A stretch of DNA of 62,942 nt from Chloroflexota bacterium (lineage in GTDB: Bacteria > Chloroflexota > Dormibacteria > Dormibacterales > Dormibacteraceae), in contig VBEK01000128.1 of NCBI GenBank assembly GCA_005889135.1, positions 1 through 62,942 on the forward strand. Reading direction: 5' to 3'. Position numbers and translations under genes: made by a program. Numbering within the stretch: the first letter of the stretch is position 1; the number at the start of each line of letters is the position of its first letter. The notes below the pieces were generated by a model. The model had not been told where the DNA came from, searched no databases, and saw only the letters and a program-made list of their open reading frames with translations. Positions 1 to 62,942 of this stretch are shown piece by piece.

Positions 1-13
1 AACTCCGCGTTAC

Positions 14-38
14 CCCTCTCCCGGCATGCGGGAGAGGG
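14..38. terminator. GC-rich perfect hairpin, possible terminator
   Basis: A 10-bp perfect inverted repeat (14-23 with 29-38) encloses a 5-nt loop. It lies downstream of the minus-strand tRNA-Ser, and no T-run follows on either strand. It could end the minus-strand transcript in a rho-independent-like way or be a processing or pausing structure. The inverted repeat is seen directly; the function is inferred. Confidence 0.4.
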
Positions 39-57
39 CTGCCCATCCGCAGGCCGG

Positions 58-115
58 CGATTGTGCGCTGTGTCGCCCTACCCGACGGCTTTTAGGGCGA
101 CTGGCCGCACAATCG
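58..115. other. Long two-tier hairpin downstream of tRNA-Ser
   Basis: The outer arms 58-67 and 106-115 pair perfectly over 10 bp. The inner arms 72-80 and 93-101 pair over 9 bp. A symmetric 4x4 internal loop (68-71/102-105) separates the tiers, and the apical loop is 81-92. It lies just past the 3' end of the minus-strand tRNA gene. It could be a transcription terminator, a small structured RNA or a repeat element. No U-tract is visible, so termination is uncertain. Confidence 0.45.
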
Positions 116-136
116 GCGCGACTACGAGCACGCGAT

Positions 137-228
137 TGGCGGAGGGGGAGGGATTTGAACCCCCGATCGGCTTGCACCGATAACGGTTTTCAAGACCGCC
201 GCCATAAACCGGACTCGGCCACCCCTCC
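137..228 (-). tRNA. tRNA-Ser (anticodon UGA)
   Basis: Read on the minus strand, the acceptor stem GGAGGGG pairs with CCCCTCC. This is followed by discriminator G and an encoded CCA (137-139 on the plus strand). The T-arm GGTTCAAATCC, the long variable arm and the anticodon loop CTTGAAA, with anticodon TGA, identify a class II serine tRNA. It lies 15 nt downstream of serS on the same strand, so the tRNA and its own synthetase gene are neighbours and are probably co-transcribed. The 92-nt length fits a long-variable-arm tRNA. Confidence 0.95.
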
Positions 229-243
229 ATAGGGAGAACGCGA

Positions 244-1505
244 TTATCGCGCCCCGATCAGCTCCACCCCGCCCATGTACGGCTTCAACGCCTCTGGCAC
301 CGCGATCATCCCGTCCGACCGCTGGTACGTCTCGATGATCGCGTCGATCGTCCGCGTCAGGGCAAGCCCTGAGCCGTTGATGGTGTGCGCAAACCGGGGC
401 GGGGCGCCTCGCTCCGGACGGTACCGGATGTTCGCTCGCATCGCCTGGAAGTCGTTGAACGTCGAGCACGACGAAACCTCGAGGTAGCGGTCGAGCCCAG
501 GCGCCCAGGCGTTCAGGTCGTACTTCTTGTACTGCGCGAAGCCCATGTCCCCTGTGCACATCAGCATCACGTTGTAGTGCAGCCCTAGTCGCTGCAGGAT
601 GTCCTCGGCGTCGCGCGTCAGCCTCTCGAACTCGTCGAGCGACGTCTCCGCGGTCGTGACCTTGACCAGCTCCACCTTCGAGAACTGGTGTAGTCGGATG
701 AAGCCGCGCGTGTCCTTGCCCGCCGCGCCCGCTTCCGTACGCCAGGACGGTGCGTAGCACACGTACTTGATAGGCATCTGGTCGGCGTCGAGGATCTCCT
801 CGCGGTGATAGTTCGTCACCGGCACCTCGGCGGTCGGAATCAGCCAGAGGTCGCGGCCCTCCACCTTGAACAGCTGGTCCGCGAACTTTGGGAGGTTCGC
901 GGTCCCCGTCATCGCGGCGCTGTTCACCAGCAGCGGCGACCACACCTCCGTGTACCCGTGCTCGCGCGTGTGCACGTCGAGCATGAACTGCACGAGCGCC
1001 CGCTCGAGCCGCGCCCCTTCGCCGACGAGAAACGCAAACCGCGAGCCCGCGATCTTGACCGCCCGCTCGAAGTCCAGGATTCCGAGCGCCTCGCCCAGGT
1101 CGTAGTGGGTGCGCGCGGCAAAACCGAGGTCCGGTTTGCTCCCCCACTCCCTGACCACGACGTTCTCGGCCTCGCTCTCGCCGACCGGCACCGACTCGTG
1201 GAACACGTTCGGCACGCGCAACAGCAGATCGTCGAGCTCACGCTTGACCGCGTCGGCCACCGCGAGCTCGCTCTTGGCGGTGTCGGCCATCTGGCGCAGC
1301 CGCTCCTTGAGCGACTCGTCGCGCGACTTGGCGAACTGCTTCGAGAGCTCGTTCTGCTCGGCCTTGGTCGTCTCGGCCTTGTGCAGGTGGCCTCGCCACA
1401 CGCCGTCCAGGCGCAGGATCTCGTCCACAGGCGCGGGCTCGCCTTTCAGCTGCGCCGCGCGCCGCACGGCGTCCGGGTTCTTGCGGATGAACTCCAGCGA
1501 GAGCA

Positions 1506-1506
<1 letters not shown>
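244..1506 (-). CDS. serS: Serine--tRNA ligase
   Basis: Class II aminoacyl-tRNA synthetase that charges tRNA-Ser in the cytoplasm; 420 residues, normal for bacterial SerRS. The N-terminus (LSLEFIRKNPDAVRRA) and the helical hairpin after it match the tRNA-binding arm. Motif 2 is seen as PSWRTEAGAAGKDTRGFIR followed by HQFSKVE. Motif 3 is near the C-terminus (GSGLALTRTIDAIIETYQ). I chose the GTG at 1506 because the family N-terminus begins there and it shares one base with the lysS stop (TAGTG); the frame stays open further upstream but reads as lysS shadow. The tRNA-Ser gene follows directly. Confidence 0.95.
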
Positions 1507-2888
<1,382 letters not shown>

Positions 2889-2904
2889 GATCGGAAAAGG
2901 GTAA

Positions 2905-3753
2905 CTACAGCGCCAGTTCCTGTTCCTCGGCCGCAGGGAAGGAGTTGACGTCCGCGCCGCCCGACGCTCGATGGTTGCCCAGCGCCTGCTCGATCAAGGC
3001 ATCGACATCGGTGTCGGAATGCAGCGGGTCGTGGTGGAAGAAAGCGAGCTCCTTCACCCCGGCCTGCTCGGCGAGCGACAGCGCCTCCTGGTACGTCGAG
3101 TGCCCGAACCCCGTGTGGGTCTTGTACTCCTCTTCGCTGTACTGGGCGTCGTGCACGAGCAGGTCGGAGTCGCGGCACCAGTTGGCCAGGTCCTTCAGCG
3201 TCCCGTTGGCGCCATTGGCGAACAGGGCGATCTCGTTGTCGGTGGCGAACGAGAAGCGCGATGTGCCCTCGTCGATGCGATAGCCAAACGTTGGGATGGG
3301 GTGCATCAGAAGGTGGGGCGTGATGCGCAGCGCGCCTACCTCAAACGTTTCGCCGGGGTTGCGCTCGATGAACTCCATCTCCGCTGGCATGTGGCTCAGC
3401 CGCACCGGGAAGTAAGCGGGGTCGGTCTGGTCGGCGAAGGCGGCCTGCAGCGATTTCGCCGATCCCGCCGGGCCGACGATGGTGAGGTGGGTGCCCGGCA
3501 CGAAGGCGGGCACAAAGAACGGAAAGCCCTGGATGTGGTCGAGGTGCGTGTGCGTGATCAGGAGGTGCGCCTGCACCGGCTCGCTCGGGCTCAGCGAGCT
3601 CCCGAGCTCCGCGATGCCGGAGCCGGAATCGATGATCAGGAGGTTGTCGTCGTTGTCGCGGACCTCGACGCAGGTCGTGTTGCCCCCGTAGCGAAGCGTG
3701 CGCCGGCCCGGCGTCGGACGCGTCCCGCGCGTGCCCCAGAACTTGATCCTCAC
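2905..3753 (-). CDS. Metallo-beta-lactamase-fold hydrolase
   Basis: A 282-residue protein of the metallo-beta-lactamase superfamily. The metal-binding motif THTHLDHIQGFPFF is near residue 75, and further His/Asp ligands follow (SFATDNE, VHDAQY, GHSTYQEA). The N-terminus VRIKFWGTRGTRPTPG, a single domain, and GH(S/T)T near the C-terminus resemble the PhnP/ribonuclease Z-like branch that cleaves phosphodiesters, including cyclic nucleotides. The GTG start at 3753 overlaps the stop of the HD-GYP gene by 4 nt (GTGA). The pairing with an HD-GYP protein suggests nucleotide second-messenger turnover, which is inference; the substrate is unknown. Confidence 0.8.
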   Translation of the reverse strand: MRIKFWGTRGTRPTPGRRTLRYGGNTTCVEVRDNDDNLLIIDSGSGIAELGSSLSPSEPVQAHLLITHTHLDHIQGFPFFVPAFVPGTHLTIVGPAGSAKSLQAAFADQTDPAYFPVRLSHMPAEMEFIERNPGETFEVGALRITPHLLMHPIPTFGYRIDEGTSRFSFATDNEIALFANGANGTLKDLANWCRDSDLLVHDAQYSEEEYKTHTGFGHSTYQEALSLAEQAGVKELAFFHHDPLHSDTDVDALIEQALGNHRASGGADVNSFPAAEEQELAL

Positions 3754-5573
3754 CGCTCGCCAACCGGCTGGAAGATCTTCTTGGCGACGAAGATGTCGAG
3801 CAGGTCGTTGTCGAGCTTTCCCTGTCCGGCTTCGTCGTGCAGGATGTCGAGCGCCACCGTGTTCGAGACCGCGCGCTTGTAGGGCCGGTCCTGCGCCGTC
3901 AGCGCGTCGTAGATGTCGGAGATGGTCATCATCCGTGCCTGCAGCGGAATCTGCTCGCCGGTCAGGCCGCGCGGATAGCCCGACCCGTCCAGCTTCTCGT
4001 GGTGTCCGTACGCGATCTCGGGGATGCCGCGCATCACCGGCGTCCACGGGATCTTGGCCAGGAAGTGGAAGCTGTGGGTCACGTGCGACTCCATCTCCAG
4101 GCGCTCCTGTGGGTCGAGCGTGCCCTTGCGGATGGAGAGGAAGCGAAACTCCTGCGGCTCGAGCATCGGGTGCAGGTTGCCGGCGATGTCCTCGTACGTC
4201 TGACTCGCCAGAAACTGGATCGTCGACGCCTTGTCCTCGGGCATCACGGTCGGCTCGTTGGCCGCGACGATGCTCTGGGCCCACTCCTCCAGCTGTCGCA
4301 TCTCCTGCGCCAGCCGCCGGTCGATCTCGTCCAACGCGGTCCCGTTGGCGCCGGCGCGCATCGCCTCGAGCTTCTCGGTCGCGTACTTCACCTGGACAGA
4401 ACGCTCGATGAACTCAAACCGCGCCTGGATCACCTCGAGCTGGCCCGGAACCAGCTTCTTCGCCTTGACCAGGATGTGCTCCCGCACGCCGACCTTGCCG
4501 AAGTCGTGCAGGAGGCACGCGTAGCGCAGCTCCTTCATCTGGTCGTCAGTCAGCTTCACGTCCCTGTACTTGCCGGTCGCGATCTCGTTGACCGCTCGCG
4601 CCAGCCCCGTGGTCAGGCCCTCGACCCGGCCCGAGTGGCCGGCGGTGGTCGGATCCCGTTGCTCGATCGCGGTGACGCTCGCCTGAACGAAGCCGTCGAA
4701 CAGCGCCTGGATCGAGTCGATGAGGTTCTTGTTGTCGATCGCGACCGCGGCCTGGCTGGCGATCGACTCGATCATCTCCACGTCGTCGGGCTGGAAGCTG
4801 ATGACCTCGCTGTCGACGTTGTCGACGGTGAGCCGCGTCTCGAACTGCCGCTTGGCGTTGATGAGCTGGACCGCGCCGACCACCTCGTTGTTGTAGTTGC
4901 GCATCGGCACCGTGAGCATCGACTTCGTCCGGTAGCCGAACTGGCTGTCGAAGCTCTTGCCGCCGACGGGCTTGCCGGGCGGCGGGTTGTACGCGTCCTC
5001 GTAGATCTGGCTCGAGCCAATCGACACCGCGTAGCCAACGACCGTCTTCTCGTTGACGGGCACGGTGAACGCCTCGTAGGTGTTCTTGTCGATCGAGTGG
5101 TTCTGGCTCGAGGCGAGGAAGAGTTTCGGGACGCCGTCCTCCTCCATCTTCAGCCACAGGCTCGCGCCGTCGGCGTGCGTGAGCTGGCGCATCGTCGTGA
5201 GAATGAAAGACTGCAGGCGGTCGATGTCCTTCTCCGCCGACAGGGCGATCCCGATCCTGTTCAGCTCCCGGAACTGGCTGTGGCGGCGGTGCGCCTCGCC
5301 CTCGAGCTGGGTGACCTGCTGTTTCAGGGCGACGTTCTCCATCGCCACCCGCACGATCTCCCGGACCGCAGACGCAGGGGCGTCCGACGGCAGCTCGATC
5401 GAGATCGACGCCAGCTCCGGGGGCGGCTTCTGCCCACGGGCAAGAAGCACCAGGGCGGGCTGGACGACCTGCGCCGGATCATCCAGGCGCTCCGTCTCCA
5501 GCCCGGTCGCCTCGAGACCGGCCGGTTCGTCGCCGTTGAGCACGTAGAGGTGGAACCTGGGCGCGGTCTTCAT
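3750..5573 (-). CDS. GAF / HD-GYP domain protein, probable cyclic-di-GMP phosphodiesterase
   Basis: A 607-residue cytoplasmic signalling protein. An N-terminal alpha/beta region (about 1-75) may be receiver-like. A short coiled coil (about 75-105) leads into a GAF domain (about 105-290) and a C-terminal HD-GYP domain. The metal/catalytic motifs are HDFGKVG at 356-362 and HHEKLDGSGYPRGL at 524-537, then SDIYDALTAQDRPYK. About 165 residues separate the HD and HHE motifs, roughly 100 more than usual. The inserted part is charged and helical. The ATG at 5573 has AAAAGG eight bases upstream; a GTG at 5594 is an alternative. It follows coaX with a small gap and overlaps the hydrolase gene by 4 nt. 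Confidence 0.85.
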   Translation of the reverse strand: MKTAPRFHLYVLNGDEPAGLEATGLETERLDDPAQVVQPALVLLARGQKPPPELASISIELPSDAPASAVREIVRVAMENVALKQQVTQLEGEAHRRHSQFRELNRIGIALSAEKDIDRLQSFILTTMRQLTHADGASLWLKMEEDGVPKLFLASSQNHSIDKNTYEAFTVPVNEKTVVGYAVSIGSSQIYEDAYNPPPGKPVGGKSFDSQFGYRTKSMLTVPMRNYNNEVVGAVQLINAKRQFETRLTVDNVDSEVISFQPDDVEMIESIASQAAVAIDNKNLIDSIQALFDGFVQASVTAIEQRDPTTAGHSGRVEGLTTGLARAVNEIATGKYRDVKLTDDQMKELRYACLLHDFGKVGVREHILVKAKKLVPGQLEVIQARFEFIERSVQVKYATEKLEAMRAGANGTALDEIDRRLAQEMRQLEEWAQSIVAANEPTVMPEDKASTIQFLASQTYEDIAGNLHPMLEPQEFRFLSIRKGTLDPQERLEMESHVTHSFHFLAKIPWTPVMRGIPEIAYGHHEKLDGSGYPRGLTGEQIPLQARMMTISDIYDALTAQDRPYKRAVSNTVALDILHDEAGQGKLDNDLLDIFVAKKIFQPVGER

Positions 5574-5583
5574 AGGCGGCCTT

Positions 5584-6363
5584 TTATCTAGCACCCCCGT
5601 CGGAGTTTTGAGCGTAGATAAGCCGCAACCCCTCGAGGGTCAGCAGCGGGTCCGTGGCCTCGATCACGCTGGTCAGCCCCGCGACCAGCGGCGCCTGGCC
5701 GCCCGTGGCGATCACCCTCGCCTTGCCCCCAAGCTCGTCAACCATGCGCTTGACCATGCCCTCGACCTGGGCGACGAAGCCCCAGACCAGGCCGGACTGG
5801 ATCGAGTTGATCGTGTTCCGGCCGATGATCGAGTCTGGGGCCACAGCTTCGACCCGGCGAAGCATCGCCGTGTGCGAGACCAGGGCGTCCAGCGAGATCT
5901 CGATCCCAGGTGCGATCGCCCCGCCCAGGTAGTCGCCGTCGGCGTTGATGGCGTCGTACGTGACGGCGGTGCCGAAGTCGATGACCACGACGGGGCCACC
6001 GTACTTCGTGTAGGCGGCAAGGGCGTTCGCGATCCGGTCGGCGCCTACGTCCCTCGGGTTCTCGTATCGGATGCGGACGCTGGTCTTGACCCCGGGCCCG
6101 ACCATCACCGGCTCGCACTTGAGGTAGCGGCGGGACGCCTCGACCAGGGCGGGATTGATCGTGGGCACCACGCTCGCGATGACGACGCCGGTCACCGCGC
6201 TGAGCTCAAAGTCGCGGAGCTCGAACAGGTCGCGGAGCTCGACCGCCACCTCGTCGGCCGTCCACTCGCGGCGGGAGGTCACGCGCCAGTCGGCGGCGAG
6301 GCGGTCGCCGTCGAACAGGGCGAGGGTGACGTTCGTGTTGCCGACGTCCAGCGCCAGGAGCAC
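5584..6363 (-). CDS. coaX: Type III pantothenate kinase
   Basis: ATP-dependent phosphorylation of pantothenate, the first step of coenzyme A synthesis. At 259 residues it has the usual CoaX length. ASKHA-fold landmarks are the N-terminal LALDVGNTN, GADRIANALAA, VVIDFGTAVTYD and GGAIAPGIEISLDAL. The start is GTG at 6363, only nine bases after the argH stop, so it continues the arginine transcript. Its stop lies close to the start of the HD-GYP gene. No second pantothenate kinase type is seen in the window. Confidence 0.93.
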   Translation of the reverse strand: MLLALDVGNTNVTLALFDGDRLAADWRVTSRREWTADEVAVELRDLFELRDFELSAVTGVVIASVVPTINPALVEASRRYLKCEPVMVGPGVKTSVRIRYENPRDVGADRIANALAAYTKYGGPVVVIDFGTAVTYDAINADGDYLGGAIAPGIEISLDALVSHTAMLRRVEAVAPDSIIGRNTINSIQSGLVWGFVAQVEGMVKRMVDELGGKARVIATGGQAPLVAGLTSVIEATDPLLTLEGLRLIYAQNSDGGAR

Positions 6364-6372
6364 GCCGGAAGC

Positions 6373-7668
6373 CTACCGCCTGAGGAGGGCCACTTCCTTG
6401 CGTAGCGCCTTGACCCGACGAGCGATGTCGAGCCTCCTTTTGGCGACGGAGGACGCGGCGTCCCAGGGTGGGCTGAACTTGCCGTCGCGCACCTGGCGCC
6501 CTATCTCCTCATGCGCCTGGCGGAACGGCGTGCCCGAGCGGACGAGCTCTTCGGCGGCGTCGGTGGCGAGGAGCAGGGGGTCGGCCGCGGCGGCGGCCAG
6601 GCGTTCACGGTCGAAGTCGAGGTTCTGGACCAGCAGCCGGGCGGCTTCGAGCGACTCGAGTGCGTTCTCCACGGCCGCGAACAGCGCGGGCTTGTCCTCC
6701 TGGAGGTCGCGGTCGTAGGTCAGGGGTAGGCCCTTGAGCACCGTCGCGAGAGCCACGAGGTTGCCGATCGAGCGGCCCGCCCGCCCCCGAAGCAGCTCCG
6801 CGATGTCGGGGTTCTTCTTCTGCGGCATCAGGCTCGAGCCGGTCGCGATCTCGTCGCGCAGCCGGACGAAGCCGAACTCCGAGCTTGCCCAGATGACGAT
6901 GTCCTCTCCCAGCCTGCTCAGGTGGATCGAGGTCGTGACGCATGCGTAGGCGAGATCAAGCGCGAAGTCACGATCGGAGACGGCGTCCATGCTGTTATCG
7001 GTCACCGTGCGCATCCCGAGCTCCTTGGCGACGGCGCTCCTGACCAGGGGCAGCGTCGAGCCCGCAAGCGCGCCGGACCCCAGGGGCATGACGTCGGCGC
7101 TGGCGTACGCGAACGCGAAGCGGACCGTGTCGCGAAGGAGCGGCTCGGCGTGCGCTAGGAGGTGAAGACCGACGGTGACGGGCTGGGCGCGCTGCAGGTG
7201 GGTGTATCCGGGCATGACCCAGTCGGCGTGAGCCTCCGCCTTGAGCGCAAGCGCTTCGATGAGGTCGGCGAGGAACCGCATGGCCAGCCTCGCCACGTCG
7301 CGGGCGTAGAGGCGGAGGTCGAGGGCGACCTGATCGTTGCGTGACCTCCCGGCGTGCAGGGCGGCGCCAGCGGGCGTCAGCTCGGTGAGCCGCCGCTCGA
7401 TCACGGTGTGGATGTCCTCGTCGGATGGCTGCAGCTTGAGCTCGCCGTCGTCCAGCTCCTTCCGGATGCGACGCAGCCCGCGCTCGATCGCTGCCAGCTG
7501 AGCCTTGCTGATCAGCCGCGCGCCGGCCAGGCCTCGCGCGTGGGCGACGCTGCCTTCGATGTCGTAGGGGTACAGCTCGAAGTCGACCTCGAGCGACGAG
7601 GAGAATCGCTCGAGCTGGGGGAGCATCGGCTTGCGGAAGCGGCCGCCCCAGAGCTTCTTGCTGGCTAT
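6373..7668 (-). CDS. argH: Argininosuccinate lyase, apparent AUA start
   Basis: Cleaves argininosuccinate to arginine and fumarate, the last step of arginine synthesis. The family N-terminus SKKLWGGRF and the lyase signature GSSLMPQKKNPD are present; the protein is about 431 residues. The frame has no ATG, GTG or TTG between the argG stop region and the conserved N-terminus. The codon at the expected position (7668-7666) is ATA. It forms an ATAG overlap with the argG stop TAG, and AGAGG lies eight bases before it. The next ATG (KPMLPQ) would remove the conserved LWGGRF. The identity is certain; the start codon is inferred from family alignment, spacing and the operon overlap style. Confidence 0.92.
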   Translation of the reverse strand: MASKKLWGGRFRKPMLPQLERFSSSLEVDFELYPYDIEGSVAHARGLAGARLISKAQLAAIERGLRRIRKELDDGELKLQPSDEDIHTVIERRLTELTPAGAALHAGRSRNDQVALDLRLYARDVARLAMRFLADLIEALALKAEAHADWVMPGYTHLQRAQPVTVGLHLLAHAEPLLRDTVRFAFAYASADVMPLGSGALAGSTLPLVRSAVAKELGMRTVTDNSMDAVSDRDFALDLAYACVTTSIHLSRLGEDIVIWASSEFGFVRLRDEIATGSSLMPQKKNPDIAELLRGRAGRSIGNLVALATVLKGLPLTYDRDLQEDKPALFAAVENALESLEAARLLVQNLDFDRERLAAAAADPLLLATDAAEELVRSGTPFRQAHEEIGRQVRDGKFSPPWDAASSVAKRRLDIARRVKALRKEVALLRR

Positions 7669-8912
7669 GGCGTCAGCCTCTTGGCGTCGCCGAGCAGCTT
7701 GCCGAGCTCGCGGGCGTGGAGCTGGCCCTGCACCCGGGCGGAGGTGCGCAGGCCCATTCCCCACAGCTTGATGAAGCCCGCGGCGGCCGTCTGGTCGAAC
7801 TGGTCGCCCTTGCCGTAGGTGGCGAGCGCGTGCTCGTAGAGCTGATGCGGGCCCTTGCGTCCCACCACCTGCGACGAGCCCTTGTAGAGCTTGAGCCGCA
7901 CGTCGCCCGTGACGTGCCGCTGGGTCTCGGAGACGAACGCGTACAGGGCGTCGCGCAGCGGGCTGAACCACAGTCCGTCGTAGACCATCTGCGCCCACTG
8001 CTGGGCGACCAGGTCCTTGAATCTCGCCACCTCCTTCGGGAGCGTGATGTCCTCGAGCGCCTGGTGTGCCTGCAGGAGGAGGACCGCGGCGGGCGCCTCG
8101 TAGACCTCGCGCGACTTGATGCCGATCAGCCGGTTCTCCAGGTGGTCGATGCGACCGACGCCGTTGTCGCCGCCAACTCGGTTGAGGGTCGTCACCAGCT
8201 CGAGCGCGGACACGGGCTTCCCTTCCAGCGCGACCGGGATACCCCCCTTGAAGCCGACCTCGACGTAGGTTGGCTCGTCGGGGCAGGCGCGCGGGTCGCG
8301 CGTCCAGGCGTAGACGTCCCTGGGCGGCTCCGCCCAGGGGTCTTCCAGCACCCCGGCCTCGATCGAGCGGCCCCACAGGTTCTCGTCCGTCGAGTACGGC
8401 TCGCGCACCGTGGCCGGGACCGGGATATCGTGCTTCGTGGCGTACTCGATCTCGTCGTCGCGGTTCATGCCCCATTCGCGCACCGGCGCGACGACCTGCA
8501 GGTCGGGCGCGAGCGCGGCGGTGGTGACGTCGAAGCGCACCTGGTCGTTGCCCTTCCCCGTGCAGCCGTGGGCGATGGCGTGCGCGCCCTCGCGGCGAGC
8601 GACCTCGACCATCATCGCCGCGATCAGCGGCCGTCCGAGCGCCGTGGCAAGCGGGTACTCCTTCTCGTAGACGGCGCCGGCCTGCAGGGAGGGCCACACG
8701 AACAGCTGGAGAAAAGGCAGCCGTCCGTCGGCCACGTAGGCCGCCGTGGCGCCGATCTTCAGGGCCCGCGCCTGGATCGAGTCGAGATCCTTCTTCTCGC
8801 CGAGGTCGACCGTGAACGCGATCACCTCCCAACCCTGGTCTGTGAGCCAGCGGATGGCGACCGACGTGTCCAGGCCACCTGAGTAAGCGAGTACGAGCTT
8901 CTTACCCGGCAT
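7665..8912 (-). CDS. argG: Argininosuccinate synthase
   Basis: Joins citrulline and aspartate using ATP to give argininosuccinate. It has 415 residues. The ATP-pyrophosphatase P-loop LAYSGGLDTSV is at residues 6-16, with the GCTGKGNDQVRF motif near 115-126 and a C-terminal multimerisation helix. The ATG at 8912 overlaps the argR stop by 11 nt, so the two are translationally coupled. Downstream it shares ATAG with argH. Citrulline must come from an argF located elsewhere, since none is present here. Confidence 0.95.
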   Translation of the reverse strand: MPGKKLVLAYSGGLDTSVAIRWLTDQGWEVIAFTVDLGEKKDLDSIQARALKIGATAAYVADGRLPFLQLFVWPSLQAGAVYEKEYPLATALGRPLIAAMMVEVARREGAHAIAHGCTGKGNDQVRFDVTTAALAPDLQVVAPVREWGMNRDDEIEYATKHDIPVPATVREPYSTDENLWGRSIEAGVLEDPWAEPPRDVYAWTRDPRACPDEPTYVEVGFKGGIPVALEGKPVSALELVTTLNRVGGDNGVGRIDHLENRLIGIKSREVYEAPAAVLLLQAHQALEDITLPKEVARFKDLVAQQWAQMVYDGLWFSPLRDALYAFVSETQRHVTGDVRLKLYKGSSQVVGRKGPHQLYEHALATYGKGDQFDQTAAAGFIKLWGMGLRTSARVQGQLHARELGKLLGDAKRLTP

Positions 8913-9305
8913 ACGCGAGGAGCTCTTTCAGCTGCCGGGCGGCGCCGCGCTTGCGGAGCACGGCGATGATCGTGTCGTCGCCGGCGACCGTCCCGGCCAC
9001 CCCCGGCAGTGCGGCCTCGTCGATGCGGCGGGCGACGAGGTTCGCGGTGCCCGGCGGAGTCTTGATCACGGCCACCGGCTCGACCAGCTCCACCGAGAGC
9101 ACGAGCTCGCGCACGAGCGCGGCCGAGCTGCGGTAGCCGGCGCCCGAGCGCACCAGGCCGAGCTCCTGGATGTCGCGCGAGATCGTGGCCTGCGTGGTGC
9201 GCAGGCCGCGCCGCGCCAGCGCGGTCGCGATCTCCTGCTGGGTGTGCACCGAGCCGCGATTGACCAGCGCGAGGATGGCGCTGTGCCTTTCCGCCTTGGT
9301 GGCGG

Positions 9306-9309
<4 letters not shown>
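8902..9309 (-). CDS. argR: Arginine repressor
   Basis: Hexameric arginine-responsive regulator of arginine genes, 135 residues, slightly short for ArgR. The N-terminal winged helix contains TQQEIATALARRGLRTTQATISRDIQELGL. The C-terminal oligomerisation/arginine-binding domain contains GTANLVARRIDEAALPGVAGTVAGDDTI (read in two parts). Its ATG overlaps the argD stop as ATGA, and it runs 11 nt into argG. Being inside the operon it controls, it probably autoregulates through the operator upstream of argC (13755-13784). Confidence 0.93.
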
Positions 9310-10463
<1,154 letters not shown>

Positions 10464-10470
10464 CACCGGC

Positions 10471-10550
10471 ATTTCGCCCGTTTTGGCCAAAACGGGCGGA
10501 ATCCGACTCGCGATTTCGCCCGATTCTGCCCAAACGTGCGGAATCCGAGG
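10471..10550. repeat. Tandem 42-bp repeat with 24-bp palindrome before argD
   Basis: Two copies of an element beginning ATTTCGCCCG and ending GCGGAATCCGA start at 10471 and 10513, a 42-bp period. The first copy carries a perfect 24-bp palindrome (10475-10498) with core TTTTGGCCAAAA. The second copy keeps only a degenerate version. The rest of the argB-argD gap (10551-10698) contains G/C-tract sequence with no gene that I can recognise. It could be an operator, a REP-like element or an mRNA-stabilising hairpin inside the operon. Confidence 0.75.
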
Positions 10551-10698
10551 GCTGGGTCGAGGGCGCGCGCTGCCTGCGCAGGGATCTTGTTTCCACCCAC
10601 AAACCCCCCACCCTCCCTCTGGGGGTTCCTTGTTGGTGCGGCGCCAGGAAAGTACGCTCGCGCCGGAGGCGTGTCAACCCAGGTCGTTAACGGCGTGG

Positions 10699-11535
10699 TC
10701 ACGGCGTGACCATCGTCCCGATGCCCGCCTCGGTGAACAGCTCGAGCAGAAGCGCGTGCTTGGTCCGGCCGTCGACGATGTGCGCGAGCGGCACTCCGTC
10801 CAGCGCCCGCAGGCACGCCTGAAGCTTGGGGATCATGCCCCCGGTCACCTCGCCCTTCGCGATCCGCGTCCGGGCGTCGTCCCGCGAGAGCACGGGCACG
10901 ACGTCGCCGTCCACGCCCTGCACGCCCGGAACGTCCGTGAGCAGGATCACCTTCGCCGCCCCAAGCGCGACCGCGATCTCGGCGGCGACAGTGTCGGCGT
11001 TGATGTTGTAGGCGTGCCCGTCGTAGCCGAGCCCGATGGAGGCGATGACGGGGATGTAGCCGCGCCCGAGCAGGGCCGTGATCGGCTCCTTGTTCACCTG
11101 CGTGACCCGCCCGACCAATCCCATCTTCGCGTCGAGCGGCTCGGCGATGATCGTCGGCCCGTCCTCGCCGCTCATGCCGACGGCCTGCCCGCCGAGGCGA
11201 TGGATGGTCGCGACCAGGTCGGGCCCGACCTTGCCGGTCAGGACCATCTTCACGACCTCCATCGTCTTGTCGTCCGTGATCCGCAGGCCGTCCTTGAACT
11301 CGGCCTTGAGACCAAGTCGCTCGCTCATCGCCGTGATCTCCGGACCTCCTCCGTGGACGAGCACCGGCTGCATGCCGACGTAGCGGAGGAGGACGACGTC
11401 GAGCAGCGTCTCGTCGCGCGCGCGGTCGATGGCGTTGCCGCCGACCTTGATCACGACGACCTGATTGTGAAAACGCTTGATGTAGGGGAGCGCTTCGACC
11501 AGGACCTTGGCCCGTTCTTCCACAGTGAGTGTCAT
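10699..11535 (-). CDS. argB: Acetylglutamate kinase
   Basis: Phosphorylates N-acetylglutamate in arginine synthesis. It has 278 residues. The amino-acid-kinase landmarks are VVIKVGGNAID near residue 26, VLVHGGGPEITAM near 65, the GLGYDGHAYNINADTVA nucleotide region and MIPKLQACLRAL near the C-terminus. In many bacteria with PII, including cyanobacteria, this enzyme is a PII target; a PII gene lies at 52375-52779, but no interaction can be read from sequence. The ATG at 11535 overlaps the argJ stop as ATGA. Confidence 0.95.
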   Translation of the reverse strand: MTLTVEERAKVLVEALPYIKRFHNQVVVIKVGGNAIDRARDETLLDVVLLRYVGMQPVLVHGGGPEITAMSERLGLKAEFKDGLRITDDKTMEVVKMVLTGKVGPDLVATIHRLGGQAVGMSGEDGPTIIAEPLDAKMGLVGRVTQVNKEPITALLGRGYIPVIASIGLGYDGHAYNINADTVAAEIAVALGAAKVILLTDVPGVQGVDGDVVPVLSRDDARTRIAKGEVTGGMIPKLQACLRALDGVPLAHIVDGRTKHALLLELFTEAGIGTMVTP

Positions 11536-12743
11536 GTCGTGTAGTCGGCGTTGATGCGCACGTACTCCTCCGATAGGTCGCAGCCCCAGGCCTCGGAGCG
11601 CCCTTCGCCCAGGCCGAGGTTGGCCACGATCTCGATTTCCGGTTGCTCGAACGCTCGCCGGACCGCGGCGAGGTCGACATCGACGCCCGCGCCGCGCTCG
11701 AAGACGACGAGCCCGCCGACGGTCAGGTGCAGGCGGTCGAGCGCGAGCTCCGCGCCACTGTAGCCGAGCGCGCACACGACCCGACCCCAGTTGGGGTCGC
11801 CGCCGTGCACCGCCGTCTTGACGAGGCTGGAGGAGGCGACGGCTCGCGCCGCCTCGCGCGCGTCCTGGTCGGACGTGGCGTCGAGCACCCTGACCGTGAT
11901 CAGCTTGGTCGCGCCCTCGCCGTCGCGCGCGATCGCCCGCGCCAGCTCCTGGGCCACCAGCACCAGGCCGGCCTCCAGCTGCTCGGCCTCCACGCTGTCC
12001 GCGCGCACAGGGTCATTGCCGGCGGCGCCGTTGGCGAGGATGAGGAAGCTGTCGTTGGTGGAGCTGTCGCCGTCGACCGTGACCTGGTTGAAGCTCCGGT
12101 CGGCCACGGATCTCACGAGCTTCGTCATCAGCCCGGGCTCGACCGCGGCGTCGGTGGTGATGTAGGCCAACATCGTCGCCATGTTCGGGTGGATCATCCC
12201 CGAGCCCTTGCACATGCCGCCGATGCGGACGGTCCGATCGCCAAGGTCGACCTCCGCCTGGGCAGTCTTCGGCACCGTGTCCGTGGTCATGATCGCCCGC
12301 GCCGCCGCCTCCCCCGACTGCGCGCTCAGGTTGCCGCACGCCTCGGCGATCCCGGGCTTGATCGCGTCCATGGGCAGGTAGCGGCCAATGACGCCGGTGG
12401 AGCTGACGAGGACCTGGTCGGGGTCGAGGTCGAGGCGGTCGGCCGAGAGCTTGGCCATGAGCAGCGCGTCGCGGAAGCCCTGCGCGCCCGTGCACGCGTT
12501 GGCGTTGCCCGAGTTGATCGTGACCGCCTGGACGCGGTTGCGCTGGAGGTGGAGCTGGTCGATGACCACCGTCGCCGACTTGACCTTGTTGGTCGTGAAG
12601 ACCCCGCCGGTGTCGCAGGGGTACGCGGAGTGGACGACGCACAGGTCGTCCCTCTGGTCGCGAGGGATCGCGGACGCGCCGGCGGTGAAGGCCTTGATCC
12701 CGCAAGCCGCCGTCCCCGCCCGAAATCCTCGGGCGAACGTCAC
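11532..12743 (-). CDS. argJ: Bifunctional ornithine acetyltransferase / N-acetylglutamate synthase
   Basis: Transfers acetyl from N-acetylornithine to glutamate, recycling the acetyl group; some members also use acetyl-CoA. It has 403 residues. The self-cleavage site is visible in HPNMATMLAYITTDA, where the Thr of ATML becomes the nucleophile after autoproteolysis. Other marks are NSGNANACTG and the C-terminal EYVRINADYTT. The GTG at 12743 overlaps the argC stop (GTGA). With ArgJ present, the acetyl cycle does not need a separate ArgE. Confidence 0.95.
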   Translation of the reverse strand: MTFARGFRAGTAACGIKAFTAGASAIPRDQRDDLCVVHSAYPCDTGGVFTTNKVKSATVVIDQLHLQRNRVQAVTINSGNANACTGAQGFRDALLMAKLSADRLDLDPDQVLVSSTGVIGRYLPMDAIKPGIAEACGNLSAQSGEAAARAIMTTDTVPKTAQAEVDLGDRTVRIGGMCKGSGMIHPNMATMLAYITTDAAVEPGLMTKLVRSVADRSFNQVTVDGDSSTNDSFLILANGAAGNDPVRADSVEAEQLEAGLVLVAQELARAIARDGEGATKLITVRVLDATSDQDAREAARAVASSSLVKTAVHGGDPNWGRVVCALGYSGAELALDRLHLTVGGLVVFERGAGVDVDLAAVRRAFEQPEIEIVANLGLGEGRSEAWGCDLSEEYVRINADYTT

Positions 12744-13744
12744 GGCCACTGGACCGGTCCCGTCAACGCCTCGGTGCGGTCGAAGCCGAACGCGATGTTG
12801 AAGCACTCCACACCCTGGCCGGACGCTCCCTTCACCAGGTTGTCAATGGCCGCCGTGACGACCGCCTTATTGCCCTGGGACGCAACGTTGACAAGGCACA
12901 GGTTGGAGTGCGCGGCCAGCTTCGTGGCCGGCGTGCGCTCGACGACTTTCGTGAACGGCTGGCCGGCGTAGAACTCGCGGTAGGCGGAGTCGAGCTCCGC
13001 GAGTGAGCCCTGCAGGTCGAAGTAGCAGGTGGCGAGGATGCCGCGCGTCATGGGGACGAGGTGAGGCACGAAGGTGACTCGCGGGGCGGAGCCCACTCCT
13101 GCGAGCTCCTGCAGGACCTCCGGGAGGTGGCGGTGCCCTCCGATCGCGTAGGCGCCCAGCGACTCGTTCACCTCGCCGAAGTGCACGCCCAGCCCCACCG
13201 AGCGCCCGGCCCCGCTGACGCCCGATTTGGCGTCGACCACGACGTCCGCGCCGGCGAGGCCCGCGGACACGGCTGGAGCCAGGGCGAGGATGGCCGCCGT
13301 CGAGTAGCAACCGGGAACGGCGATCAGGTGCGCGTCTTTGATCTCGGCCTCGTGCAGCTCGGGCAGACCGAACACGGCCTTCGCCAGCAGGTCGGGCGCG
13401 GGGTGCTCCTGGCGGTACCAGAGCGGGTACTGAGCGGCGTCGCGCAGCCGGAAGTCGGCGCTCATGTCGATCACCCGCGCGCCGTCCTTAAGCCATGCCC
13501 TCGCGGCGCCGGCGCCGACGTTGTGCGGCAGGCAGCTGAAAACGGCGTCGAGCCCATCAGGCAGCTCGGTGGCGAACTGCCCCTTCAGCTCGAGGAGCGG
13601 AAAGACCTCGGAGTACGGCTTACCCTCGAGCGAGCGGGAGGTCAGCCCACAAAGCTCCACACCGGGGTGGCGTGCGAGAAGGTGCACAGCGGTCATCCCC
13701 GCGTAGCCGTTCGCGCCAGCGACGCCGACTTTCGCCTTCTTCAT
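12740..13744 (-). CDS. argC: N-acetyl-gamma-glutamyl-phosphate reductase
   Basis: NADPH-dependent reduction of N-acetylglutamyl phosphate to the semialdehyde. It has 334 residues. The Rossmann motif [12 protein letters not shown] is at the N-terminus and the active-site cysteine lies in [11 protein letters not shown]. It is the first arg gene. Its ATG at 13744 follows hisI by 41 bp, and this gap holds a -10 box TATACT (minus strand) overlapped by a candidate ArgR operator. The transcript then has a leader of only a few bases. Confidence 0.95.
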
Positions 13745-13754
13745 CTGGAACGCA

Positions 13755-13784
13755 TGAGTATACAGTCATTTGCATAAACATCCA
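13755..13784. promoter_or_regulatory. Candidate ArgR operator (ARG box) over the argC promoter
   Basis: TGAGTATACAGTCA (13755-13768) is a near-palindrome that fits the E. coli ARG-box core TGAAT-N4-ATTCA except for one base in each arm. A weaker second box, TGCATAAACATCCA, is at 13771-13784. On the minus strand the first box contains TATACT, a good -10 hexamer 12 bases before the argC ATG, so bound ArgR would block RNA polymerase directly. The region is strikingly AT-rich for this genome. Core-to-core spacing is 16 bp rather than the 21 bp of E. coli tandem boxes, so the second box is doubtful. Confidence 0.6.
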
Positions 13785-13785
13785 C

Positions 13786-14088
13786 TTAGTCGGGCGAGTT
13801 GAAAAAGCAGGACCGGGCCCCCGTGTGGCAAGCAGGCCCGGCGGGGTGAACCTTGAGCAGCACGCTGTCGAGGTCGCAGTCGAGGCGAGCATCGACAACC
13901 TCCATCGTGTTGCCAGAGGTCGCGCCCTTCTCCCACAGCCCGCGGTCCCGGGAGTGGAACCAGGCCCTGCCTGTCTCGCGGGTCTTGCGCCACGCCTCCT
14001 CGTCCATGTACGCCAGCATCAGCACCTCGTCGGTGTCGGCGTCCTGCACCACCGCGGGCACCAAGCCCTTCGCAAAGTCGGGATTCAC
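13786..14088 (-). CDS. hisI: Phosphoribosyl-AMP cyclohydrolase
   Basis: Opens the adenine ring of phosphoribosyl-AMP in histidine synthesis. At 100 residues it is a stand-alone HisI without a fused HisE pyrophosphohydrolase domain. Zinc/magnesium-site motifs are [20 protein letters not shown] and [10 protein letters not shown]. The GTG at 14088 overlaps the hisF stop (GTGA). It is the last his gene; the argC promoter region starts at its stop codon. A hisE must lie elsewhere. Confidence 0.94.
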
Positions 14089-14846
14089 CGCCTCACCTCC
14101 AGGCCCATGCCGGCCAGCTCCTCTTTGACGCCGCCGATCGACAGCTCGCCGAAGTGGAAGACCGAGGCCGCGAGCGCCGCCTCCGCCCCGCCGGTGGTCA
14201 GGGCCTCGAACATGTGCCGGGAAGAGCCAGCCCCGCCCGATGCGACAACAGGCAGCCGCACACCATCGGCGACGGCCCGCGTCAGCTCGATGTCGTATCC
14301 CTCGTGCGTGCCGTCGAAGTCCATCGACGTGAGCAGGATCTCCCCCGCTCCCAGCTCCTCGCCGCGCGCCGCCCACTCGACCGCGTCGAGCCCTCTGGCC
14401 CGGCGCCCGCCGTGGCTGAACACCTCCCAGCCCCCGCGGTCCCGCCGCCGGCGCGCGTCGACCGCGAGGACGACGCACTGCGAGCCGAAGACCTCCGCGC
14501 AGCGCGTGATCAACGACGGGTCGTCGAGCGCCGCGGTGTTCAGCGCGACCTTGTCCGCGCCGTGCGTCAAGAGCTCGCCCATGTCCTCGACGCTGCGCAC
14601 GCCGCCGCCGACGGTGAGGGGGATGAAAACCTGGTCGGCGGTGCGCTCCACGGCCCCGAGCAGGATCTTGCGCGCGTCCGAGGAGGCCGTGATGTCGAGG
14701 AAGACGATCTCGTCCGCGCCCTCGCGGTCGTAAATCGCCGCGAGCTCGGCCGGGTCGCCCGCGTCGCGCAGCTCCTGGAAGCGGACGCCCTTGACGACGC
14801 GACCGGCGTCGACGTCGAGGCACGGGATGACGCGCTTGGCAGGCAT
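14085..14846 (-). CDS. hisF: Imidazole glycerol phosphate synthase, cyclase subunit
   Basis: TIM-barrel cyclase that uses ammonia from HisH to close the imidazole ring. It has 253 residues. The catalytic Asp lies in [16 protein letters not shown], and the second acidic residue in VVLAVDARR. The ATG at 14846 shares a base with the hisH stop (TGATG). In many genomes hisA sits between hisH and hisF; here they abut directly. Confidence 0.95.
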
Positions 14847-15439
14847 CAGCTGGACATGGCGACGAAGTTCGCGTAGATGCGAAGTCCGTCGGCGCCGCTC
14901 TTCTCGGGGTGAAACTGCGTGCCCATCACGCTGCCGTTCGCGACGGCGGCCGCCGGCGAGTGCTCGGAGCAGCCGATCGCCTGCGCCGACGCCTGAGGGG
15001 TGTACGAGTGGACGAAGTAGAAGTAGGACTTGTCGGCGATCCCGTCCCACAGCTTCGATGGCGCCGTCTGCGAGGTCCGGCACCAGCCGATGACTGGAAG
15101 GCGCGCGCTACCGCTCACCTCGACGACGCGCCCGGGCAGGAGGCCGAGGCCCTGATGCCGGCCGCGCTCGGTCGACTCCTCGAAAAGCAGCTGATAGCCT
15201 AGGCACACGCCGAGCACGGGTTTGCCGCGTCGGGCGAGCTCGACGATGCGGCGTCCGAGCCCGCGCTCCTCGAGCCTGGCCAGCGCGGGCGCGAAGGCGC
15301 CGACCCCAGGAAGCACGATCCCCGCGGCGGCGTCGAGCTCGTCCGGGTGCGCGACAAGGCGTGGCGTCGCCCCGACCTCCGTCAGCGCCCGCTCGACCGA
15401 GTGGATGTTGCCGACGCCGTAGTCGACGATCGCGATCAT
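14846..15439 (-). CDS. hisH: Imidazole glycerol phosphate synthase, glutamine amidotransferase subunit
   Basis: Class I glutamine amidotransferase supplying ammonia to HisF; 197 residues. The nucleophile Cys is in [14 protein letters not shown], and the His/Glu of the triad are in [10 protein letters not shown]. The N-terminal [19 protein letters not shown] is typical. ATG at 15439 overlaps the hisB stop as ATGA. It forms a heterodimer with the adjacent HisF. Confidence 0.95.
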
Positions 15440-16023
15440 CCCAGCAGACCTTTCGAGGACGGCACGTCGCGCGTCCCTGTGGGGGCCATCGCGCCGCGCA
15501 GCGCCAGACCCAGCGCCTTGAACGTCGCCTCGACGATGTGGTGCCGGTTCCGGCCCCGGATCACGTCCACGTGGATGGTCGCTCCCAGATGGATGGAGAG
15601 GGCGCGCCAGAACTCTTCCAGCACCTCGGACTCGAGCGTGCCGATCCGGCCGCGCACGGTCGCGTTGTAGGAGAGGAACGGGCGCTGGCCGAGGTCGATG
15701 ACGACGCGCGCCAGCGACTCGTCGAGCGGCGCGTACGCAGAGGCGAACCGAGCGATGCCGGCGCGGTCGCCGAGTGCCTGGGACAGCGCCTGCCCGACGA
15801 CGATGCCGGCGTCCTCGACGAGGTGGTGAGGGTCGACGTGCACGTCACCCGCGCCGCGAAGCGTCAGGGCGAGCCCGCCGTAGCGCGCCACCTGCTCGAG
15901 CATGTGGTCGAGGAACGGCAGCCCCGTCGAGACCTGGACGCGGCCACCTCCGTCGAGCGTGACGGTGGCCGCGAGCCGCGTCTCCTTGCTCTTGCGGGTG
16001 ACCTGAGCCTTCCGCTTACTCAA
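15436..16023 (-). CDS. hisB: Imidazoleglycerol-phosphate dehydratase
   Basis: Mn-dependent dehydration of imidazole glycerol phosphate. It has 195 residues, the monofunctional length, with no fused phosphatase. Metal-binding His/Glu motifs are LPFLDHMLEQVARYG, DPHHLVEDAGI and RNRHHIVEATFKALG. The TTG at 16023 overlaps the hisD stop (TAA at 16016-16018) by eight bases and begins the family N-terminus SKRKAQVTRKSKET. A histidinol-phosphatase is not in this cluster. Confidence 0.93.
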   Translation of the reverse strand: MSKRKAQVTRKSKETRLAATVTLDGGGRVQVSTGLPFLDHMLEQVARYGGLALTLRGAGDVHVDPHHLVEDAGIVVGQALSQALGDRAGIARFASAYAPLDESLARVVIDLGQRPFLSYNATVRGRIGTLESEVLEEFWRALSIHLGATIHVDVIRGRNRHHIVEATFKALGLALRGAMAPTGTRDVPSSKGLLG

Positions 16024-17272
16024 GTCGTACGTCCACCGCGTGGGCGTGAGCGCCAAGACCCTCGAGGGCGGCGAGACGGACGGTCGCGTCCCGCAGATGC
16101 CGCAGGTCGCCGCGGCTGAGGTTGAGGACGCTCGTCCGCTTGAGGAACGTGTGCACGCCCAGTGGTGACGCGTAGCGCGCGGCTCCACCCGTCGGCAGGG
16201 TGTGGTTTGGCCCCGCCGTGTAGTCGCCCAAAGGCACCGTGGCGTATGGCCCGACGAAGATCGCCCCCGCGTTGCGGACACGTGTGGACAGCGACTCGGC
16301 GTCCGCCGCCACGATCAGCAGGTGCTCGGGCGCGAAGTCGTCGACGACGCGCAGCGCCTCGTCCATGTCGGACACGAGGATGACGCAGCAGTTGGCCTGG
16401 CGAATGATCTGGGCGCGCTCCAGGTCGCGCAGCAGGTCCTCCAGCTCTTCGACCGCGCGCGCCGCCAGCCGGTCCGAGTCGGTGACGAGCACGCCCCACG
16501 CCATCGGGTCGTGCTCCAGCTGGGCGGCCAGGTCGGCGGCGACGAAGTCCGGGCGGGCACCGCCGTCGGCGAGGACCACAACCTCGGTCGGCCCCGCGAT
16601 CCCATCCACGCCCACCGCCCCGAACACCTCGCGCTTGGCGAGGGTGACGTAGATGTTCCCCGGCCCGGCGACCACGTCGACCCGCGGGATCGTCTCGGTT
16701 CCGTAGGCGAGCGCCGCTATCGCCTGCGCGCCCCCGACCCGGTAGATGGCGTCGACGCCGGCGATACGGGCCGCGGCCAGGATGGCGGGCGGGATGGTGC
16801 CGTCGGCGCGCGGAGGCGTCGCCAGGACGACGCGTTCCACCCCCGCCACGCGTGCCGGGATCGCGGCCATCAGCACCGTCGACGGGTAGGCGGCGCGGCC
16901 GCCGGGCGCGTAGAGGCCCGCGCTGCCGACAGGACGCGTCAGGAGGCGCAGGCTTCCTCCTTCCGACTGCATGGGACGCTGGTGCTCGTGGAACTCCCGG
17001 ATGCGGCCGGCGGCGAACTCCAGCGCATCACGGTCGGCCGCGTCGATCCTCTCCGACTCCCTCTCGAGAGCGACCTCGAACGACTCCCCCGCGGCCGGAG
17101 CCCAGCCTTCGAAGCGCCTTCCGAGGTCATGCAGCGCCGCGTCGCCTTCGGTCCGCACGCGCTCGCAGATCTCGGCCACCGCGGCGCGCTCGGCCGCAAA
17201 CCTCGACAGGTCGAACCTCGCGCGCGAAAGCAGCGACTCCCGCCAGGACGCGGCGTCGAACTGCTTAACCAC
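16016..17272 (-). CDS. hisD: Histidinol dehydrogenase
   Basis: Zn-dependent, two-step NAD oxidation of histidinol to histidine, the final pathway step. It has 418 residues. Seen are VGSAGLYAPGGRAAYPS, the VAGPGNIYVTLAKR and GVDGIAGPTEVVVLAD nucleotide/metal region, DFAPEHLLI and NHTLPTGGAARYASPL. The GTG at 17272 overlaps the end of hisG by eight bases, indicating coupling. Confidence 0.95.
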   Translation of the reverse strand: MVKQFDAASWRESLLSRARFDLSRFAAERAAVAEICERVRTEGDAALHDLGRRFEGWAPAAGESFEVALERESERIDAADRDALEFAAGRIREFHEHQRPMQSEGGSLRLLTRPVGSAGLYAPGGRAAYPSTVLMAAIPARVAGVERVVLATPPRADGTIPPAILAAARIAGVDAIYRVGGAQAIAALAYGTETIPRVDVVAGPGNIYVTLAKREVFGAVGVDGIAGPTEVVVLADGGARPDFVAADLAAQLEHDPMAWGVLVTDSDRLAARAVEELEDLLRDLERAQIIRQANCCVILVSDMDEALRVVDDFAPEHLLIVAADAESLSTRVRNAGAIFVGPYATVPLGDYTAGPNHTLPTGGAARYASPLGVHTFLKRTSVLNLSRGDLRHLRDATVRLAALEGLGAHAHAVDVRLE

Positions 17273-17897
17273 CGGCGGCCTCCCGGAGCCTCGACACCAC
17301 CGCCTGCACCGGCCCGGTCCGCGTCTTCAGGCTCGCCTGGTTGGCGATCAGGCGCGCGGTCGAAGCGCCGAGGACGCCGGCGATGCGCAGACCGTTCTCC
17401 CGCAGCGTGCGACCGGTCGCGGTCAGATCGACGATTCCGTCGACGAGGCCGACCTGCGGCGCCAGCTCGACCGAGCCGTGCAGCTGCACGACCTCGACCG
17501 CCTGACCGCGGGCCTCGAACCACGCGGTCGTGGTTTTCGGGTACTTGGTCGCGATGCGGAGGAGGGGCGGCCAGGTCTCGGGGCCGTTGAAGAGCGAACC
17601 GTCCGGAACGGCCAGCACCAGCCGACACGCGCCGAAGCAGAGGTCGGCCAGCTCGTAGTGCGAGCCGGGCGACTCCCACAGGATGTCCTTGCCGGCGATG
17701 CCGAGGTCGGCGGCGCCGTGGTCGACGTAGGCGGGCACGTCCGCCGGGCGGACCAGGATCGCGCGCAGGTCAGAGCGCTCGACGAGAAGCTGGCGTCCGA
17801 GCTCCTCGGCGCTCACGGTCATCAGACCAGACCTGGACAGAAGCTCGAGCGCGCCGCCCATCAGCGCTCCCGTGGGCAGGGCGATCGAGACCGTCAT
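17265..17897 (-). CDS. hisG: ATP phosphoribosyltransferase, short catalytic form
   Basis: Commits ATP and PRPP to histidine synthesis. At 210 residues it is the short form, which lacks the C-terminal regulatory domain and needs HisZ. Motifs include SIALPTGALM, DLGIAGKDILWE and the PRPP-binding GIVDLTATGRTLRENGLRI. The ATG at 17897 overlaps the hisZ stop (ATGA), so catalytic and regulatory subunits are translationally coupled, as expected for a fixed-ratio HisG/HisZ complex. Confidence 0.95.
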   Translation of the reverse strand: MTVSIALPTGALMGGALELLSRSGLMTVSAEELGRQLLVERSDLRAILVRPADVPAYVDHGAADLGIAGKDILWESPGSHYELADLCFGACRLVLAVPDGSLFNGPETWPPLLRIATKYPKTTTAWFEARGQAVEVVQLHGSVELAPQVGLVDGIVDLTATGRTLRENGLRIAGVLGASTARLIANQASLKTRTGPVQAVVSRLREAAGG

Positions 17898-19216
17898 GCG
17901 GCGCCGCCGGCGAGGCGCGCGGCCACCTGCTCGGGAGGCAACGTCCTGGTGCGCTGCCCATCCGCCGTCCACGCCACCTGCGCGTCGCCCCGGCAGTGGA
18001 CGAGGTTGGCCGCGCCGACAGCCCGCCACCACGTCCGCGCCTGCGCGGGACCCCGAGCCTCCGTATCCACGACCGCCCGCATGCCGAAAAGTCGCAGCGT
18101 CGACCCCAGCCGCAGCGCGGTGTCGAGGCCGGCGCCGGTCCAGGCCACCGCCGCTTCGAGCCGGGGAAGCGCGGGCGGCCGGGTTGCGCGCGTCAGCATC
18201 TCGGAGACCAGGTCGAGCTGGACCACGAATCCCGTCGCGGGCGCCGGCCGGCCGAACCTGGCCAGCAGGCCGTCGTAGCGCCCGCCCTGGGCGACCGGCC
18301 GTCCGAAATCCGGCCCGTAGCCTTCGAAGGTGACGCCGGTGTAGTAGTCGAAGTCGCGGATCGCCCCCAGGTCGAGGATCACCACGTCGCCGATGCCGTG
18401 GGCGCCGAGCAGCTCGCGCACGCGGGCCAGCTCGCTCAGCGCGGCCTCGGAGCGGCGGTTGCGCACCAGCCCGCCCGCGGCCTCGAGGATCTCGGGACCG
18501 CCGCGCAGGGCGGGGAACCGGAGGAGCAGCTCGTGCTCGGCGGACTTGAGCGGCGTGCCTTCGAGCAGGGCCTCGAGGGCGACGAAGTCGCGCGCCGCCA
18601 GGGCCGCGCGCACCGCGCTCTTGGCGTCTTCGGGAAGCCGGACCGCGTCCATGATCCCGTGGAAGAACTCGGCGTGGCCGACGTCGATCTGGTAGCGGCG
18701 AATCCCGGTCGCCTCCAGGCAGCGCGCGGCCAGGGCGATGACCTCGGCGTCGGCGACCGCCCCCGAGGCGCCGACCAGCTCGGCGCCGACCTGGTAGGTC
18801 TCGCGCCGGTGGTGAAAGCGAGCTTCGTCGGTCGAAACCACCGGACCTGCGTAGCAAAGCCGCAGCGGCAGGGGCACGCCGCGGAGCTTGCCGGCGACAA
18901 GGCGGGCCACCGGCACGGTGCGCTCGCCGACGAGGGCGACGATGTCCCCGCGCGCGTCCGTGAACTTGAACAGACGGCGTCGCTGGTCGACGCCAAGGCC
19001 GAGGTCGAGCACGTCCATGTTCTCGACCAGCGGCGTGATGACGTGACGGTAGCCCCATCGCCGCATCTCGCCGAGAAGCGATTCCTGCGCCTCGCGGAGG
19101 ACCTCGGCCTCGTTCGGGAGCAGGTCGCGAAATCCTGGGACGCCTCCGAGCTGGGGAGGCCTCTTACCGGCCTCGGTGAAGAAACCTCCGGGCCGCGGCC
19201 TGCTGACCTGCGTCAG
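17894..19216 (-). CDS. hisZ: ATP phosphoribosyltransferase regulatory subunit, apparent CUG start
   Basis: A HisRS-like paralogue without tRNA-charging function that activates short HisG and gives histidine feedback. Class II motifs include VVSTDEARFHHRRETYQVG and YDGLLARFG. The first ATG in frame is at 19066, but the frame upstream still encodes family sequence (GVPGFRDLLPNEAEVLREAQ, then ESLLGE). No ATG, GTG or TTG occurs between that and the upstream stop. CTG at 19216-19214 overlaps the TPR gene's TGA as CTGA, with GAGG ten bases before. From there the protein is about 440 residues. The identity is strong; the start is an inference. Confidence 0.88.
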   Translation of the reverse strand: MTQVSRPRPGGFFTEAGKRPPQLGGVPGFRDLLPNEAEVLREAQESLLGEMRRWGYRHVITPLVENMDVLDLGLGVDQRRRLFKFTDARGDIVALVGERTVPVARLVAGKLRGVPLPLRLCYAGPVVSTDEARFHHRRETYQVGAELVGASGAVADAEVIALAARCLEATGIRRYQIDVGHAEFFHGIMDAVRLPEDAKSAVRAALAARDFVALEALLEGTPLKSAEHELLLRFPALRGGPEILEAAGGLVRNRRSEAALSELARVRELLGAHGIGDVVILDLGAIRDFDYYTGVTFEGYGPDFGRPVAQGGRYDGLLARFGRPAPATGFVVQLDLVSEMLTRATRPPALPRLEAAVAWTGAGLDTALRLGSTLRLFGMRAVVDTEARGPAQARTWWRAVGAANLVHCRGDAQVAWTADGQRTRTLPPEQVAARLAGGAA

Positions 19217-20079
19217 CCTTCTTCATCCTCGTCCTCCACCTCGCCGTCGGCGTCCTCGGAGAAGTCGATCGCCTCGCCTTCGTCCTCGATCGCGTGCATA
19301 CCTTCTTCGATCTCGTCACCCGCCGGCTCCTCGGCGAGCGCCACGCCCTCCTCCTCGTCCTCGGCGAACACCTCGACCTCGCGCGCGAGCAAGCTCTCCT
19401 TGGCGTACGGCCGGAACTCGACCTCGCGCTTGCGGCGCATCGGGAAGCTCGGCTTGCCGGCGAAGCGCGGGTCCTGGTAGGTCTCGCGGACGATCAGCTT
19501 GACCGTGTTCCCGTCGACCGAGGTCAGGCCCGCCTGGTAGCGGTTGCCGCCGCGCATGAACTTGATCAAGCGGCGGGCGAGCTTGGGCTCGAGCTGGCCG
19601 ACACGGACCCCACGCGAAGTCTCGGCGGTGATGCCGTCGCCCTCGATCTTCAGCTCCGCCACGTCACCGGCCGCCACCTTGGAGGAGATGTCCGCGTTCG
19701 TGGCCGACTCCACAGTCGTGATCACGGTCTTGCCCATCTCCTCGACGAACAGGTTCAAGTCGACCCTGGTGCCGCCGACCTTCAGGCCCTCCTTCTGGTG
19801 GAGCAGGGCGTTGATCCGCGCCGCGTTCTTCTTCGCGATCGAGTTCATCGGGTTGAGCTTGAGCGCCCCCTCGTACGCCGCCTTCGCGTCCTTGAGCTTG
19901 CCGAGCTCGGACAGGGCCTTGCCCAGGCGGTTCTGAGTCTCCTCGTCTGCGCCGAAGCTGTCGATGATGAACTTGTTCAGCTTGACGGCCTCGTCCCACT
20001 TGCCCTGGATGGCAAGCTGCACCGCGTCGTCCGCGTACTGAGAACGCGGCTTAAGGTGCTCGCTGGTGTCAGTCTTCAA
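19213..20079 (-). CDS. TPR-repeat protein with acidic C-terminal tail
   Basis: A 288-residue cytoplasmic protein starting at TTG 20079, nine bases after GGGAG. The N-terminal part (about 10-95) holds tetratricopeptide-like helices (WDEAVKLNKFIIDSFGADEE, LGKLKDAKAAYEGALKLNP). The middle (about 95-225) is an unassigned alpha/beta region. The last 60 residues are almost all Glu/Asp/Gly/Ala, ending EVEDEDEEG. It is the first gene of the his-arg run and shares CTGA with hisZ. A scaffolding or regulatory role is possible, but no function can be assigned. Confidence 0.75.
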   Translation of the reverse strand: MKTDTSEHLKPRSQYADDAVQLAIQGKWDEAVKLNKFIIDSFGADEETQNRLGKALSELGKLKDAKAAYEGALKLNPMNSIAKKNAARINALLHQKEGLKVGGTRVDLNLFVEEMGKTVITTVESATNADISSKVAAGDVAELKIEGDGITAETSRGVRVGQLEPKLARRLIKFMRGGNRYQAGLTSVDGNTVKLIVRETYQDPRFAGKPSFPMRRKREVEFRPYAKESLLAREVEVFAEDEEEGVALAEEPAGDEIEEGMHAIEDEGEAIDFSEDADGEVEDEDEEG

Positions 20080-20118
20080 TCGGGCGTGCTCCCATGTCGG
20101 GCTAAGGCTCGGAAAGGA

Positions 20119-21438
20119 ATGCTGAGTATACGTAGAACCAAGTTCACGGGCGCGATATGCGCGTGCCTCTTCGTCGTTGCCGCGACCTGCACGTCTTCGT
20201 CGCCTGCCCCGGCCGGCAAGGTGCTGCGGATCGGGGTCGACCTACCGCTCTCCGGGCGCGAGAGCCGCGCCGCCACGCCGGCGCTGAACGGCATCCGTTT
20301 CTTCGTCCAGACCCACCCGACGCTCGACGGCTTCCGGGTGGCGCTGGACGCGCGCGACGATGCGGCCGGCGGAAGCCCCGATCCGGAGCGGGGGGCGTCG
20401 AACGTCAACCGCTTTCTGTCCGACGCCACCCTGCTCGGGATGATCGGACCGTTCGACGCGGCGGTCGCGCGCAAGGAGATCCCGATCGCCAACTCCGCCG
20501 GCTTGGCCATGGTCTCACCCGCCACTGGAAACCCCTGCCTCACTCGCGACGTCTTCGTCCCCGCCCCGCTCAACCCGGCCGGGACCCCGATCAGCTGCCG
20601 GGCGGCGGGACTTCCCTCGGCGTCGGACCTCCGGCCCGGGCACACGAACAACTTCTTTCGCCTGACCGTCACCGACGACCTGCAGGGCGCCGCCGCGGCC
20701 GACTTCGCCTTCACCAACCTCCACGTCGCCCGCGCCGCAGTGATCTCGGACCGCGAGTCGTACGGGCAGGGGCTGGCGACCGCCTTCAGCGCCCGGCTGC
20801 GGAAGCTGGGCGGCAGCGTCGTCGGCCGTCTCGCCATCGACCCCGCCACGAGCACGGACGCCCAGGCCTTCCTGGCGGCCATGAAGGCGGACGGGGCGCA
20901 GGCCGTCTACTACGGAGGGGCAGCCAGCGCGGGCTGCGCAATCCGGGCGCAGATGACTCCGCTTTTCCCCGCCGGCGAGGCCACGCCGTTTCTTGGCGGC
21001 GACGGGATCGCGCACGACCCCCGCTGCGTCCGCGCCGCCGGCGACGACGCGGCCGGGCTCTACGCCACCGTCCCGATCGCCGACGCCGCGAGCCTGCCGG
21101 GGGCGCGGCCGGCGGTCCACGACTTCAAGGCCGCGTTCGGAAGCGCCACCGCCTACGGCCTGTACACGATGGTCGCCTACGACGCCACGGCAATCCTGTA
21201 CGCGGCCCTGGACCAGGCCGCCCGAGCCGCCGGCGGGCAGCTGCCTACGCGGGCGCAGGTCCTCGCCGGGCTGACCCGGATCTCAGGCCTGGCGGGAGCC
21301 ACCGGGAGCCTGGGCTTTGACGCCGCCGGGGACACGACCAACCGCGTGGTCTCGGTATTCGAGGCTCCCAGGTCCGACGCCCGGGCGGCCTGGCGGCTTG
21401 CGGGCACGGTGGATTACAGCGCCCGCCTTCCTTATTGA
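20119..21438 (+). CDS. Liv-type ABC solute-binding lipoprotein (first copy)
   Basis: A periplasmic-binding-protein type I (LivK/LivJ-like) component of the importer encoded downstream; 439 residues. The N-terminus has a basic stretch, a hydrophobic core and a lipobox-like Cys near residue 24 (VVAATC). The mature part opens with GKVLRIGVDLPLSGRES, typical of the family, and includes LLGMIGPFDAAVARKEIPIAN. ATG 20119 has GGAAAGGA directly upstream. It diverges from the TPR gene with a 39-bp gap. It is paralogous to the next gene (PFDAAVARKEIPIA against PYNSAVAKAEIPIA). The ligand is unknown. Confidence 0.85.
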   Translation: MLSIRRTKFTGAICACLFVVAATCTSSSPAPAGKVLRIGVDLPLSGRESRAATPALNGIRFFVQTHPTLDGFRVALDARDDAAGGSPDPERGASNVNRFLSDATLLGMIGPFDAAVARKEIPIANSAGLAMVSPATGNPCLTRDVFVPAPLNPAGTPISCRAAGLPSASDLRPGHTNNFFRLTVTDDLQGAAAADFAFTNLHVARAAVISDRESYGQGLATAFSARLRKLGGSVVGRLAIDPATSTDAQAFLAAMKADGAQAVYYGGAASAGCAIRAQMTPLFPAGEATPFLGGDGIAHDPRCVRAAGDDAAGLYATVPIADAASLPGARPAVHDFKAAFGSATAYGLYTMVAYDATAILYAALDQAARAAGGQLPTRAQVLAGLTRISGLAGATGSLGFDAAGDTTNRVVSVFEAPRSDARAAWRLAGTVDYSARLPY

Positions 21439-21460
21439 GTGCGCGGCGCAGGTTCGACTT

Positions 21461-21482
21461 GACTTGAAGGGCCCTCCAAGTC
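21461..21482. promoter_or_regulatory. 22-bp near-perfect palindrome, possible operator
   Basis: GACTTGAAGGG paired with CCCTCCAAGTC forms a 22-bp inverted repeat with one mismatched pair, centred on GGGCCC. It sits in the 205-bp gap between the two binding-protein genes, 162 bp before the second. A TTGACT at 21459-21464 overlaps its left edge. It could be an operator for a dimeric regulator or an mRNA hairpin. The rest of the gap shows no gene. Confidence 0.45.
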
Positions 21483-21643
21483 GATAGTTTGCCTCGGAGT
21501 AGCAGTTCGGCCATCCCATGTGGCCGCACTCGCCGCCGGCGCACTCTCGCCCCGACTTCGAGTTGGGAAGAGGGCGGCAAGTGATGGGAGGCGTCAGGTG
21601 TGGTGTTGCGCTATGCCTCCCAACAAGCACAAGGGGGAACCAA

Positions 21644-22942
21644 ATGGTTCGAGCTAGGGGACTAGTAGTCCTCACCGTAGCGACGATGGTCGCTTTTGCC
21701 TGTGGAGGCGGGGGCGGTGGCGGTGGCGCCAACAAGGGCACGATCAAAATCGGCTCCGACCTTCCGGTGTGCACGACAGGCGGCCAGTCGACCGCCAACG
21801 GCATCAAGTTCGCCGTCGACCAGAAGAACAAGGCAGGCGGCGTCGAGGGCTTCACCATCGCGTACCAGAGCTTCGACGACTGCCGCCAGGGCGCTTACAA
21901 CGCCGACGCGGGCGTGGCGAACGTCCGCCAGATGCTGGACGACAGCAAGTACCTCGGCATGGTCGGCCCGTACAACTCGGCCGTCGCCAAGGCCGAGATC
22001 CCGATCGCCGCGCCGAAGAACTTCGTCATGGTCAGCCCTTCCAACACCAACCCGTGTCTGACCAAGGACATCGCGGGCTGCAGCTACCACCCGCAGGACC
22101 TGCGGGCGGGCAACCCGAACAACTACTGGCGCGTGGTCACGACTGACGACTACCAGGGTCCGGCGATGGCCGACTACATGTACAAGCAGCTGAACATCAA
22201 GACCGTCGGCATCCTCGACGACAGCACGGTGTTCGGCGTCGGCATCGCGGGCTCTTTCGAGCAAGAGTTCAAGAAGCTCGGCGGCACCGTGGCCGCGCAC
22301 TCCGAGTACAAGAAGGAGCAGACCAGCGACTGGAAGTCGATCCTGCTCAACTTCAAGAGCAAGGGCGCCCAGGGCGTCTACGTCGGCGGCACTGACGACC
22401 AGAACATCTGCATCCCGCGCAAGCAGATGAAGGACATCGGCTGGACCGCTCCGTTCGGCGGCGGCGACGGAATCGAGACCACGGACTGCATCGAGCAGGC
22501 CTCCGGCAACGAGAGCGAGATCTACGCGACCTCGGCCGGCGCTGACGCCACTCAGGTTTCGGGCGCGAAGGCCACGATCGACGCCTTCCGCGCGCAGTTC
22601 AGCGGCGCCAACGACTTCGGCGGCTACACCATGCAGGCATACGACGCCGCCAACGCTCTGATGACCGCGATCGGCAACGCGATCAAGGCCAACAACGGCA
22701 ACATGCCGACCCGCCTGCAAGTGCGGGACCAGTTCGCCAAGATCCAGGGCTTCAAGGGCGTGATCGGCACCTACGACTTCGACCAGAACGGCGACACGAG
22801 CCTCAAGATCGTGTCGATCTACGTGGTCAAGACCGGCCTGAGCGCCGACGACGCCAAGAACTCGACGGGCGTCTGCGGCAAGAAGGCCGCCAACGCGTGC
22901 TTCGTCTGGAAGACGCAATTCGACTTCGCCAAGCCGAGCTAG
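21644..22942 (+). CDS. Liv-type ABC solute-binding lipoprotein (second copy)
   Basis: A 432-residue type I periplasmic binding protein. The signal peptide ends in VAFAC, followed by an eight-Gly flexible tether and then KGTIKIGSDLPVCTTGG. Family features include YLGMVGPYNSAVAKAEIPIA, LKIVSIYVVK and paired cysteines that could form disulfides. ATG 21644 follows AAGGGGGAACCAA. It is the likely primary receptor for the LivHMGF-like importer immediately downstream, separated by a strong hairpin. Ligand class (branched-chain amino acids, other amino acids, amides) cannot be decided from sequence. Confidence 0.9.
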   Translation: MVRARGLVVLTVATMVAFACGGGGGGGGANKGTIKIGSDLPVCTTGGQSTANGIKFAVDQKNKAGGVEGFTIAYQSFDDCRQGAYNADAGVANVRQMLDDSKYLGMVGPYNSAVAKAEIPIAAPKNFVMVSPSNTNPCLTKDIAGCSYHPQDLRAGNPNNYWRVVTTDDYQGPAMADYMYKQLNIKTVGILDDSTVFGVGIAGSFEQEFKKLGGTVAAHSEYKKEQTSDWKSILLNFKSKGAQGVYVGGTDDQNICIPRKQMKDIGWTAPFGGGDGIETTDCIEQASGNESEIYATSAGADATQVSGAKATIDAFRAQFSGANDFGGYTMQAYDAANALMTAIGNAIKANNGNMPTRLQVRDQFAKIQGFKGVIGTYDFDQNGDTSLKIVSIYVVKTGLSADDAKNSTGVCGKKAANACFVWKTQFDFAKPS

Positions 22943-22965
22943 TAGTCTTTTAGCCCAAATTCCAG

Positions 22966-22992
22966 CGAGGAGGCCGGCCAACGGCCTCCTCG
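22966..22992 (+). terminator. Strong intercistronic hairpin after the binding-protein gene
   Basis: A 10-bp perfect GC-rich stem (22966-22975 with 22983-22992) with a 7-nt loop lies between the binding-protein stop and the first permease. No T-run follows. Such a hairpin usually protects the upstream mRNA or partly terminates transcription, so the abundant binding protein outnumbers the membrane subunits. That role is inferred. Confidence 0.6.
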
Positions 22993-23017
22993 CCCTTGAC
23001 CTTCAGGAGGGGAAGCA

Positions 23018-24073
23018 CTGGACGCGGGCGTCGCCGGCAGCAGCGCAGGGGCCCTGAAACGCTTCCGATCCCTGCAGATCGGAGGGATGTCGCTCCCCGA
23101 CTACGGCTTCTACATCCTGTGCGGCACCGCCGTGATCCTTCTTGCCGCGCAGGCGGTCACCCACCCCACCCAGTTCTTCCAGGTCTTCATCTTTGGCCTC
23201 ACCCAGGGCGCGATCTACGCTCTCGTCGCGCTCGGCTACACGATGGTCTACGGCATCATCGAGCTGATCAACTTCGCCCACGGCGACGTGTTCACGCTCG
23301 GCGCCTACATCGGGACCACCCTGCTCGGCTTCTTCGCCATCACCGAGGGCACGTTCACCGCGATCAACCTGATCGCCCTGATCATCGTCTTCCCGGTGGT
23401 GATGCTGATCATGGGCGGCATCAACATCACCATCGAGAGGGTGGCCTACCGGCCACTGCGCAACGCGCCGCGCCTCGCCCCGCTCATCACGGCCATCGGC
23501 ATGTCGTTCTTCCTCGAAGGCGTGATGTTCCTGTGGAGGGGCCCGGCGACGGTGCACTTCCCCGACATCCTGCCCACGCAGTCGTGGTACGTCGCGGGGG
23601 TGTTCTTCGGGGTCCGCGACATCTTCGTGGTCGTCGTCGGGGCGGTCCTCGTGTCCCTGCTTGCGGTCTTCATCAACCAGACAAAGCTCGGCAAGGCGAT
23701 GCGGGCCACCGCCCAGGACCGGGACGCGGCGCAGCTGATGGGCATCGACATCAACCGCACCATCGCCGCGACGTTCTTCATCGGCGCCCTGCTCGCGGGC
23801 GCCGGCGGGATCATCTGGGGCCTCTACTACAACACGATCTACTACCAGCTCGGATTCCGCAGTGGCCTGATCGCCTTCACCGCCGCGGTGTTCGGGGGCA
23901 TCGGTAACATCCCCGGCGCCGCGATCGGCGGCCTGGTCATCGGCCTCACCGCCGCTTTCAGCGACTCCTACATCGGCTCCAAGTGGACGCAGGTGGTGAT
24001 CTTCGGGATCCTGATCGGCGTCCTGGTCTTCCGGCCGACCGGCCTGCTCGGCATGCGGGTGCCCGAGAAATGA
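23018..24073 (+). CDS. livH: Liv-type ABC importer permease (LivH-like)
   Basis: A polytopic inner-membrane permease of the branched-chain amino acid class, with about eight membrane helices. The signature GLTQGAIYALVALGYTMVYGI is near the N-terminus, and later GMSFFLEGVMFLW and RATAQDRDAAQLMGID are seen. The ATG at 23087 has GGAGG only one base away, too close to work. In contrast, a CTG at 23018, in frame, has AGGAGG seven bases upstream. I therefore place the start at CTG 23018, giving 351 residues (328 from the ATG). The stop overlaps livM as ATGA. Confidence 0.88.
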   Translation: MDAGVAGSSAGALKRFRSLQIGGMSLPDYGFYILCGTAVILLAAQAVTHPTQFFQVFIFGLTQGAIYALVALGYTMVYGIIELINFAHGDVFTLGAYIGTTLLGFFAITEGTFTAINLIALIIVFPVVMLIMGGINITIERVAYRPLRNAPRLAPLITAIGMSFFLEGVMFLWRGPATVHFPDILPTQSWYVAGVFFGVRDIFVVVVGAVLVSLLAVFINQTKLGKAMRATAQDRDAAQLMGIDINRTIAATFFIGALLAGAGGIIWGLYYNTIYYQLGFRSGLIAFTAAVFGGIGNIPGAAIGGLVIGLTAAFSDSYIGSKWTQVVIFGILIGVLVFRPTGLLGMRVPEK

Positions 24074-25302
24074 GCAACGCCGCCCCGGCTCGCCGCAGGT
24101 CGCTGCGAGAAAGGATCGGTTTCCGCGAGCGGATCCGCGACCGCGACACCGCCGTCTACGGCATCCTCATCCTGCTCGCCCTGATGTTTCCGCTGGTGTC
24201 CTACAACATCACCGAGGGCACCGCGTGGATCTCCCACGCCACCCGCGCGGGCTATTGGGTCCTGCTCGCGATCGGGCTGAACGTCGTGGTTGGCTTCGCC
24301 GGCCTGCTCGACCTCGGATACGCCGCGTTTTTCGCCATCGGGGCCTACACGTACGCGCTGCTCGCTTCCCCCCAGCTCGCGTCCTCGCCGGCGAATCACG
24401 CCGTGCACATCAGCTTCTGGATCCTGATCTTCGTCTCGCTGATGATGGCCGCTTTGTTCGGCGCGATCCTCGGCTTCCCGACCCTCCGGTTACGAGGCGA
24501 CTACCTCGCCATCGTCACCCTCGGGTTCGGCGAGATCGTGCCTCAGCTCTTCTATAACTTCGACCAGTGGACGGGCGGCATCAACGCCGTCGGCCTGATC
24601 GACCAGCCGCTGCTGCCGGCCTGGGTCCAGGGGCCCTGGTCCGGCGACCCAGAGTTCAAGATCGTGTCGCCCTTCAACTTCAACACCGACCCCGTCGCCT
24701 ACTACGTGCTCGTCTGTTTCCTCGTCGCCATCGCCGTCGTCCTGGTCACCAACCTCTACAACTCCCGCCTCGGACGAGCCTGGATGGCGATCCGCGAGGA
24801 CGAGGTCGCTGCGGCGGCCATGGGCATCAACACGGTCACCACCAAGCTGCTGGCGTTCGGCATCGGGGCTTCGTTCAGCGGCTTTGCCGGCGCGTACTAC
24901 GCCGCCGACGTCGCCCTCGTCAGCCCCGACAACTTCCTGTTCATCGTCTCCATCACCGTGCTGGTCATGGTCGTGCTCGGCGGAATGGGCAACGTCTCGG
25001 GCGTCATCATCGGCGCGCTGGTGATGTACTACCTGATCTTCATCCTGATCCCCGGGCTGCCCGAGATCGTCACCGGCTTCGCCAGCAACGTCGGACTCGG
25101 GTCGCTGAACCAGAGCACCGGCGACTGGCCGGGGCTGGGCGAGGAGACCCAGCGGCTCAACTTCATCATCTACGGCGGCATCCTGGTCGCGGTGATGCTG
25201 CTGCGCCCGCAGGGGCTGCTGCCCAGCCGCGTCCGCGAGCAGGAGCTCAAGCACGCCGCGGTCCAGGAAGAGGAAGCCGCCATCGAGATGTCGCACGCAT
25301 GA
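24070..25302 (+). CDS. livM: Liv-type ABC importer permease (LivM-like)
   Basis: The second membrane subunit of the importer, 410 residues. A basic N-terminal tail (RRRSLRERIGFRERIRDRD) precedes about nine membrane helices. Family marks are LLAIGLNVVVGFAGLLDLGYAAFFAIGAYTYA (read in parts), LRLRGDYLAIVTLGFGEI and RAWMAIREDEVAAAAMGIN, the EAA-like coupling loop that contacts the ATPases. It overlaps both neighbours by 4 nt (ATGA). Confidence 0.93.
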   Translation: MSNAAPARRRSLRERIGFRERIRDRDTAVYGILILLALMFPLVSYNITEGTAWISHATRAGYWVLLAIGLNVVVGFAGLLDLGYAAFFAIGAYTYALLASPQLASSPANHAVHISFWILIFVSLMMAALFGAILGFPTLRLRGDYLAIVTLGFGEIVPQLFYNFDQWTGGINAVGLIDQPLLPAWVQGPWSGDPEFKIVSPFNFNTDPVAYYVLVCFLVAIAVVLVTNLYNSRLGRAWMAIREDEVAAAAMGINTVTTKLLAFGIGASFSGFAGAYYAADVALVSPDNFLFIVSITVLVMVVLGGMGNVSGVIIGALVMYYLIFILIPGLPEIVTGFASNVGLGSLNQSTGDWPGLGEETQRLNFIIYGGILVAVMLLRPQGLLPSRVREQELKHAAVQEEEAAIEMSHA

Positions 25303-26078
25303 GCGAGCAGCCGCGCGACAACATCCTCGAGCTGACGGGGCTCACCAAGCGCTTCGGCGGCCTGGTCGCGGTCGACAACGTAAGCCTCCACATCAAGCGC
25401 GGCGAGGTGTTCGCGCTGATCGGCCCCAACGGGGCGGGCAAGACGACGCTGTTCAACAACGTCACCGGTCTCTTCAGGCCGACCAGCGGCAATGTCCTCT
25501 TCGACGGGCGCGACATCACCGGCTTCAAGCCGCACCAGGTCGCGCGGCTGGGTATCGCCCGCACCTTCCAGAACATCCGGCTCTTCGACTACATGTCGTG
25601 CCTCGACAACGTCCGCGTCGGCCGGCACGTGCGCATGAAGGCCAAGGTCTGGGACTCGCTCTTCAAGCTGCCGCGCGAGCGGCGCGAGGAGGAGCGGGTG
25701 ACCGACGAGGCCATGGAGGTCCTGCGCTTCGTCGGCATCGCCAAGCACGCCAACCAGTACGCGCGCAACCTGGCCTACGGGCAGCAGCGCCGGCTCGAGA
25801 TCGCGCGCGCCCTGGCCACCGAGCCCAAGCTCCTCCTCCTGGACGAGCCTGCGGCGGGGTTCACACCCCAGGAGAAGGTCGAGCTGATGGCGCTGGTGAA
25901 GAAGATCCTGAACCGCGGCATCACCGTGTTCCTGATCGAGCACGACATGAAGGTCGTGATGGGGATCTCCGAGCGGATCGTGGTTCTTGACCACGGCGAG
26001 AAGATCGCCGAGGGCAGTCCCGAAGAGGTGCGCAACGACACCAAGGTGATCGAGGCGTACCTGGGCAAGTCGGCTTAG
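25299..26078 (+). CDS. livG: Liv-type ABC importer ATP-binding protein (LivG-like)
   Basis: A 259-residue ABC ATPase. Walker A GPNGAGKTT is near residue 42, the Q-loop is ARTFQNIRLF, the signature is YGQQRRLEIARAL, Walker B is LLLLDEPAAGFTP and the H-loop is LIEHDMKVVM. The YGQQRRLEIAR signature and long insertion before it are typical of LivG. It pairs with the LivF-like ATPase 10 bp downstream to drive the importer. It starts at ATG within the livM stop (ATGA). Confidence 0.94.
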   Translation: MSEQPRDNILELTGLTKRFGGLVAVDNVSLHIKRGEVFALIGPNGAGKTTLFNNVTGLFRPTSGNVLFDGRDITGFKPHQVARLGIARTFQNIRLFDYMSCLDNVRVGRHVRMKAKVWDSLFKLPRERREEERVTDEAMEVLRFVGIAKHANQYARNLAYGQQRRLEIARALATEPKLLLLDEPAAGFTPQEKVELMALVKKILNRGITVFLIEHDMKVVMGISERIVVLDHGEKIAEGSPEEVRNDTKVIEAYLGKSA

Positions 26079-26088
26079 AGCGCGGCCG

Positions 26089-26799
26089 TTGGCACTGCTG
26101 GAGCTCGAGGGCGTCGACGCTTTCTACGGCCGCATCCAGGCGTTGCGCGGCGTGACCATCAAGGTCGAGAGGGGCGAGGTCGTGGCCCTGATCGGCTCCA
26201 ACGGGGCGGGCAAGACGACGACCCTTCGCACCATCTCGGGGCTCATGCACCCCAACAGCGGGACAGTCACGTTCGACGGGCAGGACATAACCAGGACGCG
26301 GCCGTCGCGGATCGTCGAGCTGGGGATCAGCCAATCCCCCGAGGGACGGCGACTCTTCCCACGCATGAGCGTCCTCGACAACCTCTTCATGGGCGCCTAC
26401 TCGCGCAACGACAAACCGGGCATCACGTCCGATATGGCGCGGGTCTTCCAGCTCTTCCCCCGTCTGCAGGAACGCCGAACCCAGATCGCGGGCACCCTGT
26501 CCGGCGGCGAGCAGCAGATGCTCGCCATGGGCCGGGCGCTGATGGCGAAGCCGAAGGTGCTGATGCTCGACGAGCCGTCGCTGGGTCTCGCCCCGATCCT
26601 GCAGGAGACCATCTTCAGCATCGTCCGCGAGATCAACGCCCAGGGCACGACGGTCATGCTGGTCGAGCAGAACGCCAACAAGGCGCTCGAGGTCGCCAAC
26701 CGGGGCTACGTGCTCGAGAGCGGGGTCATCGTCCAGACGGGAAGCGGACGCGAGCTGCTCGCGTCGGAAGAAGTGCAGAAGGCCTACCTGGGCATGTAG
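26089..26799 (+). CDS. livF: Liv-type ABC importer ATP-binding protein (LivF-like)
   Basis: A 236-residue ABC ATPase, partner of LivG. Walker A GSNGAGKTT, SPEGRRLFPRMSVLDNL, the signature LSGGEQQMLAMGRALM, Walker B VLMLDEPSLGLAP and the H-loop LVEQNANKAL are all present. The last is typical of LivF, which has Glu-Gln in place of the H-loop His. The start is TTG at 26089, ten bases after the livG stop. It closes the importer operon; tandem repeats follow. Confidence 0.93.
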   Translation: MALLELEGVDAFYGRIQALRGVTIKVERGEVVALIGSNGAGKTTTLRTISGLMHPNSGTVTFDGQDITRTRPSRIVELGISQSPEGRRLFPRMSVLDNLFMGAYSRNDKPGITSDMARVFQLFPRLQERRTQIAGTLSGGEQQMLAMGRALMAKPKVLMLDEPSLGLAPILQETIFSIVREINAQGTTVMLVEQNANKALEVANRGYVLESGVIVQTGSGRELLASEEVQKAYLGM

Positions 26800-26818
26800 C
26801 CCGGACCAGGTCGCGTAT

Positions 26819-26939
26819 CTCGTGCTCTAAAACCCGCGTTAGTCGCGACTATCCCCGCACCCCGTGCTTCAAAACCCGCGTTAGTCGCGACTATCCGCGC
26901 ACCTCGTGCTTCAAAGCCCGCGTTAGTCGCGACTATCCG
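26819..26939. repeat. Three tandem 42-bp repeats with palindromic core
   Basis: Three near-identical units contain CCCGCGTTAGTCGCGACTAT at a strict 42-bp period. The 12-bp perfect palindrome TAGTCGCGACTA recurs at 26840-26851, 26882-26893 and 26924-26935, each preceded by a variant of CGTGCTTCAAAACC. The array fills the 172-bp gap between the convergent livF and membrane-protein genes. It has no mobile gene, and the units are too close for a CRISPR array (no unique spacers). It may be a REP-like element, a protein-binding array or a bidirectional termination region. Confidence 0.85.
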
Positions 26940-26971
26940 GGGCGAAACCCGGAAGGGGTTCTCCCTACGAG

Positions 26972-27796
26972 CTACCTGCCGGGTTGGTAGCTCGAAACGA
27001 ACAGGTAGATCAGGACCACGGCGAAGGCGCCGTACTCGAGGATCACGTTGCGCGTGAAGCTGTCTTCGACCGTGTGCCGGACCAGGCCGCGGTTGATGTA
27101 CCAGGCGAACAGCAGCATCACCGCGAACGTGCCCTCGTTCACGTACAGGTAGAGGGAAAGGGCTTTGACCGCCCAGGCCAGGAAGGTCACGACCTGGCCG
27201 ACGAACAGGGCGAAGATGAACGCACGTCGCGGCGGGATCGCCGTTCCGTTGATGCGGAAGCTGCGGTACGACGCGAGAAAGGTGATGGTGAAGATCCACA
27301 GCAGGGCGAGGATGGGGTTGAACGGAAGCGTGACGACGACGAGATAGGCGCCCGCGAGAACCAGGACCAGGATCGTCTCCTGGAGCACCAGATGGCCGCG
27401 CTTCTCCGCGTTGCGCAGCCGCAGGTAGTCGAGCCGGGCGGCGATGATGAAGCCGGCGCCGAACATCGCCGTGAGGACGAGGTACTTCCAGAGCTCCGGC
27501 ACGAGCAGCGAGAGGCCCGCAAGCGTGGTCGCGCCGAGGGCGACCGGGATGTAGTGCTCAATGCTCGGGAACTCCTCGGTGCCGCGCAGGTAGCCAAGCA
27601 ACGCCGGGGCGGCGACGATGACGAGTCCGAGGGCGATCGCCCAGACCTGGCCCTGGGCCAGCAGCTCTGACTTGAACCCCAGCGCGATCGCGACCAGGAC
27701 CACCGCCGCGAAGATCAGGAAGCTGCGGTCCCGCTCGGAGCGCGCGGCGGAGTCGGGCTGAACGACCTTCTCCGCGAGTACTGGCGGTAGTTTCAT
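26972..27796 (-). CDS. Polytopic membrane protein of unknown function
   Basis: A 274-residue inner-membrane protein with about eight predicted hydrophobic helices in four tight pairs. An N-terminal cytoplasmic stretch of about 24 residues is charged (VVQPDSAARSERDRSF). There is no recognisable catalytic motif or transporter signature. It lies 18 bp before the cupin gene on the same strand. I cannot assign a family; related proteins would probably be annotated as hypothetical. Confidence 0.75.
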   Translation of the reverse strand: MKLPPVLAEKVVQPDSAARSERDRSFLIFAAVVLVAIALGFKSELLAQGQVWAIALGLVIVAAPALLGYLRGTEEFPSIEHYIPVALGATTLAGLSLLVPELWKYLVLTAMFGAGFIIAARLDYLRLRNAEKRGHLVLQETILVLVLAGAYLVVVTLPFNPILALLWIFTITFLASYRSFRINGTAIPPRRAFIFALFVGQVVTFLAWAVKALSLYLYVNEGTFAVMLLFAWYINRGLVRHTVEDSFTRNVILEYGAFAVVLIYLFVSSYQPGR

Positions 27797-27814
27797 GTTT
27801 CCCGAACCCGGAAT

Positions 27815-28189
27815 TTAAGCACGGCCGTACCGGTCCTCGAGCCGCACGACGTCATCGAGCTCGGGCGTCGAGACCTCGACGATGTCGGTGTCCTCGACCG
27901 CGGTGATGCGGTGGCGGGTGCCGGGGGTGATGTGCAGCGTGTCCCCCGCTTGCATACGCCGGGTGGTCAGCTCGCCGCCCTCGACGCCAAGCTCGACGTC
28001 GACCGCGCCCCTGATCACGTACTGATGCTCGTCCTTGCGCTCGTGGAACTGGAGGGAGAGCGCCTCGCCCTTGTTGACGTGCAGGACCTTGCCGGCGTAG
28101 CGGTCGGTGATCGCCCAGCGGAGCTCGTAACCCCAGGGTTTATCGACCTTGTGGTCTTCGACCCTGCCGAACTCAGGACGCACCAGCAT
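27815..28189 (-). CDS. Cupin protein, mannose-6-phosphate isomerase type II-like
   Basis: A small single-cupin protein (124 residues from ATG 28189; a GTG at 28222 would add 11). VDKPWGYELRWA, KVLHVNKGEALSLQFHERKDEHQYVI and GDTLHITPGTRHRITA carry the metal-binding His/Glu pattern of the cupin domain found at the C-terminus of ManC/type II PMI enzymes. With the adjacent phosphohexomutase and manC it suggests GDP-mannose synthesis from fructose-6-phosphate. The upstream mutase frame runs 175 nt into this gene. Confidence 0.85.
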   Translation of the reverse strand: MLVRPEFGRVEDHKVDKPWGYELRWAITDRYAGKVLHVNKGEALSLQFHERKDEHQYVIRGAVDVELGVEGGELTTRRMQAGDTLHITPGTRHRITAVEDTDIVEVSTPELDDVVRLEDRYGRA

Positions 28190-29511
28190 GCTGCCTGAGC
28201 TGAACGATGTCTTCGAGCGCACGCAGGCGTGAAGCCGTCGTCCGAGCGCACCCGCTGCACGGCCACCCCCGCGATCTCGGTGGGCTCGTTCTTCTCCAGC
28301 GTGTCGAGGATCCGCTTGCGGTCGGTCTCGTACGTGTCCCGCTGCAGGTGGATGTCGTGGCGGGCGTAAGCGTGCGGACCGACGCGCTGCTCGAGACCGG
28401 CCAGGGTCTGCGAGACCGTCTTGCCGGTCTTCACCATCATCTCCGCGAACAGCAGGCCGATCAGGATGCCGTCCCGCTCAGGGATGTGCCCTCGGACCGC
28501 GAAACCCCCGGACTCCTCACCGCCGAGCAGCGCGTTGGTCTCGATCATCTTCGGCGCGACGTTCTTGAAGCCGACCGGCACCTCGTACACGCGCTCGCCG
28601 AACTCGGCACCGAGCTTGTCGACCATCGCGGTCATGTTCACCGTCTTGACCACCGGCCCGCGCATGCCCCGCGTCTCGAACAGGTAGAGCATCAGAAGGG
28701 CGAAGACCTGCAGCTGGTTGATGAAGCGGCCGGTCTCATCGATGATGCCCACGCGATCGGCGTCGCCGTCGGTGCAGATGCACAGGTCCTGGTTGCCGAC
28801 CTTCATGACCGCGATCGTGGAGTCGATGTTGGGCGGGATCGGCTCCGGGTTCATACCGCCGAAGAGCGGGTTGCGCTGATTGTGCAGCTCGGTCACCGCC
28901 GTCCTGCCGCCGCCGATCATCTCGGCGATGTAGCCGTACCCCGAGCCATACATGCACTCGTGGACGATGCGCAGGCCCGCGTTCTTGACCGCCTCGACGT
29001 CGACCAGACGGGCGATCTGCGCGTAGTAGGCCGGCCGCGGGTCGTACGAAGTGACCAGGCCGTGAGTGACCGTGCGCTCGGGCGCCGGCACCTCGTCGAG
29101 GGCGTTGATGTTGCGCTCCAGCTCGGCGATGACCTCGGACGGGACGGCGCTGCCCGTCTCGGTCTTGTACTTGTAGCCGTTGAACTGGTAGGGGTTATGG
29201 CTGGCGGTGATGGCCACCGCCCCGGTGGCCTTGCGGTCGATCACGGTCCACGAGGCGACCTGGGTTGGCGACGGGCGGTCGAAGACCAGCGTCTTGACGC
29301 CGTTGGCAGCGAACACGGTGGCCACGGCCTCAGCGAAGTCCTCGGAGGCGAACCTGCAGTCGTAGCCCACGATCGCGAGCGGCTCGCTGGATCGGGATTT
29401 CATGTACTGCGCCGTCGCCTGGGCCACGCGGCGCACGTTGCCGAACGTGAAGTCGTCGGCGATGATGCCCCGCCAACCGTCGGTCCCGAACTTGATGTGC
29501 TGCGCCGGCAT
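28015..29511 (-). CDS. Phosphohexomutase (PGM/PMM family) with missing C-terminal domain
   Basis: An alpha-D-phosphohexomutase expected to interconvert hexose 1- and 6-phosphates. Domain I begins HIKFGTDGWRGIIADDF. The phosphoserine loop is seen as AITASHNPYQFNGYK, the metal loop as CTDGDADRVGIID and the sugar loop as GGEESGGFAVRGH. Homology stops at residue about 427 (VQRVRSDDGF). The expected domain IV with its SGTEP-type phosphate-binding loop is absent. Instead the frame reads out of register through the cupin gene to a stop at 28015. It is probably truncated, and possibly non-functional. Confidence 0.85.
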   Translation of the reverse strand: MPAQHIKFGTDGWRGIIADDFTFGNVRRVAQATAQYMKSRSSEPLAIVGYDCRFASEDFAEAVATVFAANGVKTLVFDRPSPTQVASWTVIDRKATGAVAITASHNPYQFNGYKYKTETGSAVPSEVIAELERNINALDEVPAPERTVTHGLVTSYDPRPAYYAQIARLVDVEAVKNAGLRIVHECMYGSGYGYIAEMIGGGRTAVTELHNQRNPLFGGMNPEPIPPNIDSTIAVMKVGNQDLCICTDGDADRVGIIDETGRFINQLQVFALLMLYLFETRGMRGPVVKTVNMTAMVDKLGAEFGERVYEVPVGFKNVAPKMIETNALLGGEESGGFAVRGHIPERDGILIGLLFAEMMVKTGKTVSQTLAGLEQRVGPHAYARHDIHLQRDTYETDRKRILDTLEKNEPTEIAGVAVQRVRSDDGFTPACARRHRSAQAACWCVLSSAGSKTTRSINPGVTSSAGRSPTATPARSCTSTRARRSPSSSTSARTSIST

Positions 29512-29518
29512 TGCTCGC

Positions 29519-30583
29519 CTAAAGGTATCTGGTCTTGCCGGAGCGCTTCAGGGCCTCGACGACCCGCCGCACGTCCTGCGCCCGAGAGCGCGGAACCACC
29601 AGGAGGGCGTCCTCCGTGTCGACGATGATCACGTCCTCGAGGCCGATCGCGGCCACGAGCCTGCGGCCGCCTAAGATCAGGCTGCCGGTCGTATCCACGA
29701 GCACCGCCTCGCCGTCGACGGAGTTGCCGCGAGCGTCGGCGTGCACGCGGTCGCCGAGCTCCGCCCAGCTGCCGATGTCGGCCCAGTCGAAGGCTGCGGG
29801 CACGAGCACGAGCCGGTCGGTCTTCTCCATCACGGTTCGGTCCACGACCTCGACCGGCAGCCGGCCGTAGAGCTCGGCCGCGGCCGTCTGGTCCCCCGCC
29901 TCGCGCGCGGCGATCACCTTGCGCAGGCCGGCGAGGTGTCGCGGCGCGTGCCGGCGCAGCTCCTCCAGGAAAACCTCGACGCGCCATGAGAACCAGGCGA
30001 GGTTCCAGTAGTAGCCGCCCTCGCGCAGGAAACGCTTCGCGGCGGCGGCGGCCGGCTTCTCGATGAAGCGCCGGACTCGCAACGTGCCGCGAACCGGCCG
30101 CCCCGGGGCGTGGATGTAGCCGAGCCCGGTGGAGGGAAAGGTGGGCTTGAGCCCGACCGTGACCAGGACGTCCGTCGCGGCGGCCGCCTGGACCGCCGCC
30201 CGCACCGCGCGCGTCACCTCGGCGGCCCCGCGCACGACGTGGTCGGCGGGCAAGGCGATCATCACCGCACCGGGAATGCGGCGGCTCAACGTCAGCGCCG
30301 CCAGCCCGTAAGCGTTCGTCGTCCCGCGGGCCGAGGGCTCGAGGATGAGATGCGTGTCGTCGACCTCGGGGAGGACCGACTCGATGATCTCGCGCTGGCG
30401 GGTCTCGGTCAGGACGAAGACCTCGTCCGCAACCCTCTTCGCCCGCTCGTACGTCGCGCGCAGCAGCGGTTGCCCGCGCTCCCCCAGCGGCAGGACGTGC
30501 TTGGGCGTCGCGCGCCGCGACCGCGGCCACAACCTGGTCCCGGCGCCTCCGGCCGGAATCACGGCGACGGTCTTCGCGCTCAC
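29519..30583 (-). CDS. manC: Mannose-1-phosphate guanylyltransferase
   Basis: Makes GDP-mannose from GTP and mannose-1-phosphate. It has 354 residues. The nucleotidyltransferase signature [18 protein letters not shown] is at the N-terminus; [26 protein letters not shown] and TGLGYIHAP follow, with RRFIEKP and FDWADIGSW later. It lacks the fused isomerase domain of larger ManC proteins, a role the nearby cupin could fill. The GTG at 30583 overlaps the metK stop (GTGA). Confidence 0.92.
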
Positions 30584-31728
30584 GCGCGCAGTGACAGCTC
30601 TTCCGCGAGCTCGGCCGCCCGCGTGGTCGACTCCCAGGGCGCGTCGATCTCGGTGCGGCCGAAGTGACCATAGACGGCGGTCTGCCGGAACAGCGGCCGG
30701 CGCAGGTTGAGCTCCTTGATGATGCCGAGCGGGCTCAGGTCGAAGAGCCTGGCCACCGCGGTTGCGATCGCGGTGTCAGGGATCTTGCCTGTGCCGTAGG
30801 TGTCGACGCGGATGGCGACCGGCTTGACGACCCCGATGGCGTACGACACCTGGACCTCGCACCTGCTCGCGAGACCCGCGGCGACGACGTTCTTGGCTAC
30901 GTAGCGCGCGCCGTACGCACCGGCGCGGTCGACCTTCGTCGGGTCCTTGCCCGAGAAGCACCCGCCGCCGTGGCGGGCGTAGCCGCCGTAGGTGTCGACC
31001 ATGATCTTGCGCCCCGTGAGCCCGGCGTCGGCCACCGGCCCGCCGACCACGAACCGGCCGGTTGGGTTGATGTAGGAGCGGATCGTTCCGCCGCGAAGCT
31101 CGGCGGGGATCACGGCGTCGATGACGTGCTCGGTGATGTCCGCGCGCAGCTGGTCGACCGCGACCTCATCGTGGTGCTGGGCCGAGAGGACGACGTTGTC
31201 GACCCCGGCGGGCCTGCCGTCGTCGTCGTAGCGCACCGTGACCTGGACCTTGCCGTCCGGGCGCAGGTAGCTGAGCTGCTTGCCGCGGCGCACCTCCGCC
31301 AGCCGGCGGGCCAGGCGGTGCGCCACCATGATCGGGAGCGGCATCAGCTCGGGCGTCTCGTCACAGGCGAAGCCGAACATCATCCCCGAGTCGCCGGCGC
31401 CGCCGACGTCCACGCCCTGGGCGATGTCGGGTGACTGCTCGTCGATGCTGCTCACGACGCCGCAGGTCTCGGCGTCGAAGCCGTACTTGGCGCGCGTGTA
31501 GCCGACCTCCCGGATGGTCTGGCGGATGATCCGCGGGATGTCGACGTAGCAGTCGGTCGTGATCTCTCCGACGACGATCACGAGGCCGGTGGTGACGATC
31601 GCCTCACAGGCGACGCGCGCGAGCGGGTCCTTGGCCAGGATGGCGTCGAGAATTGCGTCGGAGATCTGGTCGGCCAGCTTGTCCGGATGGCCTTCGGTGA
31701 CGGACTCGGACGTGAACAGCGACGGCAT
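30580..31728 (-). CDS. metK: S-adenosylmethionine synthase
   Basis: Makes SAM from methionine and ATP. It has 382 residues. Signatures are [36 protein letters not shown] and [21 protein letters not shown] (read in parts). The ATG at 31728 has AGGAGG nine bases upstream. Together with ahcY nearby it serves the methyl cycle. A 100-nt GC-rich leader separates it from the patatin gene. Confidence 0.95.
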
Positions 31729-31828
31729 ACGGCTGGTCCTCCTCTGAATGTTCCCGCGCCGGCAAGGTCGGGCCGCCGCGTGGGCCCTTCCCCAGGCGCC
31801 AGGTCGTTCGCTCCGGGACGGGGGAATC
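31729..31828 (-). promoter_or_regulatory. Structured metK leader, possible regulatory RNA
   Basis: On the minus strand, between the patatin stop and the metK ATG, GGCGCC pairs with a later GGCGC. Inside that, GGGCC pairs with GGCCC, giving a nested two-stem structure of about 50 nt before the AGGAGG ribosome site. Its place upstream of metK invites comparison with SAM-sensing RNAs. I do not recognise the conserved core of SAM-I, SAM-II or SAM-IV. The base pairing is seen; regulation is speculative. Confidence 0.3.
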
Positions 31829-32707
31829 CTAACCCAGGGACAGGTAGTGCACGCCCGAGTGACGGAACAGCCGCGAGCCGCGCTGGCGGAGCAGCTCCGC
31901 GGTCGAGGCCCGCGTGGCCTCGATCACGGACTCGACGTGCTCCCGCTTCATCACCCAGGTGGTCGTCGGCGCCGTGATGGGACACAGGACGACGATCCGC
32001 GCCCGCTGGCGCAGGCGCTCGTAGTCGCTGAGCATCTGGTGGTGCAGCGAGAGCTGCAGCGTCCGAGCGATCAGCTCCGGGATCGAGTTGGGGATGAGCT
32101 CATACTCGGCCCCGCCCATGAGGCTGACGGCGAGGATGTCCTTAGCCCCCGCCTCGACCGCGACGTTGAGCGGCGTGTTGTCGACCACCCCGCCGTCCAG
32201 GTGCTCCCGCTCGTTGATGCGGACGGACGGGAAGATCCCAGGGATCGCGGTCGAGGCCAGCAGCGCGGTGGTGAGGTCTCCTGAGCGGAACACGGCGGGC
32301 CGGCCCGCGTTCATGTCCGTCGCCACGACCGCGAGCGGGAGCCGGAGCTGCTCGAAGGTGGTCATGCCGGTCAGCGCCTCGGCCCGCTCGATCAAACGGC
32401 GCACGTTCTGCTGCGGCATCACGCTCAGCTGGTCCCGGCGGAGGCCGGAGATGATGACGCCGAGCGGGTGGGCCTGGAACACGGCCGCGGCCTGGCGGGA
32501 GAGCCAGACCTCGCGCAGCATCATCGTCCCGGCGAGCGAAGGGTAGGCCGCGATCGAGGCCCCGTTGAGCGCGCCGACGCTGGTGCCGACGATGTCGACC
32601 GGCGCCTCGATGCCCGCCTCGAAGAGCGCCTGCAGGACGCCGACCTGCGCGGCTCCCCTCGCTCCCCCACCGCCCAGCACCCAGGTGCGCCGAGCGGAAC
32701 CGAACAT
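31829..32707 (-). CDS. Patatin-like phospholipase
   Basis: A 292-residue RssA/YchK-type patatin-like serine hydrolase. The oxyanion loop [14 protein letters not shown] is at about residues 12-25, the nucleophile elbow GTSVGALNG at about 42, and the catalytic Asp in [11 protein letters not shown]. No signal peptide is seen, so it is probably cytoplasmic. Its substrate among lipids or esters is unknown. It lies between ahcY and metK, with 5 bp to ahcY. Confidence 0.9.
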
Positions 32708-32712
32708 CTTTC

Positions 32713-33993
<1,281 letters not shown>

Positions 33994-34521
33994 CTAGTAG
34001 ACGATCTCGCTCTTCAGGTTCACGTCCTGCAGCTTCTGCCTGCCGTCGAGATAGGCCAGCTCGATCAGGACCTGGACGCCGATGACGTCGGCACCGAGCT
34101 TACGCATCAGGCGCACCGCGGCGGAGGCGGTGCCCCCGGTGGCGAGGACATCATCGACGATCAGCACCTTCTGGCCGGGCTGCACGGCGTCGGAGTGGAC
34201 CTCGAGACGGTCGGTGCCGTACTCGAGGTCGTACGACTCCATGACGGTCATCCACGGCAGCTTTCCTGTCTTCCGGATGGGCACGAACCCGGCGCCGAGT
34301 CGCACCGAGATCGCGGAGCCGGGGATGAAGCCGCGGGCCTCGACGCCGGCGACCAGGTCCGGTGGGTTTGCGGACCACGCGCTCGACATCATCTCCACGA
34401 CCTCGCGGAAGATCGTCTTGTCCCCGAGGAGGGGCGTGATGTCGCGGAAGATGATCCCTTTCTGCGGGTAGTCCGGGACGTCTCGTACGTACCTCTTCAG
34501 CTCTTCGGGCGACGTGCTCAC
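33994..34521 (-). CDS. apt: Adenine phosphoribosyltransferase
   Basis: Salvages adenine to AMP with PRPP. It has 175 residues. The PRPP loop [14 protein letters not shown] is at about 118-131. [13 protein letters not shown] and [20 protein letters not shown] are typical. The GTG at 34521 overlaps the upstream sugar-nucleotide gene's stop (GTGA), and the stop lies 9 bp from ahcY. It therefore links polysaccharide and methyl-cycle genes in one transcript. Confidence 0.94.
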
Positions 34522-35477
34522 GCGGATTCCACCGAACGAAAGTATTCAAGAGTTCGGCTCAAGCCGTCTTCGAGGCCCACCTCGGGCCGCCATCCGATGA
34601 GCCGCTGCGCCCGGGCGATGTCGGGCCGGCGCTGCTTCGGATCATCCTCTGGCAGGTCGCCGTGGACGATCTCGCTCCTGGAGCCGGCCAGGCGGATGAT
34701 CGTGCGCGCGAGCTCGAGGACGGTGACCTCCTCGGGGTTGCCCAGGTTCACGGGCAGCTCGTCGCCGCGGTCGAGCCACTCGAGCACGCCGCGCACGAGG
34801 TCGGAGACGTAGCAGAGGCTTCGCGTCTGCGCGCCGTCGCCGTACACGGTGATCGGCTCACCCCGGATCGCCTGAGCCATGAAGTTCGGCACCGCTCGCC
34901 CGTCGGACACCTGCATCCGCGGACCGTGGGTGTTGAAGATGCGGACGATCCTGGTGTCGACGTGGTGCGCGCGGTGGTACGCCATCGCGTACGCCTCGGC
35001 GCACCGCTTGGCCTCGTCGTAGCAGCCCCGCGGGCCGATCGGGTTGACGTTCCCCCAGTAGCTCTCGGGCTGGGGATGGACGAGCGGGTCGCCGTAGATC
35101 TCGGAGGTCGAGGCGAGCATGAACGTCGCCCCTTTGGCGCGCGCCAGACCAAGCATGTTCATCGTCCCGACGGTGCCGACCTTGAGCGTGTGGATGGGGT
35201 TGGCGCCGTACTGCGGCGGTGACGCAGGCGAGGCGAAGTGAAGGACGTAGCGCACGTCGCCGTCGAGGAACACGCCGGTGTTGACGTCAAGCTGCCTCAG
35301 CTCGAAGTCCGGGCTGGCCTCGATGTGCTTCACGTTCCCGGGTGAGCCGGTGATGAAGTTGTCGAGGGCCAGGACGGCAAGGCCGCGCTCGAGGAGCGCG
35401 TCGCACAGGTGCGAGCCGATGAACCCGGCCCCGCCGGAGACCACGGCCCGGGGTTTGGGGGCGCTACTCGCGGCCAA
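34518..35477 (-). CDS. UDP-glucuronate decarboxylase-like SDR (UDP-xylose synthase)
   Basis: An extended short-chain dehydrogenase of 319 residues. The NAD motif [18 protein letters not shown] is at 15-32. The active site has STSEIYGDP and [10 protein letters not shown] (YxxxK). [26 protein letters not shown] and [14 protein letters not shown] are diagnostic of UXS-type enzymes, which convert UDP-glucuronate to UDP-xylose. It overlaps ugd, the source of UDP-glucuronate, by 14 nt, which supports the call. The start is TTG at 35477. Confidence 0.88.
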
Positions 35478-36759
35478 TGCCGCGGTAGGTGAATCCCAGG
35501 CCTTTCATCGCCTCCGGGTCGTAGATGTTGCGCCCGTCGACGAGCACCGGCCGGCGCATGAGCTGCCTGACGCGCGCCATGTCTAGCTGACGGAACTCGT
35601 TCCACTCCGTGACCAGTACGAGCGCGTCGGCGCCGGAAGCGACCTCGTATGCGTCCTTCATGTACTCGACGTGAGGCAGCAGCACCCGGGCGCGCTCGAC
35701 CGCCGCGGGGTCGTAGGCGCGCACCTCTGCGCCGGCGGCGAGCAGGACCTTGGCGATGTCGACGCTCGGCGCGTCGCGCATATCGTCGGTGTTGGGCTTG
35801 AACGCGAGCCCGAGCAGGCCGATCGTCTTCCCAGGCAGCTCCTCGAGTGCCTCGCGCAGGAGGTCGATGACGACCAGGCGCTGGTCGCGGTTGATCTCCA
35901 TCACGGCGTGGAGCAGCTCGGGGTGGTAGTTGAAGCGCTCGGCCACAGCCGCGAGCGCGGCCACGTCCTTCGGAAAACAGGAACCCCCGAAGCCGATTCC
36001 CGCGTCCAGGTAGCTCGGGCCGATCCTCTTGTCCAGCCCCATTCCCTCCGCCACCAGCTTCGCGTCGGCGCCGACCCGCTCGCTGATCCATGCGATCTCG
36101 TTGATGAAAGAGATTCGCGCCGCCAGGAAGGCGTTGGAGGCGTACTTGACCATCTCCGCCGTGTAGATGTTCGGCGTGACCAGCACCGGCGCGTGGAGCG
36201 GTGCGTAGAGGGCGGCGACCTTCTCCGCGGCGACGCGGTCGTTGCTGCCGACGACGACCCTGTCCGGGTGCATGAAGTCGTAGATCGCGGACCCCTCGCG
36301 GAGGAACTCCGGGTTCGAGACCACAGCCGCCTCGTGGCGGCTGTTGTGCTTCTGCAGGACCTTGGAGACCATATCGCCCGTAAGTGGCGGCACAGTCGAC
36401 TTGTTGACGACGATCAGCGGGCCGGTCATCGCGCCGGCGATCGAGGCGGCGGCCGACTCCACGTACGAGAGGTCAGCCTCGCCGCCCTCGCCCTCGGGCG
36501 TGCTGACGGCGATGATCGCGAACTCCGCGCCGGGCACCGCGTCGGCGTACGAGGTCGTGAAGGCCAGCCGCCGCGCCGACGCGTTGCGCTCCACCAGCTC
36601 CCGCAGGCCGGGCTCGTAGAAAGGCATCGTCCCACGGCGCAGGAGTGCGACCTTGTCGCGGTCGATGTCGACCACGGTGACATCGTGGCCGAGGTCGGCG
36701 AGGCATGCGGCCGTGGTCAGCCCGACGTACCCGGCGCCGACGACCGCCACCTTGCCCAT
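35464..36759 (-). CDS. ugd: UDP-glucose 6-dehydrogenase
   Basis: NAD-dependent oxidation of UDP-glucose to UDP-glucuronate. It has 431 residues. [20 protein letters not shown] is the Rossmann N-terminus; STVPPLTGD and [11 protein letters not shown] follow, with the catalytic cysteine in [12 protein letters not shown] and the C-terminal [16 protein letters not shown]. It feeds the overlapping decarboxylase gene downstream. Confidence 0.93.
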
Positions 36760-36769
36760 GGCGGCGCGA

Positions 36770-37879
36770 TTATGCCAGCACGGATTCGTAAGCCGAGATC
36801 GTTGCGCGCGCGGTCTTCTCCCAGCTGAAGTGCCTGGCCCGCTCGAGCCCCGCCCGCCGCCACCGCTCGCGCTGGCGCAGGATGTCGGTCACCGCGTTGC
36901 CGAGCGCCTCGGCGTCGCCGTCCTCGACCATGATGGCGGCCGCGTCCACGACCTCGGGGATGCTCGAGTTCTGGAAGGCGACGACCGGGCAGCCGCATGC
37001 CATGGCCTCCAGGCAGGGCAGCCCGAACCCCTCGTAGCGGCTCGGGAAGACCAGGCAAGTCGCCGCCGAGTAGAGGTCGGCCAGCTCCTCGTCGACCACC
37101 CGGCCGAGCTGGACGGCGCCCGACATACTCGGCGGGGCCTGGCGCCCCGGGACTCCGGCGATGAGCAGCCTCAAGTCCGGATGGGCCAGGCGCGCAGTCG
37201 TCCAGGCCCGGAGCAGCGCGTGGGGATCCTTACGCGCGTCCAGGGCGCCGACGAACAGCAGGTAGCGACCTTCGATGCCCCACTTCGCCTTGACCCGCGC
37301 GGCGGCGCCTGGCTTGGGGGCGAAGACAGGGTCGGCGGCCTCGGGGATGACGCGGATCCTCTGCCGGGAGGCCAGGCGCATGCGGAGCGCGTCCGCCTGC
37401 GTCGCCTCGGAGACCGCGATCACGAGGTCGGCGCGAGGCAGCAGGCGCCGGAAGATGCCGTAACGCAGCCGCTCGCCGCGCGTATGGGCCCCGCCCCACG
37501 CCCAGGGGATGAGGTCGTGGAGGGTGACCACGAGGCGCGCCGGGCACCGGCCTGGCAGGTGGAAGTCGATGGCGTGGTAGACGTCCGGGCCGATCCGCTC
37601 GATGTCGCCGCTGAGGGCCACCGCGTCCTCGTAGGCCGCGAGCTGGCCGTGGTTCCGGCGGCGGCATCCGGTGAGCCGGTACTTGCCGACCGGGAGGGCG
37701 GGGGCGTCGAACTCAACGTCGAGGAGCAGCGTCAGGCGGTCGTCGAACCCCGCCTTGATCAGCCCCTTCAGGAGGCTGCGGGCGTACGCCCCCACGCCCC
37801 GGACCGCGCTCGGGCCCTGAAGCGGCCTCATGTCCAGCAGTACGGACGGGCGACCACCGCCCTTCCGAGGTTGGTTCAT
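36770..37879 (-). CDS. Glycosyltransferase family 4
   Basis: A retaining GT-B glycosyltransferase of 369 residues from ATG 37879; an internal ATG at 37831 is an alternative. The N-terminal domain has VLLDMRPLQGPSAVRGVGAYAR. The C-terminal donor site has LLFVGALDARKDPHALLRAW, GRVVDEELADLYSAATCLVF and SRYEGFGLPCLEAMACGCPV (E-x7-E). It probably transfers a sugar from a nucleotide donor during surface polysaccharide assembly. It diverges from the dehydrogenase gene across 28 bp. Confidence 0.9.
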   Translation of the reverse strand: MNQPRKGGGRPSVLLDMRPLQGPSAVRGVGAYARSLLKGLIKAGFDDRLTLLLDVEFDAPALPVGKYRLTGCRRRNHGQLAAYEDAVALSGDIERIGPDVYHAIDFHLPGRCPARLVVTLHDLIPWAWGGAHTRGERLRYGIFRRLLPRADLVIAVSEATQADALRMRLASRQRIRVIPEAADPVFAPKPGAAARVKAKWGIEGRYLLFVGALDARKDPHALLRAWTTARLAHPDLRLLIAGVPGRQAPPSMSGAVQLGRVVDEELADLYSAATCLVFPSRYEGFGLPCLEAMACGCPVVAFQNSSIPEVVDAAAIMVEDGDAEALGNAVTDILRQRERWRRAGLERARHFSWEKTARATISAYESVLA

Positions 37880-37894
37880 GAGCACGAGGAAGCA

Positions 37895-37907
37895 TAATTT
37901 GGCGGCC
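37895..37907 (+). promoter_or_regulatory. Leaderless-type -10 box before nucleotide-sugar dehydrogenase
   Basis: TAATTT at 37895-37900 is followed by exactly seven bases and the ATG at 37908. There is no Shine-Dalgarno and no room for one in the 28-bp divergent gap. This matches the TANNNT-N7-start pattern of leaderless transcripts in several high-GC phyla. Promoter activity is inferred. Confidence 0.55.
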
Positions 37908-39098
37908 ATGCACGATCTCGACGCCGTCATCGTCGGTGGCTGCGGCCACGTCGGACTGCCCCTCGCCCTCTCCCTCGCCGACTGCGGATACAAAGTCGGC
38001 ATCAACGACATCGACCAGGCCAAGATCGAGATGGTCCGGGCGGGCCAGGTACCGTTCCGCGAGACCGGAGCCGAGGCGCTCCTGCGGAAGATGCTCCCCA
38101 CGGGGCGCCTCGAGCTCTCGCGCGACCCGGCGATGCTCGAGCGCACGCGCGTCGTCGTGCTGGTGATCGGGACCCCGATCGACGAGTTCATGAACCCGTC
38201 GGTGCGGATCTTCGAACGGGTCCTCGACGAGCTGACGCCGCACATCCAGGGCGGTTCGCTCATCGTCCTCCGGTCGACCGTCTTCCCCGGGACGAGCGAG
38301 ACGGTGGAGCGCCGGCTGCGCGCCGCGGGGATCGACGCCGACGTCACGTTTTGCCCGGAGCGAATCGCCGAGGGGCACGCCCTGGAGGAGCTCCGCACGC
38401 TGCCGCAGATCGTCGGCACGAACTCCGACGCCGCGTTCGCCAAGGCAAGCGTGCTCTTCGAGCGGCTGGGCGTGGCCTCGGTGGTCCGGACGACTCCGCT
38501 CGAGGCGGAGCTGGCCAAGCTGCTGACCAACACCTGGCGCTACATGAAGTTCGCGATCGCGAACCAGTTCTTCCAGATCGTCAACCGGTCGGGCCTGGAC
38601 TACAACCGCGTCCTCAACGCCGTCCGCCAGGACTACCCGCGCGCGGCGGACCTTCCCGGGCCAGGCTTCGCGGCCGGGCCATGTCTGCTCAAGGACACGA
38701 TGCAGCTGTCGGCCTTCACCCCCGACCACTTCCCGATGGGCCAGGCGGCGATGCAGATCAACGAGGGGCTGCCGGGCTACATCGTCGACACGCTGAACTC
38801 CCGGCACGCACTGCTCGACCGCACCGTCGGGATCCTGGGCATGGCCTTCAAGGGCGAGTCCGACGACCCCCGCGCGTCGCTGAGCTACAAGCTGCGCAAG
38901 CTCGCGCAGTTCAAGGGCGCCAGGGTGCTCTGCACCGACCCCTACATCCTCGACGAGACGTTCGAGCCGCTGGACAAGGTGCTGCGCGAGTCCGAGGTGA
39001 TCGTAGTCGGCGCCCCGCACCGCGCTTACCGCGGCCTCGACCTCGGCGACCGCGAGGTCGTGGACATCTGGGGGATAACGGGCCCCATCCGTCTCTGA
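37908..39098 (+). CDS. UDP-glucose/GDP-mannose dehydrogenase family nucleotide-sugar dehydrogenase
   Basis: A four-electron NAD-dependent sugar-nucleotide oxidase of 396 residues, related to WecC/TviB. The N-terminus is AVIVGGCGHVGLPLALSLAD. LRSTVFPGTSETVERRL and FCPERIAEGHALEEL follow, then the catalytic Cys in GPCLLKDTMQL and the C-terminal GMAFKGESDDPRASLSYKLR. CPERIAEG points to the UDP-HexNAc dehydrogenase branch rather than Ugd. It opens the plus-strand polysaccharide group. The start was chosen at ATG 37908 because family homology begins there. Confidence 0.88.
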   Translation: MHDLDAVIVGGCGHVGLPLALSLADCGYKVGINDIDQAKIEMVRAGQVPFRETGAEALLRKMLPTGRLELSRDPAMLERTRVVVLVIGTPIDEFMNPSVRIFERVLDELTPHIQGGSLIVLRSTVFPGTSETVERRLRAAGIDADVTFCPERIAEGHALEELRTLPQIVGTNSDAAFAKASVLFERLGVASVVRTTPLEAELAKLLTNTWRYMKFAIANQFFQIVNRSGLDYNRVLNAVRQDYPRAADLPGPGFAAGPCLLKDTMQLSAFTPDHFPMGQAAMQINEGLPGYIVDTLNSRHALLDRTVGILGMAFKGESDDPRASLSYKLRKLAQFKGARVLCTDPYILDETFEPLDKVLRESEVIVVGAPHRAYRGLDLGDREVVDIWGITGPIRL

Positions 39099-39148
39099 AA
39101 CTCGTCACCACCACCGGCGCAAATGGTCGTTAGTCCGGACGATCGCGG

Positions 39149-40171
39149 ATGAAGGTCCTCGTCACCGGCGCCGCCGGGTTCATCTGCGGGTACCTGGTCG
39201 CCGAGCTGCTTGGCGCCGGGCACGAGGTCGTCGGCGTCGACAACTACAGCAAGTACGGCAGGGTGCGCCGCACGTTCGACGACGACGCGCGCTACCGGCT
39301 CGTCGAGGGCGACGCCAAGGATGCGAAGCTTCTGACCGAGCTGGCCGCGGACTGCGACCACGTCGTCGCGGGTGCGGCGATGATCGGCGGCATCTCGTAC
39401 TTCCACGAGTTCGCGTACGACTTGCTCGCGGAGAACGAACGCATCTGCGCCGCGACGTTCGACGCCGCGATCCACGCGTTCCGCGGCGGAAGGCTGCGGA
39501 AGATCACCGTGATCTCCAGCAGCATGGTCTTCGAGAGCGCGGCGGTGTTTCCAACGCCAGAGGGCGCGCAGCTGACCAGCCCTCCTCCCCGCTCCACCTA
39601 TGGATTCCAGAAGCTCGCGACCGAGTTCTTCGCCCGCGGCGCGCACGAGCAGCACGGCCTGCCCTACACGATCGTCCGTCCCTTCAACTGTGTGGGCATC
39701 GGCGAGCGGCGCGCGCTGCGCGACCACGACGTGATGAGCGGCAACGTCAAGCTCGCGATGAGCCACGTGGTTCCCGACCTGGTGCAGAAGGTGCTCAAGG
39801 GCCAGGACCCGCTCCACATCCTCGGCGACGGCAGCCAGGTGCGGCACTACACGTACGGCGGCGACCTGGCGGTCGGCATCCGACTCGCGCTGGAGTCTGA
39901 CCGCGCGCGCAACGAGGACTTCAACCTCTCGACCGCGCGGTCGACGACCGTGCGCGAGCTGGCCGAGATCGTCTGGCGAAAGGTCCACGGGCCGGACAAG
40001 CCGCTGCGCCTGGTCTCCGACCCGCCCTACGAGCACGACGTGCAGATGCGGGTGCCCGACGTGCGCAAGGCGCGCGACCTCCTCGGTTTTGAGGCGACCA
40101 CGCCGCTCGAAGACGTGCTGGACGAGGTGATCCCGTGGATCCGAGACGAGATCGCAGCCCAGCGGATCTAA
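39149..40171 (+). CDS. NAD-dependent epimerase/dehydratase
   Basis: An extended SDR of 340 residues acting on a nucleotide sugar. The NAD motif VTGAAGFICGYLVAELLGAG carries Cys where Gly-Ser is usual. The active-site Ser lies in VISSSMVFES and YxxxK in STYGFQKLATEF. RPFNCVGIGERRAL and GDGSQVRHYTYGGDLA follow. It may be a UDP-sugar 4-epimerase or reductase; the exact sugar is unknown. A 50-bp gap precedes it and it overlaps the next glycosyltransferase by 37 nt. Confidence 0.85.
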   Translation: MKVLVTGAAGFICGYLVAELLGAGHEVVGVDNYSKYGRVRRTFDDDARYRLVEGDAKDAKLLTELAADCDHVVAGAAMIGGISYFHEFAYDLLAENERICAATFDAAIHAFRGGRLRKITVISSSMVFESAAVFPTPEGAQLTSPPPRSTYGFQKLATEFFARGAHEQHGLPYTIVRPFNCVGIGERRALRDHDVMSGNVKLAMSHVVPDLVQKVLKGQDPLHILGDGSQVRHYTYGGDLAVGIRLALESDRARNEDFNLSTARSTTVRELAEIVWRKVHGPDKPLRLVSDPPYEHDVQMRVPDVRKARDLLGFEATTPLEDVLDEVIPWIRDEIAAQRI

Positions 40172-40890
40172 GCGACCAAACGCCGGCGCTCAGCGTCGTC
40201 ATCCCCGTCTACAACGAGGGCGAGAACGTCGTCCCCACGCTGCGCGGGGTGGTCGAGCAGACGCGGACGCGGCCGCTCGAAGTGCTTGTGGTGCACGACT
40301 TCGACGAGGACACGACCGTGCCGGTCGTGAAGCGCCTGCAGGCAGATATGCCAGAGCTCCGGCTGCACAGGAACACGCTCGGCCGTGGGGTGCTCAACGC
40401 CATGAAGTCGGGGCTGCGCGCCGCTCGCGCGCCGTACGTGGTGATCACCATGGGCGACGGCTCCGATGACGCCGCCGACATCGACCCCATGTACGGGCTC
40501 GCCCGCGCCGGCGCGGACGTGGTTGCCGGATCGCGCTACATGCGCGGCGGGCGCCAGCTGGGCGGACCGCTGGTGAAGAGGACGATGTCGCGCGCCGCGG
40601 GACTCTCCCTGCACTGGCTCGGCGGGCTCCCCATCCACGACGCGACCAGCAACTTCCGGCTCTACTCCAAGCGGCTGCTGAACCAGGTCACGATCGAGTC
40701 GCGGGGCGGCTTCGAGCTCGGGCTCGAGCTGACGGTCAAGGCGTACCGGCTCAGGCTCCGGGTGGCCGAGGTGCCCACGACCTGGCGCGACCGCACCGCC
40801 GGCCAGAGCAGGTTTCGGCTGTTGAACTGGCTTCCGCGCTACCTGCACTGGTACTGGCGCGGGATGGCGGGTAGGTTTCGGGCTAGCTGA
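40135..40890 (+). CDS. Glycosyltransferase family 2
   Basis: An inverting GT-A transferase of 251 residues, similar to dolichol/polyprenol-phosphate mannosyltransferases. LSVVIPVYNEGENVVPTLRG is the nucleotide-binding start. VITMGDGSDDAADIDPMY carries the metal DxD-like site, followed by VVAGSRYMRGG and RGGFELGLELTVKAYRL. There is no membrane anchor, so it would act at the inner face of the membrane on a lipid acceptor. The GTG at 40135 overlaps the epimerase. It ends convergent with rfbB, overlapping by 8 nt. Confidence 0.88.
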   Translation: MDPRRDRSPADLSDQTPALSVVIPVYNEGENVVPTLRGVVEQTRTRPLEVLVVHDFDEDTTVPVVKRLQADMPELRLHRNTLGRGVLNAMKSGLRAARAPYVVITMGDGSDDAADIDPMYGLARAGADVVAGSRYMRGGRQLGGPLVKRTMSRAAGLSLHWLGGLPIHDATSNFRLYSKRLLNQVTIESRGGFELGLELTVKAYRLRLRVAEVPTTWRDRTAGQSRFRLLNWLPRYLHWYWRGMAGRFRAS

Positions 40891-41902
40891 CCAGCGGGCG
40901 GTAGTTCCGGCGGTAGTAGTCCCAGTACTCGCCGGACTTGAGCGGCCGCCACCACCCCTCGTGCTCGACGTACCACCGCACCGTGCGCTCGAGGCCTTCG
41001 GCGAACGAGACCTGCGGCTCCCAGCCGAGCTCGGTGACGCGCGAGATGTCGAGCGCGTAGCGGTAGTCGTGGCCAGGCCGGTCGGCGACGAACTCGATCA
41101 GGCTGCGCGGCTTGCCCATGATGTCGAGCACGGCCTCGGCCACCTGCAGTCCCGTCGTCTCCGCGCCCGTGCCGACGTTGTAGACGGCGCCGATCGGGGC
41201 GTCGAACAGGATCTCGTCGATGGCGCGGCAGCCGTCCTCGACGAAGAGGTAGTCACGCACCGCCGACCCGTCGTTGTACAGGGGCAAGGGCCTGTCGTCG
41301 ATGGCGTTGGTGATCAGGACGGGGATCAGCTTCTCGGGGTACTGGTGCGGGCCGTAGTTGTTGGAGCTACGCGTCACCAGGAGCGGCAACCCGAAGCTCT
41401 CGGCGTAGGCCATTGCGATGTGCTCGGAGGCGGCTTTGCTCGCCGAGTACGGGCTCCGGGGCCGGAATGGGTCGGTCTCCTTTGACCGGCCTTCGCGCAC
41501 CTCGCCGTAGACCTCGTCGGTGCTGATCAGGAGCATGACCTGGTGGCGGTGCTTGCGTGCCGCCTCGCAGAGGACAGCGGTGCCGCGCACATCGGTCTCG
41601 ATGAACGCGTACGGATCCATGAGCGAGCGGTCCACATGGGTCTCGGCGGCGAAGTTGACGATCGCGTCGACGTCTGCCGCCAGCTGGTCGACCAGCGCGA
41701 CGTCGCAGATGTCGCCGTGGACGAATCGATAGCCCGGTGTGCGCTCGAACTCGGCAAGGTTGGCCAGGTTGCCCGCGTAGGTCAGCTTGTCGAGGACGAC
41801 GACCTCGACCTCGGGGCGGGTGCGACGGAGGAGACGCACGAAGTTCGAGCCGATGAAGCCCGCGGCGCCCGCGACGAGCAAACTCCGGAACGAACGGCTC
41901 AC
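40883..41902 (-). CDS. rfbB: dTDP-glucose 4,6-dehydratase
   Basis: Makes dTDP-4-keto-6-deoxyglucose. It has 339 residues. AGAAGFIGSNFVRLLRRTRP is the NAD motif, FAAETHVDRSLMDPYAFIET is diagnostic, and LLISTDEVYGEV with SPYSASKAASEH gives the catalytic DE and YxxxK. SNNYGPHQYPEKLIP and DGSAVRDYLFVED follow. The GTG at 41902 overlaps the rfbC stop (GTGA). Confidence 0.95.
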   Translation of the reverse strand: MSRSFRSLLVAGAAGFIGSNFVRLLRRTRPEVEVVVLDKLTYAGNLANLAEFERTPGYRFVHGDICDVALVDQLAADVDAIVNFAAETHVDRSLMDPYAFIETDVRGTAVLCEAARKHRHQVMLLISTDEVYGEVREGRSKETDPFRPRSPYSASKAASEHIAMAYAESFGLPLLVTRSSNNYGPHQYPEKLIPVLITNAIDDRPLPLYNDGSAVRDYLFVEDGCRAIDEILFDAPIGAVYNVGTGAETTGLQVAEAVLDIMGKPRSLIEFVADRPGHDYRYALDISRVTELGWEPQVSFAEGLERTVRWYVEHEGWWRPLKSGEYWDYYRRNYRPLVS

Positions 41903-42348
41903 TTGATCGCCGGCCCTGACGTCCAGTCGTAGCCGATCGTCGGGTCGTCGTGCCGGATGCGGCCCTCGTCTTCGGGGGAGTAGACGTGCGACGTCACGTA
42001 GATGAGATGGCTGAGCTCCAGCGCCCGGCATCCGTGCGCCACGCCTGGCGGGATCTTCACGCAGGTCGGGTGACTGTCGCCCATTACGAACTCCATCAGC
42101 TGACCCTTGGTCGCCGAGCCTTCGCGCGTGTCGTAAAGCGCGACCTTGAGCGCGCCGATCGCGTACCACCAGTCCGTCTGCCGCTGGTGGATGTGCCAGG
42201 CCTTGGTAACTCCCGGATACATCAGCGAGTGGCTCCACTGCCCGAAGCGTTCGAAGCCTTCATCGGACTCGCGGATCACCTCGCGAAAGAAGCCGCGCTC
42301 GTCGTCGTGCGTCACCAGCTCTTTGATGACGACTCCCTCGATGCTCAT
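41899..42348 (-). CDS. rfbC: dTDP-4-dehydrorhamnose 3,5-epimerase-like protein
   Basis: A cupin-fold epimerase, 149 residues, somewhat shorter than classical RmlC (about 180). DERGFFREVIR, KAWHIHQRQTDWWYAIGALK and PPGVAHGCRALE match the family, including the catalytic His. The shorter length and divergent C-terminus leave open a related epimerase specificity. It is flanked by rfbA and rfbB with 4-nt overlaps on both sides. Confidence 0.87.
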   Translation of the reverse strand: MSIEGVVIKELVTHDDERGFFREVIRESDEGFERFGQWSHSLMYPGVTKAWHIHQRQTDWWYAIGALKVALYDTREGSATKGQLMEFVMGDSHPTCVKIPPGVAHGCRALELSHLIYVTSHVYSPEDEGRIRHDDPTIGYDWTSGPAIK

Positions 42349-43091
42349 CGCGCTTTGTTCGCCAGGTGGGTGCGGACGAAGTCGTTGACCGCGTAGTAGG
42401 CGTCGATCGATTCGCCCGCGTCGCCCCAGAAGCCGTCGAGGACGTCGTACTCCATCAGGCCCTGCGACAGATACCAGTTGTTGACGTCGGTGATCTCGAG
42501 CTCGCCGCGGCCGGAAGGCTTGAGCTCGGGAAGCACCTTCCAGACCGAGGCGTCATAGAAGTAGATGCCCGTGACCGCGAACTCGCTCGGGGGCTTCTCT
42601 GGCTTCTCCACGATCCGCTCGATGCGCTGATTGCCGTCGAACTGCGCGACGCCGAGGTGACGCAGGTGCTCGCGGTCGGGCTCATGCGTCAGGACGACGC
42701 GAGCGCCCCGGTCCTGCTTCACAAAGGCGTCGACGCAGTGACGGACCGAGCGCTCGAAAACGTTGTCGGCGAGAAGGACCACGCAGCGGTCGTCGCCGAC
42801 GAACTTCTCCGCCAGGCCTAGCGCTTCGGCGATCCCGCCCGCCTTGTCCTGGTAGGCGTAGGACAAGCGCTCGATCCCGTACTCGTCGCCACTGCCAAGC
42901 AGGCGCAGAAACTCACCGGCGTGCGTGCCCCCCGTGACGAGCATGATCTCGCGCACCCCCGCGCCGACCAGGACCTCGATCGCGTAGCTGATCATCGGCC
43001 GGTCGTAGATCGGCAGCAGGTGCTTGTTGGTGATGCGCGTGAGTGGGTGCAGCCGGCTTCCGGTCCCGCCGGCCAGGATGACGCCCTTCAT
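42345..43091 (-). CDS. rfbA: Glucose-1-phosphate thymidylyltransferase
   Basis: Forms dTDP-glucose. It has 248 residues. KGVILAGGTGSRLHPLTRITNKHLLPIYDRPM (read in parts) is the classical nucleotidyltransferase N-terminus; LLADNVFE and VEKPEKPPSEFAVTGIYFYD follow. It is the first gene of rfbA-C-B. Its ATG at 43091 lies seven bases after GATAAT on the minus strand, a leaderless-type promoter. No rfbD is present here. Confidence 0.94.
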   Translation of the reverse strand: MKGVILAGGTGSRLHPLTRITNKHLLPIYDRPMISYAIEVLVGAGVREIMLVTGGTHAGEFLRLLGSGDEYGIERLSYAYQDKAGGIAEALGLAEKFVGDDRCVVLLADNVFERSVRHCVDAFVKQDRGARVVLTHEPDREHLRHLGVAQFDGNQRIERIVEKPEKPPSEFAVTGIYFYDASVWKVLPELKPSGRGELEITDVNNWYLSQGLMEYDVLDGFWGDAGESIDAYYAVNDFVRTHLANKAR

Positions 43092-43113
43092 CGGGCGGAT
43101 TATCGTTCAGCGG
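43092..43113. promoter_or_regulatory. Overlapping divergent leaderless-type promoters
   Basis: Within 22 bp between two divergent ATGs, GATTATCG serves both strands. On the minus strand GATAAT (43104-43099) is followed by seven bases and the rfbA ATG. On the plus strand TATCGT (43101-43106) is followed by seven bases and the ATG at 43114. Neither gene has space for a Shine-Dalgarno, so both transcripts would start at or next to the initiation codon. Confidence 0.65.
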
Positions 43114-43443
43114 ATGGGCGACCAACCTCAGACGCCGAGCACCCCTCGCACCGCCTTCTCGCCCGACGGCATGTGGTGGTGGGACGGCAGCCAGTGGCGG
43201 CCGGCGATCTCGCCTGACGGCAAGTGGCGGTGGGACGGTCGGGCCTGGGTGCCCGCGGGGCCCGGGCCCGCGCGAGCCGGTGGCGGCGCCGGCGCCGCGA
43301 TCGGGATCACCGTCGTGGCGTTCATCGGCATCCTCTTCCTGGTGTCCATCGTCGTGATCGTGATCCTGCTCACGATGGGCAACCAGATCAGCAACGTCTT
43401 CTCCAACGTCGCCGCGGCTCTGGGCGCCACACCAAGCCCCTAA
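43114..43443 (+). CDS. Small DUF2510-like protein with two W-rich repeats and one membrane helix
   Basis: A 109-residue protein. Two tandem copies of a motif, SPDGMWWWDGSQWRPAI and SPDGKWRWDGRAWVPAG, resemble the short Trp-rich domain seen in many high-GC membrane proteins. A Gly/Ala/Pro linker is followed by one long hydrophobic helix (about residues 65-90) and a short tail. It is probably membrane-anchored with the W-rich part in the cytoplasm. The function is unknown. The start is fixed by the TATCGT-N7-ATG promoter. Confidence 0.78.
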   Translation: MGDQPQTPSTPRTAFSPDGMWWWDGSQWRPAISPDGKWRWDGRAWVPAGPGPARAGGGAGAAIGITVVAFIGILFLVSIVVIVILLTMGNQISNVFSNVAAALGATPSP

Positions 43444-43467
43444 CCCGGCGGTCAGCCACAAGTTCTT

Positions 43468-44589
43468 GTGGCAGACTGGCGCCTGAAATACGACATGGCT
43501 CGCCCCGAGAACTGGCCGCGCACGATCCTCCACGTCGACCTGGACGCCTTTTACACGTCCGTCCACCAGCGCGACGACTCCAAGCTGAGGGGCACGCCTG
43601 TCGCGGTCGCCGGCCGCTCGCGCCGTGCCGTGGTCATGGGCGCCTCCTACGAGGCGCGGGCGTACGGCGTGCGCTCGGCCATGCCGCTGCACGAGGCCAT
43701 GCAGCTCTGTCCACAGCTCACCGTGGTCCCCCCTGACGGCCCTCGCTACCGCGAGGCCAGCCGCCTAGTGCACCAGATCTTTCGCCGCTTCACCTCGCCG
43801 GAGCTGATCGAGGGCATCGCGCTCGACGAGGCCTACCTCGATGTCACCGCGCGCACCCGTCACGGGACGTCCACCGCCGAGGACGTGGCGCGCCGGGTCA
43901 AGTTCCAGGTCCACACCGAGGTGGGCCTGACCGCCTCAGTCGGCGCGGCCACGTCGAAGCTGGTGGCCAAGGTCGCGAGCGGGACGCGCAAGCCGGACGG
44001 GCTCGTGCTCGTCCTTCCGGGCACCGAGTCCGACTTCCTCGCGCCGCTGCCCGTGGGCGTGATCCCGGGGCTCGGCCCCAAGACCGAGGAGCGACTGCAC
44101 GCGATGGGCCTGCGCACGGTGGGCGCCCTCGCCGCCTACGAGACGCAGCGCCTGGTGCAGGCGCTCGGCACCAACGGCGCGGTGCTGCAGCGGTTGGCGC
44201 AGGGTCGCGACCGCCAGCCCGTCGACGGCAGCCGGCCGGCGAAGACGATCTCGGCCGAAACGACCTTCGAGAACGACGTCAGCGACCGCGGACAGCTGGA
44301 GGACGCGCTGCGCGACCTGACAGACCGCGTCACCGAAAGACTGAAGACGGATGGCGTGCGCGCCAGGACCGTCTACGTGAAGCTGAAGCTCCCCGACTTC
44401 AGGCTCGTGAGCCGCCAGGTGAGCCGGACGAGCCCGACCGACGACGTCGAGACGATCTTCCGCGCCGCCCGCTCGGCGCTCGAGAAGTCGCACGTGGAGT
44501 CGCGGGCGGTGCGGCTGATCGGGGTGGGGCTGTCCGGCCTCGAGCATCCGGACTCTGACTCGCTGCAGCAGCTGAACCTCTTCGACTAG
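43468..44589 (+). CDS. dinB: DNA polymerase IV (Y family)
   Basis: An error-prone translesion polymerase, 373 residues. The catalytic motifs HVDLDAFYTSVHQRD and ALDEAYLDVT carry the metal-binding acidic residues. ASVGAATSKLVAKVASGTRKPDG and the helix-hairpin-helix VIPGLGPKTEERLHAMG follow. The C-terminal QLNLFD is a beta-clamp-binding motif. The start is GTG 43468 or ATG 43495; neither has a clear ribosome site. Its last 191 bp overlap the exonuclease gene on the opposite strand. Confidence 0.94.
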   Translation: MADWRLKYDMARPENWPRTILHVDLDAFYTSVHQRDDSKLRGTPVAVAGRSRRAVVMGASYEARAYGVRSAMPLHEAMQLCPQLTVVPPDGPRYREASRLVHQIFRRFTSPELIEGIALDEAYLDVTARTRHGTSTAEDVARRVKFQVHTEVGLTASVGAATSKLVAKVASGTRKPDGLVLVLPGTESDFLAPLPVGVIPGLGPKTEERLHAMGLRTVGALAAYETQRLVQALGTNGAVLQRLAQGRDRQPVDGSRPAKTISAETTFENDVSDRGQLEDALRDLTDRVTERLKTDGVRARTVYVKLKLPDFRLVSRQVSRTSPTDDVETIFRAARSALEKSHVESRAVRLIGVGLSGLEHPDSDSLQQLNLFD

Positions 44590-45265
44590 GCGGCGTCCGG
44601 TCCACGACCGGGCGGGGCAGCGCCGACAGCACGTCGCCCACGACCGCCCAGCCGAGCATCTCCCGCGCGCGTCTGATCAGCTCGCGGAACACCATCGCGG
44701 TCGCGCGCGCATCGTCGAGCGCCGCATGCGCGGGCGTGATGTCGACCGCCAGCTCCTCGACCAGCCGCGCGAGCCCCGGCGTCTGGCCTTTCGGCAGGTC
44801 GAGGACGAGCCGAGCCAGCGCCGTCGTGTCGATGATCGGGTGCTCGAGCGGGCTCTCCAGCCCACGGCCCACCAGCCAGGTGTCGAAGGCGTCGTGGCTG
44901 TGCTCGACCAGGACCGCGCCCTGGGCGAAGCGCAAGAACGCACGGCGCGCGTCCTTGAACTCCGGCGCGCCGATGAGCATCGAACGGTCGATGTGGTGGC
45001 GCTTGCGGGCGTAGGGGTTGATCGGCGCGCGGCAGTCGACGAGCGTGTCGAAGAAGGACAGCGTGCCGTCGAGGCGAAACCGCTCCGCACCTATCTCGAG
45101 CACGAGGAAGGGCGCGTTGCCCGTGGTCTCGACGTCGAGGGCGACGAACTGCGCGTCGCCCAGCGGCGTCCCGGGGCCGACCTCGGGGGCGTCGACCGCG
45201 ATCTCTTCCCAGGGCACGAGCTCGGCCGCGCCGCGGGGCTTGAGGAAAAGGGGTTCGGGGCTCAC
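44399..45265 (-). CDS. DnaQ-like 3'-5' exonuclease
   Basis: A 288-residue DEDD-superfamily exonuclease. ExoI is FVALDVETTGNAPFLVLEIG, the middle Asp lies in EHSHDAFDTWLVGRG, and ExoIII is ITPAHAALDDARATAMVF (HxxxxD). It resembles PolC/epsilon-type proofreading domains, though its partner is unknown. The last 60 residues or so are Arg/Ser/Pro-rich and lie antisense to dinB, so they may be poorly constrained. The GTG at 45265 overlaps the flippase stop (GTGA). Confidence 0.85.
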   Translation of the reverse strand: MSPEPLFLKPRGAAELVPWEEIAVDAPEVGPGTPLGDAQFVALDVETTGNAPFLVLEIGAERFRLDGTLSFFDTLVDCRAPINPYARKRHHIDRSMLIGAPEFKDARRAFLRFAQGAVLVEHSHDAFDTWLVGRGLESPLEHPIIDTTALARLVLDLPKGQTPGLARLVEELAVDITPAHAALDDARATAMVFRELIRRAREMLGWAVVGDVLSALPRPVVDRTPPSRRGSAAAASQSPDARGRTAPPRSAAPPATPRATSRAPSGRRGRSSRRRRSGSSGSPGGSRA

Positions 45266-46746
45266 GTGCGGGCCGTGGCCAGCGCGCGGCGCGCCCACGC
45301 GATCTCGTCGGCGCTGAGCGCGCGCAGCAGGAGCACGGCGGCGGCGTAGACGGCGGCGCCGGCGAAGATCGGGATCGCGACCTCGAAGCCGCTCACCGAG
45401 CTGAGCGGGTAGATGGCCACCCCCATGACCAGGCCGGCAAGGATGATCCTCCAGCTGAGCGACACCACCGCGACGCGGCCGATGTGGCGCGCGGTCAGCA
45501 CCCACGCGACCGCACCCAGCGTGAGCTCGGTCAGCACCGTCGCCCAGCTCGCCCCCTGGTAGCCGTAGAGCGGTATGAGGATGAGGTTGAGGACGACGTT
45601 CACGACCACGCTCCACCCCGCCGCCCACGAGAAGGACAGCTGCCGGTCCGAGGCGTTGAGCGCGCCGATGAAAGCGTTGTTGACGAACGCGATCCCGAGC
45701 GCCAGCGCGAGCACGCGCAGCGCGGGCTCGGACGCGAGGTAGTCGCGACCGAGGAGCAAAGGCGTGAGCGGCCCGGCCAGGACGAAGATGCCGACGCTGA
45801 CCGGCCAGCCCATCAGCAGCAGGCCTTTGTAGAAGCGGTTGATCGCGTACAGCATCTCGCTCGGCCGGTCGCGGTGGTAGACCGACAGGACGGGAAAGAC
45901 GACCGACAAGAACGTGATCGGGACGAAGAGCAGCGACTCGATGGGCTTGTAGGCCGCCCCGTACAGCCCGGCCTCCCGAAGGCCCCGAAAGATGTCGATC
46001 AGAGGCTGGTCAATGCGGAAGTAGATGATCGTGAGCACGAACGTCAGCGCGAACGGAAGGCCCTTGAAGAACCACTCCCGGAGCAGCGCAGGCTCGAAGC
46101 TCCAGGCGATGGTCGCGATGCGCTTGGCGGCCAGCACGACGGCGAAGTAGACGCAGCTGAAGGCGTACTGCGCGGCGTACGCCCACACGAAATACGCCAC
46201 GCCCTGTCTGGTCTTCACGCCGTAGAAGACAAGGCCGAGCAGCAGCGCGCTCTCGAGCACGACGGCGATGGCCTCGAACCCGAGCTGCTGCACGGCGTAC
46301 AGGCCGTTGCGCAGGAGCGTCGAGTACGAGGTCAGGACCATGAGCACAAACCCAGGAAACAGGAGATGGCCGAGCCCGATCGGGATGACGAGCGCGGCCA
46401 GGACGACGAACGCGGCGATCGACATCAGGAGCCGCAGCGACATGACGTTGCGCAGATAGCGCTGGATCGCTGCATGCTCGCGCGCGCCCTCGCGCACGAA
46501 CAGCACGTTGAAGCCCAGGTCGAGGAGCACGCTCGCGATGGCGGACAGGTTGATGAGGACGGAGAAGGAGCCGTAGCCCGGGGGGCCGAGCCACCTGACC
46601 ATGTAGAGGACGGTGAAGAGCGCGATCAGGCGCGCCAGGACCTTCGCGGCGAGGACGATGACGGTGTTGCGGAGGGCCCGCGACCCCAGCCCCAGGCTCG
46701 ACGCTGGGATCTCGTTTGCTTGATCGTCTGCTGACAACTGTCCCAA
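45262..46746 (-). CDS. Polysaccharide flippase (Wzx/MATE-like)
   Basis: An inner-membrane protein of 494 residues with about 12-14 helices of the MVF/PST superfamily, likely moving lipid-linked oligosaccharide units across the membrane. LYMVRWLGPPGYGSFSVLIN, IDQPLIDIFRGLREAGLYGAAYK (read in parts) and NAFIGALNASDRQ match the family. It would serve the neighbouring glycosyltransferase and rfb genes. The start is TTG 46746, or TTG 46737, which lies eight bases after TACGAT and would make it leaderless. Confidence 0.87.
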   Translation of the reverse strand: MGQLSADDQANEIPASSLGLGSRALRNTVIVLAAKVLARLIALFTVLYMVRWLGPPGYGSFSVLINLSAIASVLLDLGFNVLFVREGAREHAAIQRYLRNVMSLRLLMSIAAFVVLAALVIPIGLGHLLFPGFVLMVLTSYSTLLRNGLYAVQQLGFEAIAVVLESALLLGLVFYGVKTRQGVAYFVWAYAAQYAFSCVYFAVVLAAKRIATIAWSFEPALLREWFFKGLPFALTFVLTIIYFRIDQPLIDIFRGLREAGLYGAAYKPIESLLFVPITFLSVVFPVLSVYHRDRPSEMLYAINRFYKGLLLMGWPVSVGIFVLAGPLTPLLLGRDYLASEPALRVLALALGIAFVNNAFIGALNASDRQLSFSWAAGWSVVVNVVLNLILIPLYGYQGASWATVLTELTLGAVAWVLTARHIGRVAVVSLSWRIILAGLVMGVAIYPLSSVSGFEVAIPIFAGAAVYAAAVLLLRALSADEIAWARRALATART

Positions 46747-46771
46747 TCGTAAGTCGGAGCGTCCACCTCGC

Positions 46772-46785
46772 TAGACTCGTCCGCC
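46772..46785 (+). promoter_or_regulatory. Leaderless-type -10 box before trpS
   Basis: TAGACT (46772-46777) is followed by eight bases and the GTG start at 46786, with no Shine-Dalgarno sequence. The 39-bp divergent gap also holds TACGAT on the minus strand for the flippase gene. Both fit a TANNNT box directly upstream of the start codon. Confidence 0.55.
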
Positions 46786-47772
46786 GTGGCGGAGCGGATG
46801 CGAATTCTGAGCGGCATGCGACCGACGGGGCGCTTTCACCTCGGCAACTACCTCGGCGCAGCGAAGAACTGGGTCGACCTCCAGAGCCAGTACGAGTGCT
46901 TCTACTTCGTCGCCGACTACCACGCCCTGACCACCGAGCCGGACGGCCGCAAGGCCGAGGACAAGGTGTTCGACCTGACCGCGGACTTGATCGCGGTGGG
47001 GATCGACCCGAAACGGAGCGTCCTCTACCTGCAGTCGAAGGTACCGGAGGTGGCCGAGCTCACGCTGCTCTTGTCCATGGTGACCCCGCTCAGCTGGGTG
47101 CAGCGGGTGCCCACTTTCAAGCAGATGGCCAAGCAGCACCCCGACAACGTGAACCTGGGCCTGTTCTCCTATCCGATCCTCCAGGGCGCGGACATCCTGA
47201 TCGTCAAGGGCGCCGGCGTGCCGGTGGGCAAGGACCAGCTCGCCCACCTCGAGCTGGTGCGCGAGGTCGCGCGCAGGTTCAACCGGACGTACAGGCCGAT
47301 ATTCCCGGAGCCGCGCGCGCTCCTCACCGAAACGCCGCTCATCAAGGGCACCGACGGCAAGCAGCGGATGTCCAAGACAGTCGGCAACATCGTCGGCGTC
47401 ACCGACGATCCGGAGGTGATCCGGAAGCAGGTCCTCAGCATGGTCACCGACATCAAGCGACCGCGAAGGACCGACCCCGGCCACCCGCGGCTCTGCAACG
47501 TGTGCGGGTTCTACAAATACTTCTTCGACGATTGGCAGCACTACTGGGACCTGTGCCGGAGGGCGCAGATCGGCTGCTACGACAAGAAGAAGCTGCTGGC
47601 CGAGCGGATGATCGAGCTCTTCCGGCCGTTCCGAGAAGTCCGGGCCGAGCTCACCCCCGATGCGGTGAACAGCATCCTCGACGAAGGCAGCGCGAGGGCG
47701 CAGGACGTGGCCCGGCAGACGCTCCGTGAGGCGCGCGCGGCCGTTGGACTGCCGCCCTATCTGGATCGCTAA
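46786..47772 (+). CDS. trpS: Tryptophan--tRNA ligase
   Basis: Class I tryptophanyl-tRNA synthetase, 328 residues. SGMRPTGRFHLGNYLGA holds the HIGH-like motif (HLGN). VPVGKDQLAHLELVREVARR and the KMSKS-like KQRMSKTVGN are clear. A C-terminal CNVCGFYKYFFDDWQHYWDLCRRAQIGC segment (read in parts) has several Cys that might bind metal or an Fe-S cluster. The start is GTG 46786. Confidence 0.94.
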   Translation: MAERMRILSGMRPTGRFHLGNYLGAAKNWVDLQSQYECFYFVADYHALTTEPDGRKAEDKVFDLTADLIAVGIDPKRSVLYLQSKVPEVAELTLLLSMVTPLSWVQRVPTFKQMAKQHPDNVNLGLFSYPILQGADILIVKGAGVPVGKDQLAHLELVREVARRFNRTYRPIFPEPRALLTETPLIKGTDGKQRMSKTVGNIVGVTDDPEVIRKQVLSMVTDIKRPRRTDPGHPRLCNVCGFYKYFFDDWQHYWDLCRRAQIGCYDKKKLLAERMIELFRPFREVRAELTPDAVNSILDEGSARAQDVARQTLREARAAVGLPPYLDR

Positions 47773-47784
47773 GATTTGAGCCGG

Positions 47785-48321
47785 ATGGCTGACGCAGCGA
47801 TGCCCAAGCGCGTCACCCGCCGGACGTTTCTCGGCTGGTGGCTCGCAAGCCTGTTGACCGCGACGGTGGTCACCGGGCTCGCCCCCATCCTCGTCTACTT
47901 CTGGCCGGCCCCGCCGAAGGGGCAGAAGAAGGGCCTCATCACGGTGTCAATGCAGACGCCGGTCGACCAGCTGGAAGATGGAACCGCGACCCAGATCCTC
48001 GCCCCCACCCAGCCCAACTCGGCCTTCGTCATGGCCGACGGCGGCGGTGACAACGCCCCCGGAGAGCTCGCGTTCGGTGGTTTCGTGGTCAAAAACCAGG
48101 GCAAGGTGACGGTGTTCGCGCAGAACTGCTCCCACCTCGGCTGCTCGGTGGCGTTCAACAAGGACGCCAAGACTCTCGACTGCCCATGCCACGGCTCGCG
48201 CTTCAGGCTCGACGGCTCCGTGCTCCACGGTCCGGCCTCGTCCCCGCTGTCGCACCTGAGCTGGAAGCAGGCCGCCAAGCCTAACGAGATCGAGGTCGAC
48301 GGCCTCGTGCTGGGGTTTTAG
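47785..48321 (+). CDS. Rieske iron-sulfur protein of a cytochrome bc/b6f-type complex
   Basis: A 178-residue Rieske protein. Twin-arginine VTRRTFLGWWLAS begins the single membrane anchor, so it is probably Tat-exported and anchored. The 2Fe-2S ligands are in CSHLGC and CPCHGSRF. It transfers electrons from quinol at the Qo site to a c-type cytochrome. ATG 47785 lies nine bases after TAAGAT, overlapping the trpS stop. A TTG at 47776 is possible. The two cytochrome b genes follow at once. Confidence 0.93.
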   Translation: MADAAMPKRVTRRTFLGWWLASLLTATVVTGLAPILVYFWPAPPKGQKKGLITVSMQTPVDQLEDGTATQILAPTQPNSAFVMADGGGDNAPGELAFGGFVVKNQGKVTVFAQNCSHLGCSVAFNKDAKTLDCPCHGSRFRLDGSVLHGPASSPLSHLSWKQAAKPNEIEVDGLVLGF

Positions 48322-48323
48322 CG

Positions 48324-49019
48324 GTGGCGATCCCCCACCCGCGCGACATCCAGGTGGCGGTGGTCGACTGGCTCGACGAGCGGTACCCGTTCAGCAAGGC
48401 CGTGGACGAGGCGCTGTACCAGCGCGTGCCCAACTTCGCCAACGCCTTCTACTACTGCTTCGGCGGGATGGTCTTCATCCTCATCGTCTTCCAGCTGTTG
48501 ACCGGCGTCCTGCTCGCGCTCTACTACGTGCCCGACGCCGGCGGCAACCCCGCGCCAGCCTACACGAGCGTGCAGTTCATCCAGAACACGGTGTATCTCG
48601 GCTGGCTCATCCGCGGCGTCCATTTCTGGAGCGCCAACCTCCTGATCGTGATGGTGCTGATCCACATGGCGCGCGTCTACTGGACCGGCTCGTACCGCGC
48701 GCCGCGTGAGCTCAACTGGATGGTCGGGGTGCTGATGCTCCTGATCATCCTGGCGCTGTCGCTGACCGGCTACCTGCTGCCGTGGGACACGAAGGCTTAC
48801 TTCGCGACCGAGGTCACGATCAAGATCGCGGGCTCGGCGCCGCCGCAGCAGCTTGGCGCGTTCATCAAGGAGATCCTCCAGGGCGGGCCGGTCGTCGGAC
48901 CTCCGACGCTGCAGCGCTTCTTCACCCTGCACGTCTTCGTGCTGCCGGCGCTGATCGTGCTGCTGATGTACGTGCACTTCCGCTTCATCCGCGCGCACGG
49001 GATCTCGGAGCCGCTGTGA
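48324..49019 (+). CDS. Cytochrome b6-like subunit (N-terminal half of cytochrome b)
   Basis: A 231-residue membrane subunit with four helices that binds two b hemes. The first His pair lies in VHFWSANLLIVMVLIHMARV with 13 residues between. The second is in LHVFVLPALIVLLMYVHF with 14 between, the b6-type spacing. LTGYLLPWDTKAYFATEV is the Qo-site loop region. The start is GTG 48324, two bases after the Rieske stop. Confidence 0.92.
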   Translation: MAIPHPRDIQVAVVDWLDERYPFSKAVDEALYQRVPNFANAFYYCFGGMVFILIVFQLLTGVLLALYYVPDAGGNPAPAYTSVQFIQNTVYLGWLIRGVHFWSANLLIVMVLIHMARVYWTGSYRAPRELNWMVGVLMLLIILALSLTGYLLPWDTKAYFATEVTIKIAGSAPPQQLGAFIKEILQGGPVVGPPTLQRFFTLHVFVLPALIVLLMYVHFRFIRAHGISEPL

Positions 49020-49702
49020 GCGACAAGGACCTGACCAAAGAAGGACCGGGCGCCACCGTGGCGACGCCGCCGCGCGAGATCGAGATCGTCGAGTCGGACG
49101 GTCACGGCGGGCACACGCTCGAGCCCGAGTGGAAGCGTTTGCCGATCGGTCCAGACCACATCCTCTACCCCGTCGTGGTCGGTCTCGCCCTGTTCCCCAT
49201 CCTGATGGGCGACGCCGGCCATCACCTGGCCGACGACATGCCCGACGACGAGACGCACCCGTTCTTCCCAGACCACTTCTGGCCCTACCCGATCATCGCC
49301 GTGGTGATGCTGATCGCGGTCGGGCTTCTGTCCGCGTTCGTGCAGAAGAACCTTCAGCTGGAGGCTTCGGCCGACCCTCGCGCGGTGACCATCCCGCGGC
49401 CGGACTGGTACTTCCTCTTCCTCTTCCAGTTCCTGAAGCTCGGCCCCGAGCTGATCATGTCGCTGGTCATACCGCCCATAGTCGTCGGCGCCCTTCTGCT
49501 GTTCCCCTTCATCGACGCGATCGCGGGCCCTCGGATTGCTCGCCGGCTGGGGTGGAAGCGGTGGCCGGTGCCGGGCCGGAACATCATCACCGGCACGATC
49601 TTCGTCGCGGGGCTAGCGTTCATCGCGTTCCTGACCCTGTGGGCGCTGGCCGGGCCAAACTTCTGCCTGCCCTACCTGACCGGCAAGGTCTGCGGGGCCT
49701 AG
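49016..49702 (+). CDS. Cytochrome bc complex subunit IV-like (C-terminal half of cytochrome b)
   Basis: A 228-residue membrane protein. After a 55-residue hydrophilic N-terminus come about four helices. PRPDWYFLFLFQFLKLGPEL matches the PEWYF-type quinol-site motif of cytochrome b, with PDW in place of PEW. The split from the b6-like gene resembles b6f and Gram-positive bc complexes. The GTG at 49016 overlaps the previous stop (GTGA). No cytochrome c or f gene follows; the next gene is on the other strand. Confidence 0.88.
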   Translation: MSDKDLTKEGPGATVATPPREIEIVESDGHGGHTLEPEWKRLPIGPDHILYPVVVGLALFPILMGDAGHHLADDMPDDETHPFFPDHFWPYPIIAVVMLIAVGLLSAFVQKNLQLEASADPRAVTIPRPDWYFLFLFQFLKLGPELIMSLVIPPIVVGALLLFPFIDAIAGPRIARRLGWKRWPVPGRNIITGTIFVAGLAFIAFLTLWALAGPNFCLPYLTGKVCGA

Positions 49703-49747
49703 ACGACGCAGGGGGAACCCTGCCGGGACGCGCCCAACGGCCGATAG

Positions 49748-50209
49748 CTACGTTCGGCTGTCGTACAGCTGCTTCGTCAGCTCGATCTGCGCCAGGTGCT
49801 CGCGCGCGTGGCCGTAGTTCGACACCAGCCAGTCGAGGCCAGGCCGAGGCGGGCGGTCGCCCCGTGGCCGCAGCTCGCTCAGGTCCGCCGGCGTGAGCGC
49901 GGCGATGTGCTCGTCGACCTCACGCGCCGCCTGGTCGATCAGCTCGAGGAGCCGCTTCTCGTCCGACTCGACCTTGAACTCGGACTCCCGGTCGCGCTGC
50001 GTCGGGATCGAGCGCACGGACCGGATCATCTCCAGCTCGGAGCCGATCGTGTGCGTCACCAGGACCGCGATCGAGTTTGCCTTCGGCAGTGGGCTCCAGT
50101 TAAGGGTGCCGGGGTCCAGGCCTTGCACGTGCTCGCGCATCTTCTCGTGGACCTCGGCGAACAGCTTGCCCACGGTCTCAGCGACCTTCTTCGCCCCTGC
50201 CTCGTCCAT
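49748..50209 (-). CDS. DinB/YfiT-fold protein
   Basis: A 153-residue four-helix-bundle protein of the DinB (damage-inducible)/YfiT superfamily, unrelated to polymerase IV. LNWSPLPKANSIAVLVTHTI and the C-terminal SNYGHAREHLAQIELTKQ carry two conserved His, consistent with the usual three-His metal site. Members include thiol transferases, but the substrate cannot be named. It follows the glycosyltransferase by 6 bp on the same strand. Confidence 0.8.
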   Translation of the reverse strand: MDEAGAKKVAETVGKLFAEVHEKMREHVQGLDPGTLNWSPLPKANSIAVLVTHTIGSELEMIRSVRSIPTQRDRESEFKVESDEKRLLELIDQAAREVDEHIAALTPADLSELRPRGDRPPRPGLDWLVSNYGHAREHLAQIELTKQLYDSRT

Positions 50210-50215
50210 TTCCCC

Positions 50216-51751
50216 TCAGACCTTCTCGGTCACCCGGTACTCCAGATAGCGACCAAACAGTAACCGCGTGTGCGCCTCGAATGCAGGCAGCACGCTCATG
50301 ACCAGCCCGACCATCGGATAGGCCATGTACTGGACGTAGACGAAGGCCCTCTTCGCCAGCGGCCACGAGCTGGGTTTGGGCGGGAGCATGCGGATCTCGA
50401 AGTAGAGGAAGAAGACGACGCTCGAAAGCGCGACCCCGAGCAGCAGGTTGGAGAGCTCCCAAAGGGTCTGGCCGAGGTCGGTGAGCGAGAAGTCGATGCT
50501 GACCCAGAGCGGGACCGAGGCGCCGAACATGAGCAGCACAGGCAGGAAGATCCAGTTCAGGTGGTTCAGAAAGAGATTCATGAACCTTCGCAGGCGAAGC
50601 CAGAACGGGATCTCCGGGTGCTTGAAGAAACGCGCCAGCACATAGGGCACGTCGGTGATGCCCCATGCCCAGCGCATGATCTGGTTGTACTGGCTCGTGT
50701 GCGTGGAGGCGTAGTCGCGCGACTTCGGCGAGTCGCCGTAGATGGGCAGGTAGACGGACTTGACCGAGAACAGCTTGCCGAAGGTAAAGAACGCCTTCCA
50801 GTAGAAGCGCGAATCCTCGGGGATCACGTCCTTGTCCCAGTAACCGATCTTGCGCACGAAATCGAGGCTGCACGTGTAGCTGCTGAATGCGACCAGCCGG
50901 TGCGGCCGCGAGTGGAGGAACATCTGCCACTGCGAGGTGCTGGCGGACATGATCCGCACCGCCATCGGCACCTCCCAGATGTTGTTGTGGAAGAGCGGCA
51001 CGGGCTGCCAGATCGTGTAGTCGCGGAGCGGCTCGCGGACGTGGTGCCAGCTGATCCAGGCGAAGTACTGCAGGTGCACCTTGTAGTCGGAGTCGAGGTC
51101 GGTGACGAGGATCTTCGAGAGGTCGTAGCCCTCTTCGGTCAGGACGCGAACCATCCAGCGCCCACCCCAGTTCATGGCCGCGGACTTGCCGATGACGATG
51201 CCTGGCTCGAGCGGGTCCTTGATGTGGTAGAAGCCGCGTAACCGACCGCCGAACTTCGCCCTCAGGCGGGCCACGTTCTCCCACCCTGGCTTGTCCGTCT
51301 CCCGGGTAATGATCCCGATCATCTTCAGCTCGTCCGGGTAGTTCGCGTCGACGATGGCCTGCACCGTCCGCTCGAGCACGTGGTACGGCTCGGTGTAGGT
51401 GGGGATGACGCTGAGGTGGATGTACTCGAGAGGGTCGAGCTTTCCGCTCGCCACGTCCTCGCGGCAGAGGCGGAGCCAGTCCGTCTTCTTGTCTCGCTCC
51501 ATCCGGCTCAGGGTGCTGTAGACGCCAGTCACCACGCTCACCGCGCGGAGCACCCAGTAGACGTCGAACAGGAACACCAGGGTGGCTACGAAGATCGCCC
51601 CCTGGAGCTTGAAGACGATCGGGATCCACGCCGGCGCGCCCAGCATGATCCAGGTGATGGCGCCCGGCATCGCCTCGAAGAACCGCGCTCCAAACTGCCG
51701 CAGCGCCTGCTCCCACGCGGGAGCCGGGTGCTCGACTTCGGCGACGGCCAC
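50216..51751 (-). CDS. Cellulose-synthase-like membrane glycosyltransferase (GT2)
   Basis: A 511-residue processive-type GT2 enzyme. Two N-terminal helices (about 35-75) precede a cytoplasmic GT-A domain, with HLSVIPTYTEPYHVLERTV, the DxD motif in LVTDLDSDYKV, an ED site in IPEDSRFYWK and QYNQIMRWAWG (QxxRW). Four or so C-terminal helices follow. The QxxRW motif suggests chain-forming synthesis and export of a polysaccharide, product unknown. No PilZ domain or BcsB-like partner is nearby. Confidence 0.85.
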   Translation of the reverse strand: MAVAEVEHPAPAWEQALRQFGARFFEAMPGAITWIMLGAPAWIPIVFKLQGAIFVATLVFLFDVYWVLRAVSVVTGVYSTLSRMERDKKTDWLRLCREDVASGKLDPLEYIHLSVIPTYTEPYHVLERTVQAIVDANYPDELKMIGIITRETDKPGWENVARLRAKFGGRLRGFYHIKDPLEPGIVIGKSAAMNWGGRWMVRVLTEEGYDLSKILVTDLDSDYKVHLQYFAWISWHHVREPLRDYTIWQPVPLFHNNIWEVPMAVRIMSASTSQWQMFLHSRPHRLVAFSSYTCSLDFVRKIGYWDKDVIPEDSRFYWKAFFTFGKLFSVKSVYLPIYGDSPKSRDYASTHTSQYNQIMRWAWGITDVPYVLARFFKHPEIPFWLRLRRFMNLFLNHLNWIFLPVLLMFGASVPLWVSIDFSLTDLGQTLWELSNLLLGVALSSVVFFLYFEIRMLPPKPSSWPLAKRAFVYVQYMAYPMVGLVMSVLPAFEAHTRLLFGRYLEYRVTEKV

Positions 51752-51804
51752 AGGCCAATTCTGGCGGGGGAATAGGAGCCGCGTAGGCGCCCTTCTAGTG
51801 GCTG

Positions 51805-52152
51805 ATGGACGACCTCAAGCACTTCGACGGCCCAACTTTCGAGGCCGACGTGCTCAACTCAGCGGAGCCCGTGGTGGTCGACTTCTACGCCGACTGGTGC
51901 CCACCCTGCCGGATGATGACGCCGGTCGTGGAGCAGCTGGCGGGCGAGTTCGCCGGCAAGGTCAAGATCGGCAAGCTCGACGTCGACTACAACCAGGAGA
52001 TCGCCATCCGCTACGGCGTGATGGGAATCCCGACGCTCGGCCTGTTCCGGGAGGGAAGGCTGGTCGACCGGCTGGTCGGCTACCCCGGCGGCGCGGGCCC
52101 GATCCGGGCATGGATCGAGAAGGGCGCGGAAGTAGCCTCGGCCAGGAACTAG
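51805..52152 (+). CDS. trxA: Thioredoxin
   Basis: A 115-residue cytoplasmic thiol-disulfide reductant with active site DFYADWCPPCRMM. The usual thioredoxin has WCGPC, so the middle residue pair is altered to Pro-Pro. VMGIPTLGLFREG carries the cis-Pro. A strong rho-independent terminator follows 15 bases after the stop, so it is monocistronic. Confidence 0.9.
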   Translation: MDDLKHFDGPTFEADVLNSAEPVVVDFYADWCPPCRMMTPVVEQLAGEFAGKVKIGKLDVDYNQEIAIRYGVMGIPTLGLFREGRLVDRLVGYPGGAGPIRAWIEKGAEVASARN

Positions 52153-52166
52153 TTCCGGAAGCACAG

Positions 52167-52197
52167 GCGGCGGGGTGAAGCGCCCCGCCGCTTTTTT
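52167..52197 (+). terminator. Rho-independent terminator of the thioredoxin gene
   Basis: A 9-bp perfect GC stem (52167-52175 with 52183-52191) with a 7-nt loop is followed directly by six T (52192-52197). This is a textbook intrinsic terminator on the plus strand. Confidence 0.93.
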
Positions 52198-52339
52198 GTT
52201 CCCAGCGTCGCCGTGGCGGCCGGGGTTCCCCGGCCGCAACTATGCCTTCTGACCTCCGGACGTCGAGGGTGGAAGGGATTCAGTCAAGTCCTAACCGTAT
52301 ACCGGAAGGAGAGCAGCCCCGGCGCGCAGCGCCCGGGCG

Positions 52340-52370
52340 ATGAGAGGAAACCATCAGGGTTTCCTCTCAT
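52340..52370. terminator. 13-bp perfect hairpin at the 3' end of glnB
   Basis: ATGAGAGGAAACC (52340-52352) pairs perfectly with 52358-52370 around a 5-nt loop. It lies just past the glnB stop on the minus strand and beyond the thioredoxin terminator on the plus strand. An ATTTCT tract follows on the plus strand. It probably ends transcription from one or both sides. The rest of 52198-52339 shows no gene. Confidence 0.65.
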
Positions 52371-52374
52371 ATTT

Positions 52375-52779
52375 CTAATGCCCCCACATCGCTCTTTCCC
52401 CGTGCTGGACGGTCTCTGGGCCGTGCTCGCCGGTGCGGATGCGGACGGCGTCCTCGACGCCGATGACGAAGATCTTGCCGTCGCCGACTTCACCCTTGCC
52501 GGTGCGGCCGGCGACCGCGAGCTTGTCGACCACCGTGTCGACGATCTCCGACCTCATCACCGCCTCGACCTTGATTCGCGGTCGCAGCGAGATGTGCACG
52601 GCCGCGCCGCGGTACTTTTCCGTGTAGCCGCGCTGGGCGCCGCACCCCTTGACCTCCGTCACGGTCACCCCCGACACGCCGCACTCGTCCAGCACGTCCT
52701 GGACCTCCTGCAGGCGCTCGTGGCGGATGATCGCCACCACCATCTTCATCGCCAGGCCGCTTCCGTTTGCGTTCGTCAT
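52375..52779 (-). CDS. glnB: Nitrogen regulatory protein PII
   Basis: A trimeric signal protein sensing ATP/ADP and 2-oxoglutarate; 134 residues with a ten-residue N-terminal extension before MKMVVAIIRHERLQEV. T-loop: GCGAQRGYTEKYRGAAVH. The tyrosine usually modified in enteric and actinobacterial PII (RGAEY) is Val here, so uridylylation or adenylylation at that site is not possible. The C-terminal GDGKIFVIGVEDAVRIRTGE is typical. The ATG overlaps the amtB stop (ATGA), so PII is made with the transporter it should block. Which paralogue name (GlnB or GlnK) applies is open; linkage to amtB favours GlnK. Confidence 0.92.
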   Translation of the reverse strand: MTNANGSGLAMKMVVAIIRHERLQEVQDVLDECGVSGVTVTEVKGCGAQRGYTEKYRGAAVHISLRPRIKVEAVMRSEIVDTVVDKLAVAGRTGKGEVGDGKIFVIGVEDAVRIRTGEHGPETVQHGERAMWGH

Positions 52780-54257
52780 GCCGGCGACACCTCCTTGTGG
52801 CTGGTCGCGACCGGCTCAAGCTCCGGGTGCGGGTTGACCGTCGGCGTGTCCGGCTGGCGGTAGACGCCGCCGGGCACCGGCATGAACGCCTCGGGGTAGC
52901 CCCACATCCCGTGCTCGCTGATGTCAAGACCCTCCATCTCGTCGGCGGCGCTGGCGCGCAGACCGACAGTCTTCTTGATGGCCCAGAACAACCCGTAGCT
53001 CAGGGCGAAGACAGTCGCGAACGAAACCGTGACGGCGATCGCCTGGGCGCCGAGCTGGTGGAAGCTCCCGGTGTAGAACAGCCCGCCCTCGCCGACAGCG
53101 TTGAACTTGGCCAGCGCGGGGACGGTGAACAGGCCGCAGCTCAGCGTGCCCCAGATGCCCGCGAGCCCGTGCGCCGGGAGAGCGCCGACGGGGTCGTCCA
53201 GCCAGCGGTCGATCGCCAGCACCCCCACGACGACGATCACGCCGGCGACGGCGCCGATGACGATCGCCGCCCAGGGCTCGACATAGCCCGAGGGCGCCGT
53301 GATGGCCACCAGCGCGGCGATCGCCCCGTTGCCGATCATGCCGACGTCCATCGTCTTGGTGATCAGGTAGATGGTGGCCAGCGCCGCGACCGCGCCGCCT
53401 GCCGCGGCCAGGTTGGTGACCACGACCACGTCCGCGAAGTGCAGGTTGGTGGCGTTGAGCGTCGAGCCGGGGTTGAAGCCGAACCAGCCGAACCACAGGA
53501 TCAGGACGCCGAGCTGCGCCAGCGGCATGTTGTGGCCCGGGATGGCGTTGGCGCGGCCGCGCTCGTACTTGCCGATGCGCGGACCGAGGAGCAGCAGACC
53601 GGCGAAACCGGCCGTGGCGCCGGTCAGGTGGACCACCGTCGAACCCGCGAAGTCCTGCGCGCCGAGCGTCGCCATCAAGAAGCCACCGCCGAAGAGCTGG
53701 TGGCTGATGAGCGGATAGATGATGGCCGCGAACGGGATGCCGAACAGGATGTAGACGATGAACTTGGTCCGCTCGAGCATCGTGCCCCACACGATCGCGA
53801 GCGAGACGGCGCAGAAGACGAACTCGAAGAACCACTTGGCAGCGGCCGGCGCCTGGCTGCCGGAGATCGCCGGCAGGTCCAGGGTCGAGCCGGGGCTGAA
53901 GGTCGGGAAGAAGCCGCTGCCGCCGATGACGGCGAAGATTCCGCCCGCGCCGAAAGCGAAGCCGAAACCCACCGCCCAGTAGGAGATGGAGCTGACGCTG
54001 AGGTTGGTGAGGACTTTGGCCACGACCGTGCCCACGTTCTTCATCCGGCTGAAGCCGACCTCGAGCATGGCGAACCCGGCCTGCATGAACATGACGAAAC
54101 AGGCGGCGACGACGACCCAGACCGTGTCCGCGGCCACCCCCGCGGCCTGGCCGGCCGTGGGGTCGTCGGCGGCTAGGACGGCCACCGGCGTGAGGGCGGC
54201 GAGCAGCGCGGTCGAGACGGCGAGCAGGCGTAGGTTCCGAAGCACCGATCTGGGCAA
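52776..54257 (-). CDS. amtB: Ammonium transporter
   Basis: A trimeric ammonia channel of the inner membrane, 493 residues with 11 helices after a signal peptide (LRLLAVSTALLAALTPVAVLA). Conserved features are FMQAGFAMLEVGFSRMKN, the pore-region FAGSTVVHLTGATAGFAG and WFGWFGFNPGST, and the second pore His in LPAHGLAGIWGT. The TTG at 54257 has GGAGG eight bases upstream, which decides the start over longer frames. It overlaps PII downstream and diverges from glnA. Confidence 0.94.
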   Translation of the reverse strand: MPRSVLRNLRLLAVSTALLAALTPVAVLAADDPTAGQAAGVAADTVWVVVAACFVMFMQAGFAMLEVGFSRMKNVGTVVAKVLTNLSVSSISYWAVGFGFAFGAGGIFAVIGGSGFFPTFSPGSTLDLPAISGSQAPAAAKWFFEFVFCAVSLAIVWGTMLERTKFIVYILFGIPFAAIIYPLISHQLFGGGFLMATLGAQDFAGSTVVHLTGATAGFAGLLLLGPRIGKYERGRANAIPGHNMPLAQLGVLILWFGWFGFNPGSTLNATNLHFADVVVVTNLAAAGGAVAALATIYLITKTMDVGMIGNGAIAALVAITAPSGYVEPWAAIVIGAVAGVIVVVGVLAIDRWLDDPVGALPAHGLAGIWGTLSCGLFTVPALAKFNAVGEGGLFYTGSFHQLGAQAIAVTVSFATVFALSYGLFWAIKKTVGLRASAADEMEGLDISEHGMWGYPEAFMPVPGGVYRQPDTPTVNPHPELEPVATSHKEVSPA

Positions 54258-54518
54258 CGACGTCACCTCCAGGGCGTTGATGCCGCTGAGCGTAAGACGG
54301 GCAAGCCTCGCCCAAAAACGTGCGGATGCGCCGAATCTGCGACGCGCGTGTCGTGGCGTTCGTACGAGAGGGCTACCTCGGGAACTGCCCCCTTTTGGTG
54401 TCAATCACACAGAAAATCACGCCCCGAGTTCGTTCCAAAGCCACCTGATCCCCGGCCCTCACCATTCCTAGGCTGATCCTGGGGCCCGTCAAATCTCTGG
54501 AATTCGTGGAGGGTGTTC
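54258..54518. promoter_or_regulatory. Divergent amtB-glnA control region
   Basis: A 261-bp gap between two nitrogen genes read outward, so it must hold both promoters. A TAGGCT at 54469-54474 could be a -10 for glnA. The direct repeat AATCAC at 54403-54422 (TCAATCAC and AAAATCAC) might be part of an operator. I do not see a clear NtrC, GlnR or AmtR consensus. The glnA ATG has GGAGGG about six bases upstream. Confidence 0.35.
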
Positions 54519-55964
54519 ATGGCAGTTCAGACAAAGTCGGTCAGCAAGACCAGTCCGCGCGAGGTGCTCGAGCGGGCGAAGGCCGAGGGCGTCGAGGTGG
54601 TCGACGTCCGTTTCGTCGACCTTCCCGGCACGTGGCAGCACTTCAGCCTCCCGCTGGGCGAGCTGGACGTCGACAGCTTCAAGGAAGGCCTGGGATTTGA
54701 CGGCTCGAGCATCCGCGGCTTCCAGTCCATCGACGAGAGCGACATGCTGCTCATGCCCGACCCGGAGTCGGCGACGATCGACCCGGTCCTGTCGCACAAG
54801 ACGCTCTTCCTGATCTGCGACGTCGTCGACCCGATCACTCGCGAGCCGTACACCCGCGACACGCGCTTCATCGCCAAGAAGGCGGAGGAGCACCTGCGCA
54901 AGTCGGGCATCGCGGACATCAGCTACTGGGGCCCGGAGGCCGAGTTCTACCTGTTCAACTCGATGCGCTTCGACCAGAACGCGCACAGCGGCTACTACTA
55001 CATCGACTCCGAGGAAGGGATCTGGAACTCGGGCAAGAACTCCGAGCCCAACCTCGCGTTCCGGCCGCGGCACAAGGAGGGTTACTTCCCGGTGCCGCCG
55101 ACCGACAAGCTCCAGGACCTGCGCTCCGAGATCATGCTCAAGCTCATCGAGGCGGGCGTCCGCGTCGAGGTGCAGCACCACGAGGTGGGCACCGCAGGCC
55201 AGGCCGAGATCGACATGCGATTCGACTCCCTGACCAAGATGGGCGACAAGATGATGGTCTACAAGTACGTGATCAAGAACGTCGCCGCGCAGCACGGATA
55301 CGTCGCGACGTTCATGCCCAAGCCTCTCTTCCAGGACAACGGCTCCGGGATGCACGTGCACCAGAGCCTGTGGAAGGACGGCGCCAACCTCTTCGCCGAC
55401 GCGAAGGGCTACGCCGGGCTCTCACAGACGGCCGTCTACTACATCGGCGGGCTGCTGAAGCACGCGGCCGCCCTGCTCGCGATCTGCGCGCCGACGACGA
55501 ACTCGTACCGCCGGCTCGTCCCCGGCTACGAGGCGCCGATCAACCTCGTCTACTCGAAGCGCAACCGCTCGGCGTGCGTGCGCATCCCGATGTACTCGAC
55601 CGACCCGAAGACCAAGCGCGTCGAGTTCCGGTCGCCCGACCCCGCGGCCAACCCCTACCTCGCGTTCTCGGCGTGCCTGATGGCCGGCCTGGACGGGATC
55701 AAGAACAAGATCACGCCGCCGGAGCCGGTGGACAAGGACATCTATGAGCTCGAGGGCGAGGAGAAAGCCCGGATCAAGTCGGTGCCGGGCTCGCTGGGCG
55801 AGTCGCTGGACGCGCTGGAGTCAGACCACGCGTTCCTGCTCGACGGCGGGGTGTTCACATCCGACGTGATCGAGACCTGGATCGAGTACAAGCGCAAGAA
55901 GGAAGTCGACGCGGTCGCGCTGCGGCCGCACCCGTGGGAGTTCATGCTCTACAGCGACGTGTAG
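54519..55964 (+). CDS. glnA: Glutamine synthetase, type I
   Basis: ATP-dependent amidation of glutamate, a dodecamer; 481 residues. [72 protein letters not shown] and RIP are the classical metal, ATP and glutamate sites. A Tyr in [11 protein letters not shown] aligns with the adenylylation site of GSI-beta enzymes (NLYDLPPEE), so covalent control is possible. The ATG at 54519 follows GGAGGGTGTTC. A terminator follows. Confidence 0.96.
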
Positions 55965-55982
55965 TTCGCGACCATTCACTCC

Positions 55983-56018
55983 AAGGGCCCGGGCGGCGCG
56001 CTCGGGCCCTTTCCTTTT
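55983..56018 (+). terminator. Rho-independent terminator of glnA
   Basis: A 9-bp stem AAGGGCCCG (55983-55991) pairs with 56003-56011 across an 11-nt GC loop and runs into TTTCCTTTT (56010-56018). It lies 19 bases after the glnA stop. Confidence 0.88.
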
Positions 56019-56020
56019 GC

Positions 56021-56088
56021 AGCGCGATCGCGCTCCTTTGCGCAAAGAGGGTCTGTCGCGCCCGGCCCATGCACATGTTTGCGCAAAA
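56021..56088. repeat. Cluster of palindromes between convergent glnA and PucR-type regulator
   Basis: A 14-bp perfect palindrome AGCGCGATCGCGCT (56021-56034) is followed by TTTGCGCAAA at 56037-56046 and again at 56078-56087, 41 bp apart. The first extends to 12 bp. They lie between the 3' ends of two convergent genes, so they are not obvious promoters. A role as binding sites, REP-like elements or 3'-end structures is possible. Confidence 0.6.
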
Positions 56089-56092
56089 CGCG

Positions 56093-57865
56093 TCACATCC
56101 CCAGCATCGCCCTCGCGCGCAGCGCGATGCTGATCGCCACCCGCGTCTCCGGGTCGTCGAGCTGCAGCCCGGTCAAGGACTGAATCCGCTCCGCCCGGTA
56201 CGTCATGGAGTTGATGTGGATGCCCAGGTTGCGCGCCGCCGCCCGGCGCACCCATCGCGCCGCCGACAGCGCCTCCAGCGTCTCGAGCAGCGGCGTGTCC
56301 CGCGACTGCGCGTACTCGAGCAGGGGACCCAGCAGCTCGTTGACGAACCGGCGCAGCGCGTCGGGGCTCTGCACCTCGAGCAGAAGCCGAAACGCACCCA
56401 AAGACCGGTACGAAGCCACCCGGCCCCGACCCCCGGCACGCCGCGTCAGGCGCAGCGCCTGCCTCGCCTCCACGTGAGAGCGCGCCAGCTCCCCGACCCC
56501 GTTCGCGAGGTTGCCGATCCCCACCGACGCCGAGCCGGGCTTCATCACCGCCGCCGCGGCCGCGAGCAGTTGGTTCCCCAGCTTCTCGACCGCCGGCAGA
56601 TCGGAGGCGACTTCGTCCGGAACCAGGAACACGGCCGACGACGAGCGCACGAGCGTCAGCGCGCCCGGCAGACGGGAGCGGATCAAACCGCTCAGCGCGG
56701 CATCCAACCTATCCTGCCTGCCGCGCGCCGCCAGCGCCGCCTCGGTCTTGTCGTCGTCCGGCTCGAGCACGACCACCCACGCCTTCTGAGGGAGCCGGTG
56801 TCCGAGCCGCTCCGCCTGTCGGGCGATTCGCTCCGCCTCGTCGGCCTCCAGGCCTCCTGCCAGCACCTCCTCGATCAGGTCGCCGCGCAGGCGCCTCTCG
56901 ACCTCCGCCGCCGCGCGTTCCTTGGACAGCTCTAGCGCGAGCACGGTCGAGCCGTGCTCGAGGGCGCGCAGCCGCCCCTCGGGGTCGACCCCCTCCCCGT
57001 CCAGCTCGACCACGAGCAGGCCGAGCATGTCCGCACCCGCGCGCACGGGCACGACGTCGAGGGTCCGCGGCGGCCGGCCCGCGTTGATCCGCACCTCGCG
57101 CGCGGTGCCGGCGATCGGCGGCACGTGGATGCGCACCGGCATGCCATCCGACGACTCGCCCGCGCCTCGCACACGGTACCCGTCGGGGGAGTACAGAGCC
57201 GCCCGCCCGCCCGCGAGCGAGCCGATCACCTCGAGGATCGACCGGATGCCTGCGCCGTCCAGCGAAAGCTTCGTGAAGCGCTCGTGCGTGTCGTGGGAAA
57301 GGCGGATCTCCGCCAGCTGCACCTCCGTCCGCCGCTGCAGCTCGCTGCGCTCCAGGATGCCCGCGACCTGGGCCGCGATGGCGCGGAGGAAGTCGACGTC
57401 GCCAGAGTTGAACTCGCGCCGTTCGGTGCTCTGGACGTTCAGCACCCCGACCAGGCGCGGCCCCGACTCGATGGGCACCGACGCCATGGAGTGGAAGCGG
57501 TCCTCGTCGAGGCCAGGCACCCATTTCCAGTGCGGTTCCTTGCTCACGTCCGGGACGACCGCCGGCCGGCGCGACTCGGCGACCCAGCCGGTGATACCCT
57601 CGCCGACCTTCATCCGCACCCGGCCGACCATGTTCTCGTTGAGACCGTTCGTGGCCGTCAGCAGCAACTCCTCCCCCGACGGCAGCAGGAGGTACAGGGA
57701 GCAGACGTCGGTGCCGATCGCCGACGTCGTCTCGCGGATGATCAGCTCCAGCAGCTCGTCCGGGCGCTGGGTCGAGGCCGCCGCCTGCGCCAGCCGGACG
57801 AGGAAGCTGAGCTCCCGCGCCGCCAGGCTCGAATCCGGGACCTTGCTCTTCACCGTGTCAACCAC
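56093..57865 (-). CDS. GAF-domain PucR-type transcriptional regulator
   Basis: A 590-residue regulator. An N-terminal GAF domain (about 20-170) has SLYLLLPSGEELLLTATNG and MKVGEGITGWVAESRRPAVV. It is followed by a helical linker, a second sensory-like region (about 200-310), a GGDEF-like CdaR/PucR middle domain, and the C-terminal PucR helix-turn-helix (RWVRRAAARNLGIHINSMTYRAERIQSLTG, read in parts). Such proteins respond to a metabolite or cellular state. The start is GTG 57865. It diverges from the cysteine-desulfurase-like gene, a likely target. Confidence 0.87.
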   Translation of the reverse strand: MVDTVKSKVPDSSLAARELSFLVRLAQAAASTQRPDELLELIIRETTSAIGTDVCSLYLLLPSGEELLLTATNGLNENMVGRVRMKVGEGITGWVAESRRPAVVPDVSKEPHWKWVPGLDEDRFHSMASVPIESGPRLVGVLNVQSTERREFNSGDVDFLRAIAAQVAGILERSELQRRTEVQLAEIRLSHDTHERFTKLSLDGAGIRSILEVIGSLAGGRAALYSPDGYRVRGAGESSDGMPVRIHVPPIAGTAREVRINAGRPPRTLDVVPVRAGADMLGLLVVELDGEGVDPEGRLRALEHGSTVLALELSKERAAAEVERRLRGDLIEEVLAGGLEADEAERIARQAERLGHRLPQKAWVVVLEPDDDKTEAALAARGRQDRLDAALSGLIRSRLPGALTLVRSSSAVFLVPDEVASDLPAVEKLGNQLLAAAAAVMKPGSASVGIGNLANGVGELARSHVEARQALRLTRRAGGRGRVASYRSLGAFRLLLEVQSPDALRRFVNELLGPLLEYAQSRDTPLLETLEALSAARWVRRAAARNLGIHINSMTYRAERIQSLTGLQLDDPETRVAISIALRARAMLGM

Positions 57866-57927
57866 ACCATGGACAAAGCGTTACCTAGTGTGACCGATAC
57901 AGGCTCGACCGGTGCGCGGGTTGAGGG

Positions 57928-57940
57928 TAGATTTCAACCC
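57928..57940 (+). promoter_or_regulatory. Leaderless-type -10 box before the class V aminotransferase
   Basis: TAGATT (57928-57933) plus seven bases leads directly to the GTG start at 57941. No Shine-Dalgarno is present. This sets the start of the downstream gene, whose frame is otherwise open far upstream. Confidence 0.6.
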
Positions 57941-59347
57941 GTGAATTCACCCCACACCGGCCAGTGGCGCGAGCACTTCGCCGGGGTCGACCTGCCGGTC
58001 CCACTCCTGGGCGGGTCCACCGTCACAGGCATCAACTTCGACAACGCCGCCAGCACGCCGCCTCTGACCAGGGTCCGCGACGTCGTGAACGGCTTCTCCG
58101 ACCTTTATTCGAGCGTCCACCGCGGCACGGGCTACAAGTCACGCGTCTCGACCGAGGCTTACGAGCACGCGCGCGAGCGCGTCTCGCAGTTCCTCGGTGT
58201 CGACGAGTCGGACCAGGTCGTGATCTTCGTCAAAGGCACGACCGACGCCCTGAACAGGATCGCAGCGGAAGAGGCGCGCCTGGACGGCCGGCAGGTGCTG
58301 GTCACGGAGATGGAGCATCATGCCGACCTCCTCCCCTGGCGGCATCGCAGCGGGCACGTGATGGTCGGGTTGTCGGACGGCGGCCATATCGACCTCGACG
58401 CCATCGAGCAGGCGCTGAAGAAAGGGCACGGCAAGATCAGCCTCGTCGCCCTCTGCGGCGCGTCCAACGTCACCGGTTTCGTGTCGCCGCTGCACGAGGT
58501 CGCCGAGCTCGCCCATCGCTATGGCGCCCGCATCTCCGTCGACGCGGCGCAGCTCGCGCCTCACCACCGGATCGACGTTCGGCCGGCGGATGACCCCGGG
58601 CACATCGATTTCGTCTCGCTCTCCGGGCACAAGATGTACGCGCCGTACGGTGCGGGCGTTCTCGTCGCCCCGCGTGACTTCTTCGCCGGCGCGCCCGAGG
58701 TCATGGGCGGCGGCGCGATCGACATCGTGACCTGGGATGACACGGTCTGGACCGACCTCCCCGACCGCGAGGAGGCCGGGTCGCCCAACGTCATCGGCGC
58801 GGTCGCGCTCGGAGTCGCCATCGAGACATTGCTCGAGCTGGGGTTCGAGGCCATGCTCGAGGACGAGATGGCTCTCGGCACGCGGATGCTCGAAGGCCTG
58901 ACCGAGATCCCCGGCGTGGGCGTGCTCGGTGGCGCGGAGCCCTCCACCCCGGGAGGACGTCTCGCGCTGAGCAGCTTCGTGGTCGAGGGTTTGCACCACG
59001 GCCTGGTCGCAGCCGCGCTCAGCCACGAGCATGGGATCGCCGTGCGCCACGGGTGCTTCTGCGCCAACCCCTACGTCTTCCACCTGCTGCACATGAGCAA
59101 AGCCGAGGTCGTGCAGGTCGAGGGTGAGGTCACCGCCGGCCGGCGCAAGGCCCTGCCCGGAGCGGTGAGGGCGAGTCTTGCGCCCTACAACACCGAGGCG
59201 GAGGTCGACCGGTTCCTCGAGGCGGTCGCCAGCATCGCCCGCGGCCGGATCAGGGCGAGCTACGAGCAGGCCGCGGACGGGACCTTCGCGCCGGCCGGGG
59301 GCTGGCCGCGCATCCCAAGCCCGCTGCACGCCATCGTGAAACACTAG
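57941..59347 (+). CDS. Class V aminotransferase, cysteine-desulfurase-like
   Basis: A PLP enzyme of 468 residues. INFDNAASTPPL opens the fold, EMEHHADLLPW carries the PLP-stacking His, and VDAAQLAPH has the pyridine-N-binding Asp. The Schiff-base Lys is in SLSGHKMYAPYGAG. A Cys pair in RHGCFCANPYVF lies where the catalytic cysteine of SufS/IscS-type desulfurases sits. It may therefore mobilise sulfur, but no suf or isc gene is near, and a lyase or epimerase role is possible. The start is GTG 57941. Confidence 0.85.
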   Translation: MNSPHTGQWREHFAGVDLPVPLLGGSTVTGINFDNAASTPPLTRVRDVVNGFSDLYSSVHRGTGYKSRVSTEAYEHARERVSQFLGVDESDQVVIFVKGTTDALNRIAAEEARLDGRQVLVTEMEHHADLLPWRHRSGHVMVGLSDGGHIDLDAIEQALKKGHGKISLVALCGASNVTGFVSPLHEVAELAHRYGARISVDAAQLAPHHRIDVRPADDPGHIDFVSLSGHKMYAPYGAGVLVAPRDFFAGAPEVMGGGAIDIVTWDDTVWTDLPDREEAGSPNVIGAVALGVAIETLLELGFEAMLEDEMALGTRMLEGLTEIPGVGVLGGAEPSTPGGRLALSSFVVEGLHHGLVAAALSHEHGIAVRHGCFCANPYVFHLLHMSKAEVVQVEGEVTAGRRKALPGAVRASLAPYNTEAEVDRFLEAVASIARGRIRASYEQAADGTFAPAGGWPRIPSPLHAIVKH

Positions 59348-59355
59348 GAAGCGCT

Positions 59356-59547
59356 GTGATCAAGTTCATCGTCGAGGTCCTGCTGGCGATCTTCCTGCAC
59401 CCTGTCGCCTTCGTGCTTGCCGTGATCGACATCGTCAACCGCAAGGACATGGGCGGGCTGGCGAAGTTCTTGTGGATCATCATCAGCTTCTTCTGGGGCA
59501 TCGGCCCGATTCTCTACATCGTGCTGGGGGGCGGGAAGCTCTGGTGA
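59356..59547 (+). CDS. Small membrane protein, PLDc_N-like
   Basis: A 63-residue protein with two hydrophobic helices. The motif NRKDMGGLAKFLWIIISFFW followed by GIGPILYIVLGGGK resembles the short membrane module found before phospholipase-D-like domains and as free-standing proteins. The start is GTG 59356, eight bases after the aminotransferase stop, so it is co-transcribed. The function is unknown. Confidence 0.7.
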   Translation: MIKFIVEVLLAIFLHPVAFVLAVIDIVNRKDMGGLAKFLWIIISFFWGIGPILYIVLGGGKLW

Positions 59548-59559
59548 CCTGCTGACACC

Positions 59560-59787
59560 GTGAGAGACCGCGCCGCGACCAGGGCTCTGGTGCTCGGCCT
59601 GCTGGCGCTTCCCTTCGGCATCTTCGCTCCTTTCGCAATCGTCAGCGGCGCGCGCTCGCTGCGCCGGATCCGCGCGTCGGGCGGCGATCTGCGTGGCGAG
59701 GCGAGCGCGACGGCCGGCCTGGTGGCGGGCATCGTCGCGCTGGCGACGATCCTGGCTGGCGTCGGGTACTGGGTCATCGCGTCGTGA
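59560..59787 (+). CDS. Small DUF4190-like membrane protein
   Basis: A 75-residue protein with two membrane helices around a basic loop (ARSLRRIRASGG). The pattern of LGLLALPFGIFAPFAIVSG, then GEASATAGLVAGIVALATI, is typical of DUF4190-type proteins. The GTG start lies 12 bp after the previous gene. Its stop overlaps the next start (GTGA), so it is coupled to the glycosidase gene. The function is unknown. Confidence 0.7.
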   Translation: MRDRAATRALVLGLLALPFGIFAPFAIVSGARSLRRIRASGGDLRGEASATAGLVAGIVALATILAGVGYWVIAS

Positions 59788-61445
59788 TCCGGCGAGTGGT
59801 TTTCGTCTTGCTCGTGGTGGTGATCGCCACGCTCACCTACCCGGGTGCGCTGCTCGTCTCCCTCGCGGTGATGCTCGCGCCCGCGCCTCAGTCGACCGCG
59901 GGCCCGCAGGGGGCGCTCCCCTGGCTTCACGTCGCGCACCCCACGGGCGCGACGCCGTACATCGCCGACGACCAGGGACGCATGGTGATCCTGCACGGAG
60001 CCACACCGGCGGGCCTGATCGAGTTCGGCCCGGGCACCGCACCCGTCTACCCGCTCGATCCCGCGGCGTACGCGGACGGAAATTGTCCCGCGCAGTCCGG
60101 GAAGTACTGGCCGCTGTGCCGGTCAGACCTTGAGGCGATGGCGCGGCTCGGCTTCAACTCCGTGCGCGTGCCCATCTCCTGGAGCGTCCTCGAGCCAACG
60201 CGGGGCGCGTTCAGCCAGGCGCTGGTCGATCGCCTGGCGCAGATAGTCGATTGGGCTCGGGCGCTGCGGATGTACGTGATCATCGACATGCACCAGAACG
60301 CCTTCTCTCACTACGTCGACCCGGGCGACGGGGTCAACCTCGGCTTCAACAGCGGCGCTCCGAAGTGGGCGACGATCTCGGACGGGTTTCCCTCCCGCGC
60401 GCTCAACGCTCAACGCGAGCTCAACCCCGCGGTGTTCGAGGCCACGACCAATTTCTGGTACGACCGGGATGGCATCCAGGACGAGTACGTAGCCGCGCTC
60501 GCCTTCATCGCCCGGCGCTTCGTCGACGACCCGGTGGTCGCCGGCTACGGCGTCTACAACGAGCCCTGGCCTGGCTGGAACCTGGACCCCGGATTCGACG
60601 ACCTCTTGCTGTTTCCGTTCTTCCGGCGCGTCGTCGACGCGCTCACCGGGACGCATGATGGACTTCCCTGCTGGTCAGGCTTCTTCATGCCTGCGGTTTG
60701 CGGCTACCGCGACCTCGGAGTCGACGACCGGCGCCACCTGATGTTCCTCGACACCGGTTTGCCGAGGGAGATCCTCGACTTTCCAACTCACCTGGGCCTG
60801 CCCTTCAGCTCCTACCCGAACCTCGTGCTCGCGCTCCACGCGTACACGCATTTCTATACTCCGGACAAGCTTGTCTTCAACCAGAACCCACGCGACGCGA
60901 GCTATCCGTGGGGCGGATATGAGCAGAGCTACGTCTTCGCGGAACGGGAGGCCAGGGCCATGGGCGCGGCGCTGTTCGTCGAGGAATTCGGCGACAACCC
61001 AGCGGATGACCCGGAGATCCTGGCCAACCAGCTCCTGGAGCAGGAGAAGCACAGAGTCGGCTTTGCCTTCTGGACGTGGAAGGAGAAGGGCGGTGGCTCG
61101 TGGGGTGTGTTCGCTCCCGACGGGTCCTGCATTCGTGCCGGCAGGGAGCGTCTGCTGGCGAGGGTCTATCCGCGCCTGACATCGGATCCGGAAGTCTTCT
61201 TCCACTACGACTACGGCGAAGGACGCTTCACGATGCACGCCACGGGCCGTGCCGGAGACTCGAGCACCGTCGTCTACGTCCCACCAGAGGTCACCGGCGA
61301 GGTCACCGCCGGCGGGGCGGCGATGCTTGTGGTGAGCACGGACGACGGCGACGGAAGTCGCCTGGCCTTTGTCACGCCGACCGGCGGCGCGTACACGATC
61401 GCGGTCTCGCCCGCGCCGCTCCGCCTGGGCGGCTGCGGCAGCTGA
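59784..61445 (+). CDS. Secreted or membrane-anchored glycoside hydrolase family 5
   Basis: A 553-residue enzyme with an N-terminal signal/anchor helix. The GH5 (TIM-barrel) catalytic pair is visible: acid/base Glu in VYNEPWPGW and nucleophile Glu in LFVEEFGDNPADD. GFNSVRVPISWSVLEP, VIIDMHQNAFSHY and FAFWTWKEKGGGSWG are typical of the endoglycoceramidase-like subfamily. A C-terminal beta domain (about 465-550) follows. The substrate may be a glycolipid or beta-glucan. The GTG at 59784 overlaps the DUF4190-like stop. Confidence 0.87.
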   Translation: MIRRVVFVLLVVVIATLTYPGALLVSLAVMLAPAPQSTAGPQGALPWLHVAHPTGATPYIADDQGRMVILHGATPAGLIEFGPGTAPVYPLDPAAYADGNCPAQSGKYWPLCRSDLEAMARLGFNSVRVPISWSVLEPTRGAFSQALVDRLAQIVDWARALRMYVIIDMHQNAFSHYVDPGDGVNLGFNSGAPKWATISDGFPSRALNAQRELNPAVFEATTNFWYDRDGIQDEYVAALAFIARRFVDDPVVAGYGVYNEPWPGWNLDPGFDDLLLFPFFRRVVDALTGTHDGLPCWSGFFMPAVCGYRDLGVDDRRHLMFLDTGLPREILDFPTHLGLPFSSYPNLVLALHAYTHFYTPDKLVFNQNPRDASYPWGGYEQSYVFAEREARAMGAALFVEEFGDNPADDPEILANQLLEQEKHRVGFAFWTWKEKGGGSWGVFAPDGSCIRAGRERLLARVYPRLTSDPEVFFHYDYGEGRFTMHATGRAGDSSTVVYVPPEVTGEVTAGGAAMLVVSTDDGDGSRLAFVTPTGGAYTIAVSPAPLRLGGCGS

Positions 61446-61511
61446 GTCCCACGCAGTTCTTAGGACATTTGCACCACCGGAGATTAATTTCCCCTCCGAC
61501 CTGGCATGGGC

Positions 61512-61527
61512 TAATCTGGAGAACAGG
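61512..61527 (+). promoter_or_regulatory. Start region of the FtsE-FtsX fusion gene
   Basis: TAATCT (61512-61517) is a plausible -10 box. GGAG (61518-61521) lies six bases before the GTG at 61528 and can serve as a ribosome site, though transcription from this -10 would leave little of it. The 82-bp gap after the glycosidase has no terminator, so read-through is also possible. Confidence 0.4.
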
Positions 61528-62942
61528 GTGGGAAGCCGACCAGCCATTTCTGGCCGCGTTCGCACGTCCCAGAACGGCAACGGCGCCGAGGCCGCGCGAC
61601 CGCAGAGATCGGAGGGGATCGGGCGTCCTCGAGTCAGTGGCGCGGTCGCGCCTGAGCCCGCGGTCAGGCTCGTCGGCGTCTCCAAGGCGTACGGCAAGAC
61701 CCGCGTCCTGAAAGGCATCAACCTCACCGTCGGCCAGGGCGAGCTGTTCGAGATCGCAGGTCCCAGCGGCTCCGGCAAGACGACTCTGCTCCGTCTCGTC
61801 CACGGCCAGCTCCGCCCCAACGCCGGCGAGCTGTGGGTGCGCGGGAGAGGCCTCCACCGGCGGTGGCGCCGTGGCCTGGGCGGGCTGCGCCGGGACGTCG
61901 CGTTCATCTTCCAGGAGCAGCGCCTTCTCCCCCGACTCAACGCGTTCGAGAACATCGTCTTTGCGCTGCAGCTGCGCGATCCCCAGGTCCCGAACAAGGT
62001 CATCAAGCAGCGCGCCCTCGAGGCGCTGGAGTCCGTGAAGCTTGCCCACCGCCGGCGCGCCTATCCGCACGAGCTGTCGGCGGGCGAGCGCCAGCGGGTC
62101 GCGGTCGCCCGAGCGCTGGCCACGCGCCCGCGCGTCCTGCTGGCCGACGAACCCCTGGCTTCGATGGACGACCAGAACGCCGCCATCATCACCCACCTTC
62201 TCGAGGACGCTGCGGCGAAGGGGACGACGGTGATCGTCGCCTCGCACAAGCACTCATTCGCGGCCACCCGCGTGCTTCGCCTTCCAAGTGAGCGCGTGAT
62301 GACCAACGGCGTCAAACGTCCGACCCCGATGAACGGCAACGCCTATGTCAACGGAGCGGCCAACGGCAACGGGAACCACAACGGCAACGGCCACACCAAC
62401 GGCGCCTCCACACCGCGCGCCTGGTGGCGCATGGTGATCCCGGCGCGCCCTCGCCCCCACCGCGCGGCGCGGCCTCAGCGCCTACCCCTGTGGCGCCGCT
62501 CCGCCGCGTTCGCGGCCAACGCCTACCGGCTCGTCCTCCTCAACGGCCTGCGGAGCTGGAGCCGGGACATCCGCCTGGCCGCCCCGGTCGTGGGCACGGT
62601 TTCGCTTCTGCTCGTGTTGTGCGGGACGCTCGCGCTCGTGGGCATCACCGTCCAGCGCGCCGTGGCCGATCAGACGGGCCAGGCGTCGGTGGTCCGCGTC
62701 TACCTCGCCGACGGGGCGTCGCAGACCTCCATCGACGCGCTCGAAGCCCGCCTTCAGGCTGACTCGCGAGTCGAGTCGGTGAGATATCTCACGCCTGCGC
62801 AGGCGCTCGAGGAGGCAAGCAAACGACCGGGCCTCGACAGCCTTGCCAGCCTGAGCTCCACCAACCCCTTCCCCGCCAGCCTGGACGTCAAGGTCCGGCT
62901 CGTCACCCAGGTGGCGGCCGTCGCCGGATCGGTGAAGGGCGA
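61528..62942 (+). CDS. FtsE-FtsX fusion protein (partial, runs off the window)
   Basis: One uninterrupted frame from GTG 61528 to the window edge, 471 residues seen. After a 45-residue Asn/Gly/Pro/Arg tail comes an FtsE-type ATPase. Walker A GPSGSGKTT is at 78-86, the Q-loop FQEQRLLPRLNAFENIVFAL at 128-147, the signature LSAGE at 183-187, Walker B LLADEP at 204-209 and the H-loop His at 240. A linker rich in Asn-Gly (about 267-294) leads, without a stop, into FtsX. This has a cytoplasmic helix LVLLNGLRSWSRDIRLA, a membrane helix at about 352-375, and the extracellular domain with the family motif NPFPASLDVKV at 446-456. Normally these are two proteins regulating cell-wall hydrolases at division. 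The C-terminal helices are beyond the window. Confidence 0.9.
   Translation, partial: MGSRPAISGRVRTSQNGNGAEAARPQRSEGIGRPRVSGAVAPEPAVRLVGVSKAYGKTRVLKGINLTVGQGELFEIAGPSGSGKTTLLRLVHGQLRPNAGELWVRGRGLHRRWRRGLGGLRRDVAFIFQEQRLLPRLNAFENIVFALQLRDPQVPNKVIKQRALEALESVKLAHRRRAYPHELSAGERQRVAVARALATRPRVLLADEPLASMDDQNAAIITHLLEDAAAKGTTVIVASHKHSFAATRVLRLPSERVMTNGVKRPTPMNGNAYVNGAANGNGNHNGNGHTNGASTPRAWWRMVIPARPRPHRAARPQRLPLWRRSAAFAANAYRLVLLNGLRSWSRDIRLAAPVVGTVSLLLVLCGTLALVGITVQRAVADQTGQASVVRVYLADGASQTSIDALEARLQADSRVESVRYLTPAQALEEASKRPGLDSLASLSSTNPFPASLDVKVRLVTQVAAVAGSVKG

Follow-up and report, generated by a model that had tools for sequence, protein, structure and literature searches.

A conserved single-chain FtsE-FtsX protein encoded beside an M23 peptidase gene in one family of Dormibacteria

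The window, i.e., the whole stretch of 62,942 nucleotides analyzed here, constitutes the entire contig C122 of a 2.95-Mb MAG assembled in 221 contigs (94.7% complete). Near its right end, on the + strand as are all features of the gene described here, a frame opened by a GTG codon at 61528 runs without a stop codon to the last nucleotide, 62942, and spans FtsE, a linker and the beginning of FtsX (codons 1–471 of 623). A Shine-Dalgarno-like GGAG can be read from the sequence at 61518..61521, 6 nt upstream of the start codon, and a search against Rfam found no match in 55900–62942. Pfam places both ABC_tran (aa 61–211, 114 bits) and FtsX_ECD (aa 389–470, 54 bits against a cut-off of 23.5 bits) on this one chain. 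Because the window comprises all of contig C122, the end of the gene was invisible to the reader who prepared the preliminary description of this DNA. The final 127 nt of the window (62816..62942) recur without a mismatch as the opening 127 nt of C192, another contig of this MAG, a pattern that k-mer assembly would be expected to leave where the graph breaks, and C192 carries the remaining part of ftsX (L059:128-584) followed by genes for an M23 peptidase and ApbE. The join of the two contigs is supported by agreement with the gene order in relatives, namely glnA, a PucR-type regulator, cysteine desulfurase, (GH5), ftsEX, M23 and, further on, ApbE. The joined sequence encodes a chain of 623 aa consisting of an N-terminal tail (1–44), FtsE (45–253), a linker (254–319) and FtsX (320–623), with four hydrophobic helices predicted from hydropathy at approximately 355–373, 494–512, 550–578 and 598–616. 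The full FtsX with four helices that the preliminary description proposed to look for beyond the end of the window is thus predicted from the joined sequence.

The FtsE-type nucleotide-binding domain (NBD) occupies 61660..62286 and has intact Walker A, Q-loop, Walker B with its catalytic Glu, and H-loop His. Walker A (GPSGSGKTT, aa 78–86) is located at 61759..61785, the ABC signature (LSAGERQ, from aa 183) at 62074..62094, Walker B and the catalytic Glu (VLLADEP, from aa 203) at 62134..62154, and the H-loop (ASHKH, with the His at aa 240) at 62239..62253. The signature of the fused proteins is LSAGE, whereas their split sister in genome G021 and the split paralogs mostly have LSGG[E/Q] and no SAGE; likewise, the motif ADEPTGNLD of the paralogs is replaced by ADEPLASMD-like sequences in the fused proteins. 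The best NCBIfam match of this half is the FtsE model TIGR02673, at 188 bits. Because this score is below the equivalog cut-off of 264.85 bits, the fused FtsE half is, judged by profile comparison, an FtsE paralog and not the orthologous FtsE, and the low score together with the LSAGE signature may reflect a shift of activity or role.

The FtsX part begins at 62485 and continues to 62942 in the window, as delimited by Pfam FtsX_ECD and hydropathy, with the first transmembrane helix (TM1) at 62590–62646, the extracellular domain starting at 62692 and cut by the contig end, and the motif NPFPAS (aa 446–451) at 62863–62880. In the complete chain, this half matches both FtsX_ECD and the FtsX C-terminal domain of Pfam above cut-off and contains four hydrophobic segments. 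Among solved structures it is closest to 8tzj (3e-13), which we take to be a V. cholerae-type FtsX, and 8idb (4e-11), presumably the FtsX of M. tuberculosis, compared with 0.009 for LolF and 0.17 for LolE. An AlphaFold model of the fusion built from 5 sequences had a pLDDT of 44, which is too poor for use. Overall, the protein shares with FtsEX the FtsX-type TMD with FtsX_ECD and four TM helices, an FtsE NBD with intact ATPase motifs apart from the signature altered to LSAGE, and a coiled-coil hydrolase or activator encoded by the adjoining M23 gene, with which its interaction is predicted; it departs from FtsEX in its sub-cut-off TIGR02673 score and in being a single frame where FtsEX has separate FtsE and FtsX subunits.

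The M23 gene (L059:581-1888) overlaps the stop codon of the fused gene by 4 nt (GTGA) and encodes a secreted coiled-coil peptidase of 435 aa with a hydrophobic, signal-like N-terminus and an M23 domain in which HxxxD and HxH are intact. Its structural model is a predicted helical hairpin with arms of ~90 residues, confident at the coiled-coil tips only. An M23 gene directly follows the fusion wherever the contig reaches that far, and, in the class as a whole, most split ftsEX pairs on sufficiently long contigs are likewise followed by a similar M23 gene. The adjoining, overlapping M23 gene, which was out of sight for the preliminary description, is the best clue to the function of the fusion.

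A search with a profile built from 13 fused proteins detected the unbroken fused frame in 30 of the 42 genomes of the family, representing 8 genera, and in none of the 68 other genomes of the class; in this count the genome of the window (G000) was taken across its two contigs and G025 contributed two matches in one frame of 637 aa. Across 251 genomes surveyed from the phylum, matches covering both modules were confined to this family of uncultured soil Dormibacteria, and one scan of genome contigs for close relatives yielded full-length matches in Dormibacteria-type MAGs only. The FtsE and FtsX modules and the linker are under purifying selection, with within-genus dN/dS of 0.09–0.16 for FtsE, 0.13–0.19 for FtsX and 0.14–0.38 for the linker. 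An exception to the unbroken frame is G009 (L172 ~2540-2580), where a deletion of ~140 nt and a frameshift at FtsX TM1 disrupt the gene; either a fault of the assembly or a pseudogene could explain this. In G017, contigs C223 (L199) and C86 (L070) share 97% identity across 923 nt of the FtsX/M23 region, which probably reflects strain variation within the bin.

The preliminary description pointed to two Asn/Gly-containing segments. The extra N-terminal tail (61528..61659) does exist as a low-complexity segment with one Asn-Gly patch but it is nearly unconstrained (within-genus dN/dS of 0.72–0.95 for aa 1–44). The interdomain linker (62287..62484) is indeed NG-rich in the window, with a core at aa 257–292 (62296..62403), and long Asn-Gly repeats characterize genera g1, g2, g3 and g9, but linkers are short with few or no repeats in genera g4, g7, g10 and g11 (L068/L069, L073, L074/L075, L077). 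Judging from this comparison the repeats are dispensable, and since they vary among genera, the linker is best read as a flexible spacer with no conserved functional element. The Asn-Gly linker as the key feature of the protein, being variable and in four genera short or nearly absent, is ruled out.

The genome of the window contains three FtsEX systems, namely the fusion and two split pairs on contigs C188 and C192, so that the separate ftsE and ftsX genes the preliminary description had suggested looking for are indeed found elsewhere in the genome. This rules out the fusion as the sole FtsEX of its genome; because two ordinary split ftsE-ftsX pairs accompany it, the fusion is a specialized extra paralog and did not replace the separate genes. 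The FtsE of the C188 pair scores 286 bits against TIGR02673, and is the only copy to pass the cut-off; that of the C192 pair scores 244. The split ftsE-ftsX-M23 set on C192 (L174, G000:C192:35000-44285) lies on the joined contig at a distance of ~40 kb past the fusion, which suggests an old local duplication. Like the split orthologs in G021 and G023, this set has the gene order of the fusion and a common ancestry with it. Genomes of this family typically have three FtsX copies, compared with at most one, never fused, in the other families of the class. One genome (G029) has five FtsX copies, more than three FtsEX types occur in some genomes of the family, and the split paralogs L161, L164 (G029), L148, L151 and L156 branch close to where the fused lineage begins, on long branches.

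In a tree of the combined FtsE and FtsX sequences, the 18 fused rows form one clade (support 96/95), whose sister is the split G021 copy, and when the FtsE tree is rooted on other families, the FtsE sequences of the split G021 and G023 pairs fall just outside the fused clade. The FtsX-only tree, where branches are long and single-gene placement is weak, has the split G021 copy nested within the fused clade, which allows for one re-split or two fusions. Considering these trees, the fusion most likely had a single origin within one Dormibacteria family, starting from an extra ftsE-ftsX pair. The end of ftsE and the start of ftsX in G021 share a 4-nt overlap, GTGA, so a small frame-changing indel at such a junction would suffice to produce the fusion.

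The possibility that the single chain is an artefact, i.e., that a frameshift error or a chimeric joint merged two genes, deserves attention because there is a precedent: DR_1550 of Deinococcus radiodurans BAA-816, which like the present gene is one annotated chain over ftsE and ftsX beside an M23 gene, is annotated as an FtsE of 576 aa, whereas the resequenced strain has ftsE and ftsX as two genes (PMC11219805). In addition, the present locus is at a contig end and its linker is repetitive. However, the FtsE/FtsX joint itself is internal to the contig, away from its edge, and the identical frame and joint recur in 30 separate genomes, unlike the Deinococcus case. Because the frame is shared by these genomes, and purifying selection acts at the codon level on both modules and across the linker, an assembly artefact is ruled out to near certainty. 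No stop codon or frameshift separates the two modules, and the repetition of the joint in independent assemblies of relatives argues against chimerism and bears out the earlier claim of a natural covalent chain with the NBD first. A different objection is that one frame could yield two products, through translation starting within the linker (at ATG 62299 or 62329) or proteolysis of the linker, which would restore an ordinary 2+2 FtsEX. The linker in the window contains in-frame ATG or GTG codons at 62296, 62299, 62329 and 62431, an MTNG start-like codon is conserved in genus g1, and disordered Asn-Gly linkers are easily cleaved. These linker start codons, however, have no good Shine-Dalgarno sequence upstream and the conserved ATG is missing from the linkers of other genera. 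In G022, there is no ATG, GTG or TTG between the NBD and TM1 (L075), nor any in frame in the 100 codons upstream of TM1, so that FtsX could hardly be made separately there. We therefore consider the two-product scheme unlikely for the fused proteins, and an additional free FtsX initiated at the linker ATGs a possibility in the genus of the window.

With regard to function, we think it quite probable that this genuine natural fusion, in which a flexible linker connects an FtsE-type ATPase to an FtsX with four predicted helices, acts as a homodimeric type VII ABC mechanotransmitter and regulates the co-encoded M23 peptidase. Two NBD-TMD chains would form a homodimer arranged like MacB, and the NBDs, on binding or hydrolyzing ATP, would shift the extracellular domains; these domains would hold and release the secreted coiled-coil M23 peptidase, in the way FtsEX handles RipC, PcsB, CwlO or EnvC. 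Activation of the M23 enzyme is proposed because direct activation of coiled-coil hydrolases is known for FtsEX of mycobacteria and Gram-positives (PMC10694151). The single chain with the NBD first, and the FtsE half falling under the equivalog cut-off, could be taken to indicate an exporter or extractor like MacB or LolCDE instead of an FtsEX-type regulator of a peptidoglycan hydrolase; nevertheless, the best NCBIfam match of the NBD is FtsE, the extracellular domain belongs to FtsX_ECD, the TMD matches solved FtsX structures best and LolF and LolE far more weakly, the M23 gene comes next as it does for split FtsEX paralogs, and the conserved neighborhood showed no gene of the MacA or TolC type. 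This makes an exporter very improbable, and membership in the MacB or Lol groups is unsupported. The MacB-like resemblance noted in the preliminary description holds for the single-chain, NBD-first layout but does not extend to the TMD and the extracellular domain, which are FtsX-type. The cellular process served by the fusion is a separate matter. An FtsEX-M23 unit dedicated to elongation, sporulation-like differentiation or stress remodeling, while the canonical split FtsEX on C188 performs division, has a chance not far short of even: the family has three FtsEX units per genome as opposed to one elsewhere in the class, the C188 copy alone passes the FtsE cut-off, and B. subtilis FtsEX reportedly acts on CwlO in elongation (PMC6705773). 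Such a role is compatible with the mechanotransmitter interpretation, which makes no claim about septation. More tentatively, the fused proteins could constitute an FtsEX subfamily of single chains whose ATPase is regulated in its own way (the conserved LSAGE and an NBD tied to FtsX) and which has its own M23 endopeptidase, serving a wall-remodeling step apart from the division job of canonical FtsEX.

Among characterized systems, FtsEX-RipC of M. tuberculosis, FtsEX-PcsB of S. pneumoniae and FtsEX-CwlO of B. subtilis likewise combine an FtsE-type NBD, a four-helix FtsX with FtsX_ECD and a secreted coiled-coil hydrolase with catalytic motifs, but the fusion is one chain, and the hydrolase co-encoded with it through a 4-nt overlap is of the M23 type where theirs is NlpC/P60 or CHAP. 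In E. coli FtsEX-EnvC, where FtsE and FtsX are separate, the partner is also a helical hairpin with an M23/LytM domain, but the HxxxD and HxH motifs are intact in the present peptidase, whereas the LytM domain of EnvC is degenerate and EnvC activates amidases (PMC11627006). MacB has the same N-terminal NBD fused to a four-helix TMD in an expected homodimer, and differs from the fusion, which has the FtsX_ECD, the FtsX-like TMD and the M23 partner and was seen with no MacA/TolC-type partner genes. The split ftsE-ftsX-M23 paralogs of the family differ in being separate genes. In agreement with the preliminary description, which knew of no characterized FtsEX fusion, our search of open-access papers found no description of a natural one; the only fused annotation it turned up was that of DR_1550 in Deinococcus, where the strain records disagree. 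The FtsEX system itself is already known, the conserved natural fusion is confined to one family among the genomes of the phylum surveyed, and the surprise is limited since NBD-TMD fusions are common among ABC proteins generally.

All treatments of FtsEX regard it as a 2+2 complex with an NBD and a TMD that can separate. A conserved single-chain FtsEX would mean that dissociation of FtsE from FtsX is unnecessary for function, at least in the fused paralog, and the fusion offers a clean test for FtsE roles away from FtsX. It also recreates the MacB layout within FtsEX and gives structural biologists a single-chain construct that nature has already made. With three FtsEX-M23 units in each genome, the family represents a natural experiment in division of labor among wall-hydrolase switches. 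As to the benefit of tethering, the preliminary description held that it fixes stoichiometry. Published FtsEX is already a 2+2 complex (PMC10694151); fixed stoichiometry would be one conceivable advantage, and a permanently tethered NBD, unable to dissociate from FtsX, would be an equally plausible one. In cryo-EM work, ligand binding is reported to stabilize the FtsE-FtsX association (PMC11491553).

Several further genes are found around the fusion. A GH5-family glycoside hydrolase (Pfam Cellulase) is encoded just upstream of ftsEX at 59784–61445 and has a weak endoglycoceramidase match (108 bits against a cut-off of 700 bits); GH5 occupies this position in many relatives and is missing from it in L062, L064, L068, L069 and L075. 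On the other side, acyltransferase and pyridoxamine-phosphate-oxidase-type genes are located between M23 and ApbE in the genome of the window, and the genes 3' of M23 in L062, L064, L066, L069 and L074, named by eye from their translations, encode a ferric-reductase-like membrane protein, an RnfC-like protein, ApbE and a two-component system.
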